From Prevotellaceae bacterium MN60 (GTDB lineage Bacteria > Bacteroidota > Bacteroidia > Bacteroidales > Bacteroidaceae): a DNA stretch of 64,000 bases. Below, piece by piece: positions 1 through 64,000 of the stretch (positions are counted from its first letter, which is position 1; each line of letters begins with the position of its first letter). Location of the stretch: the NCBI GenBank assembly GCA_900199555.1, contig FZQZ01000001.1, positions 248,001 to 312,000 on the forward strand. Direction: 5' to 3'. The notes under the pieces were generated by a model that saw only the letters and a list, made by a program, of their open reading frames with translations, searched no databases and was not told the DNA's origin. The position numbers were made by a program, and so were the translations under genes.

Positions 1-212
1 CTTGTTGAACAGAGGAAATATTTTCCAACTATACCATTTTGAACGTATCTTATGACGCCGTCGCCGTGGTTCACCTTCATCTTGGTATCTTGTCGTGTTC
101 CAAATAAAATGGCTGCGATTTCTTCCCACATTTTATCAACAGGTGTTTGGGGTTGTGCTGATACGGCTACTGCCAGTATCGCAGATAATGCTATTGTGAT
201 TATTCTTTTCAT
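1..212 (-). CDS. Secreted protein of unknown function (partial, runs off the left edge)
   Basis: An open frame starts at 212 and continues past base 1, giving 70 residues. It begins MKRIITIALSAILAVAVSAQ, a clear signal peptide with a likely cut after VSA. The mature part (PQTPVDKMWEEIAAILFG...) is not a family I recognise. It starts 4 bases after the stop of the anti-sigma-like gene, so it is probably the third gene of the sigma-factor operon. The C-terminal part is outside the window, so no function can be assigned. Confidence 0.65.
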   Translation of the reverse strand, partial: MKRIITIALSAILAVAVSAQPQTPVDKMWEEIAAILFGTRQDTKMKVNHGDGVIRYVQNGIVGKYFLCST

Positions 213-216
213 CTTT

Positions 217-891
217 TTACAAGTCGTTAAATTGATTATTGTTTGATGGGAGCACATGCTCCGACTGAGCGGAGGGTGGCGTTGTAATCATTGAAACTCG
301 GTGAATGACACGACTGCCTCTCTCGCGAAGCGTTCGCGCCTGTTCTGCAAATTCCTGGCGTGCATCCGCATAGAGTATGATGTCACTTTCGTCCACCTTT
401 GTCAGCTCTCTTATGTCGTCGCCCAATGGGTCTGTTTGTTCCCTCTCGATGGCAGGCGATGCTTTTGCTATTGTCGTAGAAACATGTTGCCTTTGTTTGG
501 CTATCGGTTCCGCTTGGCTTGGGGTATTCTCACTCCTCACCTCACACTCTACACTCTTCGAGGCATCAATCTTTGCCACCTGTTCTGTCTGAGGCTGGAC
601 AGGAGCTGAGACTCTCGGTGGTCTTAAGAAGACTACAAGCAAGGCAACAGCACAAGCGGCAGCCATCCAAGGCCATAGTTTGATGATGCGAGCTTTGTGT
701 TTGCGTTGGGCCATCTCCTGATTAAAAAGAGCCTCATCAATAGTCAGCTCACCAAGCATCTCGGCAATAATCTTCCAGTCTTCAGGAACATTCTCGCCTG
801 ATACCTCAAGAGCCAACAGCCTCTCCTCCTCAGCATTTGTCTCGCCGTTGAGATATTTCTTAATCAATATTTCAGTCTCGTTATGTGTCAT
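217..891 (-). CDS. Membrane-anchored anti-sigma-like protein
   Basis: 224 residues with one predicted membrane helix at about residues 72-90 (LWPWMAAACAVALLVVFL). The N-terminal 70 residues are acidic and helical, presumably cytoplasmic. The C-terminal part is low-complexity and rich in Ser, Thr, Gln and Pro. It overlaps the ECF sigma gene by ATGA (888-891), which implies translational coupling. A soluble N-terminus, one helix and a distal region next to an ECF sigma factor is the usual arrangement of an anti-sigma factor. I see no zinc-binding HxxxCxxC motif and no FecR domain, so the role is inferred from context. Confidence 0.6.
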   Translation of the reverse strand: MTHNETEILIKKYLNGETNAEEERLLALEVSGENVPEDWKIIAEMLGELTIDEALFNQEMAQRKHKARIIKLWPWMAAACAVALLVVFLRPPRVSAPVQPQTEQVAKIDASKSVECEVRSENTPSQAEPIAKQRQHVSTTIAKASPAIEREQTDPLGDDIRELTKVDESDIILYADARQEFAEQARTLRERGSRVIHRVSMITTPPSAQSEHVLPSNNNQFNDL

Positions 892-1403
892 GTTCTTAAC
901 TTTTTTACCTCTTCAAACACTTTCTTTCTTGCAGCAGAAACGATGCTCTTTATCGAAGGTTTCGCTATGTTGGTTTGCTTTGCGATGTCATCAAGTTCAA
1001 GACCATCTATCTGCCTCATTTCAAACAGACGTCGTTCACTCGGTTTCAGATGTAGCACGGCCCTATTTACTGCTTCATGCAACTCTTTTGCTTCTAAAAC
1101 GTCGTGAGGCGAAGCATCAACATTCCAGCCTGGTGGAGCCACATCCTCATTCACCTTGCCCGAAACAAAGAGACCGGCCTTTCTCTTTCTCACGATATCC
1201 AGACAACAGTGTTTTGCCACTCTAATAGCAAGAGCATCATGTCGTGCTCCAGGTTCCATTCTGTCAATATACCTAAGAAGAGCCATCAATCCCTCTTGTG
1301 CAACATCTTCGGCATCATCTTCATTACCAAAGAAACTGCGAGCAACCGTGAGCATCAACTCACGGAGCGCTGGAGCAATATGTTCAAACTCTTCTTGCGT
1401 CAT
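888..1403 (-). CDS. ECF-family RNA polymerase sigma factor
   Basis: 171 residues with the sigma-70 ECF layout. Region 2 is at about residues 15-75, including DAEDVAQEGLMALLRYIDR at 30-48. Region 4 is at about 118-162, with LKPSERRLFEMRQIDGLELDDIA followed by the helix-turn-helix recognition helix. There is no region 1.1 or region 3. It would direct RNA polymerase to a small regulon, held inactive by the coupled membrane protein downstream. A TATCTTTG box at 1504-1511 on this strand suggests it is itself read by the housekeeping sigma, with a leader of about 95 nt. Confidence 0.9.
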   Translation of the reverse strand: MTQEEFEHIAPALRELMLTVARSFFGNEDDAEDVAQEGLMALLRYIDRMEPGARHDALAIRVAKHCCLDIVRKRKAGLFVSGKVNEDVAPPGWNVDASPHDVLEAKELHEAVNRAVLHLKPSERRLFEMRQIDGLELDDIAKQTNIAKPSIKSIVSAARKKVFEEVKKLRT

Positions 1404-1503
1404 TTGTATTATAAGCGAATGTCAATGCGAAAGGTTAAGTTGAAAAACATGATTATTTTTATAGTTGGTCTTTCATTTCACAAAATTCATTTAAAAATTT
1501 GGA

Positions 1504-1541
1504 CAAAGATACGAAAAAGTGAATAATTATTGCTACCTTTG
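1504..1541. promoter_or_regulatory. Divergent pair of -7 boxes between the ECF sigma gene and the 1587 gene
   Basis: TATCTTTG on the minus strand (1504-1511) faces TACCTTTG on the plus strand (1534-1541). Both fit the Bacteroidetes TAnnTTTG -7 consensus. Neither has a clear TTTG at the -33 position. The plus-strand box lies downstream of the earliest possible ATG of the next gene, which fixes its start at 1587. Confidence 0.6.
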
Positions 1542-1586
1542 TCATCAGTTTTAACAAAAGTTGAACCTCAATACAACTCTAGACAA

Positions 1587-2162
1587 ATGTTTCAAGTAAT
1601 TTCAGGACTTATTACCATCATTGTATGCTATGCGATCTATATCATTATGTATCGCAGAAAAAAAAAGAAAGAAGAAGCTGAATCTGTATTAGATGACACC
1701 AGCTACATACAAGAAATACAGCATCTATCAGGAAAGGTGGGGTTCATCTTGTGGCAACAATATGACATCTTGTTGGCAGCACGGAATTATTTCTGGGAGG
1801 TAATGGTGGACTATGCGGACTATCTAGAGAAGGCTGACCTTGACAATATCGATAGTTTGAGAGTGGCAGACATGACAGAAGATTCTTCCGTCGAGTTGGC
1901 TCACGTATATAATCAATCAAAAGTGGGTCTAAAGAACTTTGACAAGTTAAAAGAAGAACGAGGTTCACTGAGCATTGCGGGACATAGTCGTACATTAAAC
2001 GACTCGGTAAAAATCGTATGGTACAACCAAACAAGAGTGATACGCCTCTTCACCCCCATCAACGATGAGACGCTCGTTCGGAAATATGTAGAGACCCTTA
2101 TTCGCCAAAGTTTCGGCACAAAAGATGCTATGAAATTGGCAAAACCAGTGGAATCAAAATAG
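1587..2162 (+). CDS. Membrane-anchored protein of unknown function
   Basis: 191 residues from the ATG at 1587; an in-frame ATG at 1530 lies upstream of the promoter -7 box and is rejected. One N-terminal membrane helix (MFQVISGLITIIVCYAIYIIMY) is followed by a stop-transfer patch RRKKKKEE, so the rest should be cytoplasmic. The soluble part is helical and charged, with no motif I recognise. It is convergent with the secreted protein at 2170. Confidence 0.6.
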   Translation: MFQVISGLITIIVCYAIYIIMYRRKKKKEEAESVLDDTSYIQEIQHLSGKVGFILWQQYDILLAARNYFWEVMVDYADYLEKADLDNIDSLRVADMTEDSSVELAHVYNQSKVGLKNFDKLKEERGSLSIAGHSRTLNDSVKIVWYNQTRVIRLFTPINDETLVRKYVETLIRQSFGTKDAMKLAKPVESK

Positions 2163-2169
2163 AATTATC

Positions 2170-2781
2170 CTATCGCTTCCAAATTTTTATACCAAAAACA
2201 TAGATATGCGGACTGCACTTGAATGTATTGCTATTCATATAGTCGGCACCCAATTCTCTTGCATCGCAATTACGGCAAATCTTATCTTCAACATCATACC
2301 AAAAAGAACTATAGGCAACTATAGGAATGACTTCGTGCTCCTGCCATGTGGAGGGAATGGCAAACGGGGTGGCCTTATACAGAATAGACTCGGAACCATC
2401 GAGCTCGTTCTTTACAGGGTATTTGGGTAGGCTAAATGAGAGGCCGCAAACCTCATCGAACTGAAATTTGAATGTCAATAGGCTGTCGGACTTAGAATAG
2501 AATCCTATGGTAGCCTTAGGTGCGCTATTGGTATAACCGATACCGATATCAGACAGGATATCTTGTTCCAGCTTGCCATTAGTATATACTTGGACTACGG
2601 GAGCCATCAGATACTGGTTTTTCTCGAGATTCGACAAGTCGAGCGCATAGACACAAAGTCCCTGATCATTTAACAACTTGATGTAGTCATCCATCGTTGC
2701 TTTTACACTACAGATACTCTGTGCCCACCCCATCATCGTGGTAAGAGCGAAAAGAATAGTCAATAAGAATTTCTTGTTCAT
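2170..2781 (-). CDS. Secreted protein of unknown function
   Basis: 203 residues beginning MNKKFLLTILFALTTMMGWAQ, a signal peptide with a cut probably at WAQ-S. The mature part is about 180 residues, mixed alpha/beta in appearance, with a C-terminal pair of cysteines (ICRNCDARE) that could bind metal or form a disulfide. No known domain is recognised. The same signal-peptide style occurs in the thioredoxin-like protein upstream (3164-4750), but a terminator at 2901-2937 separates the two. Confidence 0.6.
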   Translation of the reverse strand: MNKKFLLTILFALTTMMGWAQSICSVKATMDDYIKLLNDQGLCVYALDLSNLEKNQYLMAPVVQVYTNGKLEQDILSDIGIGYTNSAPKATIGFYSKSDSLLTFKFQFDEVCGLSFSLPKYPVKNELDGSESILYKATPFAIPSTWQEHEVIPIVAYSSFWYDVEDKICRNCDARELGADYMNSNTFKCSPHIYVFGIKIWKR

Positions 2782-2900
2782 GTCAGTAAAATATTTATTG
2801 TTATATTACTATATACGCAACTAATCGCAAGAAATTAAGTAAAAACAATAATTATTTTCAGAATATCGCTAGCCACGAGGTAATGGTTACAAGCAAAACA

Positions 2901-2939
2901 AAAAGACCAAGCTAAAGTAAACTTTGCTCGGTCTTTTTT
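2901..2939. terminator. Bidirectional intrinsic terminator
   Basis: The arms 2901-2918 and 2921-2937 pair with one bulge and one mismatch (AAAGACC/GGTCTTT outer, AGC/GCT middle, AAAGT/ACTTT inner). A run of seven T follows on the plus strand and A-rich sequence on the other side, so it can work in both directions. It closes the short minus-strand unit that starts at the 3120-3151 promoter. Confidence 0.8.
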
Positions 2940-2949
2940 TCTCCTTTTT

Positions 2950-2966
2950 GTGATTCCGGCGGGATT
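2950..2966 (-). repeat. Partial copy of the tRNA-Arg 3' end (possible attachment-site scar)
   Basis: These 17 bases are identical to 5652-5668, which is the acceptor arm and part of the T-arm of tRNA-Arg(ACG) (tRNA strand AATCCCGCCGGAATCA). Both copies are in the same orientation. Weak similarity continues for about 15 more bases (T-arm and variable region), then stops; no anticodon arm can be found. Tyrosine-recombinase elements that integrate into tRNA genes leave such 3'-end duplications, but a decayed tRNA gene would look the same. Confidence 0.5.
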
Positions 2967-2983
2967 GACACCAACCTTGATTA

Positions 2984-3079
2984 TCAATTACTTAGAAGCC
3001 CAATTGCTACTTGTTGGACAGCGGTAGCAAAAATGACATTTCTCTCTTCAACATTTCCAGTCTCAATGGGCATCTCCAT
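2984..3079 (-). CDS. Possible 31-residue small protein
   Basis: This 31-codon frame lies inside a transcript that has its own canonical promoter (3120-3151) and terminator (2901-2939). It begins MEMPIETGNVEERNVIF and ends GLLSN. Translation could begin at 3079 or at the second Met (3073). The peptide is amphipathic and matches nothing I know. The RNA itself, rather than the peptide, may be the functional product. Confidence 0.35.
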   Translation of the reverse strand: MEMPIETGNVEERNVIFATAVQQVAIGLLSN

Positions 3080-3119
3080 ACCCTTGCAACTACTAACTTA
3101 GTTAGTTGTTTAGATACTG

Positions 3120-3151
3120 CAAAGGTACGAATTATTTGTGATACAAGCAAA
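3120..3151 (-). promoter_or_regulatory. Canonical promoter of a short minus-strand unit
   Basis: TTTG (3148-3151), a 20-base spacer and TACCTTTG (3120-3127). It lies only 13 bases downstream of the stop of the thioredoxin-like gene and reads away from it. About 10 bases past the expected start of transcription is a 13-base near-palindrome CTAACTAAGTTAG that could be an operator. Confidence 0.75.
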
Positions 3152-3163
3152 TATCGAATCGAA

Positions 3164-4750
3164 TTAATATCTAGTTTCGATGATTTTTGACAACTTTCCC
3201 TTTATTTCAATGAATCGCTGCATAAACAAATCGTAATTATTGGAAAAGTAATTGAGTGAGTTGCGCAAGATTTGTCCGTCTGGAGAGATGGTAATATAAT
3301 GTGGAATACTTCTGAACTGAAGCAGTTCCTCCAATTGATCCAGTTCTTTGCGGCTCACAGGATAGCAGTCGGCACCAAGCAGGTTACCCACGACAAATTG
3401 CTTGTAGGTATCGTTTGTTTGGGGATTGTCCTCTTGTGCGATGAAGATGAGTTGGAGATCTGGATTGTCTTTCAGGCTACGGCGCAGGTCGCGGCTTTTC
3501 TCAATGGCTTGCATGCATGGACCGCACCACATCGCCCAGAAGTCTATCAGCACGATCTTCCCACGATAGGGTTTGATGATTCTTTCAAGTAAAGCCTTGC
3601 CGTCGCCTTCTGGTATGGGATAGGTGAAAGATTCGTCGAATGTGACGGCAAAGAGACGTTCTGCCTCCTTGCGGAGTTCGGGCTGTGTAAATCCGTCTAG
3701 TGCACGATGGTGAACGGTGTCGAGCGGCACGTAGGCTTTTTCCCATCCTACACGGTCTTCCGCTGTCAGCATCGTGTCTGCCAATGCTTGCAGCCGGTGC
3801 TCGTATGCTTCTTTAGCAGTAGTGAGTCCCCTTGGCAGGTCTTGCATCATGGCCATCTGTGTCAGCAGGTTGTCCTCGTCGCCCATCATGCGGTTCATGG
3901 CCTGACGCAGTAACTGCTGCTCTTGGGCATAATACAAGAAAGAGGATGCCAACGCACAGACGGGTGTCTTGGACAGACTTCCTACTAATCGTGAATAGCT
4001 GTAAGGGACAAAGAGAATGGGGTCGTTCAAAGGCAAATACTTCAGCGGCGCATAGTTTTCGGGGGCACATAATTCTGCATTGAATGTGCTGTCACTTAAC
4101 GCACGCATCAGGTCTTCGCGCATTAATGAGCCGTGCTTGAAAAGGAAGCCTGCGCAAATCATGCTTGTGGCCATCGTTTGAGCCAGTTGCCGCTCGTATG
4201 AAGTGAACTGTTTGGCGTCAGCCAAGGCATTAACTCTGTCGAGGGTTGTGCGAATGAGGCTGTCGCAAATGGCAGTGTGGTGTTTCAAATCGCTCTTGTC
4301 TGCTAGCATCATACGATATTCGTTCGTGAAATAAAGATTTTCTTTTAACAGACGCTCAACTCTTCTTGCCGAACTCCCTGCATTGTATCCACAAGTCCAA
4401 CGCCCATCGGCATCTTGCCTCAGTTCCATGTGCAGTGTCTCACCAGGCACGAGGTAGTACTGCACTTGTCCGTTCTCCGAGAATATCAGCGTGTTGAGAA
4501 CAGGGTGCTGCAACTGCATCCGACAAGTGAAACTACCATCCGCAGCTATATCGACCATATTGTCCTTGGGGATATCTGTCAAGGCGTTGTTCCATTCCAC
4601 GTATACCTGCTTAGGCATAACCTCAGTCTTTACACCAACTATCTTTCCGATAATGAATGCCGAGTCTGTGCGAAAAAAAGTCTCATTTACTTGTGCCCAA
4701 CCCGTTATTGCAACGAAGGCCAGAAAAATAGTTGTAATGGTTTTCTTCAT
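3164..4750 (-). CDS. TlpA/ResA-type thioredoxin-like exported protein
   Basis: 528 residues from the ATG at 4750, chosen because it begins the signal peptide MKKTITTIFLAFVAITGWAQ; a further in-frame ATG at 4777 would put nine polar residues in front of it. The last ~150 residues are a thioredoxin fold with the redox motif WCGPC (Cys409 and Cys412), preceded by GKIVLIDFWAM. A cis-Pro region SIPHYITISPDG follows. The N-terminal ~200 residues resemble the DUF4369-type beta domain seen ahead of Bacteroidetes TlpA domains. It should act in the periplasm on protein disulfides; the partner is unknown. Confidence 0.85.
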   Translation of the reverse strand: MKKTITTIFLAFVAITGWAQVNETFFRTDSAFIIGKIVGVKTEVMPKQVYVEWNNALTDIPKDNMVDIAADGSFTCRMQLQHPVLNTLIFSENGQVQYYLVPGETLHMELRQDADGRWTCGYNAGSSARRVERLLKENLYFTNEYRMMLADKSDLKHHTAICDSLIRTTLDRVNALADAKQFTSYERQLAQTMATSMICAGFLFKHGSLMREDLMRALSDSTFNAELCAPENYAPLKYLPLNDPILFVPYSYSRLVGSLSKTPVCALASSFLYYAQEQQLLRQAMNRMMGDEDNLLTQMAMMQDLPRGLTTAKEAYEHRLQALADTMLTAEDRVGWEKAYVPLDTVHHRALDGFTQPELRKEAERLFAVTFDESFTYPIPEGDGKALLERIIKPYRGKIVLIDFWAMWCGPCMQAIEKSRDLRRSLKDNPDLQLIFIAQEDNPQTNDTYKQFVVGNLLGADCYPVSRKELDQLEELLQFRSIPHYITISPDGQILRNSLNYFSNNYDLFMQRFIEIKGKLSKIIETRY

Positions 4751-4938
4751 ATTTGCTTTGATTATGTTATCGTACATTTTAATATACGCTCAAAATTGGT
4801 AAAATATGGCGCATATGGTTGTTAATTATTTCTAAATGGCTTAAAACAATGAGACTCCCTCTGCTCGAAAGCAAAGAAAGCCTCTCAATTATTAATCTTC
4901 TCGTCTCATCATTAGTTATGGTCTATTGGAGATTAAAA

Positions 4939-5217
4939 CTACCATCCAAATATATCAGCATGGGTGCCAGTTTCAAGGAACAAAAGCGTAAGTTGTTTAT
5001 CGTTCTGTTCCCAGGTCATCAACCAGTTTGGCTGAATGTGACATTCCCATTGCCCTTTATGATTGCCTTTCAATTGATGAGGACGGTACTCGTCTGGAAG
5101 TGTACCAGTTTCTGAGAGAATCGTAATGGCTTGCTTGATAGCATCTATATCCAAGCCTCTCTTGGCACACTTTCTTAAATCCTTCTTGAACTGATGAGTA
5201 TAATCAATACTGTACAT
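4939..5217 (-). CDS. yafQ: YafQ-family type II toxin (mRNA interferase)
   Basis: 92 residues, the usual size. It follows the E. coli YafQ pattern closely: His47 (HQLKG), His60 and Trp65 (ECHIQPNW), and the C-terminal TGTHADIFG with His86. These correspond to YafQ His50, His63, Trp68 and His87, which form the ribosome-dependent RNase site. The position of YafQ Asp67 is Asn here and that of Arg83 is Glu, so activity may differ. Its start overlaps the antitoxin stop by one base, as in a co-translated toxin-antitoxin operon. Confidence 0.85.
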   Translation of the reverse strand: MYSIDYTHQFKKDLRKCAKRGLDIDAIKQAITILSETGTLPDEYRPHQLKGNHKGQWECHIQPNWLMTWEQNDKQLTLLFLETGTHADIFGW

Positions 5218-5444
5218 TAGCCAAGAATTTGATTAAACATGTCGTCTACACTACTAGCGTGATAAACACGTCCGTTCTTGACATCGTCCATAGCTTCTTT
5301 GTAATGGGCAGTCTTAGTGATGTCATCAATTTTAGGAGCTGATTTCTGTACCTTGACAGAAGCCACACCCATCAACATCTTACAGGCCTGCTTCACTTTC
5401 GAAACAAGGTTCTCATCAGGAACTTGTAATACTATTGTTGCCAT
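5217..5444 (-). CDS. Antitoxin partner of the YafQ-like toxin
   Basis: 75 residues from the ATG at 5444 (MATIVLQVPDENL); the upstream in-frame ATG at 5498 lies in the leader and adds an unlikely tail. It directly precedes the toxin gene. The N-terminal beta-strand (ATIVLQVP) is followed by helices and an acidic C-terminus (ASSVDDMFNQILG), which would wrap the toxin. It does not look like a canonical RelB/DinJ ribbon-helix-helix protein in detail, so the subfamily is uncertain. Confidence 0.75.
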   Translation of the reverse strand: MATIVLQVPDENLVSKVKQACKMLMGVASVKVQKSAPKIDDITKTAHYKEAMDDVKNGRVYHASSVDDMFNQILG

Positions 5445-5487
5445 AATCGTTATTTCATTTACTTTTTCGGGTGCAAGGCTGCGGTTA

Positions 5488-5558
5488 AGCGAGAGCAATC
5501 AAACAAGTTTGAATTGCCGAGCGAAAGCAGTCTCGCATCGTTTCACGGTGCAAAGATA
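5488..5558 (-). promoter_or_regulatory. Toxin-antitoxin promoter region with inverted repeat
   Basis: TATCTTTG on the minus strand at 5551-5558 is the likely -7 box. The leader then contains a dyad around 5498-5518 (CAATCAAAC / GTTTGAATTG) and a second imperfect pair (GCGAGA near 5489 / TCTCGC near 5531). Self-repressing operators are common at this position in toxin-antitoxin operons; that role is inferred. Confidence 0.45.
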
Positions 5559-5652
5559 CAAATAATTCTAGGAAATTATTCACTTTATACGCTAAAAGTA
5601 TGTGGAAAATGCTAAAAAACAAATAAGAGAGGTATTAAAATACCTCTCTTAG

Positions 5653-5726
5653 TGATTCCGGCGGGATTCAAACCCACAACCTTCTGATCCGTAGTCAGAT
5701 GCTCTATTCAGTTGAGCTACGGAACC
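5653..5726 (-). tRNA. tRNA-Arg (anticodon ACG)
   Basis: The minus strand folds as a cloverleaf. The acceptor stem GGTTCCG/CGGAATC has one GU pair, the anticodon stem TCTGA/TCAGA carries the loop CTACGGA, and the T-arm is GTGGG-TTTGAAT-CCCGC. The discriminator is A73, and CCA is not encoded. A20-type editing would be expected to convert A34 to inosine, so this reads CGN codons. The 3' end is duplicated at 2950-2966. Confidence 0.95.
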
Positions 5727-5768
5727 TCCGTTCCTGCTGTTCAAGTGTCATATCCTTGAAAGCGAGTG

Positions 5769-5800
5769 CAAAGGTACGCACTTTTTATGTAACCGCCAAA
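5769..5800 (-). promoter_or_regulatory. tRNA-Arg promoter
   Basis: TTTG (5797-5800), a 20-base spacer and TACCTTTG (5769-5776), about 43 bases upstream of the tRNA 5' end. Confidence 0.8.
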
Positions 5801-5881
5801 CATTTTCCAATTTTTTTTCAGAAAATGTAGATATTTTCATCATTTTGGGTTGATTTGATACCTCAGATAGTCCTTTTTTCG

Positions 5882-7207
5882 CTATAAAGAGAGGTCTTGA
5901 ACGAGAATTTGACGGGTTTCTCGTAGATAGATGCTGCGCAATTCCATAGCCTTACCCCACTGTTCGGAGAAAAGTTTGCTGACATCAAGGTCTATCTTCC
6001 ACTGTCCGAAAGACTCCATGCGGTCTATCATGGCACCCAAAGTAAGGTTTTTGATATCCTCGGCAGGCATAAAGCATGAGGTCTCCCCTTTCTCGTCGAC
6101 AGTAATCTCAATAATGAGGCCTGCCTGCATCTGTTCGAAGAGCAAATCGTTGACGATACGAATGGGTATGGTGGTCTGCTTGCTGAGTTCGAGGGCAGTA
6201 AGTGGTTTCTGTCCGTTGGCAAAGCGTTTGCAGATGCGACTCAGCAGGAGGGCATTGAGCAGTATCTGATAGCGATGACTAATCTCACCCGTATTGGCAT
6301 CGTAGTCGTAGTAGTCGAGATTCTGATTGGTATAGCTTAGTTCGGCACCAAAAAGACAGATGGTCCACGAAATCTGTAACCACAGCATAAACAGTGGCAA
6401 AGCAGCAAAGGAGCCATAGATGGCATTATAGCTGGAGAGGAACATCTGCGAATGGATATAGAAGATTTGCAGTCCCTGCATAGCAAAACCAGCGAGGATG
6501 CCTGGTACTACGGCATTGATAGGCTTCACATGGGTATTGGGCATAAAGATATAGAGGGCGATAAACATGCCTGACATCAGCACATAGGGCAGCAAGTCGA
6601 TGAGAAAGCGCATGGCGGGACCTAGCAGCAGGAAGTCGGGCATAGAGTCGGCAATGGTGGCCATAAAGATAGAGATACCCGACGTGAGCACGATGATGAT
6701 GGGAAAGAGGAAGAACATGGCGATATAGTCGGTGAAGGTGCGGAAGATAGAACGCGGCTTCTTCACCTGCCATATCTCGTTAAAGGAGTCTTCGACATTA
6801 CTCACCAGCATGAGCACGGTATAGAGCATAAAGATAAGACCAATACCAAGGAATACGCCACTCTTAGTATGAACGAGGTAGCTATTAACAAAGCCAATAA
6901 TCACCTCGGCCACTTGTGGCTGCGACTCGAAGGCATCACGAAACCATACCTCTATATATTTGTTATAGCCAAATCCGCGGGCGATAGCAAAGACTACTGC
7001 CGTGATGGGCACGATGGCCAACAAGGTAGAGTATGTGAGTGCCGATGCCTTCTGCATCACACGCTTAGTGGTGAAGAAGCGTACGGCAAGTACGAGTTTC
7101 TTTGCAATTTCCAAGAAGAGGAACTTCAGTGGCGACACATCGTCCTGATTGATTCTCCATATATCCGTCTGAAAGAACTGGATAATAGCATCTATCCGTC
7201 GACCCAT
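5882..7207 (-). CDS. YihY/BrkB-family inner-membrane protein
   Basis: 441 residues, longer than the ~290 of E. coli YihY. The first ~310 residues hold the six-helix YihY core, including QKASALTYSTLLAIVPITAVVFAIARGFGYN and the late motif ALPLFMLWLQISWTICLFGAELSY. The last ~120 residues are soluble and resemble a winged-helix domain (PLTALELSKQTTIPIRIVNDLLFEQMQAGLI). The substrate is unknown; the old annotation as RNase BN is not supported for this family. Confidence 0.85.
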   Translation of the reverse strand: MGRRIDAIIQFFQTDIWRINQDDVSPLKFLFLEIAKKLVLAVRFFTTKRVMQKASALTYSTLLAIVPITAVVFAIARGFGYNKYIEVWFRDAFESQPQVAEVIIGFVNSYLVHTKSGVFLGIGLIFMLYTVLMLVSNVEDSFNEIWQVKKPRSIFRTFTDYIAMFFLFPIIIVLTSGISIFMATIADSMPDFLLLGPAMRFLIDLLPYVLMSGMFIALYIFMPNTHVKPINAVVPGILAGFAMQGLQIFYIHSQMFLSSYNAIYGSFAALPLFMLWLQISWTICLFGAELSYTNQNLDYYDYDANTGEISHRYQILLNALLLSRICKRFANGQKPLTALELSKQTTIPIRIVNDLLFEQMQAGLIIEITVDEKGETSCFMPAEDIKNLTLGAMIDRMESFGQWKIDLDVSKLFSEQWGKAMELRSIYLRETRQILVQDLSL

Positions 7208-7260
7208 GATATTTTAAGTTCTTAGTTTTTACGAAAACAAATAAAATATAAGATAAAAAA

Positions 7261-7628
7261 GAAAGCACTGCCCCTATAAGCCGGGTTCTGTACCTCTTGC
7301 GAGGTGTCTGTCATTTATCTACTTCGCAGGTTACCCTACGACTGAAGCATTCTACCCTCCATCGTTGCTTGCGCATCGGGCGGACAGCCCTCGAACGATG
7401 GTATACGCGAACTTGCAGCCTCCAGATGGAACAGCCCGACGATCACCCGCCGACTGGTGGTCTCTTACACCACCTTCTCACCCTTACTTCTTGCGAAGCG
7501 GTCATTCTCTTCTCCCATATCCAGCTGTCGCCAACTGCTGGCACTTTCACCAGTGGAGTGTCCTATGCTGCCCGGACTTTCCTCTCGCGCTCCTATGAGC
7601 ACCAGCGACAGACCGAGGCACTGCTTTC
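7261..7628 (-). ncRNA. rnpB: RNase P RNA
   Basis: The minus strand begins GAAAGCAGTGCC at 7628 and ends with ACAGAACCCGGCTTATAG-GGGCAGTGCTTTC near 7261. The two ends pair as the P1 stem. The conserved 5' block GAGGAAAGTCCGGGC is present at about 7571-7590, and the 3' AGAACCCGGCTTA signature marks the P4 partner. It is the catalytic RNA of tRNA 5' maturation. Length (~368 nt) is normal for a bacterial type A RNA. The exact ends are estimated to within a few bases. Confidence 0.95.
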
Positions 7629-7634
7629 AACATG

Positions 7635-7642
7635 CAAAGGTA
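7635..7642 (-). promoter_or_regulatory. rnpB -7 box
   Basis: TACCTTTG on the minus strand, 6 bases from the RNA 5' end. Upstream is a short repeated stretch of ATTCATAATT/ATGCAT sequence in place of a clear TTTG -33 element. Confidence 0.7.
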
Positions 7643-7730
7643 GTAAATAATTCATAATTCATCATGCATAATTCATAATTATTTTCTTGCCAACCACAAA
7701 TTTCGCACTTTTTGAAATACTTCGAAGGTG

Positions 7731-7789
7731 CTCTCGTTCGAGAAAAATCAAATAAAATTTGGTTTTCTTCTCACTTATTCGTACCTTTG
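7731..7789 (+). promoter_or_regulatory. valS promoter module with embedded hairpin (repeat family copy 1)
   Basis: It consists of CTCTCGTTCG (7731-7740), an A/T-rich hairpin (CAAAT-AAA-ATTTG), then TTTG (7758-7761), a 20-base spacer ending CTCACTTATTCG, and TACCTTTG (7782-7789). The same module occurs at 52001-52058 and 52074-52132 on the other strand, with different hairpin arms. Confidence 0.75.
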
Positions 7790-7812
7790 CAGCCATTATT
7801 ATAATAAGGTAT

Positions 7813-10527
7813 ATGGAATTAGCTAGCAAATACGACCCAAAAGAGGTCGAATCGAAATGGTATCAGTATTGGCTGGACAACAAATTGTTCGCCTCAAAAC
7901 CCGATGGACGTGAGCCCTACACCATCGTTATTCCACCACCCAACGTAACGGGTGTGCTGCATATGGGACATATGCTGAACAATACTATTCAGGATATTCT
8001 CATTCGTCGTGCCCGTATGGAGGGCAAGAATGCTTGTTGGGTACCAGGCACCGACCACGCCTCTATCGCAACAGAGGCCAAAGTGGTTAAGAAACTGGCC
8101 GAGCAGGGCATCAAGAAGCATGACCTGACACGCGACGAGTTCTTAAAGCATGCATGGGACTGGACTGACGAGCACGGTGGAATCATCCTGAAGCAGCTGC
8201 GCCGTCTGGGTGCTTCATGCGACTGGGACCGCACCGCCTTCACAATGGACGAGAAGCGCTCTGCAAGTGTCATCAAGGTATTTGTAGATCTCTATAACAA
8301 GGGATATATCTATCGTGGCCTGCGTATGGTCAACTGGGACCCCAAGGCGCTGACCGCTCTTTCTACCGAGGAGGTAATCTACAAAGAGGAGAAGTCTAAG
8401 CTATATCACCTGAAGTATTATGTGGCAGATCTGGAAACTCTTGATAACCTGGAAGAACTGGAGAAGGCTGGCAACATCATCCACAAGGATGAGAAGGGCT
8501 ACTATGCTGTAGTTGCTACCACACGTCCTGAGACTATCATGGGCGATACCGCTATGTGTATCAACCCCAAGGACGTAAAGAACCAGTGGCTGAAGGGCAA
8601 GAAGGTGATTGTACCTCTGGTAGGTCGCGTGATCCCCGTTATCGAAGACCGTTATGTAGACATCGAGTTCGGAACAGGCTGTCTGAAAGTAACTCCTGCT
8701 CACGACACCAACGACTACATGCTGGGTAAGACTCATAATCTGGAGACTATCGACATCTTCAATGCTGATGGTACTATCTCTGAGCAGTCACCTCTCTACG
8801 TAGGTATGGATCGCTTTGCATGCCGCAAGCAGATTGCCAAAGACTTGGAGGCTGCCGGACTGATGGAGCGCATTGAGGACTATACTAATAAGGTGGGCTA
8901 CTCTGAGCGTAACCCCGACACCGCTATCGAGCCACGTCTCTCATTGCAGTGGTTCCTCAAGATGAAGCACTTTGCCGACATCGCTCTGCCACCTGTAATG
9001 AATGATGAGCTAAAGTTCTATCCCGCCAAGTATAAGAATACCTACAAGAACTGGTTGGAGAATATTCAAGACTGGTGTATCTCTCGCCAGTTGTGGTGGG
9101 GACATCGCATTCCTGCCTACTACTACAACGAGAACGATGACTACGTAGTAGCCGAGAATGCAGAGAAGGCTCTTGAGTTGGCTCGCGAGAAGAGTGGCAA
9201 TGCAAACCTTCAGCTCTCAGACCTCAAGCAGGACGAGGACGCACTCGACACATGGTTCTCATCATGGTTGTGGCCAATCTCATTGTTCGACGGAATCAAC
9301 AATCCCGGCAACGAGGAAATCAACTACTACTACCCCACCTCAGACCTCGTAACAGGTCCAGACATCATCTTCTTCTGGGTAGCTCGTATGATTATGGCTG
9401 GTGAGGAATATCTGGGCAAGTTCCCCTTCAAAAACGTATATTTCACCGGTATCGTTCGCGACAAGCTGGGTCGTAAGATGTCTAAGTCACTGGGTAACTC
9501 ACCTGACCCCATCGACCTGATTGAGAAGTTTGGTGCCGATGGTGTACGTATGGGTATGATGCTGTCTGCTCCTGCTGGTAACGACATCCTCTTCGACGAG
9601 GCTCTGTGCGAGCAGGGACGTAACTTCAACAATAAGATTTGGAATGCCTTCCGCTTGGTTAAGGGCTGGCAGGTAGCTGATATCGAACAACCCGAAGCTG
9701 GCAAGACTGCTGTTGCTTGGTTTGACGCTAAGCTGAAGGCTGTGGGCGAGGAGATGCAAGACCTCTTCTCTAAGTATCGTATCTCTGAAGCTCTGATGGC
9801 TGTATATAAGTTGTTCTGGGACGAGTTCTCTAGCTGGTATCTGGAGATGGTGAAGCCTGCATATATCAATGGCGAGGCTCAGCCTATCGACCGTGCTACC
9901 TACGAAGCAACTCTGCGCTTCTTCGACATCCTGTTGAAGATGCTGCACCCCTTCATGCCATTCATCACTGAGGAATTGTGGCAGGCTCTCTACGAGCGTA
10001 ATGCTGGCGAGAGCATCATGCGCGAAAGCCTCGTATTGGACAAGATTACTGCTGAAGACGAGAAGTTGCTCGGTGACATCGAACTGGTTAAGCAGATTGT
10101 CTCTGGCATCCGTATGGTACGTAACCAGAAGAACATTGCTCCTAAGGAGGCATTGGAGTTGCAGGCTGTAGCACAGAACCGCTATGAGGCATACAACGCT
10201 GTTATCACTAAGATGGCCAACGTAAGTGCTATCAATGTAGTAACAGAGAAGGATGCTACTGCAAGTGCCTTCATGATTGGTACCGATGAATTTGCAATAC
10301 CTCTGGGTAATATGATTGATATCGATGCAGAAATCGAGAAAATGGAGGCTCAGCTGAAGCACCTCGAAGGTTTCTTGCAGGGCGTTATGAAGAAGCTCTC
10401 TAATGAGCGCTTTGTTGCCAACGCTCCTGAGGCCGTAGTAGCTATGGAGCGCAAGAAGCAGAGCGACTCAGAAGAGAAGATTGCTGCACTACGCGAGTCT
10501 ATCGCTGCCTTAAAAGCGCAAAAGTAA
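7813..10527 (+). CDS. valS: Valyl-tRNA synthetase
   Basis: 904 residues from the ATG at 7813 ([20 protein letters not shown]); the in-frame ATG at 7759 lies inside the promoter. It is a class I synthetase: the HIGH signature is [14 protein letters not shown], the editing (CP1) domain contains the [13 protein letters not shown] motif, and KMSKS occurs in [16 protein letters not shown]-terminal coiled coil ([18 protein letters not shown]...) is the usual ValRS tRNA-binding arm. It charges tRNA-Val in the cytoplasm. TAATAAGGTAT stands directly before the start. Confidence 0.97.
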
Positions 10528-10550
10528 ACATCGCAATAAAGCAAATAAGA

Positions 10551-10588
10551 AAGCGAGGAAGTCTCAGAACTTCCTCGCTTTTCTTTAT
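10551..10588 (+). terminator. valS intrinsic terminator
   Basis: AAGCGAGGAAGT (10551-10562) pairs perfectly with ACTTCCTCGCTT (10569-10580), followed by a T-rich run. It lies just past the valS stop. Confidence 0.85.
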
Positions 10589-10629
10589 ACTCACCAAAAA
10601 CTGAGTAAGCGTAGAAATAAACAGATATC

Positions 10630-10977
10630 TTAACGGAGTCTATCTGCTGCCTTCACCAGCTTCTCGTCAGCCATCACTCCTCTTCGAGCTAACAGACAAA
10701 GAATAGCTGCAATAATAGGCATACATGCCGTTATAGGTAAAGACTCTGCTGCGCCCTGCTGCATCGTTACTGCTAACGCTACATACCAAGCCAGATTGAC
10801 AAGGATGGCAGCCAGACATAGATTGGCCTGCATGGGGCGACGCTTAAACAGGAAGATGGCTATAAGACTAATAGCCGAAGCCAATATCTGCATACCGAAT
10901 AGCACCCAAGATTGGAAATGGACCATACCAAGGATAACGGCAATAAGCAGAAAAAGGGTTTGCTTACGCTGAATCAT
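10630..10977 (-). CDS. DUF4293-family membrane protein
   Basis: 115 residues with the family opening MIQRKQTLFLLIAVILG and four hydrophobic helices (about 7-20, 26-43, 50-69, 78-96). It ends ADEKLVKAADRLR, typical of DUF4293. It follows the omega-subunit gene by three bases, a grouping common in Bacteroidetes. No biochemical role is known. Confidence 0.8.
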   Translation of the reverse strand: MIQRKQTLFLLIAVILGMVHFQSWVLFGMQILASAISLIAIFLFKRRPMQANLCLAAILVNLAWYVALAVTMQQGAAESLPITACMPIIAAILCLLARRGVMADEKLVKAADRLR

Positions 10978-10980
10978 AGC

Positions 10981-11328
10981 TTACAAACGATCTTCGTTGG
11001 CAGCCTGCTGCTCACGAGCAGGATCGCGCCAATATACCTTGCCCTCAATAAACTCCTGAGTAGCCAACAATGAGGGTTTTGGCAACTTCTCATAGTAACG
11101 AGAAATCTCAATCTGCTCACGGTTCTCGAAGACCTCCTCTAGAGAGTCGTTGTATGAAGCGAACTCTGCGAGCTTCTTTGACAGGTCGTCCTTAATCTGA
11201 ACGCTAATCTGATTAGCGCGCTTAGAGATAATTGCTACACTCTCGTAGATATTACCTGTCTCATCGCAAAGATCCATGATGTTACGGGTCACTGTATTGA
11301 CCGGTGCTTTTGACTTCTTGTAATCCAT
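10981..11328 (-). CDS. rpoZ: RNA polymerase omega subunit (Bacteroidetes type)
   Basis: 115 residues. The N-terminal half NIMDLCDETGNIYESVAIISKRANQIS matches the omega/Rpb6 core, in which a YE(S/A)V..I.KRA helix contacts beta-prime. The C-terminal KPSLLATQEFIEGKVYW is characteristic of the Bacteroidetes form. It would stabilise assembly of RNA polymerase. It is the middle gene of the bamD-rpoZ-DUF4293 operon. Confidence 0.85.
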   Translation of the reverse strand: MDYKKSKAPVNTVTRNIMDLCDETGNIYESVAIISKRANQISVQIKDDLSKKLAEFASYNDSLEEVFENREQIEISRYYEKLPKPSLLATQEFIEGKVYWRDPAREQQAANEDRL

Positions 11329-11377
11329 ATTATATATTTACATTTAAACTATTTGCTATTCAATTACTATTTAACCG

Positions 11378-12205
11378 TTAGTCTTTCGTCACTAACTTGC
11401 ATTTCTCGATATATTCCTGAGCAGTCTTGCACTCCTTAGACTCAGGAAACTCGTTGAGGAATCCATAACATTCGTCCTCGGCATCACGATAGCGATCTAC
11501 CTTCTTCTCCTCAGAACTATTCTTTGCCAAATAGTACTTGCTCTTCATAATCAACACTGAGAAATCCTCACGCTTATCGGTATAAGGATAGGTCTTCAGC
11601 GCATTTTGTGCTGTGATGATACAAGCCTCATAGTTAGATTCGGTATTGGCATTGATATTACCAAAATAACCTCCGAGGTTGTAGTAGAGTTTAGCAGAGA
11701 GCAGCTCCTTCTGTACAAGATTGTCCTGCAACTTAAAAAGATGATCCTGAGCAGCAGAACGCAGTTGTGAATCAGGGTAGTAATCAATAAAATTCTGGTA
11801 AGCAGTGATAGCGCCTACGGTAGGAGTCTGATCCAAACGTGGCTCAGGCACGCTCTCATATAGCGACTGACCAATATAGAAAGCAGACTGCTCTGCATAA
11901 TCGCCCTTGGGATAGCTCTGGAAATACTTTCTGAAAGTAGCACTAGCAAGCTCATAGTCGCGATTATTGTACTGAGCCAACGCCAACATGTAGAGACTTT
12001 CCTGTGCATTATTGCGTCCCTTCTGTGCTATCACCACATCCTGCAACAAAGTAGATGCATGGTCGAATTTACCCATTGCAAAATACTGCTTGGCACATTC
12101 GTACTTATATGTGACATCCTGGGACATATATATCCTATTGAATTCGTTAGCACATCCCGAGAACAAGGAGGCCACCAAAAGTGCAATAATGACGTTTTTC
12201 TTCAT
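11378..12205 (-). CDS. bamD: Outer membrane assembly lipoprotein BamD
   Basis: 275 residues from the ATG at 12205, which opens the lipoprotein signal MKKNVIIALLVASLFSGC with lipobox FSGC; the longer frame to 12319 passes through the promoter. The mature part is built of TPR helices (YECAKQYFAMGKFDHASTLL, YNNRDYELASATFRKYFQSYPKG, YQNFIDYYPDSQL), as in BamD/YfiO. It is a periplasm-facing part of the BAM complex that inserts beta-barrels. Confidence 0.9.
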   Translation of the reverse strand: MKKNVIIALLVASLFSGCANEFNRIYMSQDVTYKYECAKQYFAMGKFDHASTLLQDVVIAQKGRNNAQESLYMLALAQYNNRDYELASATFRKYFQSYPKGDYAEQSAFYIGQSLYESVPEPRLDQTPTVGAITAYQNFIDYYPDSQLRSAAQDHLFKLQDNLVQKELLSAKLYYNLGGYFGNINANTESNYEACIITAQNALKTYPYTDKREDFSVLIMKSKYYLAKNSSEEKKVDRYRDAEDECYGFLNEFPESKECKTAQEYIEKCKLVTKD

Positions 12206-12226
12206 GTTAGAATCAAATTTGACGTG

Positions 12227-12258
12227 CAAAATTACGCATTTTTGATGAGAAAAACAAA
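12227..12258 (-). promoter_or_regulatory. bamD-rpoZ operon promoter
   Basis: TTTG (12255-12258), a 20-base spacer and TAATTTTG (12227-12234) on the minus strand. The uvrB -7 box lies 75 bases away on the opposite strand. Confidence 0.8.
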
Positions 12259-12308
12259 GTTTTTTGATAAAAATTAGGATTATGGACACTGAATTAGGAA
12301 ATATTTCG

Positions 12309-12316
12309 TAATTTTG
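12309..12316 (+). promoter_or_regulatory. uvrB -7 box, probably giving a leaderless mRNA
   Basis: TAATTTTG ends 8 bases before the uvrB ATG, so transcription should begin within a few bases of the start codon. No clear -33 TTTG is seen. Confidence 0.6.
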
Positions 12317-12324
12317 CACAACTT

Positions 12325-14349
12325 ATGGACTTTCAACTCACTTCAAAATACAAACCAACGGGCGACCAGCCTGAAGCCATTCGACAATTGACGGATGGAA
12401 TCAAGCATGGTGACAAAGCGCAGGTATTGTTGGGCGTTACGGGCTCTGGTAAGACCTTTACCGTTGCCAACGTTATTGCCAACATTGGAAAACCTACGCT
12501 CATACTATCTCACAACAAAACGCTAGCAGCCCAATTGTATGAAGAGATGCGAGGTTTCTTTCCCGATAATGCGGTAGAATATTATGTCAGTTATTATGAC
12601 TACTATCAGCCTGAGGCATACCTACCCACTACCGACACTTATATCGAAAAGGACTTAGCCATCAACGAGGAAATTGACCGTTTAAGACTCAGTGCGGTAA
12701 GTGCCCTAATGTCTGGTCGCAAAGACGTCATCGTCATATCTTCCGTATCTTGTATCTATGGTATGGGAAGTCCTGTCGCCTTGAATGAGAACATCATCGA
12801 AATTCATAAAGGACAAATTATAGACCGTAACGCACTGTTAAGGAAATTGGTAGCAGCGTTATACACCAGAAACGACCTAGAATTGAAACGTGGTTGTTTC
12901 CGAGTTAAAGGCGACATCGTTGATATCGCGATGGCTTATAGTGAGGCTATCCTGCGCATCACCTTCTGGGATGATGAGATTGACAGCATTGAGGAGTTGA
13001 ACTGCATGGACATGCATCGTATGGCAACATTTAACGAGTACAAGCTCTACCCTGCCAACCTTTTCATGACCACGCAAGAGCAAACGAACATCGCCATCAG
13101 ACAGATACAAGACGACCTCGTAAAACAGATTGCCTTCTTTGAAGAAGTAGGCGACAACATCAAGGCGCAACGCATCAAAGAACGCGTAGAGTATGACATG
13201 GAGATGATTAAGGAACTAGGCCACTGCTCAGGTATCGAGAACTATTCACGATATTTCGATGGTCGTCAAGCTGGCGAACGCCCCTACTGTCTTCTTGACT
13301 TCTTCCCTGATGACTATCTATTGGTTATTGACGAGAGCCACGTTAGTGTACCTCAGATTGGAGCCATGTATGGTGGCGACCGTGCTCGCAAGACCAACCT
13401 CGTAGAGTATGGTTTCCGTCTTCCTGCCGCCTTCGACAATCGTCCATTGACATTTGACGAATTCCAGCAGATGACCAATCAGGTAATCTACGTCTCTGCA
13501 ACGCCTGCCGACTACGAATTAAATGAGGCGGAGGGTATCGTTGTAGAGCAGGTAATACGTCCTACTGGACTATTAGACCCTGAGATAGAAGTTCGTCCAA
13601 CGGAGAATCAGATTGACGACCTGATGGACGAGATTCAACAGCGCATCCAACATCAGGAGCGCGTCCTCGTAACCACACTAACCAAACGTATGGCAGAGGA
13701 GCTAAGCGAATACCTGCTGAACCACGGCATTCAAACAGCCTATATCCATAGCGAAGTAACCACACTCGAACGTGTGAAGATTCTAGAGAACTTACGCAAT
13801 GGCACCTACGATGTATTGGTGGGTGTAAACCTTCTGCGTGAAGGCCTCGACCTGCCCGAGGTATCATTAGTAGCCATCTTGGATGCCGACAAGGAAGGTT
13901 TTCTTCGCTCTCATCGCAGTCTTACGCAGACGGCAGGTCGTGCAGCTCGTAATGTTAACGGAAAGGTCATTATGTATGCCGACACCATCACAGCCTCTAT
14001 GCAACTAACCATAGACGAGACATTACGTCGTCGCAATAAGCAGCTGAAATACAACGAAGAACACGGCATCACCCCCACCCAAATCAAGAAAGCACTAACC
14101 GCATCGCTTATCAGCGGAGAGACTTCTGATGCCAAAGAGCTACAACGTGCCAATATCAGCAGCACATCTAATTCTATGGCATTTGCAGCAGATCCTATCG
14201 TCGAACAGATGACGCGCCCACAGCTGGAGAAGAGTATTGCAGAGACTACCCGTCTGATGAAGGAAGCTGCCAAAAAGCTAGACTTCCTGCAAGCTGCCCA
14301 ATATCGCGACGAAATCATTCGTCTACAAAAGGAATTAGAGTTAAAATAA
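12325..14349 (+). CDS. uvrB: Excinuclease ABC subunit B
   Basis: 674 residues, full length. Walker A is LLGVTGSGKTFTVANV (about residues 36-51). The beta-hairpin region has YYVSYYDYYQPEAYLP, the helicase motifs include VIDESHVSVPQ and GVNLLREGLDLPEVSLVAILDADKEGFLRS, and a C-terminal UVR domain (MKEAAKKLDFLQAAQYRDEI) binds UvrC. It verifies DNA damage after UvrA loading in nucleotide excision repair. No SOS-type operator is obvious. It stands alone, divergent from bamD. Confidence 0.97.
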   Translation: MDFQLTSKYKPTGDQPEAIRQLTDGIKHGDKAQVLLGVTGSGKTFTVANVIANIGKPTLILSHNKTLAAQLYEEMRGFFPDNAVEYYVSYYDYYQPEAYLPTTDTYIEKDLAINEEIDRLRLSAVSALMSGRKDVIVISSVSCIYGMGSPVALNENIIEIHKGQIIDRNALLRKLVAALYTRNDLELKRGCFRVKGDIVDIAMAYSEAILRITFWDDEIDSIEELNCMDMHRMATFNEYKLYPANLFMTTQEQTNIAIRQIQDDLVKQIAFFEEVGDNIKAQRIKERVEYDMEMIKELGHCSGIENYSRYFDGRQAGERPYCLLDFFPDDYLLVIDESHVSVPQIGAMYGGDRARKTNLVEYGFRLPAAFDNRPLTFDEFQQMTNQVIYVSATPADYELNEAEGIVVEQVIRPTGLLDPEIEVRPTENQIDDLMDEIQQRIQHQERVLVTTLTKRMAEELSEYLLNHGIQTAYIHSEVTTLERVKILENLRNGTYDVLVGVNLLREGLDLPEVSLVAILDADKEGFLRSHRSLTQTAGRAARNVNGKVIMYADTITASMQLTIDETLRRRNKQLKYNEEHGITPTQIKKALTASLISGETSDAKELQRANISSTSNSMAFAADPIVEQMTRPQLEKSIAETTRLMKEAAKKLDFLQAAQYRDEIIRLQKELELK

Positions 14350-14380
14350 TAGCAAACTCCAAGAAAATCAGAGATAAAAG

Positions 14381-14411
14381 TTGGTTATCTACATTTTTAT
14401 TTGTACCTTTG
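14381..14411 (+). promoter_or_regulatory. Promoter of the GH30 gene
   Basis: TTGG (14381-14384), a 19-base spacer and TACCTTTG (14404-14411), followed by a ~50-base leader. Confidence 0.7.
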
Positions 14412-14465
14412 CGCCCCGTATAACCTAATTACATTTTTACATCAATATTACAAATACCAACATCA

Positions 14466-16007
14466 ATGAAAAGAATCTTTACTTCTGTTATCTTGTTGTT
14501 AACAGCCGTAGTAGGTATTCAAGCTGCGACGAGAACCAACAAAATAACCGTAAAAAGTACTCGCATGCAGACTATCACAGGTTTTGGTGCAGCCTGCTGC
14601 GATGGAGCCATGTGCCCTTATGCAACAGACACGCAGCCAGTTAAGCTTCTCTACGGCGACGTTTCTCCTATTGGACTGAACATTATGCGTATGGAAATCT
14701 CGCCCAACTTTGAAGGTGATGTCAAAGTACCAGAATGGAACAATTGGGACTCACCATACGACTGGAATGGCTCATTGCCTTCTGCAAAGATAGTCAAGCA
14801 GCGTGGCGGAATCGTATTCGGCACACCTTGGTCTCCTCCCGGTGAATACAAGACCAATGGTAGTGCGCAGGGTGGTAATGCCGAAGACCAAGGTAATATC
14901 AAAGCTAAGTTACGCGAGGACTGCTATGACAAGTTCTTCCCTTGGCTGAATTCTTTCTTGGACTGGATGCATTCTAAAGGCGTTGATGTTGATGCCGTAT
15001 CTATTCAGAATGAGCCAGACTGGTGGGTTAGTTACTCAGGCTGTCTCTACGACCCAGAGGACTTGGTAAACCTTGTCAAAAACTATGCATACATGCTGGA
15101 TCGCGATAGTCATCCCGGCGTACGACTGATTAGCGGAGAGAGCCTAGGTTTCACTCAGAACTATACCGACCCTCTCATGCAGGATGCCGCATGTCGCGAA
15201 CAGATTGACATCGTGGCTGGACACCTCTATGGTCATGCTCCTCTTACCTACATGAAAGAATCTGCTAAACTCCCTCTACAGTATGGCAAAGAGGTTTGGA
15301 TGACAGAACATTCCTCTACCGACAATATTGGTGAGCGTCTGCCCACTTGGCACGAGAACTTAATATTTGCCGAAGAACTCAATGAATGCATGCTAGCTGG
15401 CGCTACTGGCTATATCTATTGGTATATGCGCGCCCACTGGGCATTTGTAAGTACAGGAGAGGCTAAATACGGTGAAGGAAATAAAGTAAAGAACAAGCTA
15501 TTACCTCGTGCGTATGTAATGTCTCACTTTGCTAAGCATGTTACAGGTTCTACTCGCCTAAAAACTTCTGCCGACAGAACTACAGGAGAAGGCTATTCTA
15601 CAGAATACTCAGCATACGTAAAGGGAGATTCACTTATTGTGATGGCTATAGATACGACACAAACCGCATATAATTTGCAAATAACTCTTCCATACAAAGT
15701 TAAGAGTGGTACTCATCTTTTATCTTCTGGCAATGAAACTGAGAATCTTTGCCAGCAGTCGGCGATAGAAATTGCAATGCCATCAGACGTCATAACCGTT
15801 GAGATGCCTGCTCGCAGCCTCAATACTTATATCTTTATGATTGACAAGGGTAGCACGGCTATCGAGAACGTAAAGCAGGATGACGAAGATGATGATGCTA
15901 GTCCAAAGACTTACTACGACCTTCAAGGACGACGATTAGACAATCCACGCGGACTCTGTATCGAGCGTAGCGCTAACGGAAAGTCTCGCAAAGTCATGAT
16001 GGATTAA
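14466..16007 (+). CDS. Secreted glycoside hydrolase family 30 (xylanase/glucosidase-like)
   Basis: 513 residues with signal peptide MKRIFTSVILLLTAVVGIQA. The GH30 (beta/alpha)8 barrel contains the conserved ITGFGAACCDGA start, the acid/base Glu183 in SIQNEPD and the nucleophile Glu281 in WMTEHSS. A beta-sandwich side domain follows (about 370-455). The C-terminal YYDLQGRRLDNPRGLCIER resembles the short tail found on many Prevotella exported enzymes. The family acts on beta-glucans, glucuronoxylan or glucosylceramides; the substrate cannot be set from sequence alone. Confidence 0.85.
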   Translation: MKRIFTSVILLLTAVVGIQAATRTNKITVKSTRMQTITGFGAACCDGAMCPYATDTQPVKLLYGDVSPIGLNIMRMEISPNFEGDVKVPEWNNWDSPYDWNGSLPSAKIVKQRGGIVFGTPWSPPGEYKTNGSAQGGNAEDQGNIKAKLREDCYDKFFPWLNSFLDWMHSKGVDVDAVSIQNEPDWWVSYSGCLYDPEDLVNLVKNYAYMLDRDSHPGVRLISGESLGFTQNYTDPLMQDAACREQIDIVAGHLYGHAPLTYMKESAKLPLQYGKEVWMTEHSSTDNIGERLPTWHENLIFAEELNECMLAGATGYIYWYMRAHWAFVSTGEAKYGEGNKVKNKLLPRAYVMSHFAKHVTGSTRLKTSADRTTGEGYSTEYSAYVKGDSLIVMAIDTTQTAYNLQITLPYKVKSGTHLLSSGNETENLCQQSAIEIAMPSDVITVEMPARSLNTYIFMIDKGSTAIENVKQDDEDDDASPKTYYDLQGRRLDNPRGLCIERSANGKSRKVMMD

Positions 16008-16033
16008 TAGCAATCACTATTAACAAATATAGC

Positions 16034-16085
16034 TTCTAGGTTCTCCTAGGCAATCTCTACTTAATGATTGTCTGAGAGAACCTAG
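16034..16085. repeat. CTAGG-type intergenic hairpin
   Basis: CTAGGTTCTC (16034-16043) pairs with GAGAACCTAG (16076-16085). Inside, GCAATC pairs with GATTGTC. Similar CTAGG-rich dyads stand in other gaps (24040-24065, 55620-55653). Confidence 0.55.
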
Positions 16086-16117
16086 TTCTTATTCAACAAG
16101 TCGTAATACACCATGCT

Positions 16118-16161
16118 CGTATCCGTAATCTTCGACCTAGATATATTACGGATACGTTTTT
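16118..16161 (+). terminator. Intrinsic terminator after the GH30 gene
   Basis: CGTATCCGTAAT (16118-16129) and ATTACGGATACG (16145-16156) form a perfect 12-bp stem followed by five T. Confidence 0.8.
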
Positions 16162-16202
16162 AACTCATATAGGACTTTTTATACAAAATTAATTGGTTAA
16201 TA

Positions 16203-16233
16203 TTGGATAATTCAGAAAAAAGCCGTACCTTTG
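16203..16233 (+). promoter_or_regulatory. Promoter of the DUF4468/porin operon
   Basis: TTGG (16203-16206), a 19-base spacer and TACCTTTG (16226-16233). Confidence 0.7.
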
Positions 16234-16272
16234 TAGTCCTGAATTAAGACAACAACAAAAGACATCAAAGAC

Positions 16273-16881
16273 ATGAAAAAGAATGTTATCATAGCTCTTA
16301 TTGCACTGCTACCAATGGGTGTATGGGCACAAGACAACTCATGGGAGAAGCCCGAAGTAGAACAAACCACCAAAGCAAACAAGGACGCCAAGTATTTAAA
16401 AGGTGCGGTGCCCGAGGTTAATGGTAAGGTTGTATTCAGCATAACTATTGAGGCCCCAGGTAAGAGTGCTGCAAACATCTATGATATCATCTACAAATAT
16501 ATGCAGAAGATGACGACTGAAGAAAATCACTTGAGCCACAACTTCCTGAAAGAAGATAAAGACAAGCACGAATTGTCGGCTCTCTTTGAAGAGTGGTTGG
16601 TATTCAAATCATCAAAGCTGGAACTTGACCGCACACGTATGTCTTATGCTTTTGAGGTAAAATGTGAGGATGGACGTGCAATCGTGACAATAAGCCATAT
16701 TCGCTATGTATATGACGAAGCACGCAAAGCGAAGCGCTACGTAGCCGAGAATTGGATTACAGATAAAGAGGCACTTAACAAGAAGGGAACTCGCCTAACG
16801 CCTCTGTCACGCAAGTTCCGTCGTAAGACTGTTGACCGCAAAGATTTCCTGTTTAACAAGATTGAGAGTCTGTTGAAATGA
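16273..16881 (+). CDS. Secreted DUF4468-like protein
   Basis: 202 residues with signal peptide MKKNVIIALIALLPMGVWAQ. The mature part has the layout of DUF4468: VVFSITIEAPGKSAANIYDIIYKYMQKM, a central strand-rich stretch with FEVKCEDGRAIVTISHIRYVYD, and a basic tail. DUF4468 proteins are periplasmic or surface proteins of Bacteroidetes with no known activity. The stop overlaps the next start by ATGA (16878-16881), so the three genes to 19402 are translationally coupled. Confidence 0.7.
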   Translation: MKKNVIIALIALLPMGVWAQDNSWEKPEVEQTTKANKDAKYLKGAVPEVNGKVVFSITIEAPGKSAANIYDIIYKYMQKMTTEENHLSHNFLKEDKDKHELSALFEEWLVFKSSKLELDRTRMSYAFEVKCEDGRAIVTISHIRYVYDEARKAKRYVAENWITDKEALNKKGTRLTPLSRKFRRKTVDRKDFLFNKIESLLK

Positions 16882-17048
16882 GTCTGAAGGTTATTCGAAA
16901 CTGGATGAACCTGATTTTCATCCTTTGTGCTGCCGTGGGCATGTACGTATATTTCCAAGGTAGCCGCGAAACGGGAACTTATATTATACTTGGCTCTATA
17001 ATAATCAAGTTTGTGGAGTCGGGATTGAGAATGATAAAATCATCATGA
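16878..17048 (+). CDS. Small membrane protein, 56 residues
   Basis: This frame reads MSLKVIRNWMNLIFILCAAV... and ends GLRMIKSS. It overlaps both neighbours by ATGA (16878-16881 and 17045-17048), which is strong evidence that it is translated. It has two predicted membrane helices (about 11-26 and 35-50) joined by a short polar turn FQGSRETG. No family is recognised. Its place between a secreted protein and a porin suggests a role in the envelope. Confidence 0.75.
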   Translation: MSLKVIRNWMNLIFILCAAVGMYVYFQGSRETGTYIILGSIIIKFVESGLRMIKSS

Positions 17049-19402
17049 AGAAATTACGAGCCATTTTATACTTACTGACAGCCTGCATGACCACCATGCA
17101 GGCTCAAGTGTATCAAGAAATGGATGCTAATGGGAATATTACCCAACGAAACGAGAATAATTCATTTAACCCCAACAGACGCGATTCTGTAAACAATAAC
17201 AAGGAAGTACCTAAGGGGGTATGGGCATGGACAGTAGACCGATTATTAGGTGACATCACCCCCGTAGAGTTGGACACTATGACCCACCTCTATCAGAACT
17301 CCATCTACAATACAGGTAGATACGGTGAGTATAACTCTATTGGTAGCAACTATACCACTCGCCTGAGCCGTGTATTTATTGACCGTCCAAGGAAAATGGG
17401 CGAGTTCTTTTTCGTAGAAGGGTACGACTATATGCGTAAGAAGCCTGAAGATTTTCACTTCTTAAACACCCTTTCGCCCTACACAAATATCAGCTACGAC
17501 AACTGTGGCGACAAGCAGAATGGCGAAGACCATATTGATGCCAAGTTTGCTGTCAATGCCAATAAGCGATTAGGCTTTGGCTTCGACTTAGACTATTTCT
17601 ATGCTCGTGGCTATTATCAAAATCAAAACGTATCGCATTTCCGCGCTACCCTATTCTCTTCTTATCGTGGTGATCGCTATCAGATGCATCTATTGGCCAC
17701 CGCCTACCAGCATAAGACGAACGAGAATGGCGGTATCACCAACGACAACTATATCACTCACCCAGAGCTGTTTACAGAACAATTTACGGAGAGTGAAATT
17801 CCAACCGTACTCTCTAGCAACTGGAATCGTAACAAGTCGCAGCACTTGTTCTTTACCCAGCGGCTTAACTTTGGTTTCTATCGCAAAGTCAAAATGACTG
17901 ATGATGAAATCAAGGCTCGCCAGTTTGCTGCAGCCTCTGCTAAACAGAAAGCAGACCGTGAAGCCAAAGGCAACGAGGATAAAGAATCAAAGAATGCTAG
18001 TGGACGCAAAGGAAAGAAAAATGCCGAGAATGTACCCGCAGGCAGACCTGCAGATGCCAAGATTGCAGGTAGCGAACCAACAAAAGACAATGCTGTTGCA
18101 ACAGATAGCACTCGTATCAAAATAGATTCTAGGAATTCTTTGGATAGTCTGCTTGCCGTTAAGCACGAGCAAGATAGTATCGAAGCCAACATGAAGCGCG
18201 AGTATGTGCCAGTTACAAGTATTATCCATACACTCGACATCAACAACTACGACCGCATCTATCAGGCTTATGCAACACCCACAGACTACTATGCCAACAC
18301 TTACTATGATACGGATTATGAAGGAGGTAGTGCTGGTGAAAACATGTACGATAAATACAAATACACGAGTATAAAGAACACGGTAGCACTTGCACTTCTC
18401 GAAGGCTTCAACAAATACATGAAAGCCGGACTGAAGGGATTTATTTCTTATGAGCAGCGTCACTATCAGATGCCTTACCTAACAAGTGGTGAGACTGCCT
18501 ATCATCTAGAGTCACAGTCTGAATACAACTTGATGGTTGGTGGACGTCTGTCAAAAACTCAGGGAAAGACCTTCCACTTTAATGCTAGTGCAGAACTCGG
18601 TATTGCAGGTATGGATCAAGGATTGGTGAATATGGACTTTAGCACTGACCTCAACTTTCCACTATTTGGCGATACCGTAAGACTCGCTGCTAAAGCATAT
18701 TTCCTACGAAATACGCCAGGCTACTTCTTGAAGAAATTCCACTCTAAGCATCTATGGTGGGAGCAGTCATTGAGCGCAGAGACACACACTCATTTAGAGG
18801 GCCTCTTCTCTTACGACAAAACACGCACCAGTCTGCGCGTAGCTATTGACGAGATACAAAACTACACCTATTTCGGCATGAGTTACAATTATAGCAATAC
18901 TGGTCGTAAGGCGCTGACCGCAGGTGTATACCAAGAAGCAACAAATCTAAATATACTGACGCTACAGCTGAAGCAAGACTTCGCATTTGGTCCATTCAAT
19001 TGGGAGAATATGGTTACCTATCAGAATACTAGCAGCAAGGCTGTATTACCATTGCCCACGCTGAACCTATTCTCAAACTTATATCTGAAATTCAAGATCG
19101 CTCGTGTATTAAGTGTAGAACTGGGTGGTTGTATGACCTACTTCACCAAGTATGAAGCTCCCGATTACCTGCCACAGATTAGTAGTTTTGCCGTTCAGAA
19201 GAATGCCGACAGCCGTGTAGAGATTGGCGGATACCCCTTCATTGATGTTTATGCAAATATGCATCTGAAGCGTGCTCGCTTCTTCATTTCCATGAACCAT
19301 GTTAATGCAGGTTCTGGCTCAAAGCAATATTTCCTGGCTCCCCACTACCCCACCAACGCACGTATCTTACGAGTTGGTGTTTCATGGAACTTCTATAATT
19401 AA
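17045..19402 (+). CDS. Putative outer-membrane porin (Porin_10 type)
   Basis: 785 residues with signal peptide MKKLRAILYLLTACMTTMQAQ. The rest is a beta-barrel pattern of alternating aromatic strands, ending with a C-terminal strand LRVGVSWNFYN typical of barrels recognised by BAM. It matches the Bacteroidetes putative-porin family. Residues ~290-380 are an unusual hydrophilic, Lys/Ala/Glu/Asp-rich stretch without strands, probably an extended loop. The transported solute is unknown. Confidence 0.8.
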   Translation: MKKLRAILYLLTACMTTMQAQVYQEMDANGNITQRNENNSFNPNRRDSVNNNKEVPKGVWAWTVDRLLGDITPVELDTMTHLYQNSIYNTGRYGEYNSIGSNYTTRLSRVFIDRPRKMGEFFFVEGYDYMRKKPEDFHFLNTLSPYTNISYDNCGDKQNGEDHIDAKFAVNANKRLGFGFDLDYFYARGYYQNQNVSHFRATLFSSYRGDRYQMHLLATAYQHKTNENGGITNDNYITHPELFTEQFTESEIPTVLSSNWNRNKSQHLFFTQRLNFGFYRKVKMTDDEIKARQFAAASAKQKADREAKGNEDKESKNASGRKGKKNAENVPAGRPADAKIAGSEPTKDNAVATDSTRIKIDSRNSLDSLLAVKHEQDSIEANMKREYVPVTSIIHTLDINNYDRIYQAYATPTDYYANTYYDTDYEGGSAGENMYDKYKYTSIKNTVALALLEGFNKYMKAGLKGFISYEQRHYQMPYLTSGETAYHLESQSEYNLMVGGRLSKTQGKTFHFNASAELGIAGMDQGLVNMDFSTDLNFPLFGDTVRLAAKAYFLRNTPGYFLKKFHSKHLWWEQSLSAETHTHLEGLFSYDKTRTSLRVAIDEIQNYTYFGMSYNYSNTGRKALTAGVYQEATNLNILTLQLKQDFAFGPFNWENMVTYQNTSSKAVLPLPTLNLFSNLYLKFKIARVLSVELGGCMTYFTKYEAPDYLPQISSFAVQKNADSRVEIGGYPFIDVYANMHLKRARFFISMNHVNAGSGSKQYFLAPHYPTNARILRVGVSWNFYN

Positions 19403-19412
19403 GTTGAAAGAT

Positions 19413-20045
19413 ATGATGACTAATAATCCTTCACTTGATCTGATCGAATTTATTGAGACACAAATACTGCCTCAGTATGCCGCATTCGACAAGGCTCACA
19501 ACATGGAGCATGTCACACGCGTTATCCGTCGTTCACTCGATCTAGCGCGTAAGACGGGTGCCGACTTAGATATGGCATATACCATAGCAGCTTATCACGA
19601 CCTTGGATTATCCGGTCCACGAGCTATCCACCATCTTACCAGTGGCAAGATACTGATGGCTGATGCTCGTTTAAAGCATTGGTTCTCCTCCGAACAACTC
19701 AAGATGATGAAAGAGGCCGTAGAAGATCATCGTGCCTCAGCATCAAGAGCGCCTAGAAGTATTTATGGAAAAATTGTGGCAGAAGCAGACCGCGATATCG
19801 ATCCCGAGACAGTGATTCGTCGCACCATTCAGTTTGGGATAGCCAATTACCCACAGCTAGATACCGAAGGACATTGGCGCCGTTTCATGCAACACATGGA
19901 CGAGAAATATTCCGTCAATGGCTATATACGTCTGTGGATTCAAGGTTCGGAGAACGAGAAAAAGCTCAATGAACTACGACAGCTCATCGTAGAGCCTCAC
20001 CGCATGAGAGAAATATTTGACCGCATATTTGCAGAAGAACGATGA
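19413..20045 (+). CDS. HD-domain phosphohydrolase
   Basis: 210 residues from the ATG at 19413, 10 bases after the porin stop; the longer frame runs into the porin gene. The HD motif is His33 (NMEHV), His62-Asp63 (AAYHDLG) and a later Asp in AEADRDID. Size and pattern resemble YedJ/YpgQ-type metal-dependent phosphohydrolases acting on nucleotides. The stop overlaps menA by ATGA. Confidence 0.8.
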   Translation: MMTNNPSLDLIEFIETQILPQYAAFDKAHNMEHVTRVIRRSLDLARKTGADLDMAYTIAAYHDLGLSGPRAIHHLTSGKILMADARLKHWFSSEQLKMMKEAVEDHRASASRAPRSIYGKIVAEADRDIDPETVIRRTIQFGIANYPQLDTEGHWRRFMQHMDEKYSVNGYIRLWIQGSENEKKLNELRQLIVEPHRMREIFDRIFAEER

Positions 20046-20953
20046 ACGAAAACCATATCAAGCAAGACTCCATCAAGGCATGGCTGTTAGCAGCTCGTCC
20101 CAAGACTTTAACGGGTGCTGCTGTTCCCGTGATGATAGGATTGGCATTAGCATGGATTGATACACGCGACTATATTACCGATGTCTTCAGCTGGACAGCA
20201 GCATTACTTTGTATGGCTTTTGCGCTCGTCATGCAGATAGATGCCAACTTTATCAATGATTTCTTTGACTATACACGTGGTAATGACGATACAGAAACCC
20301 GTCTAGGCCCACTACGAGCCTGCACACAAGGTTGGGTAAAGATTGAATCCATGAAAAAGGCGATTGCACTAACCACCTGTTTGGCCTGTGTGATAGGATT
20401 ACCATTAATACTCTATGGAGGTATGGAGATGATTGTTGTAGGCATCATCTGCGTATTGTTCTGCTTTCTCTATACCACACATCTATCGTATGTAGGTATG
20501 GGCGACGTACTCGTATTTGTTTTCTTTGGTATCGTGCCCGTTTGTATCACCTATTATATACAGTTACACACTTGTACATGGCAGGTATTCATTGCCTCCA
20601 TCGCCTGTGGAGCCGTGATTGACGGACTGCTCATCATTAACAATTATCGCGATCGCGACAACGATCAACGAGACGGAAAGAAAACTCTCGTAGTAGAAAT
20701 AGGAGCAGAAGCCACCGAATGGCTCTACCTCTCGTTAGGTATCGGCGCCGTATTAGCGGGAATAACCTTCTGGATTAATGGTCATATATTGGCTTTTATT
20801 ATGCCATTCTCATACCTGTTACTACATGTATTAACATGGCAGAAGATGCGTCGCATCAACCACGGAAGAGAGCTAAACGAATGTCTTAGTGAAACAGCCC
20901 GCAACATGTTTATCTACGGACTTAGCGTATCTATTGGATTATTGCTTATTTAA
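20042..20953 (+). CDS. menA: 1,4-dihydroxy-2-naphthoate polyprenyltransferase
   Basis: 303 residues, a polytopic UbiA-family enzyme. The two Asp-rich motifs are NDFFDYTRGNDD and NNYRDRDNDQRDGKKT. It joins dihydroxynaphthoate to the polyprenyl chain in menaquinone synthesis, at the inner membrane. The methyltransferase for the next step (ubiE/menG) is encoded at 24087-24818. It overlaps the HD gene by four bases. Confidence 0.9.
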   Translation: MNENHIKQDSIKAWLLAARPKTLTGAAVPVMIGLALAWIDTRDYITDVFSWTAALLCMAFALVMQIDANFINDFFDYTRGNDDTETRLGPLRACTQGWVKIESMKKAIALTTCLACVIGLPLILYGGMEMIVVGIICVLFCFLYTTHLSYVGMGDVLVFVFFGIVPVCITYYIQLHTCTWQVFIASIACGAVIDGLLIINNYRDRDNDQRDGKKTLVVEIGAEATEWLYLSLGIGAVLAGITFWINGHILAFIMPFSYLLLHVLTWQKMRRINHGRELNECLSETARNMFIYGLSVSIGLLLI

Positions 20954-21101
20954 GATACATCCAGTAGATTGCTACTCCCACTGCTAAAAGGATAAGCGTA
21001 ATAACTGTTTTAATCAGACACGAAGCAACCTTTTTGGCCACTAGTACAGCAATAATAATTAGTGCCAATAAGGCTATATAATAGGTCATATTACTTTCCA
21101 T
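20946..21101 (-). CDS. Small membrane protein, 51 residues
   Basis: This frame begins MESNMTYYIALLALIIIAVL and ends YWMYLK, with two hydrophobic helices (about 6-22 and 28-48) around a KKVASC turn. It starts 14 bases after the RluA-type gene on the same strand, so it is likely in that transcript. Its last 8 bases overlap the end of menA on the other strand. No family is recognised. Confidence 0.55.
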   Translation of the reverse strand: MESNMTYYIALLALIIIAVLVAKKVASCLIKTVITLILLAVGVAIYWMYLK

Positions 21102-21115
21102 CTTTTCTTTCCTTT

Positions 21116-22006
21116 TTACTTAAACAAATGGCGGAACATCGCAGGTACAGGGGTTTCAAACTCCATTGGCTGATGTGTCCAAGGATGCTCAAAGCAGAGC
21201 AGCCAAGCATGCAGGCATAAGCGATGAATAGGATCATCACCATTACCATATTTAGAGTCACCACACACGGGATGGCCCATATCTGCAGCATGGACACGAA
21301 TCTGGTTTTTTCTACCAGTCTCTAACTTAAACTCTACTAAAGAATGTTCTGTAGTGCGATCTAATACGTGAAAATGAGTGATAGCCAATTTTCCGCCATT
21401 ATCTACAGGAGAAGAATAAGTAACATAAGCCTTATTATCTTTGAGCCAGTTCTCAATAGTACCATCATCTTGCTCCATTTCTCCTGAGAGTACAGCCACA
21501 TAACGACGGTCGTAAACAATCTGATGCCAATTATGCTCTAATATCTGCTCGGTTTCCATATCCTTAGCATAAACCATCAAGCCACTGGTATCACGGTCTA
21601 AACGATGAACCACATGAGCAGTACACTTCTGGCGACTTTTCTTGAAATAGTCATCAAGCACTGTCTTGACATTCAGCGACGAATGACCTGCAGCCATTGA
21701 CAAAATACCAGGCTGTTTCTCAACAACAATAAGCCATCTATCTTCATAGACAATCTTCACATAACGACTCTTGAATGCCTGCTGATTACGCTTGGTTCTA
21801 GAATATGCGACCTTCATGCCAGGCTTCAGCAGATAGTCAAACTGGGTAACTGTTTTACCATTCACCTTGACCCCCTGTCCCTGAAGTGTCAGTTTAATCT
21901 TATTGCGACTTTGCTGGACATGCTCTAACAGGAAAGGCAACAAAGGTTGCTCTTCCAAGACCTCAAAATGGTCGTATTCTCCTTGTTGATTTGTACTATA
22001 TCTCAT
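21116..22006 (-). CDS. RluA-family pseudouridine synthase
   Basis: 296 residues from the ATG at 22006; an earlier in-frame ATG at 22027 falls on the promoter -7 box. The N-terminus is S4-like (FLLEHVQQSRNKIKLTLQGQGVKVNG). The catalytic motif is HRLDRDTSGL at 134-143 with Asp137, and the C-terminal motif is LETGRKNQIRVH. It converts uridine to pseudouridine in rRNA or tRNA; the target position cannot be read from sequence. Confidence 0.9.
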   Translation of the reverse strand: MRYSTNQQGEYDHFEVLEEQPLLPFLLEHVQQSRNKIKLTLQGQGVKVNGKTVTQFDYLLKPGMKVAYSRTKRNQQAFKSRYVKIVYEDRWLIVVEKQPGILSMAAGHSSLNVKTVLDDYFKKSRQKCTAHVVHRLDRDTSGLMVYAKDMETEQILEHNWHQIVYDRRYVAVLSGEMEQDDGTIENWLKDNKAYVTYSSPVDNGGKLAITHFHVLDRTTEHSLVEFKLETGRKNQIRVHAADMGHPVCGDSKYGNGDDPIHRLCLHAWLLCFEHPWTHQPMEFETPVPAMFRHLFK

Positions 22007-22016
22007 ATTCTGACTG

Positions 22017-22024
22017 CAAAAGTA
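22017..22024 (-). promoter_or_regulatory. -7 box of the pseudouridine synthase gene
   Basis: TACTTTTG, 10 bases from the chosen ATG at 22006, so the leader is only a few bases. Confidence 0.55.
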
Positions 22025-22099
22025 CAAAAAATAAGTAAAAATGTACTATGTGACGACAAATTTTTCACTTTTCGCTCTTCACTTTTCACTTTATTTTCG

Positions 22100-22107
22100 T
22101 ACCTTTG
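22100..22107 (+). promoter_or_regulatory. -7 box of the phoH operon
   Basis: TACCTTTG with a T/C-rich upstream region (CACTTTTCACTTTATTTTCG) but no exact TTTG at -33. It is the only promoter visible for the seven-gene run to 28496. Confidence 0.6.
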
Positions 22108-22142
22108 CAACATCGTTGATAATTGAAAAGAAAACGTAGAAC

Positions 22143-23111
22143 GTGATAGAGAAGCATATAGTATTAGAGGATATTGATCCTGTAGTGTTCTATGGGACTG
22201 GAAATCAACATCTCCAAATGATTCGTGCGCTATACCCGAAACTGCGCATTGTAGCTCGCGACAACGTCATACGCGTTTTAGGCGATGAAGAGCAAATGGC
22301 TGCATTTGAAGAAAGTGCAGAGCGTATGCGACAACATGTATTAAAATTTAATTCACTCCACGAAGAAGATATATTAGACATTGTCAAAGGACGACGCACC
22401 AGTGAAGAAATTCCTGATGGTGTTGTTTGTTACTCCATGTCTGGACGAGCTATCAAGGCCCGTAGTCAGAACCAGCAGCAACTGATTGATGCCTATCAGA
22501 ATAATGATATGGTATTTGCTGTTGGACCTGCAGGAACTGGTAAGACATATCTTTCTATTGCTCTAGCTGTTAAAGCACTTAAGGAGAAGACTGCCAAGAA
22601 GATTATCCTGTCACGCCCAGCTGTAGAAGCTGGTGAGAAATTAGGTTTTCTACCTGGTGACATGAAAGACAAGATAGATCCCTATCTGCAACCGCTATAC
22701 GATGCTTTGGAGGATATGTTACCACAAGTGAAATTGCAGGAGATGATGGAGCATCATATTATCCAGATTGCACCACTAGCATTTATGCGTGGTCGCACTT
22801 TGTCTGATGCAGTTGTTATCCTGGATGAAGCACAGAACACGACTCCCCAACAGATTCGCATGTTCCTCACTCGTATGGGATGGAACACGAAAATGATTAT
22901 TACGGGTGATATGACACAGATAGACCTACCACGCTCACAAAAGAGTGGATTGGTAGAGGCTCTGGAAATATTGAAAGGAGTAGAGGGTATCGGCATTGTG
23001 GAACTTAACCGCAAGGACATTGTACGTCACAAGCTGGTAACTCGCATCGTCAACGCATACGAACATTTCGATCAAAGTAAACACAATAATGAAAGCATTA
23101 ACAAAGACTGA
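22143..23111 (+). CDS. phoH: PhoH-like ATPase
   Basis: 322 residues. The start is GTG at 22143 (reading [18 protein letters not shown]); no ATG fits. Walker A is [18 protein letters not shown], Walker B is [25 protein letters not shown], and [10 protein letters not shown] follows, as in PhoH/YbeZ. An N-terminal KH-like stretch suggests RNA binding, and family members are linked to RNA or ribosome maturation. Its 3' end overlaps purC by 23 bases. Confidence 0.9.
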
Positions 23112-24042
23112 CTTCAGCTTTGAAGGACAAAAGAGCGTATATCATGGTAAGGTACGCGACGTGTACAACATCAATGACGACCTGATGGTCATGGTAGCAA
23201 CAGACCGTATTTCGGCCTTTGACGTTATTCTCCCAAAGGGAATTCCCTACAAAGGACAAGTACTCAACCAGATTGCAGCCAAATTCCTTGATGCCACTAG
23301 TGACATCTGTCCCAACTGGAAACTGGCAACTCCAGACCCCATGGTTACTGTAGGACTAAAGTGTGAAGGTTTCCGTGTAGAGATGATTATCCGTTCTATC
23401 CTCACTGGTTCTGCATGGCGCGAGTATAAGAATGGTTGCCGTGAGATTTGCGGTGTTCGTCTGCCCGAGGGCATGAAAGAGAACGAACATTTCCCAGAGC
23501 CCATCATCACTCCTACAACCAAAGCCGATGAGGGTCACGACCTGAATATTTCACGCGAAGAGATTATCGCTCAGGGAATTGTCTCTGAAGAGGACTATAA
23601 AGTCATGGAAGACTACACTCGCAAGCTCTTTGCCCGTGGTCAGGAAATTGCCAAAAAGCAAGGACTTATCCTCGTTGACACAAAATATGAGTTTGGTAAG
23701 CGCGACGGAAAGGTATACCTTATCGATGAGATTCACACTCCCGACTCTTCTCGCTACTTCTATGCAGACGGCTATGAAGAGAAATTGGCTAAGGGTGAGC
23801 CCCAGAAACAACTCTCTAAGGAGTTTGTACGTCAATGGCTCATTGAACACAACTTCATGAACGAGCCTGGTCAGACAATGCCAGAGATTACCGACGCATA
23901 TGCAGAGAGTGTTAGCGAACGCTACATCGAACTGTATGAGCACATTATCGGTGAGAAGTTCGAGAAGGCTGCCGATAGCGACGACATTGCTGCTCGCATT
24001 GAGAAGAATGTTAGCGCCTACTTGAAAAATAGAAAAGCTTAG
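23089..24042 (+). CDS. purC: SAICAR synthase
   Basis: 317 residues, the long form of the family (E. coli has 237). Conserved blocks are [41 protein letters not shown] and [12 protein letters not shown]. It joins aspartate to CAIR in purine synthesis. It overlaps phoH and lies in one transcription unit with purM (27333-28496). Confidence 0.95.
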
Positions 24043-24086
24043 GAATACCTAGGGAAAACCTAGATAATCCAAGAAAAACAAAAGAT

Positions 24087-24818
24087 ATGTACCAGCAAGA
24101 GACGATAAAACCCTATCATAACGGTTCAAAGGCCGAACAGGTGGAGCAGATGTTTGATAACATCGCTCCCACCTACGACCAGTTGAACCATCGTCTCTCA
24201 TGGGATATTGATCGTGGTTGGCGTCGTAAAGCTATCAAGCAGTTACAGTCCTATAAGCCTCAGACCATGCTCGATATCGCTACAGGGACAGGCGACTTTG
24301 CCATTCTTGCCGCTAAGATGCTACAGCCCCAACAACTTATTGGTGCAGACATCTCTGAAGGTATGATGGAGATTGGCAGACAGAAAGTAAAGAAAGCTGC
24401 ACTTGACAACATTATCTCCTTTGAGCGACAAGACTGTCTCAACCTCTCTTATCCTGATAACACATTCGATGCCGTAACTGCAGCTTTCGGTATCCGTAAC
24501 TTTGCCGACCTCGATTGCGGACTTTCAGAGATGTGCAGGGTTTTGAAGAAGGGAGGTCATCTAAGTATAGTAGAGTTGACCACTCCCGTGTCCTTTCCCA
24601 TGAAACAGCTGTTCCATCTGTATGCTCATAGCGTACTACCCGTCTATGGACGACTCATCTCCAAAGACACCAGTGCCTACTCTTATCTCACCAAGACCAT
24701 CGAGGCTTTCCCTCAAGGTGAGCGTATGGTCGAGATCCTCAAAAAAGCAGGTTTTGCAGAAGCGCAGTTCAAGCGTCTCACTTTTGGAATCTGTACGATG
24801 TACTTTGCAACTAAATAG
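24087..24818 (+). CDS. ubiE: Demethylmenaquinone methyltransferase
   Basis: 243 residues with the UbiE signature: [25 protein letters not shown] at the start, SAM-binding [13 protein letters not shown], and [24 protein letters not shown]. It methylates demethylmenaquinone, the last step of menaquinone synthesis in an organism that also has menA. Confidence 0.93.
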
Positions 24819-24826
24819 TTTTCATT

Positions 24827-25573
24827 ATGGACAAATACGGACTTATCGGATACCCGCTCGGTCACTCGTTCTCCATCAGCTATTTCAACCAGCGTTTCCA
24901 AGACGAGGGAATAAATGCTGTTTACGAGAACTTCGAGATACCTACCATCGAGGCACTCGATGAGGTTCTGAATCTAAACCCCGAACTAAAGGGGTTGAAT
25001 GTCACCATTCCATACAAAGAAAAAGTGATACCCTATTTGGACAGCATCTCACCTGAGGCGAGGGCAATAGGAGCCGTCAATGTGATTAAGGTATCACACG
25101 AAGGGAAAAGTGTCAAACTGAAAGGTTACAACTCCGACGTCATCGGCTTTACCAAGAGTATTGAGCCCATGATTGAGAAGAAATGGCACAAGAAAGCGCT
25201 TATTCTCGGAACAGGCGGAGCTTCAAAAGCCATCAATTATGGACTGCGCAATCTAGGATTAGAGACCGTATTCGTTAGTCGATACGAGCGTCCTGATACC
25301 ATCCAGTATCAAAATATCACTCCCGATATCATACGCGAATATAATGTCATTGTCAACTGTACCCCCTTGGGCATGTATCCCAAGACCGAAGAATGCCCAC
25401 AACTACCTTACGAGGCAATGGACTCGCATACCATCCTCTACGATCTCATTTATAATCCTGACGAGACACTCTTCATGAAACGTGGTGCTGAGTATGGTGC
25501 ACAGACTAAGAATGGTCTAGAGATGTTACTATTGCAGGCTTTTGCTTCATGGGAATTCTGGAACGAAAAATAA
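24827..25573 (+). CDS. aroE: Shikimate dehydrogenase
   Basis: 248 residues. The substrate motif is GYPLGHSFSISYFN, the catalytic lysine lies in GLNVTIPYKEKV, the NADP-binding loop is LGTGGASKAI, and VNCTPLGMYP follows. It reduces 3-dehydroshikimate in the chorismate pathway; chorismate synthase is encoded at 48988-50061. The start is 8 bases after ubiE. Confidence 0.93.
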   Translation: MDKYGLIGYPLGHSFSISYFNQRFQDEGINAVYENFEIPTIEALDEVLNLNPELKGLNVTIPYKEKVIPYLDSISPEARAIGAVNVIKVSHEGKSVKLKGYNSDVIGFTKSIEPMIEKKWHKKALILGTGGASKAINYGLRNLGLETVFVSRYERPDTIQYQNITPDIIREYNVIVNCTPLGMYPKTEECPQLPYEAMDSHTILYDLIYNPDETLFMKRGAEYGAQTKNGLEMLLLQAFASWEFWNEK

Positions 25574-25577
25574 CATT

Positions 25578-26690
25578 ATGTCATACACCGACCAACTAAG
25601 CCAACTGACCAGACAGTATAACGAATCCATTCGTATGCTGAAAGACTCCTACGCTGTAGAGAAAAAGAACAAGGTACTGAACCCTTCTCCGTCACGTTTG
25701 AAGAAGCAGTATTCCAAACGCTATGAATCATTGGAGAAAGAATACCATTCAAAGCGCAACGAGCTCACCTCATTGTACGAACAGGAACATCCCGAATGGG
25801 CCAAGTCTCGTCGTAAGTGGGGCTGGACATTTGTTATTGGCGTTATTCTGTCAATGGTATGCTGTACAGCATCTTTGCCAGATGAAGATAACCCTTTCAG
25901 CGATACTCTCGATTCTTCTGAGATATCCGAAGGTTCTTCAGATGCGACTTACTGGAATGCTAACAATATTCCCATTCCTTATCTGCAAGATTCTACCCAA
26001 TATGTATCTAATCCTGATCATGTGCTCACGCCACAAACCGTAGAGCGCATGAATAAGACGTTACAACAACTGAACCTTGAGTTGGGCGTACAATCGGTTA
26101 CTATCGTTGTCAATCATATTGAAAACGATGACCCTTTCCGCATGGCTCAAGATGTGGGAAATAAATATGGTGTAGGACATGGTGACAGAGGACTGATTGT
26201 TGTTGTAGGTTATGAAGACCACTCTATCAACATCTCACCAGGACGTTCACTCGAAGGTGACCTCACTGATGCAGAGTGTTATCGTCTGCAACAGGAATAT
26301 GCAGTACCTTTTATGAAGATAGAACAACCAGACAGTGCTATGATTTATCTCACGGAAGCACTCTACTCTACCTTAGAGAAGAAAGCTATGCCTACAGTGA
26401 ATCTTAGCCAAGGCAGTGACGATAGTGATGACGAGCTAACACTATCCATCGGTCTCACCTTTGCCTTCCTCACTATTTGGTGCCTCTTCTTCGCTCGTAA
26501 GAATCGTATCTATCAATGGATTTCGCTTAGCGCAGCTACCATATTGCTTTCTAATCCATTCTATGAAGCACCACGCGGAGGTGGCGGCGGAGGCTTCGGA
26601 GGAGGAAGAAGTAGCGGTGGCGGCGGCTTCAGTGGAGGAAGCTTTGGAGGAGGTTCCTTCGGTGGCGGTGGTGCCACATCCCGTTGGTAA
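25578..26690 (+). CDS. TPM-domain membrane protein (YgcG-like)
   Basis: 370 residues from the ATG at 25578 (MSYTDQLSQL), 4 bases after aroE. The N-terminal ~85 residues are a charged helical region, followed by a membrane helix (WGWTFVIGVILSMVCC). The TPM domain spans about 140-265 (VLTPQTVERMNKTLQQ, GDRGLIVVVGYEDHSINISPG). A second pair of hydrophobic helices and a glycine-rich tail (RGGGGGGFGGG...) follow. TPM proteins are often paired with LemA, as here. No enzymatic role is proven. Confidence 0.85.
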   Translation: MSYTDQLSQLTRQYNESIRMLKDSYAVEKKNKVLNPSPSRLKKQYSKRYESLEKEYHSKRNELTSLYEQEHPEWAKSRRKWGWTFVIGVILSMVCCTASLPDEDNPFSDTLDSSEISEGSSDATYWNANNIPIPYLQDSTQYVSNPDHVLTPQTVERMNKTLQQLNLELGVQSVTIVVNHIENDDPFRMAQDVGNKYGVGHGDRGLIVVVGYEDHSINISPGRSLEGDLTDAECYRLQQEYAVPFMKIEQPDSAMIYLTEALYSTLEKKAMPTVNLSQGSDDSDDELTLSIGLTFAFLTIWCLFFARKNRIYQWISLSAATILLSNPFYEAPRGGGGGGFGGGRSSGGGGFSGGSFGGGSFGGGGATSRW

Positions 26691-26723
26691 TAAAGAAATA
26701 ACAACAATTTAATATCAAGCATT

Positions 26724-27311
26724 ATGAAACTTAACAAGACTCTTATCGCAGTTATCGCAGCCATCGTCATCATTTGTATGTGGGCTGCAAGTGGTTACAA
26801 TTCTATGGTCAGTGAGCAGGAAGAGGCAACAAAAGCTTTCGCCGATGTACAAGTAACATGTCAACGTCGTGCCGACCTCATCCCTAACCTCGTAAAAGTA
26901 GTAAAAGGATATGCTACACACGAGAAGGAGACTCTCGAAGGTGTTGTTGATGCTCGTTCTAAGGCTCTTCAGATTAAGATTAATCCATCCAACATGACAC
27001 CAGAGAAGATAAAAGAATTCATGCAAGCACAGGGTGAGTTAGAAAAGGCGCTCGGTCGCCTTCTTGCTATTAAGGAGAGCTATCCAGACTTAAAAGCCAA
27101 CACACAATTTCAAACCTTACAAGCACAAATTGAAGGTTCTGAAAATCGTGTGAACGAAGCTCGAATCAAATACAATGCAGCTGTTCAGGAATACAATATA
27201 ACAGTCCGTAAATTCCCCAAGAACATCCTCGCTGGCATCTTTGGTTTCAACACCATGGATAAGTTCGAGGCTATGGCTGGTGCAGAGAATGCTCCCGAAG
27301 TTAATTTCTAA
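26724..27311 (+). CDS. lemA: LemA-family protein
   Basis: 195 residues. A short N-terminal membrane helix (LIAVIAAIVIICMWAASGY) is followed by the LemA four-helix region with ADLIPNLVKVVKGYATHEKETLEGVV and YNAAVQEYNITVRKFPKNILAGIFGF. It is predicted to face the periplasm. It lies directly after the TPM gene, the usual pairing. Confidence 0.92.
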   Translation: MKLNKTLIAVIAAIVIICMWAASGYNSMVSEQEEATKAFADVQVTCQRRADLIPNLVKVVKGYATHEKETLEGVVDARSKALQIKINPSNMTPEKIKEFMQAQGELEKALGRLLAIKESYPDLKANTQFQTLQAQIEGSENRVNEARIKYNAAVQEYNITVRKFPKNILAGIFGFNTMDKFEAMAGAENAPEVNF

Positions 27312-27332
27312 TAGACTATTGCCCATTTAAGA

Positions 27333-28496
27333 ATGAACAATCGTTATATGCAACGCGGTGTGAGTGCCGCAAAAGAAGACGTACACGCTGCTATCAAGAA
27401 TATCGACAAAGGTATCTTCCCACAGGCTTTCTGCAAGATTATCCCCGACATTCTGGGTGGTGACCCTGACTATTGTAACATCATGCATGCCGATGGTGCT
27501 GGCACCAAGTCAAGCCTCGCCTATATGTATTGGAAGGAGACGGGTGACCTCTCTGTATGGAAAGGTATTGCACAGGATGCTATCGTGATGAATACCGACG
27601 ACCTGCTCTGTGTAGGTGCTGTTGATAACATCCTCGTTAGTTCCACCATTGGTCGCAACAAGATGCTCGTACCTGGTGAGGTTATCAGTGCCATCATCAA
27701 TGGCACTGATGAGTTGCTTGCCGAATTACGCGAGATGGGTATCGGCATCTATCCTACAGGTGGCGAGACTGCCGATGTTGGCGACTTGGTACGCACCATT
27801 ATTGTTGATAGCACCGTTACTTGTCGCATGAAGCGCAGTGATGTCATCAATAATGCCAATATCCGTCCTGGCGATGTTATCGTTGGTCTTTCTTCTACAG
27901 GACAGGCCACCTACGAGAAGCGTTACAATGGCGGTATGGGCTCTAATGGTCTTACCTCTGCTCGTCATGATGTCTTTGCCAAGTATTTGGCAGAGAAATA
28001 TCCCGAGAGTTTCGACCACGCAGTACCCGATGACTTGGTATATAGCGGCAAGTATAAGTTGACTGATGCTGTCGAAGGTTCTCCCGTTGATGCTGGTCAA
28101 TTGGTGCTCTCTCCCACCCGCACCTATGCTCCTGTTATCAAGAAGTTGCTTGATGAACTGCGCCCTGAGATTCACGGTATGGTACATTGTACTGGCGGTG
28201 CACAGACCAAGGTACTACACTTTGTCAACGACAACTGCAAGGTCATCAAGGACAACATGTTCCCAGTTCCTCCCCTCTTCTGTGCTATCCACGAGTGCTC
28301 TGGCACCGATTGGAAGGAAATGTATCAGGTATTCAATATGGGACACCGCATGGAGATCTATGTACGTCCGGAAGTTGCCGAACAAGTAATCGCCATCTCT
28401 AAGAGCTTCAATATCGATGCCCAGATAGTTGGCCATATCGAGGAAGGCAAGAAGAGCCTCACCATCAAAAGTGAGTTTGGCACATTCGAATACTAA
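27333..28496 (+). CDS. purM: Phosphoribosylformylglycinamidine cyclo-ligase (AIR synthase)
   Basis: 387 residues, longer than the ~345 of E. coli. PurM features include MHADGAGTKSSLAY, the metal site DAIVMNTDDLLCVGA, GGETADVGDLV, GDVIVGLSSTGQATYEKRYNGG, and a C-terminal AIRS_C domain with HCTGGAQTKVL. It forms AIR from FGAM in purine synthesis. It is the last gene of the operon; a terminator follows at 28520. Confidence 0.88.
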   Translation: MNNRYMQRGVSAAKEDVHAAIKNIDKGIFPQAFCKIIPDILGGDPDYCNIMHADGAGTKSSLAYMYWKETGDLSVWKGIAQDAIVMNTDDLLCVGAVDNILVSSTIGRNKMLVPGEVISAIINGTDELLAELREMGIGIYPTGGETADVGDLVRTIIVDSTVTCRMKRSDVINNANIRPGDVIVGLSSTGQATYEKRYNGGMGSNGLTSARHDVFAKYLAEKYPESFDHAVPDDLVYSGKYKLTDAVEGSPVDAGQLVLSPTRTYAPVIKKLLDELRPEIHGMVHCTGGAQTKVLHFVNDNCKVIKDNMFPVPPLFCAIHECSGTDWKEMYQVFNMGHRMEIYVRPEVAEQVIAISKSFNIDAQIVGHIEEGKKSLTIKSEFGTFEY

Positions 28497-28519
28497 TCGT
28501 ACACCATATTTATATATTG

Positions 28520-28553
28520 AAGAGGGAGGCCGACGAGGTTTCCCTCTTTATTT
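28520..28553 (+). terminator. Terminator of the phoH-purM operon
   Basis: AAGAGGGA (28520-28527) pairs with TCCCTCTT (28541-28548), followed by a T-rich run. Confidence 0.8.
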
Positions 28554-28686
28554 AGTTTAAAATAAGCAACTAAAAATATATCTATTCGTTAATTTTGTTA
28601 GTCTTTTCACAATTCAATCGTTAATTTCTAACAGCCGTTAAGTGTAATGGCAGAAGTGTTAAATTGCGACAAAAAGATACGACAAT

Positions 28687-28719
28687 TTGGCAGAATACGA
28701 AAAAATGCTCCTATATTTG
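28687..28719 (+). promoter_or_regulatory. htrA promoter
   Basis: TTGG (28687-28690), a 21-base spacer and TATATTTG (28712-28719), with a ~60-base leader. The ~190 bases before it hold no gene. Confidence 0.7.
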
Positions 28720-28781
28720 CACTCGGTTAGCAAAACCAATGGTTAGAAATATTATTAACACTTTAAACTAAAAATAGGAAT

Positions 28782-30233
28782 ATGAAAAAGATTGTAAAGA
28801 GCTTGATGCCGGCGGTATATCTGATGGTTATCGCCTTTTCTGCAGCTTCGTGCAACAAGACACAGGCTGCCCCTGCTGTAACTCCAGGACAGCCTGTTGA
28901 TCTTACTTATGCTGCCGAGAAGGCGTTGCCGTCTGTAGTATATATCAAGTCGGTAACAAATTCTAAGGTACAAACTGTGGAATACAGCGATCCCTTTGAA
29001 GATTTCTTCAGCGATCCTTTCGGTGGATTCTTTGGTCGCGGACAGAGTCAGGGCAATGGTCGCCGCCGCCAGGTACAAACTCCAAAGCGTGCTGCCGCCG
29101 GTTCTGGTGTTATCATCTCTGCCGATGGCTACATCGTTACCAACAACCATGTGGTTGATGGTGCAGACGAACTGACTGTAACACTCAATGAGAACTCAAA
29201 AGAATATTCGGCTCGTATCATTGGTGCCGACAAGACTACCGACTTGGCACTGATAAAGATTGATGCCAAGAATCTGCCTGCCATCGTTATTGCCAATAGC
29301 GAGAATGTAAAGGTTGGCGAGTGGGTACTGGCAGTAGGTAACCCCTTGGGGTTGAACAACACCGTTACCGCAGGTATTGTTAGCGCCAAGGCTCGTTCTA
29401 TGGGTTCTGGTGTCAGCTCAATGATTCAGACTGATGCTGCCATCAACCAGGGTAACTCTGGTGGTGCATTGGTTAACACACGCGGCGAACTGATTGGTAT
29501 CAATGCTATGTTGGCTTCAACCACAGGTGCCAACATCGGTTATGGTTTCGCCATCCCCACCTCTATCGTTCAGAAAGCTGTCGAAGACTTCAAAAAGTAT
29601 GGTACCTATCAGCGTGCTATGATTGGTATCTCTGGTAGCGATGTTAGCAGCTATGTAGATAGCGAGAAAGATAAGGGCAACGAAGTTGACCTCGGTACTA
29701 TGGAAGGTATCTATATTGCTGAAGTAGTAGAAGATGGTGCTGCTGCCGACGGTGGTCTGCAGAAGGGCGACGTGCTCACTTATGTAGACGGTAAGAAGGT
29801 AAAGCAGTTTGGCGAGTTGCAAGGCATCATCGCTCAGAAGCGTCCTGGTGACAAGGTGGTTGTGAAGTATCTGCGCAACAAGAAGGAGAAGACCGTTACA
29901 CTCACACTGAAGAATGAGCAGGGCAACACTAAGGTAGTGAAGAATGCCGATGTTGATATTTTGGGCATCGATGTACGTCCTGTTACTGATAGTCAGAAGA
30001 AACAGCTGGAAATCTCTTACGGTCTCGAGGTGCTCAAGGTTAATGGTGGTAAGATGAAGGAAGCAGGCGTTCCTAAGGGCTTCATCATTCAGGTTGTAAA
30101 CGACCAGCCTATGCGCTCATTCGATGATCTGCAGCAGGTAGTGAAAGATGCCAAGGACCAGATGTTGGTTATCAAGGGTATCTTCCCCACAGGCAAGCGT
30201 GGTGGTTTCGTAGTTTACCTGCAAAACGAGTAA
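28782..30233 (+). CDS. htrA: Periplasmic HtrA/DegP-type serine protease
   Basis: 483 residues. The N-terminus MKKIVKSLMPAVYLMVIAFSAASC ends in a possible lipobox (Cys24), so it may be membrane-tethered. The catalytic triad is His123 (TNNHVVDG), Asp154 (TTDLALIKI) and Ser226 (INQGNSGGAL). Two PDZ domains follow (about 255-350 and 390-480), the first with MEGIYIAEVVEDGAAADGGLQKGD. It degrades or refolds misfolded envelope proteins. Confidence 0.95.
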   Translation: MKKIVKSLMPAVYLMVIAFSAASCNKTQAAPAVTPGQPVDLTYAAEKALPSVVYIKSVTNSKVQTVEYSDPFEDFFSDPFGGFFGRGQSQGNGRRRQVQTPKRAAAGSGVIISADGYIVTNNHVVDGADELTVTLNENSKEYSARIIGADKTTDLALIKIDAKNLPAIVIANSENVKVGEWVLAVGNPLGLNNTVTAGIVSAKARSMGSGVSSMIQTDAAINQGNSGGALVNTRGELIGINAMLASTTGANIGYGFAIPTSIVQKAVEDFKKYGTYQRAMIGISGSDVSSYVDSEKDKGNEVDLGTMEGIYIAEVVEDGAAADGGLQKGDVLTYVDGKKVKQFGELQGIIAQKRPGDKVVVKYLRNKKEKTVTLTLKNEQGNTKVVKNADVDILGIDVRPVTDSQKKQLEISYGLEVLKVNGGKMKEAGVPKGFIIQVVNDQPMRSFDDLQQVVKDAKDQMLVIKGIFPTGKRGGFVVYLQNE

Positions 30234-30264
30234 GAGAATCATAGATATTCTCCTAGATAAATAA

Positions 30265-30312
30265 AAAAGTAAGGTATTCTTTTGGTTATTCCGAAAAAAT
30301 ACCTTACTTTTG
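30265..30312 (+). promoter_or_regulatory. Primary sigma promoter inside the htrA terminator hairpin
   Basis: AAAAGTAAGGTATT (30265-30278) and AATACCTTACTTTT (30298-30311) form a perfect 14-bp stem downstream of htrA, ending in T. The promoter TTTG (30281-30284), a 20-base spacer and TACTTTTG (30305-30312) use the loop and the right arm of the same hairpin. Confidence 0.75.
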
Positions 30313-30338
30313 CATTCAACTAAAAAATCTATGACTAA

Positions 30339-31202
30339 ATGAGACAACTAAAGATTACCAAGTCCATTACGAATCGCGAAAGTGAGTCGCTGGAGAAATA
30401 CCTACAAGAAATAGGACGTGAAGAACTTCTTTCTACCGAAGAAGAGGTAGAACTCGCTCAGCGCATTCGTAAGGGTGATCGACAAGCATTAGAGCGCCTG
30501 ACAAAGGCTAATCTGCGATTTGTTGTCTCAGTTGCTAAGCAATACCAGAATCAGGGAATGTCTCTTCCCGACCTCATCAATGAGGGAAATCTGGGGCTGA
30601 TTAAAGCCGCTGAGAAGTTTGACGAGACCCGAGGCTTCAAGTTTATCTCGTATGCCGTATGGTGGATTCGTCAGTCTATTCTTCAGGCTATTGCCGAGCA
30701 GAGTCGTATAGTCCGCCTGCCTCTCAATCAGGTAGGATCGGTCAACAAGATTAATCGAATGCTCAACAAGTTTGAGCAGGAGAATGAGCGCCGCCCGTCA
30801 GTGGATGAGATATCAGAACAGATAGACTTGCCTGAAGAGAAAGTGGGCGAAGCTATGTTGGCAAATAATCGTCACGTATCGGTGGATGCGCCTTTCATCG
30901 ATGGTGAGGACAACTCACTGCTTGACGTTTTGGTCAATGATGATGCGCCGATGGCCGATCGCCAACTGGTCATCGAGTCATTGCGAGCCGAGATAGACAA
31001 TGTATTAAAAACGCTCAACGAGCGTGAGCGCCGCGTCATTCAAGCCTTCTATGGCATCGGTGAGCCCGAGATGACACTCGAAGAGATTGGCAACAAATAT
31101 GGTCTTACACGCGAGCGCGTGCGCCAGATTAAGGAGAAAGCTATCCGTCGTCTGCGCAATAATACGAAGAACGAAATGTTAAAAACATATTTAGGACAAT
31201 GA
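30339..31202 (+). CDS. rpoD: Primary RNA polymerase sigma factor (RpoD/SigA)
   Basis: 287 residues, the short Bacteroidetes housekeeping sigma without the long N-terminal extension. Region 1.2 is [28 protein letters not shown], region 2 contains [57 protein letters not shown], region 3 follows, and region 4 ends [29 protein letters not shown]. It should read the TTTG/TAnnTTTG promoters seen throughout this window. Confidence 0.96.
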
Positions 31203-31621
31203 GATATATAAAGTATATTCTTCTGACGCTGTTGATTAGCGTCGCTACAGGAGTCGAAGCAAAACAAGTTAAGACTCCACATATGTATATGTTTGGATTT
31301 GCCGCATCTTTCAAAGACTCGGTGGTCTATATAACAGAGATTCAGGATGTGCAGGGTGCATGGTATGAAACAAAAAGCCACACTCTTTATGGATTAGACA
31401 ATTATTCATCACAACTGAAGACACATTTCAAGGAGCAGATGATGATGCCCGATAGAGTATGTATCGTATTCTTCGCCCCCACCATGAAAGAGGCTGAAAA
31501 GAAATACCTCAAACTGCGCAAGAAATATCTGGGTGATGCCAAACATCCCTCAACCTACGAATTAAGATACCTATCTCAACAAGACTTCCATTTCGAAGTC
31601 GTTGATATGACGGAAGAATAA
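31199..31621 (+). CDS. Secreted protein of unknown function, coupled to the sigma gene
   Basis: 140 residues with signal peptide [21 protein letters not shown]. The start overlaps the sigma-factor stop by ATGA (31199-31202). The mature part is basic and mixed alpha/beta ([51 protein letters not shown]). No family is recognised. It ends just before a strong terminator. Confidence 0.65.
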
Positions 31622-31641
31622 TAAAAGACTATTTATTATAT

Positions 31642-31680
31642 AAAAACACTGCTGATACATGCTGTATCAGCAGTGTTTTT
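31642..31680. terminator. Strong bidirectional terminator
   Basis: AAAAACACTGCTGATACA (31642-31659) and TGTATCAGCAGTGTTTTT (31663-31680) form a perfect 18-bp stem with a 3-base loop. It separates two convergent genes and has T-runs on both strands. Confidence 0.92.
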
Positions 31681-31683
31681 TAT

Positions 31684-32991
31684 TTAAGGATTGTTGGCCT
31701 CGAAGATGGTCATGCGCTCCTCTAGTTGAGCATATTGATGATCTTCAATAAACGAGGTGCATACGCGCAAGCCCTCTTGATGCGAGCCCGTAGTTATCAA
31801 ACAGATAGCCGACACGCCATAGTACATCAGTTCCTTAGCCAACTCGCCACTCGTCATATTCTTATAGCCTATGGTAAAGTAGAAACCATCTGCCACCGGT
31901 TGATCAAGGTCTTTATCATATACTACATGGAAACCATGGCGACAGAATATCTCCTTCAGCTTATGCGCACGCTCACCATAGATGCTCACCTCCTTGCGGA
32001 AGTCGTATGAGCCATCACTAGCAGCCTTCAACATAGCAGCCATAGCATACTGTGCCGAATGACTAGTACCCGAAGAAAGAGCATAAAGCATACGGGTAGA
32101 GAATACCAATCCAAAAGGCAATCCCTGATAGCGCTCTGCAAGAGCATCATAATGGCGATGGAACAACTTATCCGAGATACATACCACGCCAATACGCTCA
32201 CCAGCATAGCTAAATGCCTTAGAGCCACTAATCAACAACATATAATTATCGGTATAACGACCAACAGTAGGCTGATAAGGCGGTTGGAAAGGTACACTGA
32301 GGTTCTGACGGAAGTCCATAGCAAAGTATGCCAAGTCTTCCATCACGATAGCATCATACTTTGTTGCCAGGGTACCGATGATGCGCAACTCGTCTTCATT
32401 CAGACAAATCCAAGCAGGGTTGTTTGGATTAGAATAGACGATGGCACAGATATTACCTTTCTCCAGATAGGTCTGCAACTTCGGTCCCAGTTTCTCACCA
32501 CGGAAGTCATACACATCAAAGGTCTCATACTTCACACCCATCACCTGCAACTGCATCTTCTGCACAGGGAATCCAGGGTCGATAAACAATACCGTATCCT
32601 TCTGTTTATCTGCCTGTGAACAAATGAGGAACGAGGCGAACGTGCCCTGCATAGAGCCTGTAACGGGTACACAACTCTCTGCAGCCACATCTAGTCCGAT
32701 AAATGCCTTAACAAATCGCGAAGCCTCTTTCTTCAATTCGGGATAACCCTGAATATCGGGATAGCTATGAGCAATACCACCTTGCAATGCTTTCACCTGA
32801 GCATCCACTCCCACCTGTGCGGCAGGCAGTCCGGGGATACCCATCTCCATCTTGATAAACTCTACCCCACTCGCTTTCTCAGCTTTTGCAGCCACTTGTT
32901 TTACTTCGCGAATGGTGGCCTTGGCAAAGTCTGTAATGCCTAATTCGGCAATCAGACCGTCAACAAGCTCTTTTTTAATCGGTGTTTCCAT
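31684..32991 (-). CDS. PLP-dependent class I/II aminotransferase (probably aromatic)
   Basis: 435 residues of fold-type I aminotransferase. Asn and Asp for PLP appear in YSNPNNPAWICLNEDEL and AIVMEDLAYFAMDF, and the Schiff-base Lys in ISGSKAFSYAGERIG. Last gene of the operon with iorA and iorB, so it probably interconverts aromatic amino acids and the aryl-pyruvates used by IorAB. Context, not residues, supports the aromatic specificity. Confidence 0.8.
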   Translation of the reverse strand: METPIKKELVDGLIAELGITDFAKATIREVKQVAAKAEKASGVEFIKMEMGIPGLPAAQVGVDAQVKALQGGIAHSYPDIQGYPELKKEASRFVKAFIGLDVAAESCVPVTGSMQGTFASFLICSQADKQKDTVLFIDPGFPVQKMQLQVMGVKYETFDVYDFRGEKLGPKLQTYLEKGNICAIVYSNPNNPAWICLNEDELRIIGTLATKYDAIVMEDLAYFAMDFRQNLSVPFQPPYQPTVGRYTDNYMLLISGSKAFSYAGERIGVVCISDKLFHRHYDALAERYQGLPFGLVFSTRMLYALSSGTSHSAQYAMAAMLKAASDGSYDFRKEVSIYGERAHKLKEIFCRHGFHVVYDKDLDQPVADGFYFTIGYKNMTSGELAKELMYYGVSAICLITTGSHQEGLRVCTSFIEDHQYAQLEERMTIFEANNP

Positions 32992-33014
32992 AATTAAGAA
33001 TCATGAATTAAGCA

Positions 33015-33584
33015 TTATGCATTGCTATGCCCGATTGCTAATGCCTTGATGTTGGCTTCAACAATAGCATCGCCTTTTCGACCGAAGACACGACGGATAG
33101 CATCTTCCAACTTATCATACTCAATGCCCAAAGCCTTCTGAGCAGCCCCTAGCAGGATGACGTTGGCCGAACGGGGAACACCAGCATCCTTGGCCTTCTG
33201 TTCAATGTCGAGCATCACTACATGGGGCAACTTGTCGAGGTCGGCCTTGATGGTTGCCATATCAGGATAGTTGGGGATATTAACGAAAGGTGTGCTCGAT
33301 GTGATAATCCATCCATCTTTAGAAAGGAATGGCAGATAGCGCAGTGCCTCCATAGGCTCCATAGAGATGATGACATCAGCACCACCCATAGGGATAAGGT
33401 CACTCTGGATTGGTTCACTAGAGATGCGCAAGTTTGATTGCACATCACCGCCACGCTGACTCATACCGTGCACTTCGGCCTGCTTGATATATAGATTCTC
33501 CTTCATGGCAGCCTCGCCAATGATAGTAGCAATAGAGAGGATGCCTTGTCCACCTACACCACAAAGAATAATATCTGTTTTCAT
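33015..33584 (-). CDS. iorB: Indolepyruvate oxidoreductase subunit beta
   Basis: 189 residues, pyruvate-ferredoxin-oxidoreductase gamma-type domain: IILCGVGGQGILSIATIIGEAA, EVHGMSQRGGDVQSNLRI, and GGADVIISMEPMEALRYLPFL. It pairs with IorA to convert aryl-pyruvates and CoA to aryl-acetyl-CoA with ferredoxin (or the reverse, reductive carboxylation). It lies 27 bases after iorA. Confidence 0.92.
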   Translation of the reverse strand: MKTDIILCGVGGQGILSIATIIGEAAMKENLYIKQAEVHGMSQRGGDVQSNLRISSEPIQSDLIPMGGADVIISMEPMEALRYLPFLSKDGWIITSSTPFVNIPNYPDMATIKADLDKLPHVVMLDIEQKAKDAGVPRSANVILLGAAQKALGIEYDKLEDAIRRVFGRKGDAIVEANIKALAIGHSNA

Positions 33585-33611
33585 GATTTACCTTTTTACA
33601 TCTTTATCTTT

Positions 33612-35234
33612 TTACTTCTTCTCTGCAGCCTTCTTCTGTTTCAGATGACGTTGCAAAGTCTGCATACACTCTCTACGTGGAATGATCACACTTACACCAT
33701 GATATTTTATCTCCTCTTCGATGGTCTTCTTGATCTCTTCCATATTCTTGGGCAGAGGTACTACCACCTTCAGATGTTCCTCGCTGACACCAAGACCTTT
33801 ACAGATAGCTTCAAACTTATTGGTGCCTGCAGAGTCCTGACCACCCGTCATTGCTGTAGTAAGGTTGTCAGAGATGATAACAGTAATGTCGGCATTCTCG
33901 TTGACTGCGTCCAGCAAGCCCGTCATACCACTATGGGTAAAGGTAGAGTCACCGATGATAGCAAGAGATGGCCACTGGCCTGCATCACTAGCACCTTTCG
34001 CCATAGTGATTGATGCGCCCATATCTACACAAGAATGGATAGCTTTGTAGGGAGGCAGGAAACCCAGTGTGTAACAACCAATGTCACCGAACACACGAGC
34101 ATTGGGATAACCCAGCAACACTTCATTAAGTGCTGCATAGACATCACGGTGTCCACAACCCTGGCACAACGCAGGTGGACGAGACACAACATCTTCGCAA
34201 GGAGCGAAACCTGTTGAGAGTTCAAAATCGAAAGATGATAGTTGTGCGATAGCCTTCTTCACCAAATCGGGATTCAGCTCTCCTGTACGAGGCAGTGTTC
34301 CGTCTAACTTACCACGAACCTGCTTCATATCAGCAACGCCACGCACGATATCCTCAATAAATGGCTGACCTTCCTCACAGATAAGCACCTGTTCACAAGT
34401 TTCCATCAGCTGACGAACCAATCGTTTGGGCAAAGGATACTGACTAATTTTCAGCACAGAATAAGGACAACCATTGGGGAAGCATTCCTTCAGATAGTTA
34501 TAGGCAATACCACTGGCAACGATACCCAGCGAATGGTCTGTCCCATCCTCATACCTATTATATATACTGTCTGTAGCCATTTGTTCTAACTGTGGCTGCT
34601 GAGCAGTAACGATGTCATTACGCTTACGGGCAAAGGCAGGCAGCAAAACCCAGTTAGATGCTTTCGCGTTATAGTTAAGCTCATTCTGTTGGCGAGGCGT
34701 ATCAACAAGTTCGACAACAGCACGCGAGTGAGCCATACGAGTAGTAACACGCATTAGGATAGGCAACTGCAATTGCTCCGACAGGTCGTATGCCATTGCC
34801 ATCATGTTGTAAGCTTCCTGCTGAGTGCTTGGCTCTAACGTAGGAATCATGGCAAACTTACCATAGAAACGAGAGTCTTGTTCATCCTGACTAGAATGCA
34901 TTGATGGGTCATCAGCCACCAATACAACGATACCACCATTGGTACCAGTCATTGCTGAGTTGACAAACGGGTCGGCACATACATTCAAGCCGACATGCTT
35001 CATACATACCAGCGCGCGCTTACCCATATACGACATACCCAATGCAGCCTCCATAGCCGTCTTCTCGTTGGTTGACCAACGGCTGTGAACGCCACGCTCT
35101 TTAGCCAGTGGCGACAATTGGATATACTCGGTAATCTCGGTTGACGGAGTACCTGGATAAGCATATACGCCACTCAGTCCCGCATCAAGGGCACCCTGTG
35201 CGATAGCTTCATCTCCTAATAAGAGTTTCTTCAT
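33612..35234 (-). CDS. iorA: Indolepyruvate oxidoreductase subunit alpha
   Basis: 540 residues. The N-terminal part is the POR alpha-type domain (GDEAIAQGALDAGLSGVYAYPGTPSTEI). The TPP-binding domain at about 355-500 has PPALCQGCGHRDVYAAL and VFGDIGCYTLGF, with IGDSTFTHSGMTGLLDAVNENADITVIISDN. In some archaeal IorA the C-terminus adds a two-cluster ferredoxin domain; here the last ~80 residues contain only two isolated Cys, so no such cluster is present. Electrons must go to a separate carrier. Confidence 0.92.
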   Translation of the reverse strand: MKKLLLGDEAIAQGALDAGLSGVYAYPGTPSTEITEYIQLSPLAKERGVHSRWSTNEKTAMEAALGMSYMGKRALVCMKHVGLNVCADPFVNSAMTGTNGGIVVLVADDPSMHSSQDEQDSRFYGKFAMIPTLEPSTQQEAYNMMAMAYDLSEQLQLPILMRVTTRMAHSRAVVELVDTPRQQNELNYNAKASNWVLLPAFARKRNDIVTAQQPQLEQMATDSIYNRYEDGTDHSLGIVASGIAYNYLKECFPNGCPYSVLKISQYPLPKRLVRQLMETCEQVLICEEGQPFIEDIVRGVADMKQVRGKLDGTLPRTGELNPDLVKKAIAQLSSFDFELSTGFAPCEDVVSRPPALCQGCGHRDVYAALNEVLLGYPNARVFGDIGCYTLGFLPPYKAIHSCVDMGASITMAKGASDAGQWPSLAIIGDSTFTHSGMTGLLDAVNENADITVIISDNLTTAMTGGQDSAGTNKFEAICKGLGVSEEHLKVVVPLPKNMEEIKKTIEEEIKYHGVSVIIPRRECMQTLQRHLKQKKAAEKK

Positions 35235-35264
35235 ATTTTCTTTAGCTAATGGTTATTCTGATGC

Positions 35265-35296
35265 CAAAGTTACTACTTTTATTTTAAATCAACAAA
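35265..35296 (-). promoter_or_regulatory. iorA operon promoter
   Basis: TTTG (35293-35296), a 20-base spacer and TAACTTTG (35265-35272) on the minus strand. The TTTG sits on the base of the rplT terminator hairpin. Confidence 0.75.
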
Positions 35297-35334
35297 AAAA
35301 GTGCCGCAAACCTTACGGTCTGCAGCACTTTTTT
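35295..35334 (-). terminator. Terminator of the infC-rpmI-rplT operon
   Basis: 35295-35312 pairs with 35317-35334 (AAAAAAGTGC/GCACTTTTTT, GCA/TGC, ACC/GGT with two mismatches), 4-base loop, T-run on the minus strand. Confidence 0.8.
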
Positions 35335-35359
35335 ATGTTTCGCTTAATAACGAATGCGT

Positions 35360-35704
35360 TTACTTTACTTTAGCTACGATAGCCTTGAAAGCCTCGGGGT
35401 TGTTCAGAGCCAGGTCGGCGAGAACCTTACGGTTAATCTCGATACCAGCCTTAGCGAGCTTACCCATGAGAGCAGAGTAGCTCAGACCCTCCATACGAGC
35501 GGCAGCGTTGATACGCTGAATCCACAATGAACGGAAGCTGCGCTTCTTGTTTTTACGATCGCGATAAGCGTAGGTAAGACCCTTCTCCCAAGTGTTCTTG
35601 GCTACTGTCCAAACATTCTTGCGGGCACCATAGTAACCGCGAGTGAGTTTCAGAATTCTTTTACGTTTTGCTCTTGAAGCAACGTGATTAACTGATCTTG
35701 GCAT
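35360..35704 (-). CDS. rplT: 50S ribosomal protein L20
   Basis: 114 residues, standard length. It opens [69 protein letters not shown], the L20 signature. It binds 23S rRNA early in large-subunit assembly. Third gene of the infC operon. Confidence 0.97.
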
Positions 35705-35741
35705 AGTTTTCTAATACTTTTAATGTTTGACAATAGGTGAA

Positions 35742-35939
35742 TTAACGGAGACACAACAGGTCACGAACCTGCTTCATGTTTGTTACATCAACGAGTGTTG
35801 AACCTACCAAGTTGCGCTTCTGCTTCTTGGTCTTCTTAGTCAGAATGTGACTGTGGTAAGCATGATGTCTCTTAATCTTACCTGTACCGGTGAATGCGAA
35901 TCTCTTCTTTGCACCGGAGTTTGTCTTTACTTTTGGCAT
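35742..35939 (-). CDS. rpmI: 50S ribosomal protein L35
   Basis: 65 residues with [42 protein letters not shown], the L35 signature. It lies between infC and rplT as in most bacteria. Confidence 0.97.
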
Positions 35940-36017
35940 TGTTTTTAAAATTTTAAATTGTTATTAAATAACGGCAGCTACGCATATACCGGGCGCGCCA
36001 CCTTTTTCTTTTCTTAA

Positions 36018-36719
36018 TTACTTCTCAGTGTCAGTCAACTTCTTCAGTGCATCAGCACTAATCTTAGCATTGGCAAACAAGCCACCATTTGCTGGAGCCT
36101 CTGCATCTACCTCTGCACGCTGTTGACGACTAGCTTCTTTGGCCTCGGCCTCGGCAGCTTCACGGTCACGAGCCTGCTGACTCTTCTTCTGAGCACCGGC
36201 TTTCTTAGGAGCCAGATAGAGGAACATCTTCTTTCCTTCCAGTGAAGGCATACCTTCTACCTTACCATACTCTTCGAGGTCATTAGCGAAACGCAGCAAG
36301 AGCACCTCCCCCTGTTCCTTGAACAGAATACTACGACCACGGAAGAATACATACGCACGTACCTTATTACCTTCTTCAAGGAATTCCTTGGCGTGCTTCA
36401 GCTTAAACTGGTAGTCGTGCTCATCAGTCTGAGGTCCGAAGCGAATTTCCTTCACCTCTACCTTCACCTGCTTGGCCTTCATTTCCTTCTGACGCTTCTT
36501 CTGCTGATAAAGGAACTTCGAATAGTCGATCAAGCGACATACTGGTGGATTCGCGTTAGGCGAAATTTCTACAAGGTCTACGCCCTGCTCGCGAGCCATA
36601 TCTAATGCCTGACGAGTAGGAACGACGGTGCTTCCACCCTCGCCTACAATGCGCACTTCACGTACTCGTATCTGTTCGTTGACACGGTACTGGTTCTTCA
36701 TGTTGTCGTTCTTCATCAA
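36018..36719 (-). CDS. infC: Translation initiation factor IF-3
   Basis: 233 residues from the ATG at 36719; ATGs at 36716 and 36701 are equally possible. The N-domain has [19 protein letters not shown] and [31 protein letters not shown]. The C-domain has [40 protein letters not shown]. About 45 extra residues rich in Ala, Glu and Gln extend beyond the usual end. It keeps the 30S subunit free and proofreads initiator tRNA. Confidence 0.96.
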
Positions 36720-36741
36720 CTCTTTTTTACGAAATCGGGTG

Positions 36742-36772
36742 CAAAGGTACTAAAAAACGAACAAACCACAAA
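36742..36772 (-). promoter_or_regulatory. infC operon promoter
   Basis: TTTG (36769-36772), a 19-base spacer and TACCTTTG (36742-36749). Confidence 0.75.
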
Positions 36773-36860
36773 GAAAAATCTCATTTATTTTCACATCCAC
36801 TTGTCTTTTTCTCGGAATAATTGTCTTTTTGCTAAATACTTTAAAATATTGCACAAAAAT

Positions 36861-36892
36861 TTTGTTGATGTGCAGAAAAAGAGTTACCTTTG
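36861..36892 (+). promoter_or_regulatory. Promoter of the acyl-CoA synthetase pair
   Basis: TTTG (36861-36864), a 20-base spacer and TACCTTTG (36885-36892). It fixes the start of the first gene at 36916. Confidence 0.8.
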
Positions 36893-36915
36893 CACAAAAT
36901 TTTGAAAATTGTGCA

Positions 36916-38574
36916 ATGAACGATATACCAAGTTTCAATTCCTACATCGAAAATACGATTAAGGATAACTGGTTGCTCGACGCCTTGACAGACTATAAGA
37001 GCACTACCTTACAGTATCACGATGTAGCACGTAAGATAGAGAAGCTGCACATCATGATGGAGGCAGCAGGTATTCAAAAAGGAGACAGGATAGCCGTGTG
37101 CGGACGTAATTCCGCACACTGGTCTGTGGCTTTTCTTGCCACATTGACCTATGGTGCAGTAATCGTACCTATTCTTCACGAATTTAATGCCGAACAGATT
37201 CACAATATCGTTAATCACTCTGAGTCACGCCTATTGTTTGTAGGCGATTATGTGGCTCCCACTATTGATGCTGCAGAGATGCCCCAATTGGAAGGTATCT
37301 TCAATCTTCCCGACTTCTCGCTACATACGTCTCGCAACGAACAGTTGACGGATGCTCGTGAGCGTCTGAACGAATTGTTCGGTCATAAGTTCCCCAATGC
37401 CTATCGCCAAAAGGATATCCACTGGCATCAGGACACCCCCGAAGAGCTTTGCATGATTAACTACACCTCTGGAACCACAGGTTTCTCTAAGGGTGTTATG
37501 CTGCCCTATCGCGCCCTATGGGGGAATGTGGATTTCTGCCAGAAGTATCTGGGCAGCCACATGCCTAAATTCAGCAATACGCTGAGCATCCTGCCTATGG
37601 CTCACATGTATGGCATGACTATCGAGTTCCTATTCCCCTTCTGCTCAGGCTATCACCTGCACTTCCTCACCCGTCTGCCTTCGCCAGCAATCATTGCCGA
37701 AGCTTTCAAGGAAGTAAAGCCCGATGTAGTTGTGGCCGTACCTCTTATTATTGAGAAGATTATCCGCAAACGTGTGTTCCCAAAGATTCAGAGCAACGTT
37801 ATCAAGATATTGCTGCAGATGCCTGTCGTATCAAAGAAGGTAAAAGAGCGCATCTGTCGCGAGGTATATGCAGCCTTTGGAGGAAAAGCCTATGAGATTA
37901 TCGTAGGTGGCGCTCCGCTCAACCAAGAGATTGAGCAATTCCTCAAAGGCATCGATTTCCCTATCACTGTTGGCTATGGCACAACCGAGTGTGCACCGCT
38001 CATTTCCTATAGCGATTACCACGACTTCGAGCCTGGCTCATGTGGTGTACCTCTGCCCAGCATGGAAGTAAAGATTGACTCTAACGATCCACAAAACGTA
38101 GAGGGCGAGATTATCACGCGAGGTGTCAACATGATGACGGGCTACTATAAAAATGAAGAAGCCACCCGCCAGGCTATCGACAAGGATGGATGGTATCACA
38201 CTGGCGACCTTGCCACCATGTCTGCAGATGGTCATATCTTTATTCGTGGCCGTCTGAAGAACATGCTCTTAGGAGCTAACGGACAAAACGTATATCCAGA
38301 GGAAATCGAGGATAAGCTCAACTCTATGCCACTCATCAGCGAAAGCTTGATAGTACAGCGTGGCGACAAGTTGGTAGCACTCATTCATCCCGATGTAGAG
38401 GAAGTCAAGGAGATGGACCTCTCACAAGAGGAATTGGAGAGCGCCATGGAGCAAAACCGTCAGCAGCTCAACGAGCAGCTGCCCGTATACAGCAAACTAC
38501 AAGCCTTTGAACTTCTGGAAGAGGAATTCCAGAAGACACCCAAAAAGAGTATAAAACGCTATTTATATAAATAA
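36916..38574 (+). CDS. AMP-binding acyl-CoA synthetase, copy 1
   Basis: 552 residues from the ATG at 36916 (MNDIPSFNSYIENTIKDNW); the frame upstream crosses the promoter. ANL-superfamily motifs: P-loop MINYTSGTTGFSKGVMLPYR, GYGTTECAPLISY, GWYHTGDLATMSADGHIFIRGRLKNMLLGANGQNVYPEEIE and a C-terminal Lys in KTPKKSIKRYLYK. It activates a fatty acid to acyl-CoA through an acyl-adenylate. Its neighbour is a close paralogue. Confidence 0.88.
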   Translation: MNDIPSFNSYIENTIKDNWLLDALTDYKSTTLQYHDVARKIEKLHIMMEAAGIQKGDRIAVCGRNSAHWSVAFLATLTYGAVIVPILHEFNAEQIHNIVNHSESRLLFVGDYVAPTIDAAEMPQLEGIFNLPDFSLHTSRNEQLTDARERLNELFGHKFPNAYRQKDIHWHQDTPEELCMINYTSGTTGFSKGVMLPYRALWGNVDFCQKYLGSHMPKFSNTLSILPMAHMYGMTIEFLFPFCSGYHLHFLTRLPSPAIIAEAFKEVKPDVVVAVPLIIEKIIRKRVFPKIQSNVIKILLQMPVVSKKVKERICREVYAAFGGKAYEIIVGGAPLNQEIEQFLKGIDFPITVGYGTTECAPLISYSDYHDFEPGSCGVPLPSMEVKIDSNDPQNVEGEIITRGVNMMTGYYKNEEATRQAIDKDGWYHTGDLATMSADGHIFIRGRLKNMLLGANGQNVYPEEIEDKLNSMPLISESLIVQRGDKLVALIHPDVEEVKEMDLSQEELESAMEQNRQQLNEQLPVYSKLQAFELLEEEFQKTPKKSIKRYLYK

Positions 38575-38580
38575 GGTATT

Positions 38581-40242
38581 ATGGAAAACGTACCCAGCTT
38601 TAATCAATTGATTCAAAAAAGCATCATCGACAACTGGGATCTTGATGCACTGACAGACTACAAGGGAGCCACCTTGCAATACCATGATGTGGCTCGTAAA
38701 ATAGAGAAACTGCACATTCTGTTCGAGAACTGTGGAGTGACAAAGGGCGATAAGATTGCCCTTTGCGGACGTAACAGCAGCCAGTGGGCTGTGGCTTTCC
38801 TTGCCACCCTCACCTATGGCGCTATTGCCGTACCCATCCTTCACGAGTTTATGGCCGAGCAGATTCACAACATTGTTAACCACTCTGATGCGAAGTTGCT
38901 CTTTGTTGGTGACCATGTAGCCACTCAGATTGACCCCATGCAGATGCCCCACCTTGAGGGTATCATCAACAACCCTGACTACTCGCTCATGCTGTCGCGT
39001 ACCGACAAGCTGACCTATGCCCGCGAGCACCTTAACGAGCTCTACGGCAAGAAGTTCCCCAAATATTTCCGTAAGGAACACGTCAACTACTATACCGAGG
39101 CTAACGGCGATGAGCTGGCAATGATTAACTACACCTCAGGAACCACTGGTTTCTCTAAGGGTGTAATGATTCCCTATCGTGCCATGTGGTCAAACTACGA
39201 CTTTGCCGAGCATGTATTGGGTAAGATTATCGGTCGCAACGACCGCATCATCTCTATCCTGCCTATGGCCCACATGTATGGTATGGCATTCGAATTTCTT
39301 TTCGAATTCCTCCACGGCTGTCATGTTTACTACCTCAACCGCATCCCCTCGCCAGCCATCATTGCACAGGCCTTTGCTGACATCAAGCCGAAGATTATTA
39401 TCGCTGTGCCCTTGGTTATCGAGAAGATTATCCGCAAGAAGGTATTCCCCAAGATACAAAACAATCGCATGCGCCTGCTGCTCAATATGCCAGTCATCTC
39501 AAAGAAGGTGCGCCACATGATTTGCCAGGAGGTTGTCAAGGCCTTTGGCGGCGAGCTCTACGAGGTGATTATTGGCGGTGCAGCCTTCAATCAGGAAGTA
39601 GAGTCATTCCTCAAGCGCATCGAGTTCCCCTACACCGTAGGTTACGGAGCCACCGAGTGTGCACCTATCATCTGCTATCGCGACTGGCAGACCTTCAAGC
39701 AGGGCTCTTGCGGACAGGCAGCCTACCACATGCAGGTAAAAATCAATTCTTCTAATCCCGCTAAGGTACCTGGTGAAATTCTTGCCAAAGGTCTTAACAC
39801 CATGTTGGGATACTATAAGAATGACGAGGCTACTCGCGAAGTTCTTGACAACGAAGGCTGGTATCATACGGGCGACCTCGGCACGATGGATGCTGACGGC
39901 AACGTCTTCATCAATGGCCGCTCAAAGAATATGCTGCTTGGTCCCAGCGGACAGAACATCTACCCAGAGGAGATTGAGGATAAACTCAACTCTATGGCAA
40001 TGGTAGTAGAAAGTGTTGTTGTACAGCGCGACAACAAGCTCGTAGGTCTTGTTTATCCCGACTACGACGAAGCCAAGAACATGCGCTTCAATGAGGAAGA
40101 CATCAAGAACATCATGGAGCAGAACCGCCTGCAGCTCAACGAGCTATTGCCTGCCTATGAGAAGATTACCGAAATAGAGATACGCCAAGAGGAGTTCGAA
40201 AAGACTCCTAAGCGCAGTATCAAGCGCTTCTTGTATACTTAA
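38581..40242 (+). CDS. AMP-binding acyl-CoA synthetase, copy 2
   Basis: 553 residues. It aligns with copy 1 over its full length with almost no gaps (for example SIIDNWDLDALTDYKGATLQYHDVARKIEKLHIL and MINYTSGTTGFSKGVMIPYR), so the two arose by tandem duplication. The active-site and C-terminal Lys motifs are kept (KTPKRSIKRFLYT). It starts 6 bases after copy 1 and is preceded by TAAGGTATT. Differences around the acyl pocket could give different chain preference. Confidence 0.88.
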   Translation: MENVPSFNQLIQKSIIDNWDLDALTDYKGATLQYHDVARKIEKLHILFENCGVTKGDKIALCGRNSSQWAVAFLATLTYGAIAVPILHEFMAEQIHNIVNHSDAKLLFVGDHVATQIDPMQMPHLEGIINNPDYSLMLSRTDKLTYAREHLNELYGKKFPKYFRKEHVNYYTEANGDELAMINYTSGTTGFSKGVMIPYRAMWSNYDFAEHVLGKIIGRNDRIISILPMAHMYGMAFEFLFEFLHGCHVYYLNRIPSPAIIAQAFADIKPKIIIAVPLVIEKIIRKKVFPKIQNNRMRLLLNMPVISKKVRHMICQEVVKAFGGELYEVIIGGAAFNQEVESFLKRIEFPYTVGYGATECAPIICYRDWQTFKQGSCGQAAYHMQVKINSSNPAKVPGEILAKGLNTMLGYYKNDEATREVLDNEGWYHTGDLGTMDADGNVFINGRSKNMLLGPSGQNIYPEEIEDKLNSMAMVVESVVVQRDNKLVGLVYPDYDEAKNMRFNEEDIKNIMEQNRLQLNELLPAYEKITEIEIRQEEFEKTPKRSIKRFLYT

Positions 40243-40246
40243 ACAT

Positions 40247-40280
40247 AAAGAGAGAGCCCGCAAGGCTCTCTCTTTCTTTA
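40247..40280 (+). terminator. Terminator after the acyl-CoA synthetases
   Basis: AAAGAGAGAGCC (40247-40258) pairs perfectly with GGCTCTCTCTTT (40264-40275), followed by T-rich sequence. Confidence 0.85.
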
Positions 40281-40295
40281 TCTGTATAATATACC

Positions 40296-40316
40296 TATCG
40301 AGGGGAAACCTCGATA
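40296..40316. repeat. Short hairpin upstream of the RAYT-like gene
   Basis: TATCGAGG (40296-40303), loop GGAAA, CCTCGATA (40309-40316). It lies 15 bases before the RAYT start. RAYT proteins recognise short hairpins, so this is a possible target or regulator; that is inference. Confidence 0.45.
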
Positions 40317-40331
40317 TACAACACACGCCCA

Positions 40332-41570
40332 ATGAACAAATCCGATAAGCACAGCATGCAGCGCCGAAGCCCTGGCAACAACTATTCCCACCCTGGGTAC
40401 TATCATATCACCATAACGATAAGCAACAGAAGAGCACAATCATTAGGTCGCATTGTTGGCGACCTGCAATACCCCGATGGACATCCCGATGCACCCAAGG
40501 TAGAGCTCACCGCCATTGGCAAGATGGTGGAGTACGAACTACGACACAGCATATCTCGTCACTATCCCGTTGTTGAGGTACAAGACTATGTCGTCATGCC
40601 AGAGCACATACATTTCATTCTTCATGTAAAGAATAGCATCATTAGCAAGAACGGTCGTGAGACGCATCTCGGACAAATCATCGCAGGCTTCAAAAAAGGC
40701 TGCAATCGCCGCTATTGGGAAATCATCGGGCTTACTCCTAATACCCCGCCATCCCTCTCTAGCTCCGCTTCTGCCTCCATTCCCGGCTCTGTGGTTGGCT
40801 CTATGCCTACCTCCGTGTCTGGCTCTATGTTCCCTGCGGTTTCCCCGCAGGGTCCAAAGGCTCCCTCTTCCGCCTCCTCTGGGCGCCCAGCGCTTTTCAG
40901 CTCAGGCTATGTAGATATCATTCCTCTAAAAGAAGGCCAGCTAGATACGCAGCGCGCCTATATCCATTCCAACCCACGCAATCGCCTGCTGCGCATCACA
41001 AACAGATCCGCCCTATTTCCACAGCGCAATACCATCGATACACTGGTCACGCCATCAGCCCTAAAAGGCTATCTCACGAAGGAGCATGCCCTGCGAAATA
41101 ACGACACCACTACCTGGAATACACTGCATAACAAACTAACCATCGCCAATAGCCATGTGCTCTGCGACAGCTATGGCTCTCTTGACTTACTCACCCATCG
41201 ATTATTGCCTGTTGTCTGCCACCGTCTAGACAAACCGCTTTTCGCACAACAGAAGGCCGCATGCCTTAATGCAGCCCAGCAAGGCGCCGTATTGGTTTCT
41301 CCCCGAATAGCCGCTGGCGAACAAGAAATCATTGACGAAGCAATCGCTCTCGGCTTTCCCGTCGCCCTCATTATAGACAATGGCTTTCCCGCTATCTACC
41401 ACCCCTCCGAGTCTCGCCTCGCCCTATGCGCTTCCGCCCACATGCTGCTGATTACTCCGTGGACATACCATTATCGCCACAACAATCAAGAGATAACCGT
41501 AGCGGAATGTAAGACTATGAATTGCATCGCTCAAGCAATATGCCGCACTAAAGATAGCTGGTGGAAGTAA
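40332..41570 (+). CDS. RAYT-like HUH transposase fused to a DprA-like C-terminal domain
   Basis: 412 residues. The first ~135 are an IS200/REP-associated transposase domain: YYHITITISNRRAQSLGRIVGD and the HUH motif in VVMPEHIHFILHVK (HIH). A Ser/Pro/Gly/Ala-rich linker (about 140-190) follows, then YVDIIPLKEGQLDTQRAYIHSNPRNRLLR, the usual RAYT continuation. The last ~120 residues (QGAVLVSPRIAAGEQEIIDEAIALGFPVALIIDNGF...) resemble a DprA/LOG-type Rossmann fold. It lacks flanking insertion-sequence ends. A palindrome array follows directly. Confidence 0.75.
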   Translation: MNKSDKHSMQRRSPGNNYSHPGYYHITITISNRRAQSLGRIVGDLQYPDGHPDAPKVELTAIGKMVEYELRHSISRHYPVVEVQDYVVMPEHIHFILHVKNSIISKNGRETHLGQIIAGFKKGCNRRYWEIIGLTPNTPPSLSSSASASIPGSVVGSMPTSVSGSMFPAVSPQGPKAPSSASSGRPALFSSGYVDIIPLKEGQLDTQRAYIHSNPRNRLLRITNRSALFPQRNTIDTLVTPSALKGYLTKEHALRNNDTTTWNTLHNKLTIANSHVLCDSYGSLDLLTHRLLPVVCHRLDKPLFAQQKAACLNAAQQGAVLVSPRIAAGEQEIIDEAIALGFPVALIIDNGFPAIYHPSESRLALCASAHMLLITPWTYHYRHNNQEITVAECKTMNCIAQAICRTKDSWWK

Positions 41571-41598
41571 CTTACAAAGAAAAAGGTTAGAAAACACC

Positions 41599-42342
41599 CT
41601 TCACATTCACGCGTAACTCTATGTGCTATAGAGCGTTAAGCGTGAATAGTGTTTTCAGGTCTATTTCGGTGAGCGCATCAGTCTGTCCTCGTTCTTGTAT
41701 CAGCCTATCCCTGCTCTGAATTAGCCTGATTCAGCGCTGAGTTAGCTACACTCAGCGCCCAATCAGTTACTTTCGCACATCAATAGTTATTGTATTGCAC
41801 CTCGAAATAGCTGTATTCAGAGCTGAATGTAGCTAATTCAGAGAGCGAAAAGCATTATGCGTAAATTCGAGGAGAATTATGCGTAAATTCAAGGAGAATT
41901 ATGCCGTCAAACGAGCACAAAAGTAATGCTTGCATTAATTTTGTCGAGTGCAGGCATAATCGACGATAGTCAATTATGCCGTCAAACTATCCGTAAAGTG
42001 CCGTCAAACTCCTCGAATAATGTCGTTAAACTATTTGTGTTCTGGAATAGAGGCTATATAGCATCGGGAAAGTGCCTATTTTACATGTCTATATAGGCAC
42101 TTTTGCAGTCCAAAACAGCCACTATTCCGATGCTAAAGTGGCACTATTCACGGAGATTCCAAATACGCCATGCACAATTCTGAATACGCCACGTACAGTT
42201 CCGAATACGCCACAGAAAAATTCGTGCGTGGCACGCACTGAATCGTATACGCCACGTGCGGAATCGTACGTGGCGTATATATCGAAAAACACTATTCACG
42301 CATATTGTACTATGAGATAATACGATACGCGTGAATGTGAAG
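41599..42342. repeat. Inverted-repeat-bounded array of 21-22-bp imperfect palindromes
   Basis: Non-coding. Outer ends CTTCACATTCACGCGTA (41599-41615) and its exact inverse (42326-42342); inner ends GCGTGAATAGTGTTTT (41640-41655) and inverse (42286-42301). Each end folds into its own hairpin (41606-41646, 42295-42335). Inside are four blocks of short palindromes at 21-22-bp spacing: 41716-41841, 41852-41917 (three 22-bp units), 41971-42036 (three 22-bp units) and 42156-42282 (six units). A 10-bp-stem hairpin stands at 42070-42102. No frame in it looks coding. Confidence 0.8.
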
Positions 42343-42459
42343 AGTTATTTTTAAATCATTTTATTATATAAGGTATTCCTTTCCATCCGTGATGAAACAG
42401 ATATCAGTTTTTGTGTCTATAGAAGCAACAAATAGGTAGATTGGGGAAAGTCCCGTAGG

Positions 42460-43467
42460 TTACAACTTTCTTCTTAGCCAATTGTACAAGGCCAAACGAG
42501 CGACTTGAAGAATTTCAAGTCTTTGAAGCCAATCTTCGTCCTGTATCTTAAGATCACCATAAAGATCAAAATCACTAAGGAACAATATACCATCATGAGA
42601 AATATCACATCTTTTTTTGTAAAACTGCCTAAATTTCTCTTCAGATTTGCCAGCAACATAGATTTTCAAATATCTAAGGAACCTTGCTGTAGGTCTTATT
42701 TTTTCCCCCTTCCCATATTTGCTGTAATCTAATTTAGCCATACCCTCTATGGATGAAACTATCGATAGCAAAGATACGCTCCTTTTGGTATCAAACAAGT
42801 CTATACCATCATAGAGCAAGCCAATGCATTGAGCCACAATGTTCCTATCATCCAAATCCAAAGAATAATACCTGTCTAAGACATATTCTAAGCCAAAAGG
42901 GAATTTGATTTCCGGGTTTCCCGCTAAATGCGGATTATTAGTAAAATACTTCATTGGATCATCTGTAGTTTCATAGTAATTACAACAAGTTGTAAAATCT
43001 GTAACATTTAAGTCTTTACCAATATTGGGATATCGATACCCTCTAATAATCCAATGACTAGTTTGGTTTTCAAAGTAACTCAATTCTTCCTTACTTAAGT
43101 CTGAGACATCCTTCATTGGTACCTGAATACCCCAACAGTCATATTTGGAATTATACTCAAAAAAGTGGAAATTAGTCACAGATGATAGCAAATGGAGAAT
43201 TTCTTTCCTAACACGTATTTCATGAGGTATTTTTCGACATATTCGCAAAACATCTTCAGATAAGCCTTTCTTTCTGAACTCTTCTTCGCATGCAATATCT
43301 TCCTCAACCTCTTCTACTTGATATTCTAAGATTGCAGGAAAATGAGAGGCATACTTAGAAAAAGGAGCATCTGACAAATAATAGATTGGAACTAATTGGA
43401 ATATCTCACCATACTTATAAGCCTTCAAAAGAGGCGAATTAGTAAAGATAATACTTCTACAAATCAT
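42460..43467 (-). CDS. HEPN-type protein, candidate abortive-infection RNase
   Basis: 335 residues, AT-rich codons unlike the neighbours. The C-terminal ~100 residues are helical and carry RCDISH (Arg286-x4-His291) within FRQFYKKRCDISHDGILFLSD, the R-x4-6-H motif of HEPN RNases, followed by a helix EDWLQRLEILQVARLALYNWL as in Apea-like HEPN domains. The N-terminal ~200 residues match nothing I know. HEPN proteins of this layout often act in phage defence by cutting RNA. It sits alone after the palindrome array. Confidence 0.65.
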   Translation of the reverse strand: MICRSIIFTNSPLLKAYKYGEIFQLVPIYYLSDAPFSKYASHFPAILEYQVEEVEEDIACEEEFRKKGLSEDVLRICRKIPHEIRVRKEILHLLSSVTNFHFFEYNSKYDCWGIQVPMKDVSDLSKEELSYFENQTSHWIIRGYRYPNIGKDLNVTDFTTCCNYYETTDDPMKYFTNNPHLAGNPEIKFPFGLEYVLDRYYSLDLDDRNIVAQCIGLLYDGIDLFDTKRSVSLLSIVSSIEGMAKLDYSKYGKGEKIRPTARFLRYLKIYVAGKSEEKFRQFYKKRCDISHDGILFLSDFDLYGDLKIQDEDWLQRLEILQVARLALYNWLRRKL

Positions 43468-43485
43468 ACTTTAATGTTTTGACTA

Positions 43486-43516
43486 CAAAAATACAAGAAA
43501 AAAAAACATATGCAAA
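43486..43516 (-). promoter_or_regulatory. Promoter of the HEPN gene
   Basis: TTTG (43513-43516), a 19-base spacer and TATTTTTG (43486-43493); leader ~15 bases. Confidence 0.65.
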
Positions 43517-43601
43517 ATTTTTAATAAAACTTAAGACCTTAAAAGCGGTGTCAAGAAGAACTCCGTTTTATGGCAAAATTGGTTAAAATGAGCTATAATT
43601 A

Positions 43602-43632
43602 TTTGCTATATCTAAAAAATGTGCTATATTTG
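43602..43632 (+). promoter_or_regulatory. Promoter of the DUF805-like gene
   Basis: TTTG (43602-43605), a 19-base spacer and TATATTTG (43625-43632). Confidence 0.65.
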
Positions 43633-43685
43633 TGGCAGAATAATAACTAGTCCATTTAAAATAGGAATTATAGGAATAAACTATT

Positions 43686-44093
43686 ATGAGAAAAATATTA
43701 AGACTGATAGAATTAGCGAGTAACGTTGAGCCAAAGAATGTTGGGAGGATTGATTATTTCTCTTTTTTTCTCCTTTATCTTCTATCTCACGGTTTGTTTG
43801 CAATAGTTTTTTATCTCATTCTCTCCATATCTTCGGTTAGTTATATTGGAATACCTCTAGCGTTTGCAGGGGGAGTCTTCTTTACGTTTTCATTTGTATC
43901 TTTTATCCTATTATCTCTTATAACAAAAAAAAGATTTGCGGATGCAGGATATTCAGCATGGAATTTTCTTTGGTTAATTATTCCTGTTGTCGGTTTCGCA
44001 GTCCTTCTGTTTATTGTAAGTCAACCTTCTGTTTATATTCCCACGGAAAACGATAAAACTTCAGGAAAGAGTGTACGTCAAACTGACGAATGA
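43686..44093 (+). CDS. DUF805-like membrane protein
   Basis: 135 residues. The family pattern is visible: GRIDYFSFFLLYLLSH at the start, three hydrophobic helices, and KKRFADAGYSAWNFLWLIIPVVGFAVLLFIV, which corresponds to the conserved R-x-x-D-x-G-x-S/A-x-W...IP..G block. It has a short polar tail. AT-rich like the HEPN gene, which is transcribed away from it. Function unknown. Confidence 0.65.
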   Translation: MRKILRLIELASNVEPKNVGRIDYFSFFLLYLLSHGLFAIVFYLILSISSVSYIGIPLAFAGGVFFTFSFVSFILLSLITKKRFADAGYSAWNFLWLIIPVVGFAVLLFIVSQPSVYIPTENDKTSGKSVRQTDE

Positions 44094-44269
44094 TATACTC
44101 AGAACTTGCCTTAATCTTGTCTATGCATTTCTGTCTGTCCATCATATCTAAGGGCAAAGATAGAAAGAATTGGCTAAAGTTCCAAATATTTGACGAGAAA
44201 ATTGGAGCGGAGGATATAGCTCTAACATGGTATTTCCATATTTCATGCCGTTTTTTGCAAGAAAAGCAG

Positions 44270-44277
44270 TACCTTTG
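44270..44277 (+). promoter_or_regulatory. tcdA -7 box
   Basis: TACCTTTG, 19 bases before the start codon. The -33 element is not clear. Confidence 0.6.
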
Positions 44278-44296
44278 CAGAAAATTTGAGAGAACG

Positions 44297-45094
44297 ATGG
44301 CTATACAAGATGCAATATTTCGTAGAAGTGAACTACTGTTAGGTAACGAGGCAATGGAGAAGATTGCCCAAAAGCGAGTGATAGTCTTTGGTGTAGGTGG
44401 CGTAGGTTCGTGGTGCGCAGAGAGTCTGGTGCGTAGCGGCATTCGCCAATTGACGATTGTGGATAGCGACCGCGTATGTATCACGAATATCAACCGACAG
44501 CTGATGGCTACAACAAAGACGGTGGGACAAGTGAAGGTGGATGCACTGAAGGAGCGTCTGCTCACTATCAACCCGCAAGCTGAGATTACTGCACTGCAGA
44601 AGATTTTCACCGAAGAGACTGCCGAGGAGTTTGCCCTTGCCAGTTACGACTATATCATCGATGCCATCGACTCGCTGAAAGATAAGGCGGCACTGATTCT
44701 GCTGGCTTGTCAAACAAAGGCAAAGCTCTTCTCATCAATGGGTGCAGCACTGAAGTTGGACCCCACACGCATTCAGGTGACAGAGTTCTGGAAGGTTAAG
44801 GGCGACCCCTTGGCTCGTGCCCTTCGCAATAAGTTTAAGAAAGAAAAGCAGTTTCCTAAGCATAAGTTCCAATGCGTATATAGCGACGAACTGCTGACGA
44901 ATCTTGGGCATAACGCTACATGTGGCACTGAACAATGTATGTGTCCAAAAGCGAAAAATGGTCCAGGCGACGCTAGTCTCCTGAACCATGAATGGTGTTC
45001 ATCGAAAGCTCAAATCAATGGCAGTCTCTCTCACATTACCGCCATCTTTGGATTTACGTTGGCGGGATTGGTGATTCAAGATGCCACGAAATAA
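44297..45094 (+). CDS. tcdA: tRNA threonylcarbamoyladenosine dehydratase
   Basis: 265 residues from the ATG at 44297 (MAIQDAIFRRSELLLG), placed by the TACCTTTG box at 44270-44277; the longer frame overlaps the upstream gene. E1-like fold: VFGVGGVGSWCAESLVRSGIRQLTIVDSDRVCITNINRQ. CxxC-type cysteines occur in ATCGTEQCMCPK. It cyclises t6A37 of tRNAs to ct6A using ATP. Confidence 0.9.
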   Translation: MAIQDAIFRRSELLLGNEAMEKIAQKRVIVFGVGGVGSWCAESLVRSGIRQLTIVDSDRVCITNINRQLMATTKTVGQVKVDALKERLLTINPQAEITALQKIFTEETAEEFALASYDYIIDAIDSLKDKAALILLACQTKAKLFSSMGAALKLDPTRIQVTEFWKVKGDPLARALRNKFKKEKQFPKHKFQCVYSDELLTNLGHNATCGTEQCMCPKAKNGPGDASLLNHEWCSSKAQINGSLSHITAIFGFTLAGLVIQDATK

Positions 45095-45099
45095 ACTTC

Positions 45100-46500
45100 T
45101 TACTCATCAAGCAAGAAGAGGGGGTCTTCAGGCATCACCATCACAGGCTTCTGCTCGAAGTCTTTCAGCAGCTTCTCAGAAACGTATTTCTTATCTACTA
45201 CCAAGCGGAACATATACTCGCGGAACCAGCGTGCAGTCATAATCAAGCATCCCTGCTGTCCCCAGCTGCTACCCCATGAGTTCTCCACCTTCCACTTCAG
45301 TGGATTGCCCTCAGCATCAAGATCTACGGCAGTCAGTGTCATTGCGTGTGTAGAACCACTATCAAAGGTAGAGATGCGCTCAGCCTTGTTCATGTTGAAG
45401 GTAGTGTTAAACAATGAAGCGTAGTCGAAGTTCTCTGTATCGCAATAGCCACGCTTGCGGTCCAACTGCTGCCCCACATCATAGCTGCTATACATCTTGC
45501 GGCCATTCTTCAGAGAGGCAATAGCCAGCTGCTCAATATCCTGCATAGGCAGATTGAGATACTTCCAGTTATGTCCGTCATATACGTGGCGGTCATACTC
45601 CACCTCATAGGTCTTGTAGTATTCACGACGAGGGTCGTTCATTACCATGATAAACGAGCCATTCAGTTCGCCGCCTACAGTCTCCTCATAAAATGTCTTG
45701 GGGGTATATTTCTTGGCAGGAGTCAGTGCCTTGCCGTCTTTATTCTTGAAGGCATAGGTAAACTCCTTCACAGGCTCACCCAGGGTGATTGCCAACATGT
45801 GGTAAACCTCGCCCAGCATCTGTGTCTTACGCTTCTCAATATCTTTGGCTTTCTTGCCTTCAGCCACCATCTTGCGCAGTTGCAAGCCAAATTCGCGCAA
45901 CTTAGATTTGATGATGTTTGACATCTTAGAGGTATTGTCAGCAGAATAGGTCTCAGGCTGTACCTCTGTAGGCACCAGTCCGTATTTCTCTGCCAAGTCT
46001 GCCACACCACAGAAGGTACCACCATCATTCAATGGATAATGGAAGAAGAACTGTACGCGCTGGTCGTCGATAGGTTTCTTACCGGTATCGATAACGCCCT
46101 GCAGCATCAAGTTAGCCTTCTCCAACTGGTCCCAGAAGAAGAGGTAGTCTTGCGAATAAGAAACGGTCAGTGAATCAGTACGCTTGGCAAAGTTTGCACG
46201 CAGTACGTTCAGTCCGCTAAACATCCAGCAACGGCCACTTGACTGCTGGTCGGTAATAGACTGCTTCTTAGTCTCCACACTGAAATAGGTATCCAGCGCA
46301 CCAGCATTCTGCTGGTTCTTGGCCAAATTATCGATAGCATTGGCAGCCAGAGCGTTGCGCAGTGCACGGTCAGAGGCTGTAGGTGTGTTTTGCTGCTTAA
46401 TCTGTTGCAGCATCTCGGGCGAGATGCCACCATTCTTAGTCTGTGCGCCAGCAACGAGTGTTGTTGCCAGCAGCAGGCTCATCATCATGTTTCTTTTCAT
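45100..46500 (-). CDS. pepC: Exported C1-family aminopeptidase (bleomycin hydrolase type)
   Basis: 466 residues with signal peptide MKRNMMMSLLLATTLVAGAQ. The papain-like triad is Cys91 (SSGRCWMFSG), His385 (STHAMTLTAVD) and Asn407 (KVENSWGSSWG), as in bleomycin hydrolase/PepC. Unlike the cytosolic enzyme it should act in the periplasm. It overlaps the stop of the M48 lipoprotein gene by ATGA, so the two peptidases are made together. Confidence 0.92.
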   Translation of the reverse strand: MKRNMMMSLLLATTLVAGAQTKNGGISPEMLQQIKQQNTPTASDRALRNALAANAIDNLAKNQQNAGALDTYFSVETKKQSITDQQSSGRCWMFSGLNVLRANFAKRTDSLTVSYSQDYLFFWDQLEKANLMLQGVIDTGKKPIDDQRVQFFFHYPLNDGGTFCGVADLAEKYGLVPTEVQPETYSADNTSKMSNIIKSKLREFGLQLRKMVAEGKKAKDIEKRKTQMLGEVYHMLAITLGEPVKEFTYAFKNKDGKALTPAKKYTPKTFYEETVGGELNGSFIMVMNDPRREYYKTYEVEYDRHVYDGHNWKYLNLPMQDIEQLAIASLKNGRKMYSSYDVGQQLDRKRGYCDTENFDYASLFNTTFNMNKAERISTFDSGSTHAMTLTAVDLDAEGNPLKWKVENSWGSSWGQQGCLIMTARWFREYMFRLVVDKKYVSEKLLKDFEQKPVMVMPEDPLFLLDE

Positions 46501-47399
46501 TTCTTCTTTTTCTTTTTATTATTAGTTTTGCTTGTTTTGTTCTTGCTAGAGATATGGATGGTCTTGCCAGTGGTCTGGATGCTGGCAGAAGAGGCTGTAT
46601 AGTACTTGCGGGCCTCAGGCAACCATCCCTGTATCTGTTTGATACGGGTGGCATCACTGGGATGCGAACTCAGCCACGAGGTAGAACCGCCGCCAGTGGC
46701 CTGCGACATTCTTTGCCAGAAGTTGACGGCAGCATCAGGATTATAGCCAGCCATCGCAGCAAAGATAATACCCAGGTGGTCGGCCTCACTCTCATGATTG
46801 CGCGAATACTTGGCACTGGCTCCCTTAGCACCCAGTCCGAATACGGTGCCAGCTATATTCTGCAAGCCATCGCTAGCACCTACGCCAGCCATCAGCACAC
46901 CCAGTGCCTGCGCACCATACTGCTGCTTGATAGCTGTTGACATCTGTTCGGCAGAATGCTTGGCTACAGCATGGGCAATTTCATGACCAAGCACAATAGC
47001 CAGCGAGGTCTCGTCTTGTGTTACAGGTAACAATCCCTCATAGACTACTATCTTACCACCAGGCATACAAAAGGCATTTACCTGCTGGTCTTGTACCAAG
47101 TTAAACTCCCACTGATACTGTGCCACCTCATTGGCGAGCCCATGTTCTTTCAGATAAGTTACCACGGCATTGGCCAATCGCTGTCCTACTCTCTTCACCA
47201 TAGCTGTGTTGGCAGCATTGGTAGAGGGTTTTGCCGTCTGCATATAACTCTGATACTGCTGATTGGATAGACTGAGCACTTGCTCGTCTGTTACCAATAG
47301 CCTTCTCTGTCTGCCTGTGATAGGCACTGTAGATGTGGTTCCACAACCCACCAATAGAGCTGCAACAACCGTCAGTAAGATGATTCTTATCTGTTTCAT
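46497..47399 (-). CDS. M48-family metallopeptidase lipoprotein
   Basis: 300 residues from the ATG at 47399; the longer frame to 47507 runs through the promoter. Lipobox LLVGC (Cys19). The zinc site is H139-E-I-A-H143 in VLGHEIAHAVAKHSAEQ, with a downstream Glu in NHESEADHLGIIFAAMAGYNPDAA. It resembles Loi/YcaL-type periplasmic proteases that clear misfolded outer-membrane proteins. Lys-rich C-terminal tail (NKTSKTNNKKKKKK). Confidence 0.9.
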   Translation of the reverse strand: MKQIRIILLTVVAALLVGCGTTSTVPITGRQRRLLVTDEQVLSLSNQQYQSYMQTAKPSTNAANTAMVKRVGQRLANAVVTYLKEHGLANEVAQYQWEFNLVQDQQVNAFCMPGGKIVVYEGLLPVTQDETSLAIVLGHEIAHAVAKHSAEQMSTAIKQQYGAQALGVLMAGVGASDGLQNIAGTVFGLGAKGASAKYSRNHESEADHLGIIFAAMAGYNPDAAVNFWQRMSQATGGGSTSWLSSHPSDATRIKQIQGWLPEARKYYTASSASIQTTGKTIHISSKNKTSKTNNKKKKKK

Positions 47400-47425
47400 T
47401 TGTAGTGTAGTAAGGTTTCTGCCCA

Positions 47426-47457
47426 CAAAAGTAATACAAATTCTGTGGCCTACCAAA
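47426..47457 (-). promoter_or_regulatory. Promoter of the two-peptidase operon
   Basis: TTTG (47454-47457), a 20-base spacer and TACTTTTG (47426-47433). Confidence 0.8.
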
Positions 47458-47556
47458 TATTTTGGCAGAAAAACAAAAAGAGAAGGGGCATTGCCACACG
47501 GCAACACCCCAACACCTTTTCATAACCTAAACTAACTATAAAAACACTCTTAAAAC

Positions 47557-47925
47557 TTACTTCATACCACGATTTACGAGAGTCACGTTCAACAGAGTCA
47601 AGTACTTGTGATACTGATCCTTGTTCAGAACGGCATTCATGTAAGCCAGATCCTTGTTGATTGCCTTCTCAACGAGCTTAGTACGCTCCTCTTTGCCATA
47701 CTCGGCAGCGCTCATCATCTCAGCAGAGAAAGTCTTATGAATCTCAGCAACGCCTTCAGCCTGCTCGTCGGTCAGCTCGAGAGCCTTTGCCAACTTCTTC
47801 ATGTTAACAGTCATGTTGTAAACAGACTTGTTGTTGTTAACAGTGGCAATATTCTTACTTGCGCTCTCAGCGAAGGTCATTGTCATACTCATCAATGCAA
47901 CTACTGTAAATACAATCTTTTTCAT
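47557..47925 (-). CDS. Small secreted helical protein (Spy/CpxP-like in pattern)
   Basis: 122 residues with signal peptide MKKIVFTVVALMSMTMTFA. The mature part is all-helical and contains ALELTDEQAEGVAEIHKTF and VLNKDQYHKYLTLLNVTL, reminiscent of the LTxxQ repeats of Spy/CpxP periplasmic chaperones, but the match is loose. Its promoter is canonical (48012-48043). Confidence 0.6.
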   Translation of the reverse strand: MKKIVFTVVALMSMTMTFAESASKNIATVNNNKSVYNMTVNMKKLAKALELTDEQAEGVAEIHKTFSAEMMSAAEYGKEERTKLVEKAINKDLAYMNAVLNKDQYHKYLTLLNVTLVNRGMK

Positions 47926-48011
47926 TTTCGTTACCCTTTCTTTAATTTTTTAATCTTAAATTATCTTCTATTATTAATCTTGTCTGATCAGTTTTTGTCT
48001 GAATGACGATG

Positions 48012-48043
48012 CAAAGGTACGGCAATTTTTGATACCCTCCAAA
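48012..48043 (-). promoter_or_regulatory. Promoter of the 47557-47925 gene
   Basis: TTTG (48040-48043), a 20-base spacer and TACCTTTG (48012-48019); leader ~80 bases. Confidence 0.8.
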
Positions 48044-48172
48044 CTTTTTTGCATGTTGTGTGCGCAAACAGTATCAATTCTTGACCTTCATCAAAGAAAC
48101 CCGAAAATCCTTGATTCATATCAAATTGGAAGAAAAAAAGCCCTTTTATAGCGTTATCTCGATGTTTTTAAT

Positions 48173-48180
48173 TACCTTTG
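48173..48180 (+). promoter_or_regulatory. slyD -7 box
   Basis: TACCTTTG, 26 bases before the slyD start; it lies downstream of the earlier in-frame ATG at 48060 and so excludes it. The leader ends TAATAAGGTAT-ATG, identical to that of valS. Confidence 0.65.
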
Positions 48181-48206
48181 CACCCAAATTATATATAATA
48201 AGGTAT

Positions 48207-48896
48207 ATGGATAATCAGACAAACAAGTACATTGCCGCTTCATACAAACTGTATGTTGACGGAGACAATGGTAAAGAACTCATCGAAGAGGCCACTGCCG
48301 AGCGCCCCTTCAGTTTCATCACAGGCTTCGGTTTTGCCCTCGACAAGTTCGAGGAGCAGATGATTGCTACTCCTAAGGGAGAGAACTTTAATATCACTCT
48401 GAGCAAAGAAGAAGGCTATGGTGAATATCACGACGAATATGTATTAGACCTTGCACGCGAGGTATTCAGCATCAATGGTCATTTCGACCACGAGCACATC
48501 TATGTTGACGCAATCGTACCTCTGCAGAACGAGGAAGGTCATCGTTTCAATGGTCGCGTACTGGAAGTAGGCGAAGAGAAGGTAAAGATTGATCTCAACC
48601 ACCCCTTGGCTGGCGAGACACTTTACTTCGAAGGTACCGTTCTGGAGAATCGCGATGCTACCAAGGAGGAGGTTGATCACATGATGAAGCACCTCACTGG
48701 TGGTTGCAGTGGCAATTGTGGCGACTGCGGCGGTGGTTGTGGCGATGATTGTGACTGCGGATGCGACCACGACCATGAGCATGGTGAAGGATGCGGATGC
48801 GGCCATGACCATGAACATGGCGAAGGATGCGGATGCGGCCATGACCACGAGCATCATCATCACGATGGTGGTTGCGGATGTGGACACTGCCACTAA
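48207..48896 (+). CDS. slyD: SlyD-type FKBP peptidyl-prolyl isomerase with metal-binding tail
   Basis: 229 residues from the ATG at 48207. The FKBP part with an inserted IF domain spans about 1-150 (YKLYVDGDNGKELIEEAT, PFSFITGFGFALDKFEEQMIATPKGENFNITLSKEEGYGEY). The last ~65 residues are a run of Cys, His, Asp and Gly, including two copies of GCGCGHDHEHGE-like units. This tail should bind nickel, zinc or copper. It combines proline isomerisation/chaperone activity with metal storage in the cytoplasm. Confidence 0.92.
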   Translation: MDNQTNKYIAASYKLYVDGDNGKELIEEATAERPFSFITGFGFALDKFEEQMIATPKGENFNITLSKEEGYGEYHDEYVLDLAREVFSINGHFDHEHIYVDAIVPLQNEEGHRFNGRVLEVGEEKVKIDLNHPLAGETLYFEGTVLENRDATKEEVDHMMKHLTGGCSGNCGDCGGGCGDDCDCGCDHDHEHGEGCGCGHDHEHGEGCGCGHDHEHHHHDGGCGCGHCH

Positions 48897-48905
48897 TTAT
48901 CTCAT

Positions 48906-48936
48906 TGGGCATGGGTTATCCTAACCCATTTGCCCA
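48906..48936. terminator. Hairpin after slyD (probable terminator)
   Basis: TGGGC-ATGGGTTA, loop TCC, TAACCCAT-(TT)-GCCCA: a 13-bp stem with one 2-base bulge. The following T-run is weak, so it may instead be a stabilising 3' hairpin. Confidence 0.55.
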
Positions 48937-48987
48937 TTTCTCAATTATCCCCACAAAAACCCATTAGCCCCTATCTAAATATCCTCA

Positions 48988-50061
48988 ATGAACACTACAG
49001 GAAGAATCTTCAGACTGACCACGTTTGGCGAGAGCCACGGAGAAGCCATCGGCGGCGTAGTTGATGGTATGCCAGCAGGCATACCCATTGACTTGGATTT
49101 TATCCAGCAAGAACTCAACAGACGCCGTCCAGGACAAAGCAGTATTACTACATCGCGCAACGAGGCCGACAAGGTAGAACTGCTCAGTGGTGTTTTCGAA
49201 GGCAAGTCTACAGGCTGCCCTATTGGTTTTATCGTGCGTAACACCAATCAGCACTCTAATGACTACGACAACATGCGCCAACTATTCCGTCCCTCTCATG
49301 CAGACTACACCTATACACAGAAGTACGGTCTGCGCGACCATCGTGGCGGCGGACGCTCGTCGGCTCGCATCACCATCAGTCGCTGTGTAGCTGGAGCATT
49401 AGCCAAACTGGTATTACGCCAACTGGGTATCCAGATTACGGCCTATACCTCGCAGGTGGGAACCATTGCACTCGACAACGACTATCATCGCTACAACCTC
49501 TCACTGACAGAGTCTAACGATGTACGCTGTCCCGACCAGCAGAAGGCTGAAGAGATGATTCAACTCATTCAACAGGTAAAGGCTGAGGGCGACACCATTG
49601 GTGGCACCATCACTTGTGTCATTCAGGGCTGTCCTGTAGGATTGGGCGAACCAGAGTTTGGCAAATTGCATGCCCAACTGGGCGCGGCAATGCTTAGCAT
49701 CAATGCCGTCAAGGGATTTGAATATGGTGAGGGATTTGCCGGTGTCACCCAGCGTGGCTCCGAACAAAATGACATATTTACAGTAGGGTCCGACTCCGCC
49801 GTGACCACCGAGACCAATCATAGTGGAGGCATACAGGGCGGAATCTCCAACGGACAAGATATCTACTTCCGTGTAGCATTCAAGCCTGTAGCTACCCTAC
49901 TCCGCGAACAAAATACGGTAGACATTCATGGCCAAACAACCAAATTGACAGCCAGAGGACGCCACGATGCATGTGTACTTCCACGTGCCGTACCTGTGGT
50001 CGAAGCAATGGCTGCAATAACCATTTTGGATGCTTATTTGGTCAATAAGGCAGGAATTTGA
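48988..50061 (+). CDS. aroC: Chorismate synthase
   Basis: 357 residues. Signatures: [57 protein letters not shown] and [22 protein letters not shown]. It makes chorismate from EPSP with reduced flavin; aroE is encoded at 24827-25573. No dedicated promoter is obvious, so it may be read from slyD. Confidence 0.97.
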
Positions 50062-50100
50062 TGAGTTTTTGCAAGGAAATACAAAAAAAACTCAAAATTC

Positions 50101-50132
50101 TTTGTCCATTAAAAAGATTTGTACTACCTTTG
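50101..50132 (+). promoter_or_regulatory. Canonical promoter of a candidate small RNA
   Basis: TTTG (50101-50104), a 20-base spacer and TACCTTTG (50125-50132), 40 bases after the aroC stop. Confidence 0.8.
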
Positions 50133-50137
50133 CACTA

Positions 50138-50236
50138 GCAATTCTGGGTTTGTGAAAATCCGAAGAGCTTTAGTTAAGTCTAGTTTAGTTTTTGTGTTGG
50201 TTGAGAGCGGTCCATTTGGCCGCTCTCAAATTTTTT
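50138..50236 (+). ncRNA. Candidate ~100-nt small RNA between aroC and pyrD
   Basis: It starts just after a perfect promoter and ends at TTGAGAGCGG (50201-50210)/CCGCTCTCAA (50220-50229) followed by ATTTTTT, a textbook terminator. The stretch contains no ATG at all. A 5' hairpin GGGTTT-GTGA-AAATCC is visible. It does not carry 4.5S RNA, tmRNA or 6S hallmarks that I can see. Read-through would be antisense to pyrD. The terminator may also serve pyrD on the other strand. Confidence 0.6.
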
Positions 50237-50238
50237 AC

Positions 50239-51144
50239 CTACAGACAGCCTATAATTTCGTGGATATCCTTACAGCCATGAGCATCAAGCCACTCGTTGA
50301 TGCCATCACGCACTTTAATAGTAACAGCAGGATCCAAGAAGTTGGCTGTACCAATCTCTATCGCTGTAGCACCAGCCATCAAGAACTCGATAGCATCGGT
50401 CGCTGTAGTGATACCACCCAAGCCCACAACAGGGATATTCACAGCCTTAGCCACCTGCCATACCATACGCAGTGCCACAGGCTTCACACAGGGACCACTC
50501 AGCCCACCTGTACCAATACTCAGCAATGATTTCCTACGCTCTATATCAATAGCCATACCCATCAGCGTATTGATTAGCGATACGCTGTCAGCACCTTGTG
50601 CTTCACAGGCTTTGGCGATGTCTGCGATATTCGTTACATTGGGCGACAACTTCACAATCAGCGTCTTATGATAGCGCTCGCGCACAGCTTTAACCACGCT
50701 TTCAGCACCCTGACAAGTAGTACCAAATGCCATACCTCCATCCTTCACGTTAGGACAAGAGATATTCAACTCGATAGCAGGAATATTCTCCAATGCGTCA
50801 ATGCGGGCTGCACACTCGGCATAATCCTCTGGCGACGAACCGCTCACATTAACAATCATATTCGTATCAATATCCTTAATCTGCGGATAGATATGCTCGC
50901 AGAAGTAATCCACACCCTTATTCTGCAGTCCCACACAGTTCAGCATACCACTGGCGGTCTCTGCCATACGTGGATAATCGTTGCCCTCGCGAGGCTTCAG
51001 CGTAGTTCCTTTCACGATGATGCCACCCAATCCGTCGAGGGGTATCAGGTCGGCAAACTCCAAACCATATCCAAACGTACCACTGGCTGTCATCACGGGA
51101 TTCTTCAGTGCCAGCGCTCCTATATTTACTCTTAAATCAGCCAT
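50239..51144 (-). CDS. pyrD: Dihydroorotate dehydrogenase B, catalytic subunit
   Basis: 301 residues, class 1B type. FMN-binding barrel with [26 protein letters not shown], the catalytic Cys130 in LNISCPNVK, and [16 protein letters not shown]. It oxidises dihydroorotate in pyrimidine synthesis and passes electrons to PyrK, encoded just upstream in the same operon. Confidence 0.96.
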
Positions 51145-51184
51145 CTATTATAACCATTAATCATGAACCATCAACCATGAACCG

Positions 51185-51991
51185 TCACTCCCACGTCAGT
51201 TTACTGATGGGGAACACTGGTCCATCTTTGCAGACACATAGGTTGCCATCTACTGTCTTCTCTACACAGCACAGACAGGCACCCAGTCCGCATGCCATCA
51301 TATTCTCCAGCGACACCTCGCAATAGATACCCCTCTGCTTGGCATAGCGAGCCACAGCCTTCATCATTGGCGTAGGTCCACAGGTACATATCATGTCGAA
51401 AGACTCGCCAAGCACGCTATGGTTAGTTACAAAACCCTTCTCGCCCATAGAACCGTCTTCCGTCGTTACGCACACGCGCCCGTACCTATTAAATAAGTCC
51501 AGCTCCAGCAGGTCGTTCTTTGTTCTACCACCCAAGAGGAATGTAGGTTCCATACCCATTCTCTTCATTTCAGCACCCAGATACAGCAGTGGAGCCACGC
51601 CAACACCACCACCTACAAGCAATGGTGATGAGTGTTTCGTAAGGTCTGCGGACTCTGTGTTCAAGGCGGTTCTCCCGTCTTGTAATGTAAATCCGTTGCC
51701 CAATGGCAGCAGGCAGTTTAGCTTATCGCCAGGCTGCAACTGTCCCAATTTGCGTGTACCATCACCTACCATAGCTACCATCAGCCATAGCTCATTCTTT
51801 TCTCTGTTTACCATATTAATAGAGATGGGGCGACGCAAAAAGGTGCTGGTAGAACCATCTACACGCACCTCAACAAACTGTCCTGGCACCATCTCTGGCA
51901 AGGGTTGTTCGTCTGTAAGACGTATCAGCACATGCTTCTCGCTGAGTCGTTCTACAGCCCGAACAGTTAAATCCAGTATCTGTTTCTTCAT
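51185..51991 (-). CDS. pyrK: Dihydroorotate dehydrogenase B, electron transfer subunit
   Basis: 268 residues from the ATG at 51991; the ATG at 52003 is inside the -7 box. FAD-binding FVEVRVDGSTSTFLRRPISI, NAD-binding LLVGGGVGVAPLLYLGAEM, and the [2Fe-2S] cysteines near the C-terminus in ACGLGACLCCVEK...NLCVCKDGPVF. It links PyrD to NAD+. Two tandem promoter modules lie directly upstream. Confidence 0.95.
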   Translation of the reverse strand: MKKQILDLTVRAVERLSEKHVLIRLTDEQPLPEMVPGQFVEVRVDGSTSTFLRRPISINMVNREKNELWLMVAMVGDGTRKLGQLQPGDKLNCLLPLGNGFTLQDGRTALNTESADLTKHSSPLLVGGGVGVAPLLYLGAEMKRMGMEPTFLLGGRTKNDLLELDLFNRYGRVCVTTEDGSMGEKGFVTNHSVLGESFDMICTCGPTPMMKAVARYAKQRGIYCEVSLENMMACGLGACLCCVEKTVDGNLCVCKDGPVFPISKLTWE

Positions 51992-52000
51992 ATCGGGGTA

Positions 52001-52058
52001 CAAAGATACGAATAAGTGAGAGAAAAACCAAATATATTTGAGTTTTTCCGAACGTGAG
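52001..52058 (-). promoter_or_regulatory. pyrK promoter module (repeat family copy 2)
   Basis: On the minus strand it reads CTCACGTTCG, hairpin (CAAATATATTTG core), TTTG, a 20-base spacer ending CTCACTTATTCG, then TATCTTTG (52001-52008), 9 bases before the ATG. It matches the valS module at 7731-7789. Confidence 0.75.
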
Positions 52059-52073
52059 TAACTTCGATGAAAT

Positions 52074-52132
52074 CAAAGATACGAATAAGTGAGCAAAAAG
52101 CCAAGAAATTCTTGGGCTTTTTCGAACGTGAG
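52074..52132 (-). promoter_or_regulatory. Second, tandem promoter module upstream of pyrK (copy 3)
   Basis: It has the same order: CTCACGTTCG, hairpin (AAAAAGCC...AAGAA / TTCTT-GGCTTTTT), CTCACTTATTCG, TATCTTTG (52074-52081). The arms differ from copy 2 but still pair. Confidence 0.7.
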
Positions 52133-52200
52133 ATTGCAAAGCCACACTCTGTACCTTTAGGTCAGAGAATCTACGAGACAACGTCTCAGGATACTCACTC

Positions 52201-52686
52201 TTACTTCTTTGCTGGCACAAAAGTCTCGTAGGTCTGATCATCGTAATAAACGCGAATTTCGGTAACTTTTCGAGGCTCTTTGTCAATTATTTTAATTTCT
52301 TCACGGGCAAAATCGGGGTGTGTACTTTTTACACCGTGCTGAAAATTACCTTGCGGAGCATTCGAAGGTGCTGCAGAAGACGAGAAAAGACTCGGTTGAT
52401 CGAAATTGATCATCTGTTCTGAACCAGTTTCTGGCTGCTCCAAAAGTGTGACTTCAGAGTCAGTGGGGTGGGAAACATACATCTCGCCAGTACCCCAAAG
52501 GAGCCATTCGGTACTGATGTCAGGAATTTTCGATTTTATAGATTCAACGATATTCAGGGTCGGACGTGTACGACCATTAAAAATACTGGAGAGGGTAGCG
52601 GGTGACTGTTGCAGGTAGTCGGCGAACACCTGTTGAGTCATATGCTGGTCCTCCATGATGAGCTTTATACGATCTTTTATTTGCAT
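52201..52686 (-). CDS. Xre-family DNA-binding regulator
   Basis: 161 residues. An N-terminal helix-turn-helix of the phage-repressor type spans about 5-62 (IKLIMEDQHMTQQVFADYLQQSPATLSSIFNGRTRPTLNIVESI), followed by WLLWGTGEM. The remaining ~95 residues are polar and look disordered, ending in a short strand-rich piece (ITEIRVYYDDQTYETFVPAKK, roughly). No peptidase (LexA-type) domain is present. It faces a long AT-rich gap that may hold its operators. Confidence 0.8.
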   Translation of the reverse strand: MQIKDRIKLIMEDQHMTQQVFADYLQQSPATLSSIFNGRTRPTLNIVESIKSKIPDISTEWLLWGTGEMYVSHPTDSEVTLLEQPETGSEQMINFDQPSLFSSSAAPSNAPQGNFQHGVKSTHPDFAREEIKIIDKEPRKVTEIRVYYDDQTYETFVPAKK

Positions 52687-53454
52687 TTGAGTAAAAATAG
52701 GGCTTAAAAAGCCATTTTGGTTTGATTTTACAAAGGTAAAGCAAATTTTTCATATCTGCAAGAAATCTAAAGAATATTTTATTTCCTAAACTTTAGGTTT
52801 TGAATTTAATAATATAAATATCTATATTTGCAAAGCAATACTTTGGTGTTTAGAAATACAAATCCAAACAATGAGGTATTTATAGCAGTATAAGAAAAGA
52901 TTTAGATTATAAAATACAAATAACTGGGTATAAATAAGGTATTTAAGATATATATAGGTAAATAAAGCTGTTTATGCATAAAATATAGTGCAAATACATA
53001 GTAATAGCACAAAAAGCACGAATAAAAGTGTATAATTCACTGATTTTAGACACTTTACACTATATAATTTTGTTTGTATAAGTATGAATATATAAATACG
53101 AATGGCTAAATTCGGATATATAAATTTATATATAAAGAAACGTATTCACGTTTATAAATTGCAAATTTCAGTTTACATAACACAAACCTATCGTAACTTT
53201 GTAAATCATTTAGTATTTTAAATTCAATATTCAAAATACTAAAATTACCTAATCCTAAATTTCAGTATCCGAGAATCGAGCTATTTTTTCATTTCTGGCG
53301 TATTCTGAACGAGCGGTCAGAAATCTAGAAATGCGCGAAATATGAGGCGTTATAACAGCACTTTTTTAGCGCTAAGTGCCTGTAAGTACGTACTTTTTGA
53401 GCCAAAAATTTATGTTTGGCAAAAATACGCAAAGAGAAAAAAATAGGGTAAAAA
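52687..53454. other. AT-rich 768-bp intergenic region without a recognisable gene
   Basis: No frame of convincing length or composition is present on either strand. It contains the Xre promoter (minus strand, TACCTTTG at 52731-52738), a perfect plus-strand promoter (52799-52830), an 18-bp perfect palindrome of A and T (53116-53133), a hairpin TTTAGTATTTT/AAAATACTAAA (53209-53219/53233-53243) just after a TAACTTTG box (53194-53201), and a 12-bp palindrome AAGTACGTACTT near 53385-53396. Confidence 0.7.
52799..52830 (+). promoter_or_regulatory. Orphan plus-strand promoter in the AT-rich gap
   Basis: TTTG (52799-52802), a 20-base spacer and TATATTTG (52823-52830). It reads away from the Xre gene into ~600 bases with no gene, so any product would be an untranslated RNA or a very short peptide. 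Confidence 0.6.
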
Positions 53455-54480
53455 TTAGTGGAATATAAAGAAAATTAACTCCCTCATGAGCTCTCCAGAG
53501 GGTGTATTAGGGTTATCCAGTCCCTTACTTTTGGCATCAATCTCTCTTATTTTGCCGATAATTTGCATCACCTTCATAGCAGTGTAATTTCTCATACCCG
53601 TTTGGTAGTCTCTTAGCCCCCATGCATTTTTCACATCCAGCCACTGTGCCAGTGCTTCAGCATTCGTTTTTTGGGGACAATAATACGCCACCATCAGGTT
53701 TTGGAAGTAATTAAACACCAACGGGAGCAATGCATACAATCCTCCAGCCTTCGGATTCTCGTCAAAATATTTTATTATCTGATTTGCCTTCAGAATATTT
53801 CGGTTTACAATGGCATCGCGCAACTCAAAGGCATTATAGTCTTTGCTCACTCCTATTCTATCCTCCACAATCTGTGGTGTCACTCTCCTATCCTCTTTTG
53901 GTAGTCCCAGCAGCACCTTATCCAGTTCGCTTGTCAGTCGGCTCAAATCAGCGCCTATAGCGTCGGCAATCATCTGTGTTGATTTGGGATCGATGCTTGC
54001 CTCATGCGTTTTCAGATAGTTCTGGATAAATGCCGGCAGGTCGCGCTCCTTGAGTTTCATGCTCTCAAACAGCACGCCATGTTCCTTGATAGCTTTCACC
54101 AGTCCCTGCTTGCGTCCATCCAGTTTACCGTTCTTATGACACATCACGAGCACGGTCGACGGCATAGGCTGGTGGAAATACTTCTCCAGCGGCTCTGTAT
54201 TTTTGATGAGTTGAGCTTCTTTCACGATGATTACCTGTCGTTCAGCCATCATCGGATATCGTTTGGCAGCATCTACCACTTGCGATGCATTGACATCAGA
54301 ACCAAACAAAACAGTCTGGTTGAAATCCCTTTCTTCGGGTTGCAGCACATTGTCAGCGATCCAATCAGCAATCTTATCAATATAATAAGACTCGTCGCCC
54401 GTCAGGTAATAGAGGGGACGAAACTGGCGAGCTTTCAGCTCGCTCATCACGCTGTCATATGTCACTGCTTGTTGCGCCAT
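53455..54480 (-). CDS. holA: DNA polymerase III delta subunit
   Basis: 341 residues from the ATG at 54480 (MAQQAVTYDSVMSELKARQFRPLYYLTGDESYYIDKIADWI); the longer frame crosses the promoter. HolA features: ERDFNQTVLFGSDVNASQVVDAAKRYPMMAERQVIIVKEAQ, and the C-terminal oligomerisation domain (NAFELRDAIVNRNILKANQIIKYF). It opens the sliding clamp as part of the clamp loader. Confidence 0.92.
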   Translation of the reverse strand: MAQQAVTYDSVMSELKARQFRPLYYLTGDESYYIDKIADWIADNVLQPEERDFNQTVLFGSDVNASQVVDAAKRYPMMAERQVIIVKEAQLIKNTEPLEKYFHQPMPSTVLVMCHKNGKLDGRKQGLVKAIKEHGVLFESMKLKERDLPAFIQNYLKTHEASIDPKSTQMIADAIGADLSRLTSELDKVLLGLPKEDRRVTPQIVEDRIGVSKDYNAFELRDAIVNRNILKANQIIKYFDENPKAGGLYALLPLVFNYFQNLMVAYYCPQKTNAEALAQWLDVKNAWGLRDYQTGMRNYTAMKVMQIIGKIREIDAKSKGLDNPNTPSGELMRELIFFIFH

Positions 54481-54489
54481 AATTCTCTG

Positions 54490-54520
54490 CAAAGGTAGTG
54501 CAAATCGAGAGAAATACAAA
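54490..54520 (-). promoter_or_regulatory. holA promoter (short leader)
   Basis: TTTG, a 19-base spacer and TACCTTTG (54490-54497), 9 bases before the ATG at 54480. Confidence 0.7.
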
Positions 54521-54576
54521 GAAAAAAAAGATATTTTTTCTTTTATTTCCTAGATGTAGCGTACATTCGACAAAGT

Positions 54577-54606
54577 CAAAGGTACGAATAAGTAAGTAAA
54601 AAGCCA
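54577..54606 (-). promoter_or_regulatory. Partial copy of the valS/pyrK promoter module (copy 4)
   Basis: It holds TTGG, a 19-base spacer ending CTTACTTATTCG, and TACCTTTG (54577-54584), preceded on the plus strand by TTCGACAAAGT as in the pyrK pair. The hairpin's other arm is missing. It lies about 90 bases upstream of holA. Confidence 0.55.
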
Positions 54607-54634
54607 AGAGAAAAAATACAAAATTCAAATAAAA

Positions 54635-54720
54635 ACAACGGATTTCACGGATTCCGCAGATTTAAGTCATACTGATATCAGTAACTCCGAAAATCTGTTT
54701 TTATCCGTAAAATCCGTTGT
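54635..54720. repeat. Long cruciform-forming inverted repeat
   Basis: Three nested pairs: ACAACGGATTT/AAATCCGTTGT (54635-54645/54710-54720), ACGGAT/ATCCGT, and CAGATTT/AAATCTG. A 12-bp palindrome ACTGATATCAGT (54671-54682) is at the tip. It lies between two minus-strand genes and may end the upstream transcript. Confidence 0.7.
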
Positions 54721-54746
54721 GGATAATCTATTAACTGCCAAAGGGC

Positions 54747-55595
54747 TTATGCCTCTGCCTCAGGAACAGCAGGTTCGTCCTTCTTAACAGTCTTGCGGAT
54801 GGCACGCTTGCGAGGTTTCTTCTCCTCTGTACTAGGAGTAGCAATCTTAACACCAGCCAATTCTGGGTCAATCAGAATACGACCGCAGTACTCACAAACG
54901 ATAACCTTCTTGTGCATCTTGATGTCGAGCTGACGCTGGGGTGGAATCTTGTTGAAGCAACCACCACAAGCATCACGCTGCACGTAAACGATACCCAGAC
55001 CGTTGCGGGCATTCTTGCGGATGCGCTTGAATGAAGTGAGCAGACGGGGCTCAATCTTTACCTCAAGCTCCTTCACCTTTACCTTCAGTTTCTCTTCCTC
55101 TGCACGTGTCTCTTCCATAATCTCGTCGAGCTCAGCCTTCTTCAGGTCGAGGGCCTGACGACGGTCTTCGATGAGAGCCTGATTCTGCTCCAGCTCAGCC
55201 TTCTTCTCTTCTACCTTGAAGTTGGCCTCCTTAATCTTCTTGTTGCAGAGCTCGATTTCCAGTGACTGGAACTCGATTTCCTTTGACAAGGTGTCGTACT
55301 CACGGTTGTTCTTAACATCATTGAGCTGAGCCTTATAACGCTCTACGCTGGCCTTGGCATTCTCAATCTCGCCCTTCTTCTGAGCAACAGCGCGCTGATA
55401 CTCATCGATATCGGCCTGAATTTTCTCGATACGGGTGGTAAGACCCTCAATCTCGTCTTCCAGGTCTTCTACTTCCAGAGGCAACTCACCTCTGAGCGCA
55501 CGCTTCTCGTCGATGCTTGAGAGCGTAGTCTGCAACTGATAGAGAGTCTTCAGACGCTCTTCTACTGTCAAATCTGTAGGATCTTTCTTTGCCAT
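54747..55595 (-). CDS. Coiled-coil protein with C4 zinc ribbon
   Basis: 282 residues. Residues ~25-190 form a long antiparallel coiled coil (heptads rich in Glu, Lys and Leu). A C4 zinc ribbon follows: CGGC (ACGGCFNKIPP) and CEYCGRILIDPEL. The Lys/Arg-rich tail ends PAVPEAEA. This is the C4-type zinc-ribbon (DUF164-like) family, thought to bind nucleic acid. It is adjacent to the Nif3-like gene, a pairing seen in many bacteria. Confidence 0.88.
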   Translation of the reverse strand: MAKKDPTDLTVEERLKTLYQLQTTLSSIDEKRALRGELPLEVEDLEDEIEGLTTRIEKIQADIDEYQRAVAQKKGEIENAKASVERYKAQLNDVKNNREYDTLSKEIEFQSLEIELCNKKIKEANFKVEEKKAELEQNQALIEDRRQALDLKKAELDEIMEETRAEEEKLKVKVKELEVKIEPRLLTSFKRIRKNARNGLGIVYVQRDACGGCFNKIPPQRQLDIKMHKKVIVCEYCGRILIDPELAGVKIATPSTEEKKPRKRAIRKTVKKDEPAVPEAEA

Positions 55596-55619
55596 AATAA
55601 TTTTGTTTTTATAGGCATT

Positions 55620-55653
55620 CTAGGATTACCTAAGATTAGTTAGGTGTTCCTAG
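55620..55653. repeat. CTAGG-type intergenic hairpin
   Basis: CTAGG/CCTAG (55620-55624/55649-55653) and ACCTAA/TTAGGT (55628-55633/55640-55645) pair around a 6-base loop, between two co-directional genes. Confidence 0.55.
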
Positions 55654-55666
55654 CATTACCTGGGAT

Positions 55667-56461
55667 TTATATATATTCTATCGGATTCGTATTTGTCTCT
55701 GCAATGATGGTGCGAACCTCCGGACACTCCTTACGGATGATGTCGCGGAAGACCTCGCTAGTGTACTGCTCACTCTGATAGTGACCAATGACACATATCT
55801 GCAGACGCTGCTCGTAGCCAAAGTACTCATGATAATGCATCTCACCCGTGATAAAGGCATCGGCACCCTTTCTAACGGCATCGTCGAGCAGAAAGTCGCC
55901 AGCACCTCCACAGAGGGCTACCTTACGGATGGGGCGCTGCAGCAGCTCGTTGCACTGTGCGCACTGCACGTGGAACAGGTTTTTCACTTGTTCAATAAAT
56001 GCCTTAGCATCCATGGGCTGAGCCAAAGAGCCGATAACGCCACTGCCAGAAGCATCTGCGCCCGTATTATCCATGGAAGAGGGAGCTAAGAATGATATTT
56101 CCGTCAACCCCAGCTTCTCGGCTATTTTATAATTGACACCACCTTTTGCATTATCCATATTGGTATGCATAGAGACGATGACAATATCATTCTTCAAAGC
56201 TTTGATAACGCAACGTTGTACGTAGTCGGCATCGGTAATCTGCTTTAGACCGCGAAACAACAAAGGATGATGGCTGACAATGAGATTGCAGCCTTTACGC
56301 ATAGCCTCGTCAACAATAGCCTCGTTGACGTCTAGACACAATAATGCCCCTGAAACTTCCGCCTCTGTCAGTCCCAGTTGCAGGCCAGCATTGTCCCAGC
56401 TTTCCTGTAAGGGCAGGGGCGCGAATTGTTCAAGGGCGCTCAGCACTTGCTTTATTTTCAC
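55667..56461 (-). CDS. Nif3-like dinuclear metal protein
   Basis: 264 residues. NIF3/DUF34 motifs: SWDNAGLQLG at the start, CNLIVSHHPLLFRGLKQI, HTNMDNAKGGVNYKIAEKLGL, and GEMHYHEYFGYEQRL near the C-terminus; the His and Glu residues bind two metals. Often annotated as GTP cyclohydrolase I type 2, but that activity is not general. No PII-like insert is present. Confidence 0.9.
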   Translation of the reverse strand: MKIKQVLSALEQFAPLPLQESWDNAGLQLGLTEAEVSGALLCLDVNEAIVDEAMRKGCNLIVSHHPLLFRGLKQITDADYVQRCVIKALKNDIVIVSMHTNMDNAKGGVNYKIAEKLGLTEISFLAPSSMDNTGADASGSGVIGSLAQPMDAKAFIEQVKNLFHVQCAQCNELLQRPIRKVALCGGAGDFLLDDAVRKGADAFITGEMHYHEYFGYEQRLQICVIGHYQSEQYTSEVFRDIIRKECPEVRTIIAETNTNPIEYI

Positions 56462-56484
56462 GCTTCAAAAATGAATTTAGACCG

Positions 56485-56511
56485 CAAAATTACGAAAAAA
56501 CAACGAATTAC
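56485..56511 (-). promoter_or_regulatory. Promoter of the Nif3-like gene with recurrent upstream block
   Basis: TAATTTTG (56485-56492) is preceded on the minus strand by GTAATTCGTTGTTTTTT. The same block precedes the -7 box of the mini-ABC gene (58966-58973). Confidence 0.6.
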
Positions 56512-56596
56512 GCTAAATACGCGACTTGTTTTTTGCGTTTTTTAACACGAGCTGTTTATTTCGAACACGAATCGAACGAATCGAACGAATTAAGTT

Positions 56597-56616
56597 CCCC
56601 TCCCAAAAGGGAGGGG
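56597..56616. terminator. GC-rich hairpin after the PurF-like gene
   Basis: CCCCTCCC-AAAA-GGGAGGGG (56597-56616), perfect 8-bp stem, 14 bases past the stop on the minus strand. It lacks a T-run on that strand. Confidence 0.55.
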
Positions 56617-56630
56617 TTAGGGGTAGGCTC

Positions 56631-58085
56631 CTACTTTTCGTGGCAGTAGCTGCTACCATCAAAGCAGTGAGTACATACGCGCTCTTTGGGCAGTCCGATG
56701 CTCTCAATGAGGTCTTCTATCGTAGCAAACTTCAGAGAGGTAAGACCTAAGCGGCGGGCTATCTCCTTCACCATACGCTCATATTCAGGCGAACCTGTGG
56801 TAGCATAGCGCTCAAGGTTCTTTTTGTCATCACCCTCGAAATCCTGAATAATACGACGAGTTATCAACTCCAGGTCACTCTTTGACGAGGTAAAGCCGAT
56901 AAATGGGCAACCATAAACCAATGGGGGACAAGAGATGCGCACGTGAACATCCTTGGCACCATTCTCGAAGAATGTACGCACATTATCACGCAACTGAGTA
57001 CCACGCACAATACTATCATCACAGAACACGATGCGCTGATCTTTCAGGATAGCAGGGTTCGGAATCAACTTCATCTTAGCCACAAGTGCACGGCGATTCT
57101 GATTGCCTGGAGTAAAGGAGCGTGGCCATGTGGGGGTATATTTCAGTACGGCACGCTTATAGGGAATCTTCTTTCCTTCAGAATAGCCCAACGCCATACC
57201 TACACCTGAGTCGGGAATGCCACAAACCAAGTCGGCATCAACATCGTCTTTCTCGCCCAGCAGGCGACCGTTCTTCTCACGTACGGCCTCGGTATTGATT
57301 CCCTCGTAGTCGCTGGCAGGGAATCCGTAGTAAACCCACAGGAACGAGCATATCTGACAACGGCTCAGTGGCTTCTGCAAAACCTCGATGCCATCAGCCT
57401 TCAGCTTGATAATCTCACCAGGACCAACATCGCGCAATACTTTATAGTCGAGATTGGGGAAGCTGGTGGTCTCGCTGGATACTGCATACGCCTTAACACA
57501 ATAGTCAGTGCCAATGGGCGACAAAGAGTGGACCTCCTTCTCACCGATAACGATAGGTGTGCGGCCGAGGAAGTCGCGGGCAGCAATGATGCCGTCTTCC
57601 GTCAGGATAAGCATCGAACATGAGCCTTCAATCTTTTGATATACCTTATTGATGCCTTCTACGAAGGTATTTCCCATATTGATGAGCAGGGCAACAAGCT
57701 CGGTCTGATTGATGTTGTTGGCAGACATCTCACTGAAGTGCATGCGCTCTGCCAGCATTTCTTCGGCAATCTCTCGCAGGTTATTGATTTTGGCCACCGT
57801 CACTACAGCATAGCGCCCTAAATGGGAATTGACGATGATGGGCTGTGGGTCTGTATCACTGATGACACCTACGCCCTGATTACCCTTAAAACTATCTAAT
57901 TCGTCTTCAAAACGTGAGCGGAAATACTGGCGTTCGAGAGAGTGGATAGAACGATGAAATCCACTTTCCTTATCGAAAGTTACCATACCAGCGCGTTTTG
58001 TACCTAAGTGCGAGTTGTAGTCGGTCCCGTAAAACAAATCGTTTACGCAGTCCTTTGTAGAGATTGTGCCAAAGAAGCCACCCAT
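56631..58085 (-). CDS. PurF-like amidophosphoribosyltransferase lacking the N-terminal catalytic Cys
   Basis: 484 residues from the ATG at 58085. The frame opens MGGFFGTISTKDCVNDLFYGTD; in PurF the mature protein begins with Cys (MCG...), but here Gly takes its place. The glutaminase half is otherwise intact in outline (YNSHLGTKRAGM). The PRPP site is IVFCDDSIVRGTQLRDNVR. Cysteines for a [4Fe-4S] cluster as in B. subtilis PurF appear in QICSFLWVYYGFP, SCPPLVYGCPF and CTHCFDGSSYC. It may use free ammonia or be regulatory. Confidence 0.82.
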   Translation of the reverse strand: MGGFFGTISTKDCVNDLFYGTDYNSHLGTKRAGMVTFDKESGFHRSIHSLERQYFRSRFEDELDSFKGNQGVGVISDTDPQPIIVNSHLGRYAVVTVAKINNLREIAEEMLAERMHFSEMSANNINQTELVALLINMGNTFVEGINKVYQKIEGSCSMLILTEDGIIAARDFLGRTPIVIGEKEVHSLSPIGTDYCVKAYAVSSETTSFPNLDYKVLRDVGPGEIIKLKADGIEVLQKPLSRCQICSFLWVYYGFPASDYEGINTEAVREKNGRLLGEKDDVDADLVCGIPDSGVGMALGYSEGKKIPYKRAVLKYTPTWPRSFTPGNQNRRALVAKMKLIPNPAILKDQRIVFCDDSIVRGTQLRDNVRTFFENGAKDVHVRISCPPLVYGCPFIGFTSSKSDLELITRRIIQDFEGDDKKNLERYATTGSPEYERMVKEIARRLGLTSLKFATIEDLIESIGLPKERVCTHCFDGSSYCHEK

Positions 58086-58132
58086 AATGATTTTTACCTT
58101 TTTGTGTGTATAGTTAATGTCTTTATGGGCTG

Positions 58133-58164
58133 CAAAATTACAAAAAAATCGGCAACTTCCCAAA
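58133..58164 (-). promoter_or_regulatory. Promoter of the PurF-like gene
   Basis: TTTG (58161-58164), a 20-base spacer and TAATTTTG (58133-58140); it excludes the in-frame ATG at 58163. Confidence 0.8.
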
Positions 58165-58225
58165 TAGAAGTCGCCATTTTTTTCGAAAAAAATTCTGTAT
58201 CCAATCTATCCTTTTAGAATCATAT

Positions 58226-58495
58226 TTATCTAAGTAACACGACCACAATGCCTAACAGCAGCAAAGCCAACCATAGTTGCCACTGCTTGAACATAGGTTG
58301 CAAGGCTCGTTGGGCGGCATGCAGATAAAAAGGTTGCAAGGACTGCCACTGGGTGGCACCATTGCCCAACAGATATTCGCGCAGTGAGTCGTGGTTCTTA
58401 CGATCCTGACGGTAGGTATTCATGGCGCGTAAGGTAGCATAGTATCCTTTCCACACAAGTACGGCGACAACTACTATTATATAAAAGAGCATCAT
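58226..58495 (-). CDS. 89-residue FetB-like mini-permease
   Basis: Two membrane helices (about 3-17 and 71-88) flank a cytoplasmic segment MNTYRQDRKNHDSLREYLL-GNGATQWQSLQPFYLHAAQRALQP. This segment resembles the coupling region of FetB/YbbM (UPF0014) permeases (NGAT...L.PF...A...A..P), but those proteins have ~260 residues and seven helices. It overlaps the ABC ATPase gene by ATGA. Either a reduced transporter or a decayed remnant. Confidence 0.55.
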   Translation of the reverse strand: MMLFYIIVVVAVLVWKGYYATLRAMNTYRQDRKNHDSLREYLLGNGATQWQSLQPFYLHAAQRALQPMFKQWQLWLALLLLGIVVVLLR

Positions 58496-58956
58496 AATGT
58501 GATGATATTATTGTTGATACGTTGGTTAATGGCCAGAATGGTGCATCCCTGCTGCAGAGCGGTTGTCAATAGGCGCTCCACCCTTAGCTGCTGTTCTTCG
58601 CTAAGCGGATATGGAGGCTCGTCCACGAGCAGCAGTTTTTTGCCAGAACCCACAGCAAGTTCTAGAAGTGCCACATAGTCAGTAGGCACTTTGTCGTAAC
58701 CTTCTGGCAGCGACAAGTATTGGGGTACATAAGCCATCTGGCGACGAAAATAGGGAGCAGAGAGCGGAGTGAGCAGCTCACCATCGATACTGATATGCCC
58801 CTTGTCAACAGAGAGGAAGCCAAGTATGGCACGCAGCAGTGTGGTCTTGCCAGCGCCCTTATCCCCTACTACACTCAGCAACTGACCATCAGAGACCGTC
58901 AGCGAGAGGTCTTTGACGACTTCACCTATGGTAATATTTAGTAATTCTAACATCAT
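58492..58956 (-). CDS. 154-residue miniature ABC ATPase without signature motif
   Basis: Starts at 58956 (or 58953), 9 bases from the -7 box TATTTTTG at 58966-58973. Walker A is GDKGAGKT (31-38), the Q-loop is VPQY (Gln79), Walker B is KKLLLVDEP (106-114). Only ~27 residues separate the Q-loop from Walker B instead of ~70, so the helical subdomain with LSGGQ is missing. The switch His is replaced by Gln (AINQRI). No frameshift is visible. Partner: the 89-residue membrane protein that follows. Confidence 0.75.
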   Translation of the reverse strand: MMLELLNITIGEVVKDLSLTVSDGQLLSVVGDKGAGKTTLLRAILGFLSVDKGHISIDGELLTPLSAPYFRRQMAYVPQYLSLPEGYDKVPTDYVALLELAVGSGKKLLLVDEPPYPLSEEQQLRVERLLTTALQQGCTILAINQRINNNIITL

Positions 58957-58965
58957 AATCGGATG

Positions 58966-59024
58966 CAAAAATATAAAAAAACAACGAATTACACGAATTA
59001 TACGAATATTATTTCGTACTTTTG
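58966..59024. promoter_or_regulatory. Divergent leaderless promoters of the mini-ABC pair and aguA
   Basis: TATTTTTG on the minus strand (58966-58973) and TACTTTTG on the plus strand (59017-59024) with 43 bases between. The gap holds repeated ACGAATTA units. Both start codons lie within 10 bases of their -7 boxes. Confidence 0.65.
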
Positions 59025-59028
59025 CACT

Positions 59029-60000
59029 ATGAATAATACAAAACGCCGAATGCTCGCCGAATGGGAGCCACAGAGTGCCGTACAACTGACATGGCCTCAT
59101 AAAGATACTGACTGGGCACCTATCCTGCCAGAGATAACTGCCGTATATGAAGAAATGGCTCGCGAAATCAAGAAGCGCGAACCCCTTATCGTGGTAGATA
59201 GTATCCCACATAACGATACATGGGCAAGAGATCATGGGTTTATTACGGTAGAAGAGCAAGGCGATTCTCTCACCACTCACCACTCACCAATCACCACTAA
59301 AGTTCTGCTGGACTTTTGTTTCAACGGATGGGGCGAGAAGTTTGAGGCTACGCTTGACAACCAAATCAACAAGCACCTCTACGAGCAGGGCATGGTGAAG
59401 GGTATATACGAAGACCATCTGGACTTTGTATTGGAAGGCGGCTCCATAGAGAGCGATGGCAAGGGCACTATATTCACTACCAAGTGTTGCCTAATGGCGC
59501 CTCATCGCAATCAGCCACTTACCCAACAGGAGATAGAAGAGCGACTGAAAGAGTGGTTGGGTGCAGAACGTATCGTATGGCTGAACCACGGCAGTCTTAT
59601 CGGTGATGATACCGATGGACATATTGACACATTGGTACGCATCTGTCCTAACGACACCTTATTATATACAGGAGGAGATGAAGCGCATCCCGACCTGGCA
59701 GAAATGGAAAAGGAATTGCAGGCTCTGCGCACACTGGAGAGTAAGCCTTACCGACTGTTAAAGTTACCACTACCCCGTCCTATCTACGATGACGGCGACC
59801 GCCTGCCAGCCACCTACGCCAACTATCTTATCGTGAATGGCGCGGTACTCGTACCCACCTACAAGCAACCAGACCTTGATGCAGAAGCGATGCGCATCAT
59901 TGGCGAAGCATTCCCCGACAGAGAGATTGTTGGTATCGACTGTTGTGCTGTTATCAAGCAGCACGGAAGTCTGCACTGCTGCACGATGCAGTATTACTAA
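59029..60000 (+). CDS. aguA: Agmatine deiminase
   Basis: 323 residues from the ATG at 59029, only 4 bases after the -7 box. Motifs of the agmatine/peptidylarginine deiminase fold: RMLAEWEPQSAVQLTWPH, NDTWARDHGFI, LEGGSIESDGKGTIFTT, DDTDGHIDTLVRI, and the catalytic Cys317 in HGSLHCCTMQ. It converts agmatine to N-carbamoylputrescine and ammonia. The next pathway enzyme is at 60662-61516. Confidence 0.93.
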   Translation: MNNTKRRMLAEWEPQSAVQLTWPHKDTDWAPILPEITAVYEEMAREIKKREPLIVVDSIPHNDTWARDHGFITVEEQGDSLTTHHSPITTKVLLDFCFNGWGEKFEATLDNQINKHLYEQGMVKGIYEDHLDFVLEGGSIESDGKGTIFTTKCCLMAPHRNQPLTQQEIEERLKEWLGAERIVWLNHGSLIGDDTDGHIDTLVRICPNDTLLYTGGDEAHPDLAEMEKELQALRTLESKPYRLLKLPLPRPIYDDGDRLPATYANYLIVNGAVLVPTYKQPDLDAEAMRIIGEAFPDREIVGIDCCAVIKQHGSLHCCTMQYY

Positions 60001-60542
60001 AGCGAGATTTTACGCGTTTCTCGGCGTGCTTCTTTCCAACGGGGAAAGTAGCGGTCCATAAGTGCATGGAAACGGGCATTATGACTAGGTTCTAAGAGAT
60101 GGCATAGCTCATGAACCACCACATGCTCTACACACCATTCGGGCAACAGCAAGAGGTAGTATGACAAACAGATACTACCCGTCCTGACATTACACATACC
60201 CCATCGCGAAATCATAGTTCTGGCAGTGATACGCTTAGGACTGACACCCATCTCTTTGGCATGACGCTCTATCATCGGAGCCACCATCGTCATCAGTCGG
60301 CGGAGTGCAGAGGCCTTCTGGACTGTAGTCTGCAGGGGTAATTGCTGAAAGAATGCCTTTCGTCGCTGCTCTCGCTCGCTGGTATTCTTTCTTGCTTTGG
60401 CTATCCAGTCGGCATGCTCTTTGATAAATCGCTCTACCTGTACTTTAGACATACCTATAGGCACCGATACATGCACATCGCCATTCTTTACGATGCGCAT
60501 AGAAAGTCTGCTCGTTCTCCTATAGGTAATCTGTATGGTCAT
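59997..60542 (-). CDS. YgjP-like (DUF45/M48-related) metallopeptidase
   Basis: 181 residues from the ATG at 60542; the ATG at 60554 lies in the -7 box TACTTTTG (60552-60559). The metal motif is HELCH in VVVHELCHLLEPSHNARFHALMDRYFPRW, with a preceding SRWGMCNVRTGSICLSYYLLLLP block typical of YgjP. Function unknown. It converges on aguA, overlapping by 4 bases, and separates aguA from aguB. Confidence 0.88.
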   Translation of the reverse strand: MTIQITYRRTSRLSMRIVKNGDVHVSVPIGMSKVQVERFIKEHADWIAKARKNTSEREQRRKAFFQQLPLQTTVQKASALRRLMTMVAPMIERHAKEMGVSPKRITARTMISRWGMCNVRTGSICLSYYLLLLPEWCVEHVVVHELCHLLEPSHNARFHALMDRYFPRWKEARRETRKISL

Positions 60543-60622
60543 AATCGAGTGCAAAAGTACATCCTTTTTCTCTAATAGCTCGAAAAATCAACAAAAAAAT
60601 TGGGATAACGAAAAAATTATTG

Positions 60623-60630
60623 TAATTTTG
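60623..60630 (+). promoter_or_regulatory. aguB-glnN -7 box
   Basis: TAATTTTG, ~31 bases before aguB; leader includes TAAATAAGGAACG. Confidence 0.65.
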
Positions 60631-60661
60631 CACTGCTAAATAAGGAACGAAAACCGAACTT

Positions 60662-61516
60662 ATGAAAATAGGTATCATTCAACAGCACAATACGGCTGAC
60701 AGAGAGGACAATAAGCGACGCCTGGCTGAGAAAATCAGACAATTGGCTCAGCAAGGTGCAGAACTCGTTGTACTACAAGAATTACACAACGGATTATACT
60801 TCTGCCAGGATGAGAATGTAGATACATTTAATCAGGCAGAACCTATCCCTGGTCCCTCAACAGAATTCTATGGAGCATTGGCTAAGGAACTGCAGGTAGT
60901 AATTGTTACCTCATTGTTTGAGCGTCGCGCCCCAGGATTGTATCATAACACGGCTGTTGTGCTGGAGAAAGACGGCACCATCGCAGGTAAGTATCGCAAG
61001 ATGCATATTCCTGACGACCCTGGATACTATGAAAAATTCTACTTCACTCCTGGCGACTTAGGTTTCCAGCCCATCAATACCAGTGTGGGCCGTTTGGGCG
61101 TATTGGTTTGTTGGGACCAGTGGTATCCTGAGGCTGCCAGACTGATGGCACTGGCTGGAGCAGAGTTGCTCATCTACCCCACCGCTATCGGTTATGATCC
61201 CCACGACACAAAAGATGAACAAGAGCGTCAGCGCATGGCGTGGCAGACGGTACAGCGCGGCCATGCTGTAGCCAACGGACTGCCCGTTGTAACGGTCAAT
61301 CGCGTGGGCAAAGAGGATGGCGTACCTTTCTGGGGAACATCGTTTGTAGCCGGTCCACAGGGCGAACTGCTCTACGAGGCTCCCACAGACCAAGAGGTTG
61401 AGACCATCGTGGAGGTTGATATGCAACGCTCAGAACAGGTGCGTCGTTGGTGGCCGTTCCTTAGAGACAGAAGAATAGAAGCATATGACAATATAACAAA
61501 ACGATTCTTAGACTAA
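60662..61516 (+). CDS. aguB: N-carbamoylputrescine amidase
   Basis: 284 residues of the nitrilase superfamily. Triad Glu40 (VVLQELHNGLYFCQ), Lys113 (GKYRKMHIPDDPGYYEKFYFTPGD) and Cys150 (LVCWDQWYPEAARLMAL). The sequence around GYYEKFYF is typical of the plant/bacterial AguB type. It releases putrescine, CO2 and ammonia. glnN starts 1 base after its stop. Confidence 0.94.
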   Translation: MKIGIIQQHNTADREDNKRRLAEKIRQLAQQGAELVVLQELHNGLYFCQDENVDTFNQAEPIPGPSTEFYGALAKELQVVIVTSLFERRAPGLYHNTAVVLEKDGTIAGKYRKMHIPDDPGYYEKFYFTPGDLGFQPINTSVGRLGVLVCWDQWYPEAARLMALAGAELLIYPTAIGYDPHDTKDEQERQRMAWQTVQRGHAVANGLPVVTVNRVGKEDGVPFWGTSFVAGPQGELLYEAPTDQEVETIVEVDMQRSEQVRRWWPFLRDRRIEAYDNITKRFLD

Positions 61517-61517
61517 C

Positions 61518-63725
61518 ATGGCAAACAACTTAAGATTTCAGGTAGTAGAGGAGGCATTCAAAAAGAAAGCAGTTGATGTAAAGGTTCCTAAAGAGCGGCC
61601 CTCAGAGTATTTTGGCAAGTACGTCTTCAACAAAGAGAAGATGTACAAATACCTGCCCAAAGCTATCTACGACAAGATGGTAGATGTGATGGACAATGGT
61701 GCACGTCTGGACCGCTCAATAGCTGACGCTGTAGCTGCAGGTATGAAGCAGTGGGCACTGGAAATGGGAGTTACCCACTACACACACTGGTTTCAACCAT
61801 TGACAGAAGGTACTGCCGAGAAGCACGATGCTTTTGTAGAGCACGACGGCAAAGGCGGTATGATAGAGAAGTTTAGCGGAAAACTGCTCGTACAACAGGA
61901 GCCCGACGCATCCAGCTTCCCTAATGGTGGTATCAGAAATACTTTTGAGGCGCGTGGCTACTCTGCCTGGGATCCTACCAGTCCTGTGTTCATCATCGAT
62001 GACACACTGTGTATCCCCACCATCTTTATTGCTTATACTGGTGAAGCCCTCGACTATAAGGCCCCACTACTGCGTGCGCTGCATGCCGTAGGAAAGGCAG
62101 CCAAAGATGTTTGCCAATATTTCTATAACGACGTAACAAAAGTACAAGTAAACCTTGGATGGGAACAGGAATACTTCCTCGTGGATGAAGGTTTATATTC
62201 TGCCCGTCCCGACCTGCTGATGACTGGTCGCACACTGATGGGCCACGAGAGTGCTAAGAACCAACAGATGGATGACCACTACTTTGGTACTATTCCCGAT
62301 CGTGTGCAGGCTTTCATGAAAGACTTAGAGATTCAAGCTCTTGAGTTGGCTATTCCTGTAAAAACACGCCACAACGAGGTTGCCCCCAACCAGTTTGAGT
62401 TGGCACCTATCTTCGAAGAGTGTAACTTGGCTGTTGACCATAACATGCTACTGATGTCGCTGATGAAGAAGGTGGCTCGCAAGCATGGCTTCCGTGTATT
62501 ATTGCACGAGAAACCCTTCGACGGCATCAATGGTAGCGGTAAGCATAACAACTGGAGTCTGAGCGCTGATAATGGTGCACTGCTGCATGCTCCAGGTAAA
62601 ACCCCCGAAGAAAACCTGCGCTTTATGGTATTCATCGTAGAGACACTGATGGCAGTTTACAAGCATAACGGTCTGTTGAAAGCCTCTATCATGAGTGCAA
62701 CAAATGCTCATCGTCTGGGTGGCAACGAGGCTCCTCCTGCTATCATCAGCTCATTCCTGGGTACTCAGCTCACAGAACTGCTGAACCACATCGAGGAATC
62801 AGACAAGAACGAGCTCTTCAACCTGAAAGGTAAGCAGGGCATGGAGATTGACATTCCTCAGATTCCCGACTTGATAGTAGATAATACAGATAGAAACAGA
62901 ACCAGTCCTTTTGCCTTTACTGGTAACCGCTTTGAGTTCCGTGCTCCCGGTTCAAGCGTCAACTGTGCCTCGGCAATGATTGCACTGAACGCAGCAATGG
63001 CTGAAGCACTCACCTCGTTCAAAGAGCGTGTAGATGCCAAGATTGCTAAAGGCGAAGGAAAGATTCCCGCTATTCTCGAAGTGCTGAAGGATGATGTAAA
63101 GACTTGTAAGCCTATTCGCTTCGACGGCAACGGATACAGTGAGGAATGGGTTGTAGAGGCTGCTAAGCGCGGACTGGATGTAGAGAAGTCTTGCCCCGTG
63201 ATTTTTGAGCATTATCTTGACGACTCAACCATCAAGATGTTTGAGAGCACCAAGGTCATGAACAAGAAGGAACTGGAGGCTCGCAACGAAGTAAAATGGG
63301 AGACCTATGTCAAGACCGTACAGATTGAGGCGCGTGTTCTTGGTGACCTCGCCATGAACCATATCATTCCTGTATCGACACACTACCAGAGTCAGCTAAT
63401 TAAGAACGTACAAGGCATGAAGGATATCTTCTCATCAGCCTTGTTCAATACAGAAAAAGCAACCAAGCTCTCTGCTCGTAACATCAAGCTCATCGAAGAG
63501 ATTGCTGAGCGCACAGAGAAGATTGAGCAGCTGGTAGAAGACCTCACTGAGGCACGTCGTGTGGCAAACCGCATCGAGGATATCCACCAGCGTGCTATCC
63601 AGTATCACGACACCGTTTGTCCCCACATGGAAGCTATCCGCAAGGAGATTGACAAGCTGGAACTGATTGTGGAAGACGGATTGTGGACGTTGCCTAAATA
63701 TCGCGAATTGCTGTTTATCAGATAA
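61518..63725 (+). CDS. glnN: Glutamine synthetase type III
   Basis: 735 residues, as usual for GSIII. Family motifs: NGGIRNTFEARGYSAWDPTSPVFI, EYFLVDEGLY, KTRHNEVAPNQFELAPIFEECNLAVDHN, LLHEKPFDGINGSGKHNNWSL, and NRTSPFAFTGNRFEFRAPGSS. It makes glutamine from glutamate, ammonia and ATP. Being in one transcript with aguB, it can capture the ammonia freed by agmatine breakdown. Confidence 0.96.
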   Translation: MANNLRFQVVEEAFKKKAVDVKVPKERPSEYFGKYVFNKEKMYKYLPKAIYDKMVDVMDNGARLDRSIADAVAAGMKQWALEMGVTHYTHWFQPLTEGTAEKHDAFVEHDGKGGMIEKFSGKLLVQQEPDASSFPNGGIRNTFEARGYSAWDPTSPVFIIDDTLCIPTIFIAYTGEALDYKAPLLRALHAVGKAAKDVCQYFYNDVTKVQVNLGWEQEYFLVDEGLYSARPDLLMTGRTLMGHESAKNQQMDDHYFGTIPDRVQAFMKDLEIQALELAIPVKTRHNEVAPNQFELAPIFEECNLAVDHNMLLMSLMKKVARKHGFRVLLHEKPFDGINGSGKHNNWSLSADNGALLHAPGKTPEENLRFMVFIVETLMAVYKHNGLLKASIMSATNAHRLGGNEAPPAIISSFLGTQLTELLNHIEESDKNELFNLKGKQGMEIDIPQIPDLIVDNTDRNRTSPFAFTGNRFEFRAPGSSVNCASAMIALNAAMAEALTSFKERVDAKIAKGEGKIPAILEVLKDDVKTCKPIRFDGNGYSEEWVVEAAKRGLDVEKSCPVIFEHYLDDSTIKMFESTKVMNKKELEARNEVKWETYVKTVQIEARVLGDLAMNHIIPVSTHYQSQLIKNVQGMKDIFSSALFNTEKATKLSARNIKLIEEIAERTEKIEQLVEDLTEARRVANRIEDIHQRAIQYHDTVCPHMEAIRKEIDKLELIVEDGLWTLPKYRELLFIR

Positions 63726-63771
63726 ACAGCTTTTCGCTAAGAGTTATTTGCGATACCACAAAACAACTTGT

Positions 63772-64000
63772 ATGCGACAGCATCTTCTAACACTCCTACT
63801 GTTTGTAGCCAGCATATCACTCTATGGTCAGCCTCAACAGAAGTTGTCTGGATGGTTACGACAGGCGATAGCAGAACAACAGATTCAGCATCGAGCCAGT
63901 GAGGAGGAAGAGAGACTTACCTTGGTTTTTGTCAGAACAAGTGAGACACTAACAAAGGATAAGCTACTGGAGTATGACGCAAAGATTTATGCCCAGTTGG
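63772..64000 (+). CDS. Secreted protein, possibly an S8 peptidase (partial, cut by the right edge)
   Basis: 76 residues visible, beginning MRQHLLTLLLFVASISLYGQ, a signal peptide. KLSGWLRQAIAEQQ followed by a strand LTLVFVRTSE resembles the prodomain start of Bacteroidetes subtilisin-like proteases (which often read KLSPWLR...), but the catalytic domain is outside the window, so this is a weak guess. Confidence 0.5.
   Translation, partial: MRQHLLTLLLFVASISLYGQPQQKLSGWLRQAIAEQQIQHRASEEEERLTLVFVRTSETLTKDKLLEYDAKIYAQL

Follow-up and report, generated by a model that had tools for sequence, protein, structure and literature searches.

The array at about 41.6-42.4 kb of the window (the whole stretch of 64,000 nucleotides analysed here) is one copy of a lineage-specific mosaic repeat, a conclusion that is well supported. 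The blocks inside this repeat are members of a class of 22-bp arrays found across the genus; the evidence for this is good but sampled. The reading that we favour, and to which we give an even chance, is that the lineage-specific repeat is built from genus-wide, spacing-constrained 22-bp arrays that are most likely tiled by a protein, and that its end hairpins would serve as transcription terminators.

Structure of the element

The original prediction described short imperfect palindromes enclosed by two nested inverted repeats. The 17-bp outer ends (41599-41615, CTTCACATTCACGCGTA; 42326-42342, TACGCGTGAATGTGAAG) and the 16-bp inner ends (41640-41655; 42286-42301) pair as perfect reverse complements, with coordinates exactly as predicted, and all five arm pairs that had been named are present. 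The conserved ends extend outward about 25-35 bp past these coordinates, with a consensus of approximately TACAGAAAATTTTTGCTTGAAAAAAGTC before TTCAC (Table 1). The interior of the element consists of six unit-bearing blocks (S, A, B, C, D and F) and an inserted palindromic block (N). Each of the six has its own period of 21 or 22 bp, and their unit sequences differ.

Table 1. Features of the element and its neighbours, in window coordinates.
Feature	Position	Strand	Description
RAYT-like (REP-associated tyrosine transposase-like) gene, 412 aa	40332..41570	+	NF047646 26.1 bits, cut-off 80; probably outside the element
Left end E	41575..41655	+	Outer A/T-rich part about 41575-41598 (boundary approximate), then TTCACATTCACGCG hairpin, then inward-pointing T-run
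Block S	41657..41714	+	Degenerate 21-22-bp units, merging gradually into block A
Block A	41713..41838	+	21-bp units, TTAGCTACACTCAGCGCTGAA-like; alignment of 33 copies, 31 from the own genome
Block B	41846..41912	+	22-bp units (ATTATGCGTAAATTCAAGGAGA)
Block N	41913..41974	+	Palindromic insert splitting block C; present too in L064, L065, L070, L071, L074 and L166
Block C	41972..42037	+	22-bp units (ATGCCGTCAAACT...)
Block D	42041..42158	+	About five 22-bp units, folding as a single long imperfect hairpin
Block F	42156..42278	+	21-bp units (AATACGCCACGTAC...)
Right end E	42285..42375	-	Inverted copy of the left end; outer boundary approximate
335-aa ORF without Pfam match	42460..43467	opposite to RAYT-like gene	Right neighbour of the gap

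The 21-22-bp spacing is not a chance pattern, with lag identities of 0.352 (lag 21) and 0.381 (lag 22) compared with 0.253 in shuffled sequence. Against 300 dinucleotide shuffles, the interior (41657-42285) showed z values of 5.6 at lag 21 and 6.8 at lag 22, and lags 42 and 44 were raised as well (z = 3.3 and 4.4, respectively). The period is 21 bp in two of the window blocks. The more specific idea of exactly two helical turns per unit is not singled out, since the blocks are of 21 or 22 bp. Dyads with arms of at least 5 and loops of 3-9 numbered 12 in the interior (shuffle mean 4.1), and none of the 300 shuffles reached this number. With arms of at least 6, four dyads were observed versus 1.07 in shuffles (8 of 300 reached four), and with arms of at least 7, one versus 0.32 (84 of 300 reached one). 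The excess falls off with longer arms and therefore sits in short dyads. A chance origin of the array was rejected by these shuffle statistics together with the dispersed copies described below.

Copies in the own genome and in a sibling genome

A search for related copies in the own genome (G000; 2.74 Mb in 24 contigs), with positions 41571-42400 as query, was positive. It returned at least 164 matching pieces at about 38 places, comprising at least 18 copies with both ends and additional partial ones; these copy counts, obtained by scoring 40 of 81 candidates, are lower bounds. The ends lie 596-1010 bp apart in the 18 both-ended copies. When up to one mismatch is allowed, the own genome contains 60 occurrences of the end motif TTCACMTTCACRCR, compared with three of the reversed pattern. 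The 38 places were fetched and twelve block types were mapped on them. The usual block order is E> S> A> H1> B> C> H2> D> (G) (F) E<, and in many copies blocks are missing, inverted or moved (e.g. L058, L062, L065, L066 and L078). A second class of element has no E ends and is arranged as H2> H2< A B C (L074, L079, L081, L082 and L083; L166, L167 and L169 in the sibling genome). Block A is solitary in L068 and L069, as are blocks C and N together in L070. The gene-context scan omitted by design any ORF sharing at least 60 nt with a copy, so the intergenic position of the copies was checked separately; no ORF of at least 100 aa covered more than 50 nt of any copy, except for one of 104 aa in L055. 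Mean pairwise identity among the G000 copies is 80-81% in blocks A and E and 77% in block D.

Among 199 other genomes of the same genus sampled, only one sibling (G055) carries the composite in full. In a full scan of the same-genus genomes, an exact 15-mer of block C was found 33 times in G000, 28 times in G055 and in none of the 198 others. At a threshold of 1e-8, seven pieces matched in G055 and one short piece each in G057 and G114, which are lower bounds from a search that scored two candidates per genome. Identity between G055 and G000 varies by site from 73 to 99%. Two of the full copies in G055 represent insertions shared with G000 (L161 = L060 and L162 = L066). These shared copies are about 95% identical, with a single 1-bp gap and with differences that occur in patches, as by gene conversion. 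In the B-C array adjoining the L162/L066 copy, the two genomes differ by one 22-bp unit. Slippage likewise yields indels of unit length, and this difference is therefore no proof of selection. At the site corresponding to the window locus, both the array and the RAYT-like gene are missing from G055. Of 18 flank pieces, 11 were matched in G055, and among twelve loci compared only L054 (L170 on the G055 side) shows a near-clean presence/absence, with the site occupied in G000 and only the merged outer ends remaining in G055. At the L052 site, an E element in G000 and an element of the second (H2) class in the sibling (L169) occupy the same intergenic gap.

Arrays with a 22-bp period in other genomes of the genus

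Short 22-bp arrays of quite different sequence are present in other species (L096, L105, L111, L115 and L121). The 22-bp arrays noticed at relatives of the RAYT-like gene led us to sample other genomes of the genus. The sample consisted of 38 pieces of 20 kb, taken at fixed round coordinates from five complete same-genus genomes and containing 112 kb of non-coding DNA. Arrays with periods of 13-40 were called in the non-coding part by Tandem Repeats Finder, the non-coding mask being defined by greedy ORFs of at least 100 aa and not by curated genes. A period of exactly 22 bp was found in 33 of the 62 non-coding arrays of the five genomes, whereas periods of 20, 21, 23 and 24 bp were represented by two, two, one and two arrays, respectively. 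All five genomes were positive, with 5, 7, 2, 8 and 11 period-22 arrays. Nine other Bacteroidales genomes, one of them of the same family (36 pieces, 80 kb non-coding), gave eight arrays, none of which had a period of 22 (33/62 vs 0/8, Fisher’s exact test: p = 0.006), and no array was called in 100 kb of E. coli K-12. Arrays of all periods were scarcer in the controls (8 in 80 kb vs 62 in 112 kb non-coding), and thus part of the contrast reflects fewer arrays.

A caller-free analysis gave lag-22 z values of 10.4, 6.0, 4.3, 8.3 and 8.2 in the five genomes, with lag 44 also raised in four of them. In three of the five, no lag scored above lag 22; lag 7 was higher in G016, and lags 9, 7 and 6 were higher in G045. 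The control genomes ranged from -1.0 to 2.8 at lag 22, the highest value coming from the genome of the same family but another genus. Four random pieces of the own genome were flat at lag 22 (z = 1.0) and had a lag-21 z of 3.6, and these pieces and the window together contained four period-22 arrays out of 12. When 37 period-22 arrays from six genomes were compared by blastn (1e-3), none of the 545 between-genome pairs and 25 of the 121 within-genome pairs matched. Therefore, the array sequence is species-specific and shared among the loci of a species, and it is the period that is common. The units were also enriched in dyads, with 159 paired positions over 26 typed units versus 142.8 +/- 3.7 in shuffles, only 3 of the 26 being individually significant; the typed units were 26 of the 33 with period 22, and the remaining seven resemble them. 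The gene context of the period-22 arrays (16 tandem, 8 divergent, 7 convergent and 2 unknown vs 133, 62 and 52 in the background) revealed no preference. In one array of period 22 (L207:2917-3030), two unit types alternate to form a 44-bp higher-order repeat.

The original prediction suggested a protein-binding array, and the notion of a spacing-constrained array fits the 22-bp arrays of other species, although the selection for the dyad that was part of this proposal is unsupported (see below). In such a scheme, the arrays would be putative DNA sites tiled by a candidate protein that would cover about 22 bp. The spacing would be selected while the sequence drifts, and unit gain and loss together with gene conversion may homogenise the array sequence within each genome. 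More tentatively, and at somewhat less than an even chance, the arrays could form a “22-bp ruler” in Prevotella, in which intergenic array sequences turn over completely between species, the period remains exactly 22 bp, and a genus-specific spacing-reading factor with one subunit pair per 22 bp tolerates drift of the sequence and co-evolves with the arrays. The window element would then combine several of these arrays, with terminator hairpins as caps.

Intergenic repeats confined to one lineage are mostly dealt with species by species. Here, the sampled genomes, five in full and the own genome in part, agree in unit length to a single base pair but have no unit sequence in common between species. 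Shared length without shared sequence speaks for a common constraint, physical or protein-based, that is invisible to sequence searches. Should a binding protein underlie the arrays, it would be a candidate factor for chromosome organisation or silencing in a genus that is dominant in gut and rumen, and the period offers a sequence-free route to its sites.

Terminal hairpins

In the window and the 38 places of the own genome, the motif TTCAC[AC]TTCA is identical in all 39 ends, a conservation that is partly preselected because the ends were chosen by a pattern of this motif with two changes allowed. The hairpin and an inward T-run come next to it. Spurious E matches at L071, L076 and L083 had been removed before the count of 39, and L049 was additionally left out of the end alignment. 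At least five T within 8 nt follow the inner arm in 42 of 46 ends, compared with 5% of random positions at the same loci, and such a run follows the outer arm within 16 nt in 43 of 46 ends, compared with 16%; the 46 ends are from both sibling genomes and, being mutually related, are not independent. Of the loci bearing E, 11 of 21 lie between convergent genes, 7 between tandem and 3 between divergent ones. The convergent background, for which the 64-kb window alone was used, was 8 of 53 neighbour pairs (Fisher’s exact test: p = 0.002) or 5 of 31 wider gaps (p = 0.013). Solo E hairpins also occur, one of which begins 47 nt past a tRNA-Arg gene (L179). Others are L180, L182, L184, L187 (close to a contig end) and L189, and E-like solo hairpins were found in the sibling genome at L173, L175 and L178. 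A simple terminator scan did not report E; the E loop exceeds the length that the scan accepts. Judging from sequence, the E ends may work as two-way transcription terminators that would seal the array off from the flanking genes.

At two loci (L059:2377-3426 and L057:2336-3209), one gene lies between a complete E element and a solo E that comes after it in the same direction. A transposase between the E hairpins was considered for these loci and rejected. The L057 gene matches DUF6169, and the L059 gene matches CdiA_C below the cut-off.

Comparison with known repeats and the mobile element explanation

Modular intergenic repeats with variable inner modules include BOX of Streptococcus pneumoniae and the Neisseria intergenic mosaic elements, which are made of other modules and occur in other phyla. 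We know of no fixed 22-bp period in either of them. A literature search of open-licence papers found no description of a repeat such as the present one in Prevotella or Bacteroidetes. The earlier statement that no named element has such a layout holds for the exact layout, and yet BrickBuilt, a miniature element (MITE) with an internal 23-nt minisatellite, comes near it. The closest known repeats are BrickBuilt, the nearest in layout, and PINSR, a known lineage-specific repeat of Prevotella.

BrickBuilt is found in 19 intergenic copies in Porphyromonas gingivalis, a member of the Bacteroidales, and its inner 23-nt tandem repeat lies between a leader and a tail with inverted-repeat ends (PMC4596501). 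Its unit number varies and its ends are sometimes missing, and Rho-independent terminators and/or polyadenylation sites were predicted around 10 of the 19 copies (PMC4596501). It has a single 23-nt unit (AGAYCATARTATCCTCTCRTRTG) and 12-nt IS5-like terminal repeats, and was reported in P. gingivalis and P. gulae (PMC4596501). The window element is similar in occurring in the Bacteroidales as intergenic copies with an inner tandem array between inverted ends. Relative to BrickBuilt, it differs by its six unit types of 21-22 bp, its ends of about 75 bp that form hairpins, its block inversion and reordering, and the absence of an IS with matching ends among the fetched loci. The unit sequence, the unit length and the end sequences all differ from the AGAYCATARTATCCTCTCRTRTG unit and the IS5-like ends described there, and the element is not BrickBuilt proper. 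As in MITEs in general, inverted terminal repeats are common to the dispersed copies (39 ends and 18 both-ended copies).

PINSR is a 188-bp repeat of the Prevotella intermedia/nigrescens group, present in 177 and 184 copies in two strains (PMC4755523). It is lineage-specific, intergenic and thought to be non-coding, with most of its sites common to the strains (PMC4755523). It was reported without terminal inverted repeats, and a 22-bp period is not mentioned in the section that describes it (PMC4755523). By this description, the window element is likewise a lineage-specific repeat in Prevotella, but unlike PINSR, with its 188-bp unit and no reported terminal inverted repeats, it has inverted ends.

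The main rival for the element is a passive MITE with a minisatellite. In this explanation, the repeat is a non-autonomous element of the BrickBuilt type, a transposase acting in trans moves it by its E ends, which serve as terminal inverted repeats, and the inner arrays are functionless passengers varied by slippage. We consider it unlikely, though still a serious competitor. The dispersed copies with inverted ends and no long ORF inside are consistent with it, as are the L054/L170 site, filled in G000 and with only merged outer ends in the sibling, and the constancy of TTCAC[AC]TTCA, subject to the selection of ends noted above. However, no target-site duplication was detected above control in 18 copies (mean shared word of 5.1 vs 5.5 for mismatched flanks, the boundary being fuzzy). 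The copies within G000 are less alike (77-81%) than those shared with the sibling (about 95%), and they therefore look older than the split of the two genomes. Given this apparent age and the lack of a target-site duplication, recent transposition is not supported. Neither was a transposase seen between E ends among the fetched loci, which account for most of the 60 end-motif places. Finally, a passenger minisatellite leaves unexplained why the 22-bp unit length recurs in other species with different sequences.

The neighbouring RAYT-like gene

The RAYT-like gene had no match in Pfam, and NCBIfam NF047646 was matched only below threshold. About five such genes are present in the own genome. 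Relatives of the gene are 24-70% identical to it and mostly come from rumen Prevotella-like genomes. REP, BIME and REPIN sequences are palindromes of 20-40 bp, mostly singletons or dimers, and GTAG and CGTC tags type their families (PMC3733652). The window element resembles them in having short palindromic units in intergenic gaps, with several families per genome and clusters. Unlike them, its units are tiled head to tail with a fixed period, and no link to RAYT was upheld.

An element of the REPIN/BIME kind, mobilised by the transposase-like gene just upstream, is an improbable explanation in our view. The gene ends a few bases ahead of the left end E, another gene of this type is located about 0.7 kb from C-N-C blocks (L071), and block C contains CGTC and block A GTAG, which are REP tags (PMC3733652). 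However, a comparable composite was found neither beside any of the 33 relatives examined (of 38 loci) nor beside a second G000 gene. A single E-like motif lies near one relative (L116). The best 300-bp lag scores at the relatives were 0.433, 0.413, 0.41 and 0.393; the window scored 0.48, and the controls reached at most 0.39. Three of these four top-scoring relatives have short upstream period-22 arrays (L096, L115 and L121). The sibling has E elements but no close full-length relative of the gene, only a 60-aa fragment (57% identity) and more distant relatives. Seven period-22 arrays were called in 160 kb of one genome (G024) that gave no RAYT or Y1 match, and four others (G276, G312, G319 and G324) have Y1 transposases and no period-22 arrays. 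Period-22 arrays thus do not track Y1/RAYT transposases, although the Y1 profile (PF01797) also misses the gene in the window. A RAYT-driven array was rejected as the main reading, because the relatives examined lack the composite, the sibling has E elements without a close full-length relative of the gene, and G024 has arrays without a RAYT or Y1 match. The position of the gene next to the element is probably incidental.

At the locus of the closest relative listed (70% identity), an inverted repeat composed of ATGACGCTA- and ATGACGG-like pieces comes immediately after the gene (L095:5215-5420). In the window, two similar ORFs (581 and 553 aa) are arranged in tandem upstream of the RAYT-like gene (36829-40242). 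These ORFs presumably encode proteins resembling AMP-dependent ligases.

Pairing of the arms and RNA folding

Arms that differ and still pair had been taken as a sign of selection for the dyad. This was not borne out, as the pairing state of the window is in the minority at the telling positions. In 33 aligned copies, the telling pair of CTGAAT/ATTCAG (41716-41734) is formed in 8 of 31 and is A.C in 23. The telling pairs of GCTGAGT/ACTCAGC are formed in 11 and 12 of 33 copies, the outer pairs of CTGAAT/ATTCAG at 41823-41841 in 15 of 35 and 17 of 37, and one pair of GAATT/AATTC in 16 of 31, and CAATA/TATTG is nearly constant across copies. Changes on both sides of a pair are rare, occurring in at most two copies per pair in the 41823-41841 dyad and in none in GAATT/AATTC. 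The covariation test over homologous copies thus indicates that the five named dyads are not kept by compensating changes.

The E hairpin showed a different pattern. One of its stem pairs is AT in 23 ends, TA in 18 and unpaired in 5 of the 46. Overall, 85.5% of the cells are paired, and the covariation score was matched by 1 of 500 shuffles, but the pairs with two-sided changes numbered three, below the shuffled mean of 4.4, and two haplotypes account for much of the covariation. The folded-RNA alternative raised in the original prediction finds no support in blocks A and D, where compensatory changes along a stable common fold are absent, and one clear pair in E.

Transcription of the array into a structured non-coding RNA, or into a set of RNA hairpins, is very improbable as an explanation, since the stable folding of block D (-25.4 to -53.5 kcal/mol in 26 copies), the one clear two-sided change in E and two-sided changes at 4 of 8 pairs of the RNAalifold consensus of block A stand against the weakness of that block A fold (-2.4 kcal/mol), the absence of any two-sided change in the RNAalifold fold of block D, and an Rfam search of the window that, at gathering thresholds, reported no family at the array and nothing elsewhere except RNase P and a tRNA. 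On the + strand, the three block A dyads are rich in A.C (76 vs 16 G.T), whereas E has many G.T, and therefore no single strand is favoured throughout.

A further block type, with the dyad GCGACGGCCGTCGC, lies close to E-like hairpins (L173:640-1280, L175:1786-2130 and L179:2027-2300). Its exact 18-mer occurs in 5 of 200 same-genus genomes, and its units are spaced by 22 bp (44 in L179).
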